Source of the DNA: Bacteroidia bacterium
Lineage (GTDB): Bacteria; Bacteroidota; Bacteroidia; UKL13-3
Length of the DNA stretch: 34,118 nt
Direction: 5' to 3'
Assembly (NCBI GenBank): GCA_025454975.1
Contig: JALONK010000033.1
Coordinates: 1-34,118 of the forward strand
Shown here: in pieces, positions 1 through 34,118 of the stretch
How the letters are laid out: every line of letters begins with the position of its first letter
How positions within the stretch are numbered: position 1 is the stretch's first letter
Made by a program: the position numbers and the translations under genes
The notes under the pieces: generated by a model
The model's database searches: none
Told to the model about the DNA's origin: nothing
Seen by the model: the letters and a program-made list of their open reading frames with translations, nothing else

Positions 1-393
1 AACAGGAGCGCCATTTTTCATGGCTAAGTCCATTAGCTTACAAATTTTTTCGGCATGAGTTTCACTCAACGACCCACCAAAAACGGTAAAGTCTTGAGAA
101 AAAACATAAACCAATCTGCCATGTACTGTACCATAACCGGTAATTACACCATCACCCGGAATTTGTTGTTTCTCCATGCCAAAGTCTTTGCTCCTGTGTG
201 AAACAAATGCTCCAATCTCTTCAAACGAACCTTCATCCATTAAAAAATGAATACGTTCACGCGCAGTAAGTTTGCCTTTTTTATGCTGGGCATCTATTCT
301 GGCTTGTCCGCCTCCTAAAAGTGATTCTTCTCTTTTTTGTTGTAACAACTCTCGTTTATCCTTATTGGCTGATTGACTATTTGTATTGCTCAT
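1..393 (-). CDS. Acyl-CoA carboxylase, carboxyltransferase beta subunit (PccB/MmdA type), 3' part outside window
   Basis: Reading leftward from an ATG at 393-391 there is an open frame of 131 codons that runs off the window edge. The translation begins [20 protein letters not shown] and contains KLTARERI, a GSFEEIGAF segment, [19 protein letters not shown] and [20 protein letters not shown]. These are the conserved N-terminal features of biotin-dependent carboxyltransferases acting on propionyl-CoA or methylmalonyl-CoA. The family usually has about 510-540 residues, so roughly a quarter is present. The enzyme moves a carboxyl group between biotin and an acyl-CoA in propionate/methylmalonyl-CoA metabolism. 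The visible part cannot separate PccB from methylmalonyl-CoA decarboxylase alpha subunit (MmdA). It is divergent from the gene at 679 across 285 bases. I found no convincing promoter for it there. Confidence 0.9.
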
Positions 394-653
394 GTAATTT
401 ATTGCTATAAACTGTTAAAGAACGCAATATTAAGACAAATTGGGTGGGAAAAAAATTAGAAATGCTTAAGCAATTTCCATTCAGCTAATCTAATACTAAT
501 GACAAATAATGTAAAATCAAGTAACGATTTTTCTGTACTATGATTCATTTTTCATTTAAAAATGTGTTTTAAATTAATTTTCATTAGGATTTCAGATGGA
601 TGGTTTTATTTTAACCATTTATGTGATAATAATAAACTTGTAATTTAAATTGA

Positions 654-661
654 TATATTTG
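654..661 (+). promoter_or_regulatory. Candidate -7 element (TATATTTG) for the gene at 679
   Basis: TATATTTG matches the Bacteroidota -7 consensus TANNTTTG exactly and ends 17 bases before the ATG at 679. The nearest -33-like TTG (638-640) lies only 13 bases upstream, closer than usual, so the assignment rests on the -7 box alone. The rest of the 394-678 intergenic region is AT-rich with no other clear signal. Confidence 0.35.
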
Positions 662-678
662 ATATAAATAACTCCTTT

Positions 679-1443
679 ATGAAAAGACTTACACTAGGGT
701 TAACATTTTTAACCTGTTTTATTTATTCCTACTCGGCGTATGGCCAATTAACAAGAGTAGCTTTGATTTCTGTTTATGCCAACCGTTCGTTGAGTGATAA
801 TCCACTAGATAAAATCATTAATGAGAAAATAATGAATGATAGTTCATTCGATTTAACGCCTAAAGTAGAAGATTTCGCTAACTTAATTAATACTCAATTT
901 TTAACACTTTTCCCTTTTCCATTTGTACCAAAGGAAGAAGTTTTGAATGCCCCGGGCTATAAAGATTTATCGAAGAAAACCTCTCGAATGAATGATTCTG
1001 TTTTCAGTATCGAAGGTAAAGTTACTCCATATATCCCAGCAAGTGGTTATATTGCCATTGCATCATTTGGTATTTTAGATGATGTTGATGCCATTAAAGC
1101 ATCATTTGATTTACTACCACCTGATGTTGATGGTGTAATGATAGCTTATTTATCTTTTCAATTGGAAGAACAGGCAGGTGCAATGGGGATGACAATTAAG
1201 CGCGTTAGGGCTTATGCAAATATTAAAATATTTAATCGTAAAGGTCAACGCATATTTAAGTTAAAAGAATCTGAATTTTCTAAAGGAAATGTTGCGGGTT
1301 TTCGTGGCTTTATAGTAGAACCTAATAAGGTTATTCCTTTAGTTAATGATGCTGCTGATCGTCTTTTTGAAGAATTGAAAAAGAGGTTACCTAAGTCGCT
1401 TGCAAAACTTGCAAAACAAATACAAAAAGATAAAGAGGATTAA
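679..1443 (+). CDS. Exported protein of unknown function
   Basis: I do not recognise the family. The 254-residue product starts MKRLTLGLTFLTCFIYSYSA and is followed by AYGQ, which reads as a cleavable Sec signal peptide ending near residue 23. There is no lipobox cysteine, so a periplasmic or secreted soluble protein is more likely than a lipoprotein. The mature part is mixed alpha/beta with no internal repeats. A segment around residues 112-165 (GYIAIASFGILDD, then DGVMIAYLSFQLE) looks like consecutive beta strands. The C-terminus is a lysine-rich amphipathic helix (KKRLPKSLAKLAKQIQKDKED). It is a single-gene unit: divergent from the carboxylase gene and closed by a strong hairpin at 1455. 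Nothing nearby suggests a function. Confidence 0.8.
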   Translation: MKRLTLGLTFLTCFIYSYSAYGQLTRVALISVYANRSLSDNPLDKIINEKIMNDSSFDLTPKVEDFANLINTQFLTLFPFPFVPKEEVLNAPGYKDLSKKTSRMNDSVFSIEGKVTPYIPASGYIAIASFGILDDVDAIKASFDLLPPDVDGVMIAYLSFQLEEQAGAMGMTIKRVRAYANIKIFNRKGQRIFKLKESEFSKGNVAGFRGFIVEPNKVIPLVNDAADRLFEELKKRLPKSLAKLAKQIQKDKED

Positions 1444-1454
1444 ACCTTAAATTA

Positions 1455-1489
1455 AAAGCAGTCACAATAGAAATGGCTGCTTTTTTTTT
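1455..1489 (+). terminator. Rho-independent terminator of the 679-1443 gene
   Basis: AAAGCAGTCA (1455-1464) pairs with TGGCTGCTTT (1474-1483), a 10-bp stem with one G-T pair and a 9-base loop. A run of nine T (1481-1489) follows. The T run reaches the stop codon of the convergent helicase gene. On the minus strand the same stem is followed by only four T, so it could also weakly terminate that gene. Confidence 0.8.
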
Positions 1490-4400
1490 AACTTAATAAT
1501 TCCATGATTTCATCCACATCAATGGTTTTAATAAAACCTTCTTCGCTTGTTATTATACTACTTGCTAATTCTTTCTTTCGTTGTTGAAGTGCAAGAATTT
1601 TTTCCTCAACTGTATCTTTAGTAATAAACTTATAAGTGAATACAGTTTTGGTTTGACCAATGCGGTGAGATCTGTCAATTGCCTGTTGTTCAACTGCAGG
1701 ATTCCACCAAGGATCTATGATAAACACATAATCAGCTTCTGTTAAATTTAAACCAACTCCACCTGCCTTTAATGAGATTAGAAAGTAATTTACTTGGCCT
1801 TGCTGAAATTTATTTACGGCAGCTTGACGTTGCTCGTTCGACATGCTTCCATCGAGGTAACTATATACCCAGCCTTTTTCATTGAAATATTGTTTGTATA
1901 AATCGAGTTGCTTAACAAATTGTGAAAATATTAATACTTTATGTCCTTCTTGTTTAGCGGTTTCGGCCCTAGCGATTAGTTCATCAAACTTCCCTGACTG
2001 TCCCGAATAGTTTGCATCTGTTAATAATGGATGATTAGCAATTTGCCTTAATTTAGTTAAGCCTTGTAGGATGGTAAATTGTGCTTTGTTTAATCCAACT
2101 TCTTGAATTGATTTTAAGATTTCATTTCTATAGAATGACTTTACCGTTTCATAGGCTTCAGCCTGTTGCTCAGTCATGTTACTGTACACTACTTGTTCAA
2201 TTTTCTCAGGTAGTTCTTTAGCCACCTGATCTTTGGTTCGCCTAAGTACAAAAGGTTTAATTACCGCACGCAGTTGCTGTAACCTAAGTTGGTCTTTAGC
2301 TTTTTCAATTGGCGATACAAATCGTTCAGTAAAACTTTGCAAATTGCCCACCAATCCCGGGTTTATAAAGGCCATCTGACTCCACAATTCGGTAACGCTA
2401 TTTTCAATTGGAGTACCGGTTAGTACTAATTTGTGTGTGCCATTTAACTTTCTTACCGCTTTTGAGGATAATGATTGTGCGTTTTTAATGGATTGACTTT
2501 CATCTAAAATCAAGTAATTAAATTTAAATGCACTTAAAATGTCTATATCTACTCGTACCGTTCCATAGGTACTGATGATTAAATCATATTTTAAAAATGT
2601 TTGTGGATTTTTCTCACGTGCTATACCTGTATAAATTAATACTTTTAGTTGAGGCGTAAATTTTCTTGCTTCATTAAACCAATTATATACCAACGAATTT
2701 GGTACAACAATCAATGAAGTTTTAATAAAGGTTTTCATATTATCTTCCAAGCTTTGTTGAGATGCTTCATGCGGTTGAGCACTATTTTCAACAACTACCG
2801 AAGGAATATACTCTTCATGATTTTCAAATAAACCAATTTGCCTGTCGGTATTTACCTCAGGATAAGATAAGGGAGCAGCAACAACCTCCGTTTTTTGGGT
2901 TTTAGTGGCTATATATAATTCCTTTTCTTTTTGCAGTAACGCCAAGGTTTGAATGGTTTTACCTAAACCCATATCATCAGCCAAGCATCCCCCAAAACTA
3001 TTTTGTTTTAGAAAATAAAACCAGTTAAAACCAGCTTTTTGATACGGACGTAATTCGCCTTTAAATTGTTGTGGAAGACTGATATCTTTAATATCTCCGT
3101 AAGATTTTATGCGTTCCAGTTTATCGCTTATTCGTAAGTACTTACCACCATTATTTGTTAATTCATCTAATATGCCAACATGGTGTTTCTCCAGTTTAAT
3201 TTCATCTTCACTGGTGCTAAAGTTTAACATTCCGCCTAAGTTACCAAACCATTCATTCGGAATAATAGCAACTTGTCCGTTGGGTAAAATAAATTCTCTT
3301 TTACCTTTTAAAATATGTTCTCGTAGTGCTAAAAAATTAAATGAATATTCGCCAAATTGAACTACAGCTTTCACATCGAACCAATCTCTTTGTTCTGTTA
3401 CCTCAAGTTTTATTTGTCGAACCCCAATGAAATATTTATTGAAGTCTTCTCCTTGTTCAACAACAATTTGTTGCTCACTTAAATATTCGGTATGCTCATT
3501 TAGCCATTCTAAAAATTCAAACTTATTAGTAGTTTCGGGAAGCAACAATTCCTGTTCAATAATCCCAATTCGTTTTTCACTTTTTAAACTAAAATATGGG
3601 CCATTAAGTTTAATTAGACCTAATTTTTCTAGCAATACTTTTTGGTTTTCCTCCCAAACCAAGTTTCTTTTAAAACGAATAAATGTATAGTCGTTACCGT
3701 GTTTCTCAACATAAGCGCTTACCTGATGCGTACTTCCATAGTCAAAATTATTTTTGCCATACTGAAACGTGATTTTCAGTGAGAGTTGTTCTTCTTCATA
3801 CAACTGAACTTTTAAAATCGTATGAGCATCAATGGTTTTAGTCACAATTTTTAAGCCCTCTGCATATACATCATATTTCTCAATTAAGTTCGGAACAAAG
3901 CGATTAAAGTAGTTTTCTTCGGCCGATTTTGTTATTTGAATAAATCTTTTATTTAAAAAAGGTAGTAGTTTTTTACCATCTACTTCTTTAGCAAAATCAA
4001 ATAGTTGGTCGTTAAGCAGCATCCAGGCCGGACTGGTAGAGATAACCGATGCGCCTTTATACATAAATTCTATTCGTTCGCCTTTATATTTAATGGTAGG
4101 GAAATACCTGGTGCCTTCTTGGTCTCTCCTGAAATGAAATAAAACACTTGCCTGCTCGTCGGTTACAAATATTTTCTGGGATGTAGGGTTATTATCATTG
4201 CCCATTTTGTAAATATATTTACCCCTTAATGCTTTCAGGGCTTCATTCATTCGTTCATCAATAAATGCACGTATAGTGCCTATTAATAACTCGTTGTTTT
4301 TGTTCTTTTCAAAAAACTCAAACGTCCGCATTTTTTTCTTACCTACTGAATGGAATTTTCTAAACAAAAAATCATCATCCAGTTCGTCAAGGATTTTAAT

Positions 4401-4592
4401 TAGGGTTAAGTCGAATGCGGTAAGCTTCTTTGCAAAATAATCTAATGTTTTGGTGAATATGCGCTGGTGTGTTAATGTAAAATTACCCTTAGTGTTTACC
4501 TGAACCACATGAGGTTCAAGAACATATCCTAAGTGCGGATGGTTTACAAGGGTGTAAACCAAATCGAAAGGCTGGGTATTTACTACAAGCAC
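1488..4592 (-). CDS. SNF2/Rad54-family DEAD/DEAH-box helicase-like ATPase
   Basis: A 1034-residue superfamily 2 ATPase. The N-terminal ~510 residues are a long bacterial SNF2-associated region. The ATPase core then shows motif I DDMGLGKT (K545), motif II DESQ (D697), motif III LTGTPIEN, and the C-terminal lobe with FSQFVKQL, YLDGSM, SLKAGGVGLNLTEADYV and DRSHRIGQ, the SNF2 hallmark motif VI. Such proteins translocate on double-stranded DNA or remodel protein-DNA complexes; the RapA-like ones recycle RNA polymerase. No SWIM zinc motif was seen. The start is GTG at 4592: an in-frame TAA lies two codons upstream and an AGG sits about 8 bases before it. The gene follows dapF on the same strand after 78 bases and may share its transcript. 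Motif II is DESQ rather than DEAH, which occurs in this family. The exact role is unknown. Confidence 0.9.
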   Translation of the reverse strand: MLVVNTQPFDLVYTLVNHPHLGYVLEPHVVQVNTKGNFTLTHQRIFTKTLDYFAKKLTAFDLTLIKILDELDDDFLFRKFHSVGKKKMRTFEFFEKNKNNELLIGTIRAFIDERMNEALKALRGKYIYKMGNDNNPTSQKIFVTDEQASVLFHFRRDQEGTRYFPTIKYKGERIEFMYKGASVISTSPAWMLLNDQLFDFAKEVDGKKLLPFLNKRFIQITKSAEENYFNRFVPNLIEKYDVYAEGLKIVTKTIDAHTILKVQLYEEEQLSLKITFQYGKNNFDYGSTHQVSAYVEKHGNDYTFIRFKRNLVWEENQKVLLEKLGLIKLNGPYFSLKSEKRIGIIEQELLLPETTNKFEFLEWLNEHTEYLSEQQIVVEQGEDFNKYFIGVRQIKLEVTEQRDWFDVKAVVQFGEYSFNFLALREHILKGKREFILPNGQVAIIPNEWFGNLGGMLNFSTSEDEIKLEKHHVGILDELTNNGGKYLRISDKLERIKSYGDIKDISLPQQFKGELRPYQKAGFNWFYFLKQNSFGGCLADDMGLGKTIQTLALLQKEKELYIATKTQKTEVVAAPLSYPEVNTDRQIGLFENHEEYIPSVVVENSAQPHEASQQSLEDNMKTFIKTSLIVVPNSLVYNWFNEARKFTPQLKVLIYTGIAREKNPQTFLKYDLIISTYGTVRVDIDILSAFKFNYLILDESQSIKNAQSLSSKAVRKLNGTHKLVLTGTPIENSVTELWSQMAFINPGLVGNLQSFTERFVSPIEKAKDQLRLQQLRAVIKPFVLRRTKDQVAKELPEKIEQVVYSNMTEQQAEAYETVKSFYRNEILKSIQEVGLNKAQFTILQGLTKLRQIANHPLLTDANYSGQSGKFDELIARAETAKQEGHKVLIFSQFVKQLDLYKQYFNEKGWVYSYLDGSMSNEQRQAAVNKFQQGQVNYFLISLKAGGVGLNLTEADYVFIIDPWWNPAVEQQAIDRSHRIGQTKTVFTYKFITKDTVEEKILALQQRKKELASSIITSEEGFIKTIDVDEIMELLS

Positions 4593-4670
4593 AGTTTACC
4601 TGAAATTAATTTTGCTAAGGTAAACCAAAGGCTTGATTATAATAGAAGCATAAACAAGAAATTTTTTCCG

Positions 4671-5483
4671 CTAAATTTCCACACTTCCTTTAAAAACAAA
4701 TGTTGCCGGTCCGGTAAGCCAAATATCTGAAAAGTTATCAGAAGTTGCTTGCAACACTGCCGAAACTTCCAACTCGCCCCCCGGTGTTTTTATTTGTATA
4801 TGGTGTTCACCCGGTTGCAGTTTGGCATGTATAATTGATGAAAGTGCGGCCGCAGTAACGCCTGTTCCACAGCTAAATGTTTCATCTTCTACGCCTCTTT
4901 CATAGGTACGCATGATTAAATGTTGAGGTGTAATGGCGTTTACCATGTTTACATTAATACCTTCTTTTTTGTAGGTTTTATTATATCTAATAGTTTTAGC
5001 CATTTCCACTAATGGAATGGTATGTACATCTTCCGCTATGAATTCGACATAATGCGGTGAGCCGGTGTTTAATTCAAAATTGGTAGAATCAAGTTTTTTC
5101 ACTTCATCCACATCTTTCATTTTCAATTTTATTTGTAATGGTTTTCCTTCAATAATTAAAGGGGTTGCCTGATGTAATCCGTCAACTGCCATAAACTCAT
5201 GAGGTCCATTAACCACTCCTATGGTTAAGGCAAAAGCCGCTAAACATCGTCCGCCATTCCCACACATCGAACTTTCTCGTCCATCACTATTATAATATTT
5301 CATATAATAAGCGGCCGTGGAATGAGGCTGTAACAGGATTAATCCATCTGCCCCTATACCAAACCTTCTATCACACCATTTTTTTATAAGTTCAACATCA
5401 TCAATAGGAAAGGATAATGTTCTATCATCAATCATGATAAAATCATTTCCTGTTCCTTGATATTTATAAAAAGTTATTTGCAT
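4671..5483 (-). CDS. dapF: Diaminopimelate epimerase
   Basis: 270 residues, normal length for DapF. The enzyme interconverts LL- and meso-diaminopimelate, supplying lysine and the peptidoglycan cross-linking residue. The two catalytic cysteines are visible: C74 in SSMCGNGGRC and C205 in TFSCGTGVTAAAL. The N-terminal substrate segment GTGNDFIMIDD is also present. The ATG at 5483 lies one base after the TAG stop of the upstream membrane-protein gene (TAG-C-ATG), so translation is probably coupled. The SNF2 helicase gene follows. All diagnostic residues are intact. Confidence 0.97.
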   Translation of the reverse strand: MQITFYKYQGTGNDFIMIDDRTLSFPIDDVELIKKWCDRRFGIGADGLILLQPHSTAAYYMKYYNSDGRESSMCGNGGRCLAAFALTIGVVNGPHEFMAVDGLHQATPLIIEGKPLQIKLKMKDVDEVKKLDSTNFELNTGSPHYVEFIAEDVHTIPLVEMAKTIRYNKTYKKEGINVNMVNAITPQHLIMRTYERGVEDETFSCGTGVTAAALSSIIHAKLQPGEHHIQIKTPGGELEVSAVLQATSDNFSDIWLTGPATFVFKGSVEI

Positions 5484-5484
5484 G

Positions 5485-6309
5485 CTAATCTATGTAATGC
5501 CAGTTATCGTCGGCAGTTAGAACTAATTCCGAATTTAAATTCATCCAAATTAATTCCCCTTGATCTTTTATTAAAAATGGTAATTTAAGTTGGTTTGACG
5601 TTTGAATGGTGAGGATGTTTCCATCAAATTTATACCGGTTTTCCAACTTTGAAAATACTACTTGCACGGCAACAGGACTTGCCTTCTGTTTAATATCGTA
5701 TTTATCATGATTTTTCACTAAAACTTGAATTATTTCTTCAACATTTAACGTGCTATCTACTTCACTTAAGTAGTAGTTTACTCGTTCTTCAAAGAAACTT
5801 CTTTTTAAAGGAATAAGTACCGTGTCAAACAGAACCGTTTCTTCTGTTAAGGTTGAGTCTTGCTCCTCAGCTTCGTTTTCCTCAGTTGAGCTTATTCTGC
5901 TTTTATTTGATTTTTTAACCTCTTCCTTTTTTGGTGTGTCTTTCTTATTACGTCCACCAATAAATGGTATATTTTCAACCAAACGGCTAATTAAACTTTG
6001 GTCTCTTTTTCTTTCTTCTTTTAATGCTTTGTTTTCGAAATAAAAATTAGTGGCAACTACTATACCACCAATGGTTATCATTAGATAGAACAAATTCAGT
6101 AATCTACTTTTCTTAGGTTTTCTATCCCTGTCAACCAATAGTTCTTTTAAGAAAGTTTTTCGGTGTTGTTTATACAATTCAAAATCTTTTCTTAATTGTT
6201 CGTCGGAAGCAAACTTTTCATCAAGTATTTTACGTTCTTCATCAGTGAGCTTATTCCTAAGATATCGCTCAAAGTAATACTGATGATTATCGTGACCTGT
6301 TGTTTGCAT
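5485..6309 (-). CDS. Anti-sigma-like single-pass membrane protein of unknown function
   Basis: 274 residues. The N-terminus (FERYLRNKLTDEERKILDEK, then FASDEQLRKDFELYKQHRK) resembles the short helical cytoplasmic domain found at the start of many Bacteroidota anti-sigma-like proteins. It lacks the zinc-binding His/Cys set of classical ZAS domains. A basic patch (RDRKPKKSR) precedes one membrane segment, about residues 85-108 (LLNLFYLMITIGGIVVAT). A charged low-complexity stretch (GGRNKKDTPKKEEVKKSNKS and an acidic run after it) leads to a C-terminal domain of about 110 residues that should be periplasmic. No sigma factor gene lies next to it. The next gene upstream is the divergent htrA, and dapF abuts downstream. 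The topology is inferred from the basic-inside rule. The biological role is not known. Confidence 0.8.
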   Translation of the reverse strand: MQTTGHDNHQYYFERYLRNKLTDEERKILDEKFASDEQLRKDFELYKQHRKTFLKELLVDRDRKPKKSRLLNLFYLMITIGGIVVATNFYFENKALKEERKRDQSLISRLVENIPFIGGRNKKDTPKKEEVKKSNKSRISSTEENEAEEQDSTLTEETVLFDTVLIPLKRSFFEERVNYYLSEVDSTLNVEEIIQVLVKNHDKYDIKQKASPVAVQVVFSKLENRYKFDGNILTIQTSNQLKLPFLIKDQGELIWMNLNSELVLTADDNWHYID

Positions 6310-6387
6310 GAAAGATGTTTATGCAAATTTGGCTTTTTTTTCCGACGGTAAAATAAAAAAATGAAAGAATCGTTAATTGCTGTTGTT

Positions 6388-6395
6388 TAAATTTG
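6388..6395 (+). promoter_or_regulatory. Candidate -7 element (TAAATTTG) for htrA
   Basis: TAAATTTG fits TANNTTTG and lies 41 bases before the ATG at 6437, which implies a leader of roughly 35 bases. I see no TTTG at the expected -33 distance, so the promoter is either weak or needs an activator. A second near-match (TAAGTTTTG, one base too long) sits directly before the start codon. Confidence 0.35.
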
Positions 6396-6436
6396 GAACA
6401 CATTTTGAAAATGAAACCTAAAATAAGTTTTGCATT

Positions 6437-7897
6437 ATGAAAGAAAACATGAAAAAGTACCTCGGATTATTTGTTGTTGCAGGCCTTGGAGGCCTTGTAG
6501 CTGTTGGTGTAACAAAGTTGATTGATGACAATAACACTGACACTTTTACAGCCAATTACATGGCTCGTTATGCAAGTTTAAATGAAGCGGGCAGTCGCCC
6601 TGATTTTGTTGAAGTGGCCGACCTTGTTACTCCTACTGTGGTTCACATTCTTACCACTGTTGAACCTACCGGTCAAAGGGGCGAACAACCTTCCAGCCCT
6701 TTCGATTTCTTTGGATTTGATTTTCCTGAAATGCCAAGAAATGGTTCAGGTAGCGGAGTAATAATTAGTGCCGATGGGTATATTGTAACCAACAACCATG
6801 TGATTGAAGGCGCCTCAAAAATTAAAGTAGTACTTCAGGATAAAAGAGAATATTCGGCTGAGTTGTTGGGCCGAGACCCCAATACTGATTTAGCATTACT
6901 TCGTATTGATGAAAGTAATTTGCCATTTGCTGTTTTAGGTAACAGCGATGAAGTAAAAGTTGGTCAATGGGTTTTAGCGGTTGGCAATCCTTTTAATCTA
7001 ACCAGCACTGTAACTGCCGGTATTGTTAGTGCAAAAGGTCGCAATTTAAATTTATTGCGCGACCCTCGTCGCCCTGAATCTCAATATAGTATTGAAAGTT
7101 TTATTCAAACTGATGCGGCAGTAAATCCGGGCAATAGTGGGGGAGCTTTAGTTTCATCAGATGGGAAATTAGTTGGAATTAATACCGCTATTGCCAGTCA
7201 AAACGGCCAATATGCAGGTTATTCATTCGCAGTACCTGTTAATTTAATGAAAAAAATAGTTGGTGATTTAACCAAATATGGTGAAGTTCAAAGAGGTTTC
7301 TTAGGTGTTTCGATACAAGATGTGAACAGCCAACTTGCGGATAAAGAAGGATTAAAAGAGGTGAGGGGCGTGTATGTTGCCAAGGTTAATCCAAATTCGG
7401 GAGCCGACGATGCCGGAATAAAAGACAAAGATGTAATCATTAAAGTAGATGATAAATTTGTGAACAGCAGCAGCGAATTACAAGAACAAGTTGGTAAACG
7501 TAGTCCGGGTGAAAAAGTTAAAATCGTGGTATTAAGGGATAACAAAGAATTGAATTTTGATGTAACGCTTAAAAACAAAGACGGCAAAGCCGAATTAATT
7601 AAAGCAGAAAAAGCAGAAACAAATAAGGCTTATGATGCCGAGTTTGAAACTGTATCAAGGGAAGAGCGATTGAAATTGAAAATTTCTAATGGGGTAAGGG
7701 TAAAGCGTATTGCTGATAAAAGTGTATTGAAAAAAGCTAATGTACCTGTGGGATTTATCATTACAAGTATTGATAAAAAGCCAGTAGCAACACCATCAGA
7801 GGTAAAACAAGCCTTGGAAGGTGCGGGTGATGGCGTTTTAATTGGTGGAATAAATCCGGATGGAAGTAAAGGTTTTTATGGATTAGGATTAAAATAG
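6437..7897 (+). CDS. htrA: HtrA/Do-family periplasmic serine protease with two PDZ domains
   Basis: 486 residues. It is a periplasmic protease and chaperone that removes misfolded envelope proteins. The N-terminus has a hydrophobic signal or anchor (about residues 7-26, LGLFVVAGLGGLVAVGVTKL). The trypsin-like domain carries the triad H121 (TNNHVIEGA), D151 (NTDLALLRI) and S234 (NPGNSGGALV). Two PDZ domains follow: about residues 275-380 (RGFLGVSIQDV, GADDAGIKDKDVIIKVDD) and about 395-485. The second is shorter but still shows the ligand-loop region and ends GFYGLGLK. Family length is typical. The gene stands alone, divergent from the membrane-protein/dapF run and closed by a bidirectional terminator. 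DegP and DegQ types cannot be told apart from sequence alone. Confidence 0.96.
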   Translation: MKENMKKYLGLFVVAGLGGLVAVGVTKLIDDNNTDTFTANYMARYASLNEAGSRPDFVEVADLVTPTVVHILTTVEPTGQRGEQPSSPFDFFGFDFPEMPRNGSGSGVIISADGYIVTNNHVIEGASKIKVVLQDKREYSAELLGRDPNTDLALLRIDESNLPFAVLGNSDEVKVGQWVLAVGNPFNLTSTVTAGIVSAKGRNLNLLRDPRRPESQYSIESFIQTDAAVNPGNSGGALVSSDGKLVGINTAIASQNGQYAGYSFAVPVNLMKKIVGDLTKYGEVQRGFLGVSIQDVNSQLADKEGLKEVRGVYVAKVNPNSGADDAGIKDKDVIIKVDDKFVNSSSELQEQVGKRSPGEKVKIVVLRDNKELNFDVTLKNKDGKAELIKAEKAETNKAYDAEFETVSREERLKLKISNGVRVKRIADKSVLKKANVPVGFIITSIDKKPVATPSEVKQALEGAGDGVLIGGINPDGSKGFYGLGLK

Positions 7898-7916
7898 TAA
7901 ATCTTAAACAGAAACC

Positions 7917-7960
7917 AAAAAGAGGCTGATCCAAAATTACTATTGAGACAGCCTCTTTTT
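7917..7960. terminator. Bidirectional terminator between htrA and the MFS transporter gene
   Basis: AAAAAGAGGCTG (7917-7928) pairs perfectly with CAGCCTCTTTTT (7949-7960), a 12-bp stem with a 20-base loop. The A and T runs at both ends provide a U tract in either direction, which suits the convergent genes. The right arm touches the transporter's stop codon (7960-7962). Confidence 0.85.
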
Positions 7961-9168
7961 TATTGTTCGTAATAATTTAAGTCTTTATTGAAGGTTTCAC
8001 TGATATACCAAGTTCCCAATAAAGCTAAAACTGAACAAATACTACCAACAATTAAGGCAGCAATATTCACATCATACATTACACTTAATTCTTTAAATCC
8101 TAAGGTGATTGGTACAACAGCACCCCTTACAAAATTAGGTACGGTATTGGTTACAGTACTTCTAATATTTGTTCCAAACTGTTCGCTTGCAATGGTTACA
8201 AACAATGCCCAATAACCTGTTCCGGCACCAAGTAAAAAACTCATCATGTGATAATATCCGGTATGTTTCCCGGGTAAAAATAAATAGGCTAAGGATAATA
8301 AAAAACATGCGATTAAATACATGAACACCACTTTTCTTCTGCTTCTAAGCATTTGGCTTAACAAGCCACTTAAAAGATCCCCAACCGATAATCCTAAGTA
8401 TGCATACATCACACAATTAGCAACATCAACTTGCACTTGATTAACAGCACCGAATCGTGCGCTTAAGTTTATCAATACACCAATAACGAACCAAACAGGT
8501 AACCCAATGGCAATGCAGGATAAATATCGTTTAAGTAAATTTGATTGTTGAAATAGCATAAAAAAGTTACCTCTGCTAACGGTACTTAATTTGCTAACTT
8601 CGTTATACATACCACTTTCAAATGCTCCTGCTCTTAGTAACAACAAAGCCAAACCCATACAACCGCCGGTAATATAGGTTGCTTGCCAGCCAAAGGTTTT
8701 TCCAACAAGGCTTGCTGCTACCGCACCTAGGGCTCCAAAAGTTACAATAATCATGGTTCCATAGCCTCGTTTTTCTTTATGCATGGTTTCACTTACTAAT
8801 GTAATTCCGGCACCTAATTCTCCGGCTAATCCTATCCCTGCAATAAATCGCCATACGGCATAACTTTCGATCGAACCAACAAATGCATTAGCAATATTTG
8901 CTGCCGAGTATAAAAATATTGAACCGAACAAAACAGACACTCTTCCTTTTCTGTCTCCCCAAATGCCCCATAATAAGCCGCCTAACAACATGCCGGTCAT
9001 TTGAATATTAAAAAGAAAAATCTCATTTGTTTTTAACGCTTCGCCTGTGAAGCCAAGGGCTTGTAAACTTTCGTTTTTTACTACATTAAATACAATCAAA
9101 TCGTAGATATCAACGAAATAACCTAATGCCGCTACAACGATTAAACTGTATATTTTTTTATCCTTCAT
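7960..9168 (-). CDS. MFS transporter (metabolite:H+ symporter-like)
   Basis: 402 residues with about twelve hydrophobic segments. The loop between segments 2 and 3 carries the major facilitator signature GDRKGR (motif A). The N-terminus VVAALGYFVDIYDLIVFNVV and the stretch AGIGLAGELGAGITLVSETM resemble the sugar-porter and metabolite:H+ symporter branches of the superfamily. It should be an inner-membrane secondary transporter; the substrate cannot be read from sequence. Its ATG (9168-9166) lies inside the end of the upstream methionine sulfoxide reductase gene, an 11-base overlap in a different frame, so the two are almost certainly translated from one mRNA. It is terminated by the shared hairpin at 7917-7960. 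Confidence 0.9.
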   Translation of the reverse strand: MKDKKIYSLIVVAALGYFVDIYDLIVFNVVKNESLQALGFTGEALKTNEIFLFNIQMTGMLLGGLLWGIWGDRKGRVSVLFGSIFLYSAANIANAFVGSIESYAVWRFIAGIGLAGELGAGITLVSETMHKEKRGYGTMIIVTFGALGAVAASLVGKTFGWQATYITGGCMGLALLLLRAGAFESGMYNEVSKLSTVSRGNFFMLFQQSNLLKRYLSCIAIGLPVWFVIGVLINLSARFGAVNQVQVDVANCVMYAYLGLSVGDLLSGLLSQMLRSRRKVVFMYLIACFLLSLAYLFLPGKHTGYYHMMSFLLGAGTGYWALFVTIASEQFGTNIRSTVTNTVPNFVRGAVVPITLGFKELSVMYDVNIAALIVGSICSVLALLGTWYISETFNKDLNYYEQ

Positions 9169-9649
9169 GCCATTCTTTTGTAATAAGTTCTACAACTTGG
9201 GTAAGATATAATTCATCTGTCTGGTCGAAACTATTGAGGTGTTCACTGTCAATATCCAATACTGCCAAAACGTTGTTGTTTTTGATTAATGGCAACACAA
9301 TTTCGCTATTACTTAACGAACTGCAAGCTATATGACCTGGAAACTCATGAACATTGGGTACGATTATAGTTTTCGACTGTTTCCATGAAGTTCCACACAC
9401 GCCTTTCCCGTAAGCGATGCGTGTACATGCAACGGGTCCTTGAAACGGACCTAATACCAATTGGTTATTTTTAACTATATAGAAGCCAACCCATAACCAA
9501 TTGAATGCTTCTTTCAATACAGCGGCCGTGTTGGCCATATTTGCGATGATATCTGGCTCACCTTTCAGAAGTGCGTCGAGTTGTGGGATTAGCGACAGGT
9601 ATATTTGTTTCTTGTCGCTTGTATGAGGTATGTTAATTGATTCAGCCAT
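9158..9649 (-). CDS. msrC: Free methionine-(R)-sulfoxide reductase (GAF domain, fRMsr)
   Basis: 163 residues forming a single GAF domain. fRMsr reduces free L-methionine-(R)-sulfoxide in the cytoplasm using thioredoxin. The three family cysteines are present: C75 (GPVAC), C85 (GKGVCG) and C109 (FPGHIAC). The surrounding LVLGPFQG and SNSEIVLPL segments closely match E. coli MsrC (YebR). The ATG at 9649 gives the family's usual length. The 3' end overlaps the MFS transporter gene by 11 bases, suggesting coupled expression. I saw no clear promoter in 9650-9706. Confidence 0.93.
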   Translation of the reverse strand: MAESINIPHTSDKKQIYLSLIPQLDALLKGEPDIIANMANTAAVLKEAFNWLWVGFYIVKNNQLVLGPFQGPVACTRIAYGKGVCGTSWKQSKTIIVPNVHEFPGHIACSSLSNSEIVLPLIKNNNVLAVLDIDSEHLNSFDQTDELYLTQVVELITKEWHEG

Positions 9650-9706
9650 TTAATTTGATTAACAATACTAAACAATTCTTCGGAATAATAACAGAAGGCA
9701 ATAGGC

Positions 9707-9735
9707 ATAAAAAAAGCCACCTCAAGGGCGGCTTT
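9707..9735 (-). terminator. Terminator after the small lipoprotein gene
   Basis: AAAGCCACC (9713-9721) pairs with GGCGGCTTT (9727-9735) with one mismatch and a 5-base loop. Read on the minus strand, the stem is followed by seven T (complement of 9707-9713). It probably ends the tRNA-Gly/tRNA-Leu/lipoprotein transcript before the reductase gene. Confidence 0.75.
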
Positions 9736-9754
9736 ATATACTTTTTAAATTGAT

Positions 9755-9970
9755 TTATTTTTTTGTAGTGTCAACAGCTAAGGTATCAATAGCCACTGAT
9801 TTTCCTGATTCTGCTTTTGTGCCGTATTCACCTGCGCGATTAATTGAATAATCAGCTTTATCTCCTTTGTAAAGCTCGTTACGTTCAAGTGTTTCTTTTG
9901 CTTCGTCTTGTCCGTAATGACAAGCAGCAAGGGCAAAAGTACAAGCGACAACAATTAACAATTTTTTCAT
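9755..9970 (-). CDS. Small predicted lipoprotein
   Basis: 71 residues starting MKKLLIVVACTFALAACHYG. The hydrophobic stretch ends in a lipobox (LAAC, C17), predicting signal peptidase II cleavage and a lipid-anchored mature peptide of about 55 residues. The mature part is hydrophilic (DEAKETLERNELYKGDKADY) and ends IDTLAVDTTKK. No function can be assigned. The frame stays open upstream through both tRNA genes to 10168, but that extension translates tRNA sequence and is spurious. The ATG at 9970 gives the proper signal peptide. It lies 23 bases downstream of tRNA-Leu with little room for its own promoter. An AT-rich inverted repeat (GATTTT...AAAATC, 9971-9990) occupies that gap. Confidence 0.8.
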   Translation of the reverse strand: MKKLLIVVACTFALAACHYGQDEAKETLERNELYKGDKADYSINRAGEYGTKAESGKSVAIDTLAVDTTKK

Positions 9971-9993
9971 GATTTTAAAATTAAAAAATCCGG

Positions 9994-10078
9994 TACCCGA
10001 GGCGGGACTTGAACCCGCACGACTGTTGAGGTCACAGGATTTTAAGTCCTGCGTGTCTACCAATTCCACCACCCGGGT
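9994..10078 (-). tRNA. tRNA-Leu (UAA)
   Basis: An 85-base cloverleaf on the minus strand. The acceptor ACCCGGG pairs with CTCGGGT (one G-U), discriminator A. The anticodon arm is CAGGA-CTTAAAA-TCCTG with anticodon UAA, there is a long class II variable arm, and the T arm is GCGGG-TTCAAGT-CCCGC. The 3' CCA is not encoded; the genomic bases after the discriminator are CCG. Confidence 0.95.
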
Positions 10079-10100
10079 ATAAAGAACGATTAAAAAATTA

Positions 10101-10125
10101 GGGTCGAATATTTCAACCCTTTTTT
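10101..10125. terminator. Hairpin between the two tRNA genes
   Basis: GGGTCGAA (10101-10108) and TTTCAACCC (ending 10119) form an 8-bp stem with one G-T pair and a 3-base loop. T6 follows on the plus strand and TAATTTTTT on the minus strand. In the direction of tRNA transcription (minus) it could be an intrinsic terminator after tRNA-Gly or a processing structure in a two-tRNA precursor. Confidence 0.45.
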
Positions 10126-10126
10126 G

Positions 10127-10199
10127 AGCGAGAGACGAGGTTCGAACTCGCGACCTCAACCTTGGCAAGGTTGCGCTCTACCAACTGAGCTACTCTCGC
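10127..10199 (-). tRNA. tRNA-Gly (GCC)
   Basis: A 73-base cloverleaf on the minus strand. The acceptor GCGAGAG pairs with CTCTCGC, discriminator T. The D arm is AGCTCAGTTGGTAGAGC, the anticodon arm CAACC-TTGCCAA-GGTTG with anticodon GCC, and the T arm is GCGAG-TTCGAAC-CTCGT (last pair G-U). CCA is not encoded. It is the first gene behind the promoter at 10230-10259. Confidence 0.95.
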
Positions 10200-10229
10200 A
10201 TTTTATTAATTTTTACAATTAACGAGGTG

Positions 10230-10259
10230 CAAATATAGGCATATTTTCAATTGTGCAAA
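10230..10259 (-). promoter_or_regulatory. Bacteroidota-type promoter for the tRNA-Gly/tRNA-Leu unit
   Basis: On the minus strand TTTG (10259-10256) is followed after 18 bases by TATATTTG (10237-10230). This is the Bacteroidota primary sigma pattern TTTG-N(18-21)-TANNTTTG. Transcription should start near 10223, about 24 bases before the 5' end of tRNA-Gly. It is the clearest promoter in the window. Confidence 0.75.
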
Positions 10260-10296
10260 TAATTCATAAAAAAAAACATCTTGTCAAATTCTTTAA

Positions 10297-10310
10297 CCTT
10301 GAAATCAAGG
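10297..10310 (-). terminator. Weak hairpin after the hybrid kinase gene
   Basis: CCTTG-AAAT-CAAGG is a short perfect stem located 10 bases past the kinase stop codon. On the minus strand it is followed by TTAAAGAATTTG, a poor U tract, so it is at best a weak terminator. Confidence 0.3.
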
Positions 10311-10319
10311 CATTTATTT

Positions 10320-13300
10320 TTATAAAGCTTTTTGTTTAATACTGTCTGACCATTTCATCAAACAAGCTTTTATTTCATCAAGATTAATAGGTTTTGCTAG
10401 CACGTCGGCCATTCCGGCTTCTTTATAAATAGCAATTTCATGTGCTACAACACTAGCTGTTACGGCAATTATAACAGGGGCTCTTTCTCCCATTACTGCC
10501 CTGATATTTTTGGTTGCTTCAACTCCATCCATTTCCGGCATGTGAATATCCATAAAAATGATATCATACGGCCTTCTTCCCACCTCCCAAAATGCTTCTT
10601 TACCGTTGTTGGCAATTTTAACCTCATAACCCATATTTTGAAACATTTTAGTTATGATTTTTTGATTAATCAAATGATCCTCTGCAACTAAAATTCGTAA
10701 TGGAAACTTTTCTGCTAAAGGTTTTTCAGGTTCCGGAATAAATTCTTTTTGCGTTAACTGGTTATTATTAATTATTGTTGATTCTAATAATTTATGAATT
10801 TTAGCCTTACTAATTGGCTTTGGAAAAACCAGGTCAATTAGTACATCATCAATTTTTTTAGGAGCAAACAAAACAGTTTTTATTTGATTGTTACTAAAGG
10901 TTTTTGTTTCACCTACCATTGGCAAATAGTCAGTTATTAATATGTCAATATTGTAACTTTTTAAATAATTGGATAACTCATTAACACTTGGCAATTTTAT
11001 TACCCTGATATTAAAATGGTCTAAGTAATCAACACAACTCTTGCTTACCATAAGGTTGTTAAAATATACTAACACACTATGGTTATAACTGGTTCTGCTA
11101 ACATCTTTTAAGCTAATGGCAGCACTATGGGTATCAATAGTAAAAGTGAAATTCGACCCTTCACCCACTTTACTTGTAACTTTTATATCGCCACCCATCA
11201 ATTCTATTAAGTTTTTACAAATGGTTAATCCAAGGCCTGTGCCACCAAATTTACGTGATATGGAACTGTCGGCTTGGGTAAACAATTCGAAAATCCTCTT
11301 TTGCTTTTCGTTTTCAATGCCAATTCCGGTATCTGATACTTGAAATTGTAGTTGAATTTGATCCTGAACCGGACGAACTAATTTTACTTGTAAACTTATA
11401 TGCCCTCGAGGTGTGAATTTAACAGCATTGTTTAACAAATTAAACAACACTTGTTTTAACCTCGTTTGATCAATATTTACGTATTCAGGAATATCTTTAT
11501 CAATAAAGCTTACCAACTCAATATTTTTTTCTGTGGCCTTAATCACAAATAATTCCAAGCAAGAATCTATTAACTTATTCAGGTTTGTTTTTTCGTAAAA
11601 CAGTTCAAGTTTACCTGAATCAATTTTTGAGTAATCTAATATATCATTGATTACTTGAATAAGGTTGTCAGACGAATATTTAATAATTTCCACATAATTT
11701 CTTTGTTCCTCATTAAGCGAAGTATTTTCAAGCATACTTACCATGCCCACCATACCATTCATTGGTGTTCTAATTTCGTGGCTCATGGTTGCCAAAAACT
11801 CTGATTTTGTATTGGCATTTTTCTCGGCAAAGATTTTTGCTTCGGCTAGCTCCTTATTTTTATCCTCTAATTCAAGCGTCCTCTTTTTTACTTCACGTTC
11901 CAATTTTTCCGTTAATGCTTTCATGCTTCTCGTACGGAGATAATAAATCAGATAACCTATCAGTCCGATAAATGCGATAATATAAATAATAAACCAAGTG
12001 GTTAGCCAAAATGGAGGAATGATTTTAATTTTGATGCTTCCACCTTTATTGTTCCAAATACCATCTGAATTGGTTGCTATAACCTTTAATATATATTCAC
12101 CCGGATCAAGGTTGGTGAAGGTTATTGAATTTTTATTCCCTAACTGTATAAACTGATTGTTAAACCCATACAATTTGTAAGCATAATTGATTCGTTTAGT
12201 AGCGAGATAGTCAGAAGCAAAAAATGAAATAGTGAGTACATTATCGCTGTAAGGAATTTCAACCATCTCACATTCGTTTAAGTTGCCTAGGTATGTTAAA
12301 GAATTATTGAATACTTTTAAATCGGTGAATGAAATGGTAGGTAAAGTATTATTATTTTTAAGTTTATTTGGATCGAAATAACTAAATCCATTAATGCCGC
12401 CGAAATAAATAATACCGTTTTCATCTTGGAACGAACTGTTGTTATTGAATTCATTGCCTTGAAGTCCATCATAATAATTATATAATGCAACAGTATTATC
12501 AATTGAATTAATGCGGATTAAACCATTGTTAGAACTTACCCAAATATTATTATCTTTTGATTTTATAGCATTATAAACTACATCGTTCGGAAGGCCGTTT
12601 TCTGTATCGAATACATGTAATTTTTTAAATGTAATTTTACCTTTGTCGTCAACCAATTCACCTTTTATTAATCCACTTCCTTTGGTACATACCCATAAAG
12701 TTGATTGGTCAATTAATACTGAACTAACTGACGGTTCATTATACTCCGACAAGAGTAATGGAATAGGTAAGATTTGATTGTCTGTTGAATAGTATAAGTA
12801 TAAACCTTTATTTGAAGATAATATCAACCCATTTTTGTATTCATCAATATCGTAAACATTTAGGTGGTCGCTAGCCAAGTATGGTTGATACTTAGATATT
12901 ATAGAAAAGGATTTATCATTATATTCAAATAATCCAAAGTTAGTTCCAAGCCAAATACGTTGGTCCGACGATTGATAAATTTTGAAAGTATTATTAGGCC
13001 TTATGCTTGTTATATTCGGGCTTCTAAAAACGTCACTAGCCTTATCATAATACAATAAACCTTCGCCTTCTGTGCCTATAAATAATTTTTGATCTTTAGG
13101 ATTTTGCCAAATATCATAAACTGCATTCGTTGTTAAACCTTTTTTACCATACTCAAAGCTGTTAAAGTTTTTAATTAACCCGGTTTTAAGGCTAAATAAA
13201 TCTAACCCTGAATAAGAGCCAATCCATAATTGATCGGTAGTTCCTACCACTCTTGTCATTTTTCGTATACTTCTACCCGAAATTTGAATACTTGCATTTG

Positions 13301-14330
13301 GGTCGTTATTGATGGTAGTGAATTTTGTATTGTAAGGCGAGAAATATTCAAGTCCATGCCCATTGGTACCAAACCAAATCAGCCCTGATTTATCTTCAAA
13401 CGAACAGTTAACATTGGTTAAACTGATATCATTTATTTTAACATATCCTTTAGCAAACCAAGTGTAAGAGTTTTGTAATGGGTTAAACTTAATGAGGCCG
13501 GCATAATAAGAACTAATCCAAATCTGGTTTTTACTGTCGAGCATCAAATGGGTTACATTTAATTTATCATTCGGATTGCCTGATAGTAATTGTTCAGTGA
13601 AAATTTCGCTGCCTTTTCGTTTAACAAATAAACCATTATCGGTACCCAGCCACACATTTCCAATTGGGTCAATTGTTACTGAATTAAACCCTTTAAGTGT
13701 TTTTTTGGTATCAAACTGTTGTTTAATTATTTTCCTGTTTTTTAGTTCGAAAACTCCACTGTGGTTGCGGGTAAACCATACGCTCTGGCTATTTTTTACA
13801 AACAGTGTTCGAATGCTTTGGTCTTTACTATCTTCTGTTTTTAAAAGTTGAGTTACCTTAAAGTCGTTAGAAATGGTATGTAAACCTTTTTCGGTAATTA
13901 CCCAAAGCAGTTTGTTCTCATCTAACTTCATCGAGTTAATGAGTTGACCGGAAAGGTTGCTGTTTTTTTCATGAATTCGCCTCACCACTTTGAATGATTT
14001 AAGGCTAAACACATCAATACCGTTATTGCGAGTCCCTATTAACAATGTTGTATCGTTATACAATAGCAGGCTTAAAATGGAAACATCACTTAAACCATCT
14101 TTTTTTCTATATACTTTAAACTCGTACCCATCATATTTATTCAAGCCATCGTTTGTGGCAATCCATAAAAAACCATACTTATCTTGAACAATGGCGTTAA
14201 CTACACTTTGGGATAATCCGTCTTCAATACTTAAGCTTTTAAATGAGCCTCTGTTTTGCTGAGCATGTAGGTAAGTTAAGCAATTAAAAAATATTAAAAA
14301 TATTAAATATTTACGAGGTGTGTTAAACAT
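10320..14330 (-). CDS. Hybrid two-component sensor histidine kinase with periplasmic beta-propeller and two receiver domains
   Basis: 1336 residues from the ATG at 14330; the longer frame begins with TTG at 14342 and adds four residues before the signal peptide. Order of parts: signal peptide (MFNTPRKYLIFLIFFNCLTY, cleaved after LHAQ); two-component-regulator propeller repeats to about residue 690 (recurrent IWFGTNGHG, VWLGTDNGLF, GLFEYND); a Y_Y_Y domain at about 710-770; a membrane segment at about 773-798; a coiled coil; HisKA with phospho-acceptor H851 (MSHEIRTPMNG); HATPase_c (NLLNNAVKFT, DTGIGI, GGTGLGLTICKNL); a receiver-like domain with D1134 but without the N-terminal acidic pair; and a complete receiver (LVAEDHLIN, D1261 in FMDIHMPEMDG, LAKPIN). 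It lacks the AraC-type DNA-binding domain common in Bacteroidota hybrids, so the output must go through a partner. It sits 21 bases downstream of mutS. The ligand is unknown. Confidence 0.93.
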   Translation of the reverse strand: MFNTPRKYLIFLIFFNCLTYLHAQQNRGSFKSLSIEDGLSQSVVNAIVQDKYGFLWIATNDGLNKYDGYEFKVYRKKDGLSDVSILSLLLYNDTTLLIGTRNNGIDVFSLKSFKVVRRIHEKNSNLSGQLINSMKLDENKLLWVITEKGLHTISNDFKVTQLLKTEDSKDQSIRTLFVKNSQSVWFTRNHSGVFELKNRKIIKQQFDTKKTLKGFNSVTIDPIGNVWLGTDNGLFVKRKGSEIFTEQLLSGNPNDKLNVTHLMLDSKNQIWISSYYAGLIKFNPLQNSYTWFAKGYVKINDISLTNVNCSFEDKSGLIWFGTNGHGLEYFSPYNTKFTTINNDPNASIQISGRSIRKMTRVVGTTDQLWIGSYSGLDLFSLKTGLIKNFNSFEYGKKGLTTNAVYDIWQNPKDQKLFIGTEGEGLLYYDKASDVFRSPNITSIRPNNTFKIYQSSDQRIWLGTNFGLFEYNDKSFSIISKYQPYLASDHLNVYDIDEYKNGLILSSNKGLYLYYSTDNQILPIPLLLSEYNEPSVSSVLIDQSTLWVCTKGSGLIKGELVDDKGKITFKKLHVFDTENGLPNDVVYNAIKSKDNNIWVSSNNGLIRINSIDNTVALYNYYDGLQGNEFNNNSSFQDENGIIYFGGINGFSYFDPNKLKNNNTLPTISFTDLKVFNNSLTYLGNLNECEMVEIPYSDNVLTISFFASDYLATKRINYAYKLYGFNNQFIQLGNKNSITFTNLDPGEYILKVIATNSDGIWNNKGGSIKIKIIPPFWLTTWFIIYIIAFIGLIGYLIYYLRTRSMKALTEKLEREVKKRTLELEDKNKELAEAKIFAEKNANTKSEFLATMSHEIRTPMNGMVGMVSMLENTSLNEEQRNYVEIIKYSSDNLIQVINDILDYSKIDSGKLELFYEKTNLNKLIDSCLELFVIKATEKNIELVSFIDKDIPEYVNIDQTRLKQVLFNLLNNAVKFTPRGHISLQVKLVRPVQDQIQLQFQVSDTGIGIENEKQKRIFELFTQADSSISRKFGGTGLGLTICKNLIELMGGDIKVTSKVGEGSNFTFTIDTHSAAISLKDVSRTSYNHSVLVYFNNLMVSKSCVDYLDHFNIRVIKLPSVNELSNYLKSYNIDILITDYLPMVGETKTFSNNQIKTVLFAPKKIDDVLIDLVFPKPISKAKIHKLLESTIINNNQLTQKEFIPEPEKPLAEKFPLRILVAEDHLINQKIITKMFQNMGYEVKIANNGKEAFWEVGRRPYDIIFMDIHMPEMDGVEATKNIRAVMGERAPVIIAVTASVVAHEIAIYKEAGMADVLAKPINLDEIKACLMKWSDSIKQKAL

Positions 14331-14351
14331 AGACAGTGCCAATATACACGA

Positions 14352-16949
14352 TTATTTTAGTTTTCGAATGATTTCGTGTAATTTCATTAATGCCTCAACA
14401 GGTGTGATAGTATTAATATCTAATTCTTTTAAATCAGCCTTTATTTCCGTCATTAATGGGTCATTCATCTCAAACATTGCCAATTGTAATGGCTGTGATG
14501 TTGGCAACGATTTTTGTTTAACTCCTGTACCACGTTGTTTTTCCAATTCTGCTAAAATATGATTGGCTCTTTGAACAACCAATTGAGGTACTCCGGCCAT
14601 TTTCGCTACATGAATACCAAAGCTATGTTCGCTTCCTCCTTTAGCTAATGTACGCAGGAAAATAATTTTTTGTCCACTTTCTTTAATTTGAATATGATAA
14701 TTATGAATATTGGAAAATTGCGATTCCAGTTCATTTAATTCGTGATAGTGTGTTGCAAATAACGTTCTTGGGGCGGAAGGATGTTTTGCTAAAAACTCGG
14801 CAATGGCCCATGCAATTGATACTCCATCATAAGTGCTCGTGCCTCTTCCAATTTCATCTAAAAGCACTAAACTGTTTTCTGAAATGTTGTTGAGAATGCT
14901 TGCTGTTTCTGTCATCTCAACCATAAATGTACTTTCACCCGAACTTAGGTTATCGCTGGCGCCAACCCTTGTAAAAATTTTATCGGTAATGCTTACAGAT
15001 GCTGCTGTAGCAGGAACAAAACATCCGATTTGAGCCAATATGGTAATTAATGCACATTGACGCAGTATTGCTGATTTACCTGCCATATTAGGACCTGTTA
15101 GAATGATTATTTGATTTTCGTTTTTATCCAATAAAATATCGTTTGGAATATAGGGTTCTCCGGGTGGTAATTGCTTTTCAATCACCGGGTGTCGTCCTGC
15201 GGTAATAAACAATCTGCCATCTGTTGTAAGCTCAGGTCGGGTGTACTTATTAAGCATTGATAGCCTTGCAAATGATACTAAACAATCAATTTTACCGATT
15301 GCCAAAGCATTTTGCTGTAAAATTTGCACGTATTCTCCTAATTCAGTAATCAGGTTTTGGTAAAGTAGTTCCTCAATAGCTGCAATTTTTTCTTCTGCAC
15401 CTAAGATTTGATCTTCATACGTTTTAAGTTCTTGGGTGATATACCTTTCGGCATTGGTAAGGGTTTGTTTTCTAATCCACTCGGGTGGTACCTTGTTTTT
15501 ATGCGTATTGGTTACTTCAAGGTAATAACCGAAAACGTTATTAAATGCTATTTTAAGCGATGGAATTCCGGTACGTTCTTGTTCTTTTTGCTGAATATTT
15601 AATAAGTAGTCTTTACCATTAAACGCAATTTTACGGAGGTTATCTAATTCTGTATGTATGTTGTCATTAATAATGTCGCCTCGATTTGCTAATAACGGAG
15701 GGTCGGGTTTAATTGTTGAGGTAATTTTTTGAGTAACCCAAGAACAATCTTGTAGTAAGTTTCCAAGGTTAGTTAATGAAGCATCATTTGAATTAATCAG
15801 TTGTTGCTTTATAGGTTCTATTTGTTTTAAAGATTTGTTCAGTTGCCATAATTCTCGGGGATTAATTCGGCGCATAGCCAATTTAGATACCATTCGCTCT
15901 AAATCACCAACAGGTTTAAGTTCATTCGTGATGAAGTTACACAGTTGTTCATCGGTTGTAAATGCACTTACACTATTATGCCTTTCATTGATTAATTGAA
16001 TATCTTTGAGTGGCATCACCAACCAGCGTTTTAACAAACGCGCGCCCATTGGTGTAGTGGTTTTATCAATCACATCAACCAAGGCACTACCATTTTCGTT
16101 GGTTGAAGAGAGTAATTCAAGGTTCTTAATAGTAAAACGATCCAACCACATGTATCTGTCTTCATCTAATCTCGAAATGGTTTGGATATGGCCTAATTGC
16201 TGATGATGTGTTTCATTCAAATAATGCAAACAAACACCTGAGGTAATAATTGCCAGTTCCATTTCTTGTATACCAAATCCTTTAAGATTTACAGTTTCAA
16301 ACTTGGCTATTAATTTATCATAAGCATATTGATGAGCAAATACCCATTCATCCAACAAGTAAGTATAAAGTTTATCGCCAAAAATATCTTTGAATGTTTT
16401 TACTTGCTTCTTACTGATTAAAATTTCGGCAGGCTTTAGCCCCTGAATTAGTTTCTCGATATATGGAATGTTCCCTTGTCCGCATAAAAACTCACCTGTA
16501 CTAATGTCTACAAATGCAACACCTGCTTGTTCTTGATGAAAATAAACCGCACATAGATAGTTATTTGATTTATGTTCTAAAACCTTGTCATTATAAGAAA
16601 CGCCGGGCGTAACTAATTCAGTAACTCCTCTTTTAACTATTTTTTTTGTGAGCTTAGGGTCTTCCAACTGATCACATATTGCCACCCGTTCGCCTGCCCT
16701 CACAAGCTTTGGAAGGTAAGTGTCTAATGAATGATGAGGAAAACCGGCAAGTTCAACATGGGAGGCTGAACCATTGGCTCGTTTGGTTAATACAATCCCT
16801 AAAATATGAGCAGCTTTAACTGCATCTTCTCCAAATGTTTCATAAAAATCGCCTACCCTAAATAATAATATTGCGCCCGGATATTTTGATTTAATCTCAA
16901 AATATTGTTTCATTAATGGGGTTTCTTGAACAGTTTCTTTTTTTGCCAT
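14352..16949 (-). CDS. mutS: DNA mismatch repair protein MutS
   Basis: 865 residues from the ATG at 16949 (MAKKETVQETPLMKQYFEIK). A TTG 12 bases upstream would add MPLL and is less likely. MutS recognises mismatches and recruits MutL. Visible parts are the mismatch-binding FYE motif (F35-Y-E37 in GDFYETFGEDA), the connector and lever domains, and the ABC-type ATPase with Walker A GPNMAGKS (619-626), the STFMVEM loop, Walker B LLDEIGRGTSTYDG and the switch ATHYHEL. Length is typical of MutS1. Its stop lies 21 bases before the hybrid kinase start, so the two may share a transcript. The upstream gene on the same strand is separated by a strong terminator. Confidence 0.97.
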   Translation of the reverse strand: MAKKETVQETPLMKQYFEIKSKYPGAILLFRVGDFYETFGEDAVKAAHILGIVLTKRANGSASHVELAGFPHHSLDTYLPKLVRAGERVAICDQLEDPKLTKKIVKRGVTELVTPGVSYNDKVLEHKSNNYLCAVYFHQEQAGVAFVDISTGEFLCGQGNIPYIEKLIQGLKPAEILISKKQVKTFKDIFGDKLYTYLLDEWVFAHQYAYDKLIAKFETVNLKGFGIQEMELAIITSGVCLHYLNETHHQQLGHIQTISRLDEDRYMWLDRFTIKNLELLSSTNENGSALVDVIDKTTTPMGARLLKRWLVMPLKDIQLINERHNSVSAFTTDEQLCNFITNELKPVGDLERMVSKLAMRRINPRELWQLNKSLKQIEPIKQQLINSNDASLTNLGNLLQDCSWVTQKITSTIKPDPPLLANRGDIINDNIHTELDNLRKIAFNGKDYLLNIQQKEQERTGIPSLKIAFNNVFGYYLEVTNTHKNKVPPEWIRKQTLTNAERYITQELKTYEDQILGAEEKIAAIEELLYQNLITELGEYVQILQQNALAIGKIDCLVSFARLSMLNKYTRPELTTDGRLFITAGRHPVIEKQLPPGEPYIPNDILLDKNENQIIILTGPNMAGKSAILRQCALITILAQIGCFVPATAASVSITDKIFTRVGASDNLSSGESTFMVEMTETASILNNISENSLVLLDEIGRGTSTYDGVSIAWAIAEFLAKHPSAPRTLFATHYHELNELESQFSNIHNYHIQIKESGQKIIFLRTLAKGGSEHSFGIHVAKMAGVPQLVVQRANHILAELEKQRGTGVKQKSLPTSQPLQLAMFEMNDPLMTEIKADLKELDINTITPVEALMKLHEIIRKLK

Positions 16950-17048
16950 AAGCAAGGGCAAAATACATTCGACTGCCGGTTTACAGTAAACAATTTGTAA
17001 ACATGAAATCGTTTAAATTGCCCTATGTAGGCTTAACTTTTAATGCAT

Positions 17049-17077
17049 AAAAAAAGGCTGAAATCCAGCCTTTTTTT
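17049..17077 (-). terminator. Rho-independent terminator of the 17079-18473 gene
   Basis: AAAAAAAGGCTG (17049-17060) and CAGCCTTTTTTT (17066-17077) form a perfect 12-bp stem with a 5-base loop. A/T runs on both sides let it act in either direction. It begins one base after the stop codon of the SPOR-domain gene and isolates mutS from that gene. Confidence 0.88.
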
Positions 17078-17078
17078 A

Positions 17079-18473
17079 TTATTTAGTTGCAAATGTGTGA
17101 ATCCACACTTGTTGGTTAAATTGTTTCAAGTATTTTCTCAGTTGTTTGTTGGCTTCAACTCTGTCGTCGCCATAATAAATACACACCCTTATCATTTTCT
17201 TTCCGGGGTCTCTGAACAATGCCGCTTGATATCCATCTTTACGTAATTTATCGCGGAAATAATAAGCATATCGAGCTGATGCATAAGTTCCCACGATCAC
17301 ATTATATTTACCCATTGGTGGGACAATTCCGTTTACTGAATTTAAATTAACAGTTAATGTATTCGGCTGGGTAATCGGAGCTGATTGTTTAACAATCGGA
17401 CTATCAGTTTTTACTGTAACCGGGGTTGTTTGTTGTTTCTCTTTACCATCAACTATTCTAAGGTCAGAGAATCGGCCTACTTTTTGGAATGCTGAATCAA
17501 TTGCAGGTACAACATTTGCAATCACAGCACTATCTTTTATCACATTTGGTTGGGTTGTAGGATTTATTTTCACCTGAATTGAGCTGTCTACAATAACAGG
17601 ATTTAAGATGTCATTTTTAGGTTCATCAATTACCATAGATGAATCTACAACACTAGGCTCAGTTCTGTCTGCTAAAGAATCTACAATTGGAACAATCTCT
17701 TTAACAATTGGCTCTTCACCCTTCTTAGGTTCAAGCTCCATTGGTCGGAAAATAATGTCCTCTTTACCATCTAAATTAAACCATTCCAAATGCTTTTTAT
17801 CAGCATTGGCTCCAATGTTGTATACCAAACCCACATATCCATTCACCATGTTATCATACTTTTTATCCTCGTAAGCGCCATCTAAATAATAGGTTTGTAC
17901 CACTTTAAATTCACCACCGAAGTTCAAATCAAAACGATGTGACAAATGATACCTGAAGTCGAGGCCATAATTATTAATGTAAAACCTAACTCCTTCATTG
18001 TAATTCTTAATTTGTCCGTATACTGATTCTACTTTTACATCGGGATACATTATTCCACCACCTACAACCAAAAAAGTATTTAACCTATTGAACATCCTAA
18101 ATGATCGTAAGTTTAATACCCTTTCTAAATTAAGTAATGCACTACCGTTAAAATAATAGTACGAGGTGTTGAAGTTTAAATAATTCCTTACATTATCATA
18201 AGGTTCAAATGGTGTAAGTACGGTTTGATCTCCTTGAACCTGACCATATCCTAATGATAATTTTCCTGACAAATATTTGCTTAGCGCCATTCTAAACCCG
18301 AAATCAGCAAAACCTGAGCTGAAAAATTCACCGGGTATTGAAGTCAACGGTACACTTGATCCTGCCGATAATTCGAGGCTGTATCGTGTATAGGTGTATT
18401 GCGCTTTAACTATATTGGCGAATAGTAAAACGGCTAACACTAAGTACTGTTTTTTCCTGTTTAAGGTCTTCAT
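17079..18473 (-). CDS. Secreted beta-barrel protein with C-terminal SPOR domain (first of two)
   Basis: 464 residues. A signal peptide (ends near NIVKAQ, residue 25) is followed by about 190 residues with alternating aromatic beta strands (YTYTRYSLELSAGSSVPL, then LSGKLSLGYGQ and YVGLVYNIG) typical of an outer-membrane beta-barrel. A proline-, valine- and serine-rich linker (about 225-385) holds repeated DSxxV segments. The C-terminal SPOR domain (about 388-460) includes GKYNVIVGTYASARYAYYF and ends QVWIHTFATK. SPOR domains bind denuded peptidoglycan, so the protein could tie the outer membrane to the cell wall; that role is inferred. The gene at 19113 has the same architecture. It is divergent from the SpoU gene and has its own terminator. 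Confidence 0.85.
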   Translation of the reverse strand: MKTLNRKKQYLVLAVLLFANIVKAQYTYTRYSLELSAGSSVPLTSIPGEFFSSGFADFGFRMALSKYLSGKLSLGYGQVQGDQTVLTPFEPYDNVRNYLNFNTSYYYFNGSALLNLERVLNLRSFRMFNRLNTFLVVGGGIMYPDVKVESVYGQIKNYNEGVRFYINNYGLDFRYHLSHRFDLNFGGEFKVVQTYYLDGAYEDKKYDNMVNGYVGLVYNIGANADKKHLEWFNLDGKEDIIFRPMELEPKKGEEPIVKEIVPIVDSLADRTEPSVVDSSMVIDEPKNDILNPVIVDSSIQVKINPTTQPNVIKDSAVIANVVPAIDSAFQKVGRFSDLRIVDGKEKQQTTPVTVKTDSPIVKQSAPITQPNTLTVNLNSVNGIVPPMGKYNVIVGTYASARYAYYFRDKLRKDGYQAALFRDPGKKMIRVCIYYGDDRVEANKQLRKYLKQFNQQVWIHTFATK

Positions 18474-18512
18474 TTTGAATGAATAGGGAAATAAAAAGAG
18501 TTCATAACACTA

Positions 18513-18544
18513 CAATATTAGCCATATAAAATAATTAAACCAAG
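18513..18544 (-). promoter_or_regulatory. Possible promoter of the 17079-18473 gene
   Basis: On the minus strand CTTG (18544-18541) and TAATATTG (18520-18513) are separated by 20 bases. Both boxes differ by one base from the Bacteroidota consensus TTTG / TANNTTTG. The -7 box lies 39 bases before the ATG at 18473. Confidence 0.35.
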
Positions 18545-18586
18545 ATTAATTTGTAAAACACTTTTTAAATAGCTTTTATTTGTTGT

Positions 18587-19120
18587 GTGGATAATGTTAA
18601 GTTAAAATTGGACGACCTAAACAGGTTAACACCAGATGAATTTCGCAAGTCTTCGAAAATGAAGGTTTGGTTAGTTTGCGACCATATTAGAAGCGGTATG
18701 AATGTAGGTTCAGTTTTCCGTACAGCAGATGCTTTCGGTGTTGAAAAGGTTGTGTTGATAGGTTATACACCTCAGCCCCCAAACAAGGAGGTTTTAAAAA
18801 CTGCCTTAGGTGCTACGGAAACAGTAAATTGGGTAAGTTATCCTGATATAGCAGAATTTCTTCAAGCTTGTCACCAAGAAAACGTAGCCATTATAGCTAT
18901 TGAGCAAACCCAATTATCTCAACCATTACAAAGTCTTCACCTTTCATCTGAGAAAAAGTATGCCGTTGTTATGGGTAATGAAGTAGAAGGAGTGTCTGAT
19001 GAAATCATAAAAAATGCCGACTTGTGTATAGAAATTCCACAAGTCGGCACTAAACATAGTTTAAATGTATCAGTATGCGCAGGGATTGTTACCTGGCATA
19101 TATTCCATCAACTTACTTAA
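18587..19120 (+). CDS. SpoU/TrmH-family RNA 2'-O-methyltransferase
   Basis: 177 residues. The SPOUT methyltransferase motifs are all present: motif 1 RSGMNVGSVFRTADAFG with the catalytic arginine, motif 2 VVMGNEVEGVSDEI, and motif 3 CIEIPQVGTKHSLNVSVCAG, which forms the knotted SAM site. The enzyme should 2'-O-methylate a ribose in tRNA or rRNA. Sequence alone does not tell whether the target is G18, position 34 or an rRNA site. The start is GTG at 18587 (MDNVKLKLDD); no in-frame ATG lies nearby. Its 3' end overlaps the convergent SPOR-domain gene by 8 bases. A possible promoter is TTTG at 18550 with TAGCTTTT at 18570, which would give a very short leader. Confidence 0.92.
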   Translation: MDNVKLKLDDLNRLTPDEFRKSSKMKVWLVCDHIRSGMNVGSVFRTADAFGVEKVVLIGYTPQPPNKEVLKTALGATETVNWVSYPDIAEFLQACHQENVAIIAIEQTQLSQPLQSLHLSSEKKYAVVMGNEVEGVSDEIIKNADLCIEIPQVGTKHSLNVSVCAGIVTWHIFHQLT

Positions 19121-20384
19121 TAAATACGCCTTTACCGGTATTAATATCCAACATCCACACATCTGGTTGTTCTGATTTTCTAAGCTCAGTTACTATTTTT
19201 ACGGCCTCATAATAATTGTTGCTGAAAATTACAATACGTTTATACTGCGAGCCTGTATTTCCAAGAATATGTGCATCCCAACCTTTTTCAATGTAACGAT
19301 CCCTGGCATTTAATGCATTCGCGTCTTGTAAAAACGAACCTACCACTATGGCATAAGCCTCTTTAACCTTCTTTTGGTCAATTACTTGAGATTTTATATC
19401 TGTTTTACCGTTCGGACCTTTGGCTTTAGGATCTGGTTTAGGAGTGGTTCCAGTTTCTTTTGTTCCGGTAGGCTGTTTAGCTTTTTGTGATGTGTCTGGC
19501 GTAGACGTATTTGTTACTGTACCTGTAGGTGATAATAAAGCAAGTATCATGTTTAACTTAATGTCAACCGAATCAACTTTTGTATTCACCTTATTTACTT
19601 TCTCATCTACATTTCTAATTTCTTTTCTTAATACTATTGCTAAACTGTCATTACCTTTTTTCTCAATTTCTCTGATGTCGTTATTAAGTTTATTCACCGC
19701 TTGTGCAGTGGTTGAACCTTGATTATACTCTAAAGGTAATCTTGACCATTCTGTATGTTGAACCCTTTCTTTAGGTAAAAACTTTACCCCAATTCCAATA
19801 TAAGGCACAATAAATTGGTCGGAGCGGTTATTATTTCTGAGGTTATCAATACCGGTTGTCGGTGTATAATAACACTGAATACCTCCAAGGAAATCAACAA
19901 ATTCATTAAAATAATATCTGCTGCTTAATTGCCAAGTAAATGAAGTATATCTTTCATAAGTATTACCATTAGCAGAGCCTGTTTGGTCATATAAATATGT
20001 ACCATATCCATAGCCTGCTCCAACATAAAAGTTATATCGTTTCAAGTACGGTAAATTCATCAGCGGAGTAATATTAAGATTGCCTCTCAAAGCGCCGTTA
20101 ATAAACGATGTTCTAAAATAACCAATTGGAAATTGGTCGCTTACACCGGTAATACCGCCACCTTCTAGGTCTAAAGAAAGTGAGAAATATTTGTTGAGAG
20201 AATACCTTAAAGCAACACCACCAAAAGGTGATGGAGATGGTCTTGCTGAAGTTAAAATGATGGGCATACCTCCTTTGATATCTACTGAAAACGCAGCAGG
20301 TTTCTCGGTAATTTGAGCAAAAAGTGTAGTAATGTTACCAGTTAAACAAACGATAGCTAACAGAACTGAAAAATGTTTTTTCAT
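19113..20384 (-). CDS. Secreted beta-barrel protein with coiled coil and C-terminal SPOR domain (second of two)
   Basis: 423 residues from the ATG at 20384. The frame is open 13 codons further, but MKKHFSVLLAIVCLTGNITT followed by LFAQ is the signal peptide. A barrel-like region of about 190 residues follows (FGGVALRYSLNKYFSLSLDL, YNFYVGAGYGYGTYLY, FIVPYIGIGVKF). Then comes a predicted coiled coil (about 220-290: NKLNNDIREIEKKGNDSLAI, VDEKVNKVNTKVDSVDIKL), a threonine/proline-rich linker, and a SPOR domain at about 342-423 (EAYAIVVGSFLQDANALNAR to VWMLDINTG). It shares its architecture with the 17079 gene but little obvious sequence, so the two are distant paralogues or convergent designs. 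It overlaps the convergent SpoU gene by 8 bases. Confidence 0.85.
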   Translation of the reverse strand: MKKHFSVLLAIVCLTGNITTLFAQITEKPAAFSVDIKGGMPIILTSARPSPSPFGGVALRYSLNKYFSLSLDLEGGGITGVSDQFPIGYFRTSFINGALRGNLNITPLMNLPYLKRYNFYVGAGYGYGTYLYDQTGSANGNTYERYTSFTWQLSSRYYFNEFVDFLGGIQCYYTPTTGIDNLRNNNRSDQFIVPYIGIGVKFLPKERVQHTEWSRLPLEYNQGSTTAQAVNKLNNDIREIEKKGNDSLAIVLRKEIRNVDEKVNKVNTKVDSVDIKLNMILALLSPTGTVTNTSTPDTSQKAKQPTGTKETGTTPKPDPKAKGPNGKTDIKSQVIDQKKVKEAYAIVVGSFLQDANALNARDRYIEKGWDAHILGNTGSQYKRIVIFSNNYYEAVKIVTELRKSEQPDVWMLDINTGKGVFIK

Positions 20385-20420
20385 GTGTCGTATAAATGGG
20401 GATGTACCTGTTTTAATTAA

Positions 20421-20428
20421 CAAATATA
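20421..20428 (-). promoter_or_regulatory. Candidate -7 element (TATATTTG) for the second SPOR-domain gene
   Basis: The minus strand reads TATATTTG, a full match to TANNTTTG, 37 bases before the ATG at 20384. No TTTG is found at the usual -33 spacing. Its position also argues against the longer frame starting at 20423, which would begin beside or inside the box. Confidence 0.45.
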
Positions 20429-20493
20429 TAAGAAAATAGAAGAAAATAAGAAACTATTCCAAAAACAAATAGTTGAAAGTATATATAATTGTA

Positions 20494-20519
20494 CGTTTTA
20501 CACCTGCGGTTGTAAAATG
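20494..20519. terminator. Inverted repeat after bshC
   Basis: CGTTTTACA (20494-20502) pairs with TGTAAAATG (20511-20519), about 9 bp with one G-T, around the loop CCTGCGGT. It starts three bases past the bshC stop on the minus strand. No U tract follows (ACGTACAATT), so it may be a weak or factor-assisted terminator or an mRNA-end stabiliser. Confidence 0.35.
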
Positions 20520-20522
20520 GCT

Positions 20523-22124
20523 TTATAATGCGTGAATATGTATTTGTACATGGTGCTGATCTACATCAGTATTCTCAATCAATGCAGCAATAAATGGCTT
20601 AACGCCGGTTAACTTTGCATAATTTATCAAGTTATCCCACCGTTCTTGAGGTGTTTTGCCTATAAAATATTTATTTTTAATGGTTGAATATAGGGCATGT
20701 TCGTTTGCTATTTTTTTACGTTGGGCAGCATCTAGTTTTTTATTGATATGAGTGAGTTCGGTATTCAGTTGTGATTTTTGTTTAATTAGCACCGAGCTTA
20801 TGGTGTTATCTGTTTTATCAGCAATTTCAATAAATTGTTGCATTAGCGAATCAATTTGCGAAATTATAGCTTGTTGTCCACCGTCATTATTAAGTTTAAC
20901 TAATTTTCGGCTAACAGATAAGTCATCGTTGAATAAATCTTCAATTGCTAATTTTTTACTTATTAATTTATTAGCATCCGATTCTTTCATGATCATATTA
21001 AATGCCCTTAACGTTAAAATCGGAAAAGGAAGTTGGTTAACTTCAAATACTTGTTTTAGCTGCAACCAGTAAGCAATTTCTCCCGGACCTCCAATGTAAC
21101 TTAAGTTAGGTAATAAACATTCCTGATACAGTGGACGCAAGATTACATTAGGGCTAAATCGTTCAGGGTGTTTATTTATTTCATCCAATAATTGTTCGGT
21201 ATTCCATTGCACATTCGTACCTTCTGCTTCATATCCTTTGTTTGTTTTTTTTATCAAATTGCGCCCCTGTTCATTCAAATAAAAACAATTGATATTTCTG
21301 CCATTTACCTGCAATGGATAATGTACTTTTAGTTTGATATTAGTATCTGATAGTGCCTGATGGTTTAATTCGTGTAAAATATCATTGATTAAAAATGGAA
21401 TAAAAAGTTTTTTGAATTGATGATGGTCAGGTTCAATTACCACAACTCCATAAGAAGAAAATAAGTGATGAACTAATTTGAAAGTTGCCTCAGATAAATT
21501 AGCTGATGTTGAATAACAATCAGTAAGTTCGATTAGTGATTGTTTAATTTCAGGTACATCACTTAACGATTCAATTTCTTTAAACAATTCATCTAATTCA
21601 TGTACTTTAATTCTTCCAACCGGTTGATTTTTGCTATCAATGTTCCAACTTCTTTTTTGTTGATTTAAATACAGGTGGTTGATTTCTTCAAAATCGTGAT
21701 CCTCACTGGCCATCCAATATACAGGTATAAAATCCTGTTCAGGATAATTTCGTTTTAAATTTTGGCACCATTTGATGGTGCTGATTATTTTATGAATAAA
21801 ATACAGCGGTCCGGTAAACAAACAAAGTTGGTGACCTGTGGTTATGGTAAATGCATTGTTGTTTTTGAGTTTAAGAATATTTTGGTAAACTGGACTTTTT
21901 TCTTGTAGTGTAATTCCAAAATCTTGGTAAGCTTGCAACAATTGATTACTTATAATTGCTCTATGCTCAACACTTTTAGCTGCCTGTTCCATTTGCCTTT
22001 GGTATGATTCTACTTTTGGCGGCAAACCAAAAAATGGAGCTAGGGCATCTGAGTTACGAGCATAATCGAGGATGATTTTATTAAATAAACCACTTGTTTC
22101 GTATGGAACAGTTATCTTTTTCAA
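20523..22124 (-). CDS. bshC: Bacillithiol biosynthesis cysteine-adding enzyme BshC
   Basis: 533 residues, normal for BshC. It catalyses, or is proposed to catalyse, the last step of bacillithiol synthesis by adding cysteine to glucosaminyl-malate. Family features are TGHQLCLFTGPLYFIHKI near residue 97, FIPVYWMASEDHDFEEINHL near residue 156, and RPLYQECLLPNLSYIGGPGE near residue 335, followed by a C-terminal coiled coil (KQKSQLNTELTHINKKLDA). BshC is found in Firmicutes and Bacteroidota. It is the last gene of an ftsY-rimO-bshC run, 11 bases after rimO, so co-transcription is likely. BshA and BshB are not in this window. Confidence 0.94.
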   Translation of the reverse strand: MKKITVPYETSGLFNKIILDYARNSDALAPFFGLPPKVESYQRQMEQAAKSVEHRAIISNQLLQAYQDFGITLQEKSPVYQNILKLKNNNAFTITTGHQLCLFTGPLYFIHKIISTIKWCQNLKRNYPEQDFIPVYWMASEDHDFEEINHLYLNQQKRSWNIDSKNQPVGRIKVHELDELFKEIESLSDVPEIKQSLIELTDCYSTSANLSEATFKLVHHLFSSYGVVVIEPDHHQFKKLFIPFLINDILHELNHQALSDTNIKLKVHYPLQVNGRNINCFYLNEQGRNLIKKTNKGYEAEGTNVQWNTEQLLDEINKHPERFSPNVILRPLYQECLLPNLSYIGGPGEIAYWLQLKQVFEVNQLPFPILTLRAFNMIMKESDANKLISKKLAIEDLFNDDLSVSRKLVKLNNDGGQQAIISQIDSLMQQFIEIADKTDNTISSVLIKQKSQLNTELTHINKKLDAAQRKKIANEHALYSTIKNKYFIGKTPQERWDNLINYAKLTGVKPFIAALIENTDVDQHHVQIHIHAL

Positions 22125-22135
22125 ATAATCAAAAA

Positions 22136-23446
22136 TTAAGAAACAATTTTACCATACAGATCAAAATCTTCGGTATGTGTGATTTCTACATTAGCGAAAT
22201 CACCAATTCTCACAAATTGATTTTTTGCATCTACCAAAACTTCGTTGTCCACTTCGGGTGAATCAAACTCAGTTCGTCCAATCCAAAACCCATTATCTTT
22301 TCTATCGAAAAGAACCTTTAATTTTTTACCGTTAAGCTTGAGGTTATGTTCTGCCGAAATTTGCTGTTGTAAATCCATAATTATTCCGGCTCTTTCTTCT
22401 TTCAATTCTTGTGGAACATCATCAACTAAAGTTCCTGCATGAGTTCCTTCTTCGTGGCTGTATGTAAAGATACCTAAACGTTCAAATTTATTATGAGCAA
22501 CAAATGTTCGCAATGCTTCAAAATCAGCTTCAGTTTCGCCCGGATGACCGGCAATTAAGGTGGTTCTAATTGCAATACCCGGCACTTTATCTCTAATGGT
22601 ATCAATAACCTCTTGCGTACGTTTTGCTGTTATTCCCCTTCTCATAATTTTAAGCATGTTGTCAGTTGCATGTTGCAAAGGGATATCAATATATTTACAA
22701 ATATTTGGTCTTTCAGCTATTACATCTAAAGCATCAATAGGAAATTGCGAAGGGTAGGCGTAATGTAAACGAAGCCATTCAACGCCATTTACATCACTTA
22801 ATCTTCTTAAAAGTTCGGCTAATTTTCGTTCACCATATAAGTCGATGCCATAATAAGTGCTGTCTTGCGCTATTAATAAAATTTCTTTTGTGCCGTTTTT
22901 AACCAGTCCTTTTACTTCAGTTTCAAGTTGTTCAAACGATTTTGAAACATGCTTGCCCCTCATAATAGGAATGGCACAAAATGAACATGGACGATCACAA
23001 CCTTCGCTGATTTTTAAATACGCATAATGTGAAGGTGTTGTAAGTAATCGTTCACCAATTAGCTCTTGTTTATAATCAGCACCTAAAGTTTTTAATAATT
23101 GAGGAAGATGAGTTGTCCCAAAATATTGGTCAACATCCGGAATTTCTTGTTTCAACTCTGGCATATATCGCTGTGATAAACACCCTGTAACATAAAGTTT
23201 ATCAATTTCTCCCTGTTGCTTGGCCTCTGCATATCTTAGTATTGTATTAATACTTTCCTGTTTTGCATTATCAATAAAACCGCAGGTATTAATGATAATC
23301 ACATTCGCATCATCTTTTATGCTTTCGTGTTCAACATCAAATTTGTTGGCTTTAAGTTGGCTATATAATACCTCACTATCCACAATGTTCTTCGAACATC
23401 CTAAGGTAACAATATTTATTTTGTCTTCTTTTCTTTTTGTTTTCAT
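22136..23446 (-). CDS. rimO: Ribosomal protein uS12 methylthiotransferase RimO
   Basis: 436 residues. RimO is a radical-SAM enzyme that methylthiolates an aspartate of ribosomal protein S12. The N-terminal UPF0004 domain carries cysteines C17 (TLGCSKN), C55 (INTCGF) and C89 (VTGCLSQ) for the auxiliary 4Fe-4S cluster. The radical SAM motif CxxxCxxC is C150, C154 and C157 (GCDRPCSFCAIP). A TRAM domain ends the protein. TLGCSKN and the size favour RimO over the tRNA enzyme MiaB. It starts 4 bases after the ftsY stop and is followed closely by bshC. Confidence 0.96.
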   Translation of the reverse strand: MKTKRKEDKINIVTLGCSKNIVDSEVLYSQLKANKFDVEHESIKDDANVIIINTCGFIDNAKQESINTILRYAEAKQQGEIDKLYVTGCLSQRYMPELKQEIPDVDQYFGTTHLPQLLKTLGADYKQELIGERLLTTPSHYAYLKISEGCDRPCSFCAIPIMRGKHVSKSFEQLETEVKGLVKNGTKEILLIAQDSTYYGIDLYGERKLAELLRRLSDVNGVEWLRLHYAYPSQFPIDALDVIAERPNICKYIDIPLQHATDNMLKIMRRGITAKRTQEVIDTIRDKVPGIAIRTTLIAGHPGETEADFEALRTFVAHNKFERLGIFTYSHEEGTHAGTLVDDVPQELKEERAGIIMDLQQQISAEHNLKLNGKKLKVLFDRKDNGFWIGRTEFDSPEVDNEVLVDAKNQFVRIGDFANVEITHTEDFDLYGKIVS

Positions 23447-23450
23447 TACG

Positions 23451-24404
23451 TTATGCGTTAAACAATGAATCTACAAACTCATGTTTGTTAAACAATTGCA
23501 GGTCTTCAATTCCTTCTCCAACCCCAATATATTTTACCGGAATTTTAAACATATCAGCCACCCCAATTACCACACCACCTTTAGCCGTTCCATCAAGTTT
23601 AGTTAGTGCAAGTGCATTTACTTCGGTTGCTGCGGTAAATTGTTTCGCTTGTTCAAATGCATTTTGGCCTGTGCTTGCATCAAGTACCAAAAGTACTTCA
23701 TGAGGTGCGTCAGGTATAACCTTTGCCATCACTCTTTTTATCTTACTTAATTCATTCATTAAGTCAACCCTGTTGTGTAACCTTCCTGCAGTATCAATTA
23801 TTACAACATCTGCCGCTTGTTCATTTGCATATTTTACTGCATCAAAAGCAACCGACGCCGGGTCGGTATTCATTCCATGTTCTACAACATGAACCTGATT
23901 ACGTTCGCCCCAGATTTTTAATTGTTGAACCGCAGCAGCCCTAAAGGTATCTCCTGCGCCAAGTACCACTTTTTTACCTGCAGATTTAAACTGATGTGCT
24001 AATTTACCGATAGTTGTAGTTTTACCAACTCCATTTACACCAACTACCATTATTACATAAGGTTTTTTGGGTAAGGAGTTAGCAAAATCTGAGATGGTTG
24101 GCGACGAATTTTCATCTAAAAGCGAAGCAATTTCTTCTTTTAACAACCGATTTAGTTCGCCGGCCCCAACATATTTATCCTGGGCAACTCGTTTTTGTAA
24201 CCTTTGAATTATTTTTAAGGTAGTTTCAATTCCTACATCACTGCTTACTAATATTTCTTCTAATTCATCTAAGAAGGCATCATCAACCGTACTTTTACCA
24301 ATTAAAGCTTTGCTAATCTTATCAAACAAACCTGTTTTGGTTTTTTCCAAGCCTTGGTTTAATTTCTCTTTCTTCTCTTTACTAAAAAAGCTAAAGATTC
24401 CCAT
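23451..24404 (-). CDS. ftsY: Signal recognition particle receptor FtsY
   Basis: 317 residues. FtsY is the SRP receptor GTPase for co-translational membrane targeting. A short basic N-terminus precedes the helical N domain and the G domain with Walker A GVNGVGKTT (122-130), the insertion-box region GAGDTFRAAA, IIDTAGR, the TKLDGTAKGG specificity motif and the closing GVGEGIEDLQLF. The long acidic A domain of E. coli FtsY is absent, as is usual in Bacteroidota. It is the first gene of the ftsY-rimO-bshC run and begins 44 bases after the terminator of the ribosomal-protein operon. Its promoter must lie in that gap or the genes are read through; no consensus box was seen. Confidence 0.97.
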   Translation of the reverse strand: MGIFSFFSKEKKEKLNQGLEKTKTGLFDKISKALIGKSTVDDAFLDELEEILVSSDVGIETTLKIIQRLQKRVAQDKYVGAGELNRLLKEEIASLLDENSSPTISDFANSLPKKPYVIMVVGVNGVGKTTTIGKLAHQFKSAGKKVVLGAGDTFRAAAVQQLKIWGERNQVHVVEHGMNTDPASVAFDAVKYANEQAADVVIIDTAGRLHNRVDLMNELSKIKRVMAKVIPDAPHEVLLVLDASTGQNAFEQAKQFTAATEVNALALTKLDGTAKGGVVIGVADMFKIPVKYIGVGEGIEDLQLFNKHEFVDSLFNA

Positions 24405-24448
24405 GTTTATGTTTTAAGCGTACGAATTTAAACTGAATAACCTATAAT

Positions 24449-24482
24449 AAAAAAAGCACCATGATATTTAATCAGGTGCTTT
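24449..24482 (-). terminator. Terminator of the rpmB-rpmG-DUF4295 operon
   Basis: AAAGCACC and GGTGCTTT pair around an inner TGAT/ATCA extension with one bulged base. On the minus strand the stem is followed by seven T (complement of 24449-24455). It separates the ribosomal genes from ftsY. Confidence 0.82.
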
Positions 24483-24508
24483 AAAATTGTATACGTTAAA
24501 GGTGTGTA

Positions 24509-24658
24509 TTAACCTTTAAAATAGTTTTTAACGTTGTCGTTAGCGATAATCTCTGCTTTAAAAGAATAAGAGCCTTTTTTATTCTTTACGGCACGGTACA
24601 CTTTAGCAAACTCTTTGCCTGTACCAGTTTTTAGTGTTGCAACTACCTTCTTAGCCAT
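24509..24658 (-). CDS. DUF4295-family small ribosome-associated protein (Bacteroidota-specific)
   Basis: 49 residues: MAKKVVATLKTGTGKEFAKV, then YRAVKNKKGSYSFKAEIIAN, ending DNVKNYFKG. It is very basic at the N-terminus and follows rpmG after 9 bases on the same strand. The sequence and its position behind rpmB-rpmG match the DUF4295 family of Bacteroidota. From memory, a protein of this kind was seen in a Bacteroidota ribosome structure and named bL38; I am fairly but not fully sure that it is this family. It is short enough to be missed by gene callers with a length cut-off. Confidence 0.88.
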   Translation of the reverse strand: MAKKVVATLKTGTGKEFAKVYRAVKNKKGSYSFKAEIIANDNVKNYFKG

Positions 24659-24667
24659 GGCTTTTTA

Positions 24668-24850
24668 TTATTTAATTTCTTTATGAACAGTTACTTTTTT
24701 AAGTATTGGATTATACTTTTTTAATTCAATACGCTCAGTAGTATTTTTTCTGTTTTTCTTGGTGATGTAACGAGAAGTGCCAGGCATGCCTGATGACTTG
24801 TGCTCGGTGCACTCAAGGATAACTTGGATTCTATTTTTATTACGTGCCAT
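24668..24850 (-). CDS. rpmG: Large ribosomal subunit protein bL33
   Basis: 60 residues ([20 protein letters not shown] through [10 protein letters not shown]). The [20 protein letters not shown] segment is the conserved bL33 core. Only one cysteine remains, so this is the zinc-free (C-minus) form. It lies 17 bases after rpmB and 9 bases before the DUF4295 gene. Confidence 0.97.
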
Positions 24851-24867
24851 TTTTCTTACTCCTTATA

Positions 24868-25098
24868 TTAAATGCTACCTTCCTTTACCCATTTACGTAA
24901 AGCATTAGTTACACCAATTTTATTGATGGTTTTAATTGCTTTCGTTGATACACGAAGGTTTATCCACATGTCCTCTTCAGGAATGTAAAATTTCTTATCC
25001 TTCAAATTAGGATAAAAACGTCTTTTAGTCTTTCTGTTAGAGTGCGAAACGTTGTTTCCAACTAATGCACGCTTACCGGTTAAATCACAAACTCTCAT
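24868..25098 (-). CDS. rpmB: Large ribosomal subunit protein bL28
   Basis: 76 residues. The conserved N-terminus is [20 protein letters not shown] followed by [12 protein letters not shown], and the end is [20 protein letters not shown] with RKWVKEGSI. It is the first gene of the rpmB-rpmG-DUF4295 operon, with a promoter at 25122-25152 and a terminator at 24449-24482. Confidence 0.97.
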
Positions 25099-25121
25099 TG
25101 CTTTTTGCTTTAAAAGGAGTG

Positions 25122-25152
25122 CAAATATCGGGGATTATTTTTTAAAAACAAG
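25122..25152 (-). promoter_or_regulatory. Promoter of the rpmB operon
   Basis: The minus strand reads CTTG (25152-25149), 19 bases, then GATATTTG (25129-25122), 24 bases before the rpmB ATG. Each box has one deviation from TTTG / TANNTTTG. The spacing and place are right. Confidence 0.55.
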
Positions 25153-25282
25153 TGCTTTTAAAAAAAATAATCTCAAAGTCAGTTATCTTCTCTTTCCTTT
25201 TGCTTTCCTTGTGCAAGTATATAACCTTTAAATTTATTGGTCAAATTTATCATGCCGTATTCCGCATTTCTAATATAAAATG

Positions 25283-25290
25283 TATGTTTG
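25283..25290 (+). promoter_or_regulatory. Candidate -7 element (TATGTTTG) for the secreted protein gene
   Basis: TATGTTTG matches TANNTTTG. It would start transcription near 25297, upstream of the ATG codons at 25302, 25314 and 25317 but downstream of the GTG at 25152. It therefore supports an internal start. No -33 box was seen. Confidence 0.35.
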
Positions 25291-25316
25291 AGGCCCATTA
25301 TATGTATAAATTTATG

Positions 25317-26087
25317 ATGAAGTATATTTATTGTTTAGTTTTATTGGCATTTATAAAAGTTGATTCTTACGGAAACAACTTAACTATTGCAACAGAAACG
25401 GCAATAGACACATGGTGGTATTTTAAGCATGCAATTTCTTATCCTACATTAAACCAAAGAAGTTTTTGTATACGTACCCAAAATGGGGAGTGGATTACAA
25501 AATTAAAATGGGATAATGAATTTGGATTGTCGGGAACTTTATTATTAGATCAATCAACACAAGCTACTATAAATATTAAAGACAGTTCATATATAACTGA
25601 TTGGTTATTTGTTGAAAATGATAAGATGATTGGAGCGTTTACCTTAAGAATTTCTGGTGTTAAAAAGAAACAGGTTGAAGAATTGTCGGCCAAGTTACAA
25701 GCCAAATTTATTAAGGACAAAGCGATTAGTAATGATTTTATTGATGCCAGCTACCTGCCTGATATGAGCGAAAAAAATAAAGCAGACTCATCAATTTCGG
25801 CAGCATTTGCAAAGAAGTCCGGCGGAGAGAAAGCAATAACAGCAAGCCTTACGCGTGGAATTAAATATCCTCCTTTTGCCATTGCCATTGGTTTGCAAGG
25901 TTATAGTTATTATAAGTTAGTTATAAGTCCTGCAGGTAGAATTGAAGATATTATTACCATTCAATCAATTGGGGGTGGTACTTCTGCTGCGGTACATACT
26001 GTTATCAATAAATTCGATGCCAACGAATACCTTAAAATAGGTAAACGATATACATTGATTTTACCGGTAAAATTTAAATTGGAATAA
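25317..26087 (+). CDS. Secreted protein of unknown function with TonB C-terminal-like domain
   Basis: 256 residues from the ATG at 25317 (MKYIYCLVLLAFIKVDSYGN), which gives a compact signal peptide. ATGs at 25302 and 25314 are close alternatives. The longest frame, from a GTG at 25152, overlaps the rpmB promoter and is unlikely. The middle (ATETAIDTWWYFKHAISYPT, KWDNEFGLSGTLLLD) is not recognised. The last ~85 residues (IKYPPFAIAIGLQGYSYYKL, then VISPAGRIEDIITIQSIGGG) follow the pattern of a TonB C-terminal domain: a YPxxA-like start, a G-x-Y-x-x-x-x-x-I strand pair and an IGGG turn. There is no TonB-type anchor or proline-rich spacer, so a role as an energy transducer is doubtful. The enoyl-CoA hydratase gene follows after 2 bases. 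Confidence 0.75.
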   Translation: MKYIYCLVLLAFIKVDSYGNNLTIATETAIDTWWYFKHAISYPTLNQRSFCIRTQNGEWITKLKWDNEFGLSGTLLLDQSTQATINIKDSSYITDWLFVENDKMIGAFTLRISGVKKKQVEELSAKLQAKFIKDKAISNDFIDASYLPDMSEKNKADSSISAAFAKKSGGEKAITASLTRGIKYPPFAIAIGLQGYSYYKLVISPAGRIEDIITIQSIGGGTSAAVHTVINKFDANEYLKIGKRYTLILPVKFKLE

Positions 26088-26089
26088 TT

Positions 26090-26869
26090 ATGCAATACGA
26101 ATTTATTACTTGTGAATCGGCTTATCAAAGCCATATCGCTTTGGTTCGCCTAAATCGTCCTAAAGAATTAAATGCATTAAACCTTCAATTAATGCAAGAG
26201 TTAAAACATGCCTTGCAAACATTAGACAATAACGAAGATGTGAGGTGTATAATTATAACAGGAAATGAAAAAGCATTTGCAGCCGGTGCCGACATCAAAC
26301 AAATGGAAAGCCGCACCGCTATTGATATGCTTATTATTGACCAATTCGAAACTTGGGATCAAATAAGAAAAACTAAAAAACCGGTGATAGCTGCAGTAAG
26401 TGGATTTTGCTTGGGTGGTGGTTGCGAATTGGCCATGACCTGTGATATGATTATTGCCAGTGAATCTGCCAAATTTGGTCAGCCCGAAATTAAAATAGGT
26501 ATTATGCCCGGTGCAGGAGGAACTCAACGATTGACTCGTGCCGTAGGTAAAGCTTTGGCTATGGAAATGGTACTCACCGGAAAATTTATTTCAGCAGAAG
26601 AAGCTTGGCAAGCCGGATTGGTTAATCGGGTAGTGCCTGAAGAGGTTTATCTTGAAGAAGCTGTAAAGTTAGCAAACGAAGTTGCTCAACAATCGCCGGT
26701 AGCTATTCGTTTGGCTAAAGAAAGCGTTCTAAAAGCATTCGATTCAGGATTACAAGAAGGCCTATATTTTGAACGAAAAAATTTCTACATGTGTTTTGCA
26801 AGTGAGGACCAAAAAGAAGGCATGAATGCTTTTGTTGAAAAACGTAAGCCAAATTTTAAAGGAAAATAG
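26090..26869 (+). CDS. Enoyl-CoA hydratase/isomerase family protein
   Basis: 259 residues, crotonase fold. The oxyanion-hole segments AFAAGADIKQM (residues 62-72) and GFCLGGGCELAM are present. Both catalytic glutamates of true hydratases are in place: E113 (GGCELAM) and E133 (FGQPEI), followed by GAGGTQRLTRAVG. It should hydrate trans-2-enoyl-CoA to 3-hydroxyacyl-CoA in fatty-acid oxidation or short-chain acyl-CoA metabolism. The close match around the active site favours a short-chain hydratase over other crotonase members. It lies between a secreted protein gene (2-base gap) and queA (4-base gap), which indicates one operon without an obvious shared pathway. Confidence 0.94.
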   Translation: MQYEFITCESAYQSHIALVRLNRPKELNALNLQLMQELKHALQTLDNNEDVRCIIITGNEKAFAAGADIKQMESRTAIDMLIIDQFETWDQIRKTKKPVIAAVSGFCLGGGCELAMTCDMIIASESAKFGQPEIKIGIMPGAGGTQRLTRAVGKALAMEMVLTGKFISAEEAWQAGLVNRVVPEEVYLEEAVKLANEVAQQSPVAIRLAKESVLKAFDSGLQEGLYFERKNFYMCFASEDQKEGMNAFVEKRKPNFKGK

Positions 26870-26873
26870 GGGT

Positions 26874-28118
26874 ATGAGTGAACTTATTAAAACAAAGGTT
26901 CAACAAATAAATATCAAAGATTATAGTTATCATTTACCTGAAAGCAACATTGCTTTGTACCCGCTTGAAAAACGCGACGAGTCGAAGCTATTGATTTATC
27001 AAAATGAGTCCATTACCGAATCAATATTTTCTTCCCTTCATCAACATTTACCTCAACAATCGTTGCTGGTTTTTAATAATACCAAAGTAATACACGCTCG
27101 TTTATTATTTAAACGCGCAACAGGCGCAGTAATTGAAGTATTTTGTATCGAACCGGTTGATCATTTAGATTATCAATTGGCATTTACCAGTAAACATAAT
27201 TGCATCTGGAAATGTATGGTTGGTAATGCCAAAAGGTGGAAAGAGGATATACTAGAAAAGTGGGTTGAAACCCCCCAAGGACAAGTAAAATTAACAGCAG
27301 AAAAAACGAAGAAGGAAGGTGAATTGTTTGTAGTGAAATTTACTTGGGATAATCCATATTTCTTTTTTGGTGAGATTTTGCATTACGCAGGAATACTTCC
27401 AATTCCGCCATACCTTAATCGTGATACAGAACAGTCGGACGAAGAACGTTACCAAACTATTTATGCATCGGTACAAGGTTCGGTTGCAGCACCAACAGCA
27501 GGTTTACATTTTACACAAGAGGTTTTTGAAAGTTTATCTCATCATTTAATTGATAAAACTGAAGTAACCTTACATGTTGGGGCAGGTACCTTTAAACCGG
27601 TAAAAAGCGAGTCGCTTCAAGCACATGAAATGCATGAAGAAACCATCTATATTGAATTAGCGTCGTTAAAAAAAATAAAGAAACAACTCCACCATAAATT
27701 GCCTATTGTGGCTGTGGGTACAACAAGTATGCGAACCTTAGAAAGTGTATATTGGTATGGTGCGTCTTTAATTACCGGAAACCTTTCTGATACACTATAT
27801 GTAAGTCAATGGCAACCTTACGAACAACAATTATTATTGCCAACGGCTGCTGAATCTATTGAAGCGGTTATCAATAAATTGGAATCTGCAAAACAAACCA
27901 CTATTCAAGGCAGTACTCAAATTATTATTGCGCCGGGTTATCAATTTAAAATTGTTGACGCTTTAATAACTAATTTTCATCAACCGGAAAATACTTTAAT
28001 TTTATTGATTGCGGCTTTTGTTAATGAAGATTGGCGTAAAATATATGATTATGCTTTACAACATCAATTCCGATTTTTAAGTTATGGCGACAGCTCATTG
28101 TTATGGCGCAAGAATTAA
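26874..28118 (+). CDS. queA: S-adenosylmethionine:tRNA ribosyltransferase-isomerase, long form
   Basis: 414 residues from the ATG at 26874 (MSELIKTKVQQINIKDYSYH). The longer frame from 26826 lies inside the hydratase gene. QueA transfers the ribosyl part of SAM to preQ1 in tRNA, giving epoxyqueuosine. Motifs seen: VFNNTKVIHARL, ILPIPPYLNR, DEERYQTIYA, GSVAAPTAGLHFT, HVGAGTFKPV, AVGTTSMRTLES, DALITNFHQPENTLILLI and FLSYGDSSLL. Common QueA has about 345-355 residues. The surplus is mainly an insertion of about 40 residues between RTLES (residue 291) and APGYQF (about 352), plus roughly 10 N-terminal residues. It may be a second QueA-like paralogue in its genome, so the exact substrate is less sure. 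The stop shares TTAA with the convergent gene. Confidence 0.88.
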   Translation: MSELIKTKVQQINIKDYSYHLPESNIALYPLEKRDESKLLIYQNESITESIFSSLHQHLPQQSLLVFNNTKVIHARLLFKRATGAVIEVFCIEPVDHLDYQLAFTSKHNCIWKCMVGNAKRWKEDILEKWVETPQGQVKLTAEKTKKEGELFVVKFTWDNPYFFFGEILHYAGILPIPPYLNRDTEQSDEERYQTIYASVQGSVAAPTAGLHFTQEVFESLSHHLIDKTEVTLHVGAGTFKPVKSESLQAHEMHEETIYIELASLKKIKKQLHHKLPIVAVGTTSMRTLESVYWYGASLITGNLSDTLYVSQWQPYEQQLLLPTAAESIEAVINKLESAKQTTIQGSTQIIIAPGYQFKIVDALITNFHQPENTLILLIAAFVNEDWRKIYDYALQHQFRFLSYGDSSLLWRKN

Positions 28119-30220
28119 CGCAATAAAGTAACCGTTCCTTCATATTTAAAAATTCGCACCCTATTATTTATTAATCCTGTATATGTACAAACTATTGTGT
28201 ATACGCCTAGCGGTGCCTCTTCATCATTTATCTTGCCATTCCATCCTTTTGTTTGTTGGTTTGATTCAAAAATTAATGCGCCCCAAGCATTAAATATTTT
28301 TAAATCTATGGTAATCACATCAGATCCAATCGGTTGAAATATATCGTTATGTCCATCATTATTTGGAGTGAAAATATTTGGAAAGTATAAACTTATCGGA
28401 CATTTTCTATTTACTATTGTCCCATCACTAGCTTTACATCCGCGGAAGTCTTCAACCATCACAAAATAACTGCCAATCTTTTCTACTATAATCCACTGTG
28501 AAGTATCACCGGTTGGTGTCCATTTATAGGTGTTGAACCCCGGTCCGGAATCTAATTTTACAATTTCATTTGTACGGTCACAAATACCTAATTCATCACC
28601 TAATGCAGTGGTTATGGGTTGATAAAAATTAATGGTTACGCTACTCTTTATTTCACATCCATTTAGGTCGGCTATTAATGAGTAATTACCGGGTTTCTTC
28701 ACTTTTATCATCGCAGTATTTTCTCCATTACTCCATAAATACTTACTTGCATTAAGCGGACCGGTTAATTGCAGCGAATCACCGAAACATAGTGTTGTGT
28801 CGTTTCCTAAAGAAAAAGGAGGAGGGGAGGTAATAATGATGGTATCTTGTATAGCATATGTTTCCTTACATACATACCAAAAAAAGGTTACAACAAATTT
28901 ACCTTCAGTTTTGTATTGATGGGTTGAAGCTAAGTTTATCGAGAAGGAGGTATCACCAAAGTCCCAAAGTATGGAATCAAATAATAGTTGTTCGGGATAC
29001 TTCAATTTAAAAGAAGTGATGTTTCCTTTACAGGTATTATTTATGGTTAGTTCAGGTAGTTTTTGCAATGGTGTAGGTTGGTTAAGGGCAAGTATTTGCG
29101 AAGGCAACTGTTCTGCACCTAAACTTCCTAATGCAGGCACTCTGCATAACTCGATTACACTATTACTAAAGTTGCAATTTTCATCAGGTTCGTCGGGACT
29201 AATAATAAATGATAATTCAGAGTTAAAACTCGCTTGTTTTGAACGTGTCATGTATACCCTTTTATCAGGTGCCAGTTGAATATCCGAGATATATTCATCA
29301 GTAGTGGTAACGGTATGATATTTTATATATTTATCATTTTCGTCTAACTGAAATTGCAGCACAATTGAACCACTTGAACTTAATCCTATATGAGAAAAAT
29401 ATAACATTTTTGAAGAGGCTGAAAATGTGATTGAGCTAAAACCTTGAAGTTTTGCTACCTTTTCATGTAAATGTTCGTGTAAGGTTATCAAACCACATTT
29501 GTTATCTATTTTAAAAGTAGATAAACGTCCGGCTTCGTTACTTGTAGCTGATGGACGATAGGTATAAGCCAATAAATTACCTGTAGGACTTACTTGAATT
29601 TTACCATAAGTATAATTGGTTTCATTATAGGTAGGCAAACCTGCTGTGGAAATAATTGGTGTTTTTTTAAAGAAAAAATCAGCGATGCCATACACCCAAA
29701 AATCAGCACTGCCTTTTTTATGTGTAATTAACCAAAAACCTTGTTGATTGGCTCTAGGAGTTGCGGCGATTTGTAAATCGAGTTGATTAGATAATAAACT
29801 ATCTTTAAACACAACCTTTCCATCACCATTATTAGCTTTTAAATCTACACCTGCATAATATACAGAAGAACTTGCATCAGTGTATACCACAATACACTGC
29901 TGATTAGCCAACGGCAAAATTATACTATTAACTGAAACACCATTAAACGCTGATAAAGTACCATTTTCTACTACTTGATGTTTGCGGTTCCAAATTTGTT
30001 TACCGTTGCTAAATAATATCACATCACCTGAAGTTGGGTCGCTGATAATTCCCGGTGAGCCATAACAATACATAGGGCTGGCTTTATCAGGTATTACTTG
30101 TAAATTATTTCCTTTGAAATTTATGCCTAACCAAGTGCCGAAATACCAAGTAGCATTGGCATGTTGTGCAACAGATTGGTGTACACACAATAGCGAAAGA
30201 AACACGAAAATAAATTTCAT
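28115..30220 (-). CDS. T9SS type B cargo protein with PKD-like domain and gliding-motility-associated C-terminal domain
   Basis: 701 residues. A signal peptide (MKFIFVFLSLLCVHQSVAQ) is followed by an N-terminal half beginning ATWYFGTWLGINFKGNNLQV. This WYFG/GINF opening is common in large secreted Bacteroidota proteins and is probably a beta-propeller-like surface domain. A PKD-like domain (ILWDFGDTSFS, about residue 418) and Ig-like segments with SLGNDTTLCFGDSLQLTG come next. The last ~90 residues (from about 610: FPNIFTPNNDGHNDIFQP, GWNGKINDEEAPLGVYTIVC) are the type B sorting domain. That domain directs export through the type IX secretion system, usually to the cell surface. No enzymatic motif was seen; adhesion or gliding is only a guess. 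It overlaps queA tail to tail by 4 bases. Confidence 0.9.
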   Translation of the reverse strand: MKFIFVFLSLLCVHQSVAQHANATWYFGTWLGINFKGNNLQVIPDKASPMYCYGSPGIISDPTSGDVILFSNGKQIWNRKHQVVENGTLSAFNGVSVNSIILPLANQQCIVVYTDASSSVYYAGVDLKANNGDGKVVFKDSLLSNQLDLQIAATPRANQQGFWLITHKKGSADFWVYGIADFFFKKTPIISTAGLPTYNETNYTYGKIQVSPTGNLLAYTYRPSATSNEAGRLSTFKIDNKCGLITLHEHLHEKVAKLQGFSSITFSASSKMLYFSHIGLSSSGSIVLQFQLDENDKYIKYHTVTTTDEYISDIQLAPDKRVYMTRSKQASFNSELSFIISPDEPDENCNFSNSVIELCRVPALGSLGAEQLPSQILALNQPTPLQKLPELTINNTCKGNITSFKLKYPEQLLFDSILWDFGDTSFSINLASTHQYKTEGKFVVTFFWYVCKETYAIQDTIIITSPPPFSLGNDTTLCFGDSLQLTGPLNASKYLWSNGENTAMIKVKKPGNYSLIADLNGCEIKSSVTINFYQPITTALGDELGICDRTNEIVKLDSGPGFNTYKWTPTGDTSQWIIVEKIGSYFVMVEDFRGCKASDGTIVNRKCPISLYFPNIFTPNNDGHNDIFQPIGSDVITIDLKIFNAWGALIFESNQQTKGWNGKINDEEAPLGVYTIVCTYTGLINNRVRIFKYEGTVTLLR

Positions 30221-30296
30221 TAAATAATTAGACCTGAATTTACATTCATAAGTTGCCTAACATTAAAAGCTTTAACCACTTGCGCTTAGGAAGAAA

Positions 30297-31313
30297 TTAA
30301 GGATTACCAATCCACAATTGAAAAGTATTTAACTGGTCGGGTGTAGCCAGTAAAATAAGTTTATCTTCTTTAGTTAACACCTTTTGCATATCCGGATTCA
30401 CCTCATAACTTCCATCAGTATATTTTATTCCAATCGGGTTTACACCGGTTCGTTTCCGTAAATCAAAATCTAATAAAGACTCACCTTTCATTTTATTCAT
30501 TAACAAATGAACGGGGATTTCTTGTACCATTACGCTTTCGCCTTGACCGGAAATGAGGTCAATAAATTCTTTTACATCCGGTTGTACAATAAGAGAGGCC
30601 ATGTGTGCACCACCAATTTTATCAGGCATAATTACATTATTTGCTCCGGCACGTTTAAGTTTGTTTACCGAGCTGTCACTAGAAGCCCTGCTTATAATTG
30701 TCATTTCCTGATTCATTTCTCGAGCAGTTAAAGTTACATACACATTATCGGCATCGTCAGGTAGGGTCGTAATTAATCCGCGCGCATAGCCAATACCCGC
30801 GGCCAACATGGTTTCATCTTTTGTGGCATCATCATGCAAAAAACAAACCTCTTCTTCTATGCTTTCGTATACCTCTTTATTAGATTCAATTACAATAAAT
30901 GGAATTTTTTGCTTTGCAAGTATCCATGCGGCTTCCTTTCCATTTCTGCCGTATCCGCATACTATTACATGATTTCGAAGTTGTTGAATCTGTTTCTTCA
31001 TTTTATTCTTTTTAAAGGTTTCAAAAAAATCTCCCTGAATCAGTATACTAGTGATGAGAGAAATGGCATAAGCAAAAATACCCAAGTTTGTAATAATGAG
31101 TAACATGGTAAAAATTCTTCCACCATCTGTTAGCGGCTTCACTTCACCATAACCAACCGTAGCAATAGTAATTACGGTCATATACAACGCATCCAAGAAG
31201 CGAAGTTGTTCAATGATCATATACCCTGTAATACCAATACCAATAGGTATTACAATTAATAATAAGGCATAAATTATTTTAAATTGTAAGCTGCGTTTTT
31301 TTCTGTACCACAT
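30297..31313 (-). CDS. Two-TM potassium channel with RCK (TrkA-N/TrkA-C) domains
   Basis: 338 residues. Two membrane helices (about residues 12-33 and 67-93) flank a pore loop with the selectivity filter TVGYGE (52-57), the K+ channel signature. The cytoplasmic RCK domain starts at about 114 (HVIVCGYGRNGKEAAWILA) with the nucleotide-binding GYGRNG. It is followed by a TrkA-C domain at about 250-335 (ESLLDFDLRKRTGVNPIGIK). The architecture resembles MthK and Kch-type ligand-gated channels. The gating ligand (Ca2+, NAD(H) or ATP) cannot be inferred. It is divergent from gyrB across 170 bases. Confidence 0.94.
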   Translation of the reverse strand: MWYRKKRSLQFKIIYALLLIVIPIGIGITGYMIIEQLRFLDALYMTVITIATVGYGEVKPLTDGGRIFTMLLIITNLGIFAYAISLITSILIQGDFFETFKKNKMKKQIQQLRNHVIVCGYGRNGKEAAWILAKQKIPFIVIESNKEVYESIEEEVCFLHDDATKDETMLAAGIGYARGLITTLPDDADNVYVTLTAREMNQEMTIISRASSDSSVNKLKRAGANNVIMPDKIGGAHMASLIVQPDVKEFIDLISGQGESVMVQEIPVHLLMNKMKGESLLDFDLRKRTGVNPIGIKYTDGSYEVNPDMQKVLTKEDKLILLATPDQLNTFQLWIGNP

Positions 31314-31444
31314 CGCTTACAAGTTATTAAATTATTTGAAACAATAATTATGAGAATAAGCATGATTTTCATAGGGTTTATAATGAAGATAAAATGTGGA
31401 AAAACTAAATATAATCAAGGGCGAGATAATTAGGTTAAGAGTGA

Positions 31445-33439
<1,995 letters not shown>

Positions 33440-33519
33440 CTCTCCCTTGAATGTTAAGAATTAATTGCGGCCAGGTATTTTAAGTTTTCTTCTCTGCTTT
33501 TATTAAGTATTACCACTTG

Positions 33520-33553
33520 CAGGAGTGCCTTATGCACTCCTGTTATATTTTTA
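33520..33553 (+). terminator. Terminator of gyrB
   Basis: CAGGAGTGC (33520-33528) and GCACTCCTG (33534-33542) form a perfect 9-bp GC-rich stem around CTTAT. The T-rich TTATATTTTTAT follows. It lies 80 bases past the gyrB stop. Confidence 0.8.
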
Positions 33554-33705
33554 TAGAATTGATTATCGCACTTGTATTTGTGTGGTTTGATAAAAATTCG
33601 ATTAATCGTATGTTAAGTTTTTAGCATAGTATTAATCATAACTCAAACTAACTACCCTAAATTATAAAAAAAAATCAAGCCATTCAACTACCCCTTAACC
33701 ATACC
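33554..33705. other. AT-rich intergenic spacer without a recognised gene
   Basis: No credible reading frame, RNA gene or promoter pair was found. Near the end TTAACCA (33695-33701) and TGGTTAA (33710-33716) form an inverted repeat straddling the start of the GC-rich repeat. It is not present before the second repeat copy, so it is probably not part of the element. Confidence 0.5.
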
Positions 33706-33811
33706 TAATTGGTTAAACGTGCGGTGGGCATAAACGATTTGGAGCGGACGCCTCGTGCGGGCAGGATCACAAAGGGCAGAGGGGCGGTTGGCCTTGCGCG
33801 TGTTTGTGATG
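33706..33811 (+). repeat. GC-rich direct repeat, copy A (matched part)
   Basis: 106 bases that recur at 34013-34118 in the same orientation, offset by 307, with 6 mismatches (33729, 33748, 33752, 33753, 33776, 33779). About 61 of the 106 bases are G or C by hand count, far above the surrounding DNA. Perfect inverted repeats inside are ATCACAAA (33766-33773) with TTTGTGAT (33803-33810), and AAACGATTT (33732-33740) with AAATCGTTT (33821-33829). The element must extend at least to 33829 and probably to about 33894. Reading frames cross it on both strands but show no domain, and I regard them as non-coding. I recall similar GC-rich sequences scattered in other Bacteroidota genomes. Confidence 0.85.
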
Positions 33812-33839
33812 AAGGGCATTAAATCGTTTGATTTTTGCA

Positions 33840-33860
33840 GTACTTTTTCTAAAAAAGTAC
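33840..33860 (+). repeat. AT-rich hairpin in the distal part of repeat copy A
   Basis: GTACTTTTT (33840-33848) and AAAAAGTAC (33852-33860) form a perfect 9-bp stem with the loop CTA, followed by GAAAGAAAAAAAGAGG. It is not followed by a T run, so it is not a standard terminator on the plus strand. It is probably a structural part of the repeat unit. Confidence 0.6.
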
Positions 33861-33878
33861 GAAAGAAAAAAAGAGGCT

Positions 33879-33894
33879 CGGACGAACGTCCGCT
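33879..33894 (+). repeat. GC palindrome near the presumed end of repeat copy A
   Basis: CGGACGAACGTCCG (33879-33892) can form a 5-bp hairpin with the loop GAAC. Its right half with two more bases, CGTCCGCT (33887-33894), is also the exact complement of AGCGGACG (33743-33750) near the start of the unit. Two alternative pairings therefore exist. Confidence 0.5.
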
Positions 33895-34012
33895 GCACAC
33901 TTGTGATAAAATGTTAAAACGAAATCATACACCGGCACATACGCAGAATAACATTCACCCCAAATACATCACACAACATTCACCACACCAAGCTAAACTT
34001 ATAAACTATGAT

Positions 34013-34118
34013 TAATTGGTTAAACGTGCGGTGGGAATAAACGATTTGGAGCGGCCGCTACGTGCGGGCAGGATCACAAAGGACACAGGGGCGGTTGGCC
34101 TTGCGCGTGTTTGTGATG
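34013..34118 (+). repeat. GC-rich direct repeat, copy B (cut by window end)
   Basis: Second copy of the element at 33706, 100 of 106 positions identical. AAACGATTT (34039-34047), ATCACAAA (34073-34080) and TTTGTGAT (34110-34117) are unchanged. The variable part can form the local hairpin CCGC-TACGT-GCGG (34055-34067), one base pair longer than the equivalent in copy A. The distal half lies beyond the window. Confidence 0.85.

Follow-up and report, generated by a model that had tools for sequence, protein, structure and literature searches.

What is the GC-rich sequence that is repeated downstream of gyrB in this member of the Bacteroidia, and how did it come to be there? The window analysed here, 34,118 nucleotides long, is contig C8 in full, one of the 83 contigs of a 3.44-Mb genome (G000). 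The original prediction described two same-strand copies of a 106-base block, 307 bases apart and 94% identical, and both measures were reproduced. A repeat search of the window returned a direct-repeat pair at 33697-33811 and 34004-34118 (115 nt, spacing 307, 91% identical), and BLAST aligned 34013-34118 to copy 1 with 94% identity over 106 nt. The block is also GC-rich, as had been stated, with a local GC content of 0.59 and 0.51 in copies 1 and 2 and 0.25-0.40 in the surroundings. Besides the 115-nt pair, the 34 kb contain no second direct repeat of 30 nt or longer. The locus is composed of the following features:

31484 to 33439, plus strand: gyrB, adjacent to the array on its left; a 651-aa open reading frame with 80-83% DNA identity to gyrB of sister species.
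33706 to 34012, plus strand: first unit of the array (307 bp), made up of element copy 1 and the spacer; the spacing is 307 and the spacer is found again at C36:1-102.
34013 to 34118, plus strand: array unit 2 with element copy 2, ended by the contig end after P2'; 94% identity and a partial covariance-model match.
33879 to 33892, no strand assigned: a small separate palindrome, CGGACGAACGTCCG, in the array unit but outside the element; read directly, and also present in copy 3.

The contig ends at position 34118, inside copy 2, which is therefore cut, and the spacer 3' of it is not visible. A third copy, 95% identical, is located at G000:C36:103-300. The array spacer recurs directly before copy 3, and the repeated unit is thus the whole ~307 bp of element and spacer. 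Four sister species lack the element at this locus: there, gyrB converges directly on a lolD-like ABC gene, with about 230-300 bp between the two. The lolD-like gene of G000 is on C36, just past copy 3, and together with the synteny of the sister species this places the ends of C8 and C36 on the two sides of a single array of at least three units. The element inserted between gyrB and lolD and was amplified there in tandem as a 307-bp unit, most likely by slippage or unequal recombination. A tandem array also accounts for the contig break at this position. An artefact of assembly or binning is a highly improbable source of copy 2 or of the foreign-looking block. The contig does stop within copy 2, and the 3' half missing from it is near-identical in copies 1 and 3, but several positions differ among the three copies, the spacer was found twice with differences, the array flanks are syntenic with those of sister species, and the element family occurs in many other genomes. 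The region from gyrB to the lolD-like gene also contains a short block, GCCGGTTTTCCCTCCCGAGTATCATGAGGGTTGA, and after it a hairpin that has a run of T; both are kept in sister species (block at G000:C36 (L005) 550-660 and at L294 about 2640-2770). The block on C36 matched no Rfam family; block and hairpin may represent a small RNA or a site of regulation.

Within each array unit lies a non-coding element of about 145 bp. On the plus strand, it consists of a leader GTGCGGTGGG, the nested stems P1 and P2 enclosing an apical segment, the returning arms P2' and P1', a pyrimidine tract, and a T/A-rich tail hairpin, S2. The positions in copy 1 are:

33719 to 33860, plus strand: element core, copy 1 (class I, ~142 bp); end-to-end match to covariance models R1, R2 and R3, with ends set by the sharply bounded copies of genome G118.
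33719 to 33728, plus strand: conserved leader GTGCGGTGGG, at the 5' terminus of the element; G118 copies start alike and their upstream flanks are unrelated.
33732 to 33740, plus strand: P1 5' arm AAACGATTT; covarying helix.
33766 to 33773, plus strand: P2 5' arm ATCACAAA; covarying helix, with 7/8 pairs compensated in an unfitted MAFFT alignment.
33781 to 33800, plus strand: apical segment GGGGCGGTTGGCCTTGCGCG; kept across the genus although the stems vary.
33803 to 33810, plus strand: P2 3' arm TTTGTGAT; covarying helix.
33821 to 33829, plus strand: P1 3' arm AAATCGTTT; covarying helix.
33832 to 33836, plus strand: T tract right after P1, at the third-strand (L1) position of the predicted tail triplex of relatives, where it covaries with the S2 purine arm.
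33840 to 33860, plus strand: tail hairpin S2, GTACTTTTT-CTA-AAAAAGTAC, the 3' end of the element.

The genus form of the apical segment is GGGGCGGTTGG..TTGYGCG. The termini are not inverted copies of each other (5' GTGCGGTGGG, 3' AAAAAGTAAT), and the element has no terminal inverted repeats. A protein-coding reading was rejected: the block has open reading frames of short length, and among relatives it varies by indels and swapped stems, in agreement with the earlier judgement that the frames are spurious. Rfam gave no match at the element positions above chance level, relaxed E-values included.

The stems vary in sequence and keep their pairing. In a MAFFT alignment of nine sequences that was fitted to no model, 7 of 8 P2 pairs showed changes in both partners. 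An alignment of 63 elements gave compensated changes in 17 of 17 pairs of P1 and P2, with 96% paired compared to 38-45% when the arms were slid against each other; since this larger alignment was model-fitted, the nine-sequence one is the cleaner test of covariation. Within the single genome G118, P1 occurs as CCACGCCC/GGGCGTGG, CCACGAAA/TTTCGTGG and CCACGTCC/GGACGTGG, all Watson-Crick paired, and additionally as CCACGCGT/ACGCGTGG. We conclude from these alignments that the predicted fold of the element is under selection. Wobble pairs are rare (19/1016 stem pairs, 1.9%). G.T outnumbers A.C in the stems by 19 to 4, and by 12 to 0 away from helix ends, in counts that are not independent of relatedness; this excess indicates that the plus strand folds as a single strand. 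A rare but G.T-biased wobble fits single-stranded DNA and RNA alike.

Sister species contain one or a few copies of the element each, as found by BLAST; three of these species were matched to the public contigs UBA6183, D4_MAG_00005 and RE-16jun15-135. When 85k genomes were scanned for the loop motif of the genus, the pattern identified only this genus and two chance coding matches, because stems and loop diverge, and covariance models were therefore needed. They were built from sister-species copies in three rounds (R1, R2 and R3). The R2 model was positive in 15 of 147 relatives, and the R3 model in 33 of 295 evenly drawn genomes of the class, from about 20 families; 11 candidates per genome were scored, and class-wide copy counts are thus at-least values. 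Two classes of the element can be distinguished, of which class II (P1 = CCACG... and similar) is the commoner, and the window copies belong to class I. A covariance search of 296 highly complete genomes of the phylum gave no match except in the source genome itself, which doubles as a specificity control. The idea that the repeat is a common dispersed one of Bacteroidota is not supported by these counts. No element match was found in phage and plasmid records or in viral contigs.

Evidence of mobility comes from relatives. A covariance search identified 43 intergenic copies in G118, a complete single-contig genome, and 14 in G129. Forty of the G118 copies were read along with flanks of 800 bp; almost all begin with GTGCGG at the 5' end and stop just past the tail hairpin at the 3' end, and both flanks are unrelated. 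The copies are positioned between genes in every relative orientation, as judged from simple ORF calls. The sharp ends, the unrelated flanks and the 43 intergenic sites show that the element is mobile. In both genomes it has the properties of a MITE in the broad sense, namely many sharp-ended copies at unrelated intergenic sites and no open reading frame. The suggestion that the repeat is dispersed and possibly mobilised thus holds for the family and fails in the source genome, where BLAST and a covariance-model search of the 3.44 Mb detected no copies outside the single tandem array. Occurrence only here in the genome had been named in advance as evidence against a dispersed element; this is literally the situation, yet mobility is evident in relatives.

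The flanks of G118 insertions display no target specificity beyond A/T richness. No shared short flank indicative of a target-site duplication was evident, and the exact 3' end is blurred by the A-rich tail. A lagging-strand orientation bias, which transposition of single-stranded DNA would be expected to produce and which would mark an IS200/IS605-derived element, seemed strong by eye but was not significant once origin and terminus were set independently by GC skew (27/43 copies concordant with GC-skew replichores, p=0.13, origin and terminus roughly placed). A search for tails in G118 returned 35, five of them absent from the list of 43 copies. Two of the five were inspected: L231 is an element with an altered P1 arm, and L239 retains leader and tail with the hairpin between them precisely lost; neither is an autonomous gene-bearing version. 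Neighbouring copies also occur elsewhere, as direct tandems in G333 (331-bp spacing) and G012 (383-bp spacing) and in inverted arrangement in G109 and G132. The G333 pair probably represents two insertions, unlike the array of the window, because its spacer is not repeated. Other small palindromes accompany G118 copies. The palindrome TCCCGACACG(C/T)AGTCGTCGGGA is inserted in the apical loop of L177 and L198, and a similar one is in the tail of L198. A REP-like palindrome, GCCGTCGGCAGACA..CGCCGCAGGCA, is often directly 3' of the element, seems to prefer the tail side, and was recorded beside L176, L182, L184, L188, L189, L192, L193, L195, L196 and L198.

The tail of class II elements is more elaborate than a hairpin. 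Immediately 3' of P1', a run of 3-6 nt is complementary to the first nucleotides in the loop of the tail hairpin and may pair with them as a stem, S1 (TGTC/GACA, GGGC/GCCC, TCTCC/GGAGA, GCGGCC/GGCCGC, TCTGC/GCAGA, TTGAT/ATCAA, and others). S1 of at least 4 bp was found in 29 of 55 elements, compared to a mean of 4.6 and a maximum of 11 in 2000 shuffles, and this pairing was included in none of the covariance models. Pyrimidines make up the tract that separates S1 from S2. In 11 elements this tract contains a C, and in each of the 11 the purine arm of S2 has the facing G. Of the 44 elements without a tract C, 40 lack such a G, three have a G beyond the tract length, and in one the tract was not parsed (Fisher p about 1e-8, relatedness not corrected). 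Examples of tract and purine arm are TTCTTTT // AAGAAAA, TTCTTT // GAAGAAA and TTTTCTTT // AAAGAAA. The parallel register is longer than the antiparallel one in 4/4 cases in which the registers differ outside S1, and these come from three lineages. The 3' end of class II elements is predicted to form an H-type pseudoknot with a U.A-U / C.G-C major-groove triple helix. In the core pseudoknot of telomerase RNA and in other U.A-U triple-helix RNAs, the topology is H-type and a pyrimidine L1 runs parallel to the purine strand. From their sequence, class II tails are predicted to have this topology as well, with an A-T stem whose purine strand is parallel to L1; unlike those RNAs, they belong to a bacterial mobile repeat, of which they form the 3' end. 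The class I copies of the window have T5 parallel to A5 and a 3-nt loop, with no S1 and hence no knot.

Similar tail modules end other repeat bodies in these genomes (24 distinct matches compared to five weak ones in the control). One of these, a second repeat body in the genus (GCAATCC...GGATTGC, AAGTAAGTGCAGTTGTAT...), has a tail pseudoknot alike, with CTTGAA:TTCAAG and CTTGAC:GTCAAG (L059 about 1200-1400, L055 1200-1400, L116 near 1357), and the tail thus resembles a module shared between repeats. In several genus copies, the tail-hairpin loop contains an insertion-like sequence of ~45 bp, AACTCGTTGTTGTTTATTG...GGCCTCGTTGAATT... (L013 about 1430-1500, L055 1460-1510, and the tails of L107, L114, L116 and L118).

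A pseudoknot with a U-tract loop parallel to a purine arm is a classical RNA architecture, and the element could be a structured RNA of 3' untranslated regions. Its stems, joined in class II by the triple-helix pseudoknot, would block 3'-5' exonucleases or stop transcription; copies would be retained for this effect and perhaps spread via an RNA intermediate. The strand bias of the wobble agrees with this, as do the T tract immediately 3' of P1 and the placement of 24 of 39 G118 copies downstream of a co-directional gene, with ten convergent and five divergent sites. However, the figure of 24/39 is not significant alone, the element occupies both orientations, and no T run follows S2 at the element end. 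The leader has no obvious promoter when read by eye, the flanks are unique, wobble pairs are as scarce as given above, and Rfam holds no matching family. We consider an RNA role the strongest rival to the explanation favoured below, possible but doubtful.

An alternative source of mobility is a Y1 (RAYT) transposase, which would make the repeat a REP/REPIN- or IS200/IS605-type element, a Bacteroidota counterpart of the hairpins beside TnpA-REP subclass 2.6 genes. Among published systems, this subclass is the closest lead. The Y1 genes of this subclass in Bacteroidetes are reported with 'atypical secondary structures', hairpins that are copied elsewhere in the genome (PMC6006769), and Y1 genes of such a kind occur in relatives. 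A hairpin near both ends, the lack of terminal inverted repeats and the multi-copy intergenic distribution also fit. Nevertheless, the Y1 genes examined carry short unrelated inverted hairpins or, at the loci tested in element-bearing genomes, have no leader or tail motif nearby. Four carriers of the element, the source genome G000 together with G149, G106 and G310, gave no Y1 match, and the element contains no 20-40-bp unit tagged GTAG/CGTC, the tags of the palindromes described in a REP survey (PMC3733652). We regard mobilisation of this type as unlikely. REP/REPIN sequences with RAYT, subclass 2.6 included, are likewise intergenic, multi-copy, hairpin-forming, non-autonomous DNA; their units measure 20-65 nt, with a GTAG guide and a flanked Y1 gene, whereas the element has neither and adds nested covarying stems and a tail pseudoknot. 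Membership in REP/RAYT was rejected on the grounds that the element is ~145 bp long, starts with GTGCGGTGGG, and has no GTAG/GTGG guide at the foot of a simple palindrome and no cognate flanked Y1 gene. At three RAYT loci of relatives (L063, L073 and L074), Y1 proteins of ~190 aa with NHVH/YIHNNP motifs are encoded between inverted copies of a CCGCTACCGCGCGAATCC..CGCGTGG hairpin; these are apparently complete Bacteroidota REP-RAYT units.

Palindrome-associated elements derived from IS200/IS605 (PATE) have subterminal hairpins at both ends, and the ends are non-inverted. The present element shares these two properties, but its ends match no resident Y1 elements, and Y1 was undetected in several carriers. 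Prokaryotic MITEs, ERIC/RU-1, BOX, Correia and the BrickBuilt repeats of Porphyromonas are similarly short, non-coding, intergenic, mobile and foldable; the element differs from them in having no terminal inverted repeats or recognised target duplication, asymmetric ends, and exceptional stem covariation. A TIR-type MITE was rejected, since the termini are not inverted repeats. The openly searchable literature contained no prior description of the element, and the passages searched in a 2024 MITE review mention Porphyromonas elements and none of the present kind (PMC10969869).

The explanation that we favour, as somewhat better than even, is a non-autonomous, non-coding, MITE-like selfish element that is present here as a short array and is mobilised in trans in the form of one folded strand. 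Single-stranded DNA would be a more likely substrate than RNA because the ends are non-inverted, a hairpin is near each of them, and wobble is rare. A host or helper enzyme would recognise one end by its leader and nested hairpin, and the other by its tail hairpin or pseudoknot. Only copies that still pair would spread. This would account for stems that differ in sequence from one subfamily to the next yet are paired in each, a pattern that suggests that propagation requires folding. No autonomous partner was found. The Y1 genes examined in relatives are not flanked by the element, and this counts against a single-stranded DNA substrate, as do the four carriers with undetected Y1 and the non-significant orientation bias. 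The copies in the window are probably passive, since a Y1 transposase was undetected and the genome has no copies elsewhere. More tentatively, we speculate that the family could represent a new class of mobile element, in which the substrate strand, RNA or single-stranded DNA, is folded and ends in a 3' telomerase-type triple-helix pseudoknot. The tail would then be a portable module of several unrelated Bacteroidota repeat bodies, served in trans by an enzyme.

Small bacterial hairpin repeats usually consist of a simple palindrome or have inverted ends, and their transposase is known or can be guessed. The element described here is a class-wide mobile non-coding family of many lineages, represented mainly by uncultured genomes. 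It is distinguished by very clear covariation, a conserved predicted pseudoknot, and a putative third strand that covaries with the stem. A triple helix as part of a bacterial transposition substrate thereby becomes testable, and the folded strand of ~145 nt provides a concrete bait for finding the enzyme behind the mobility.
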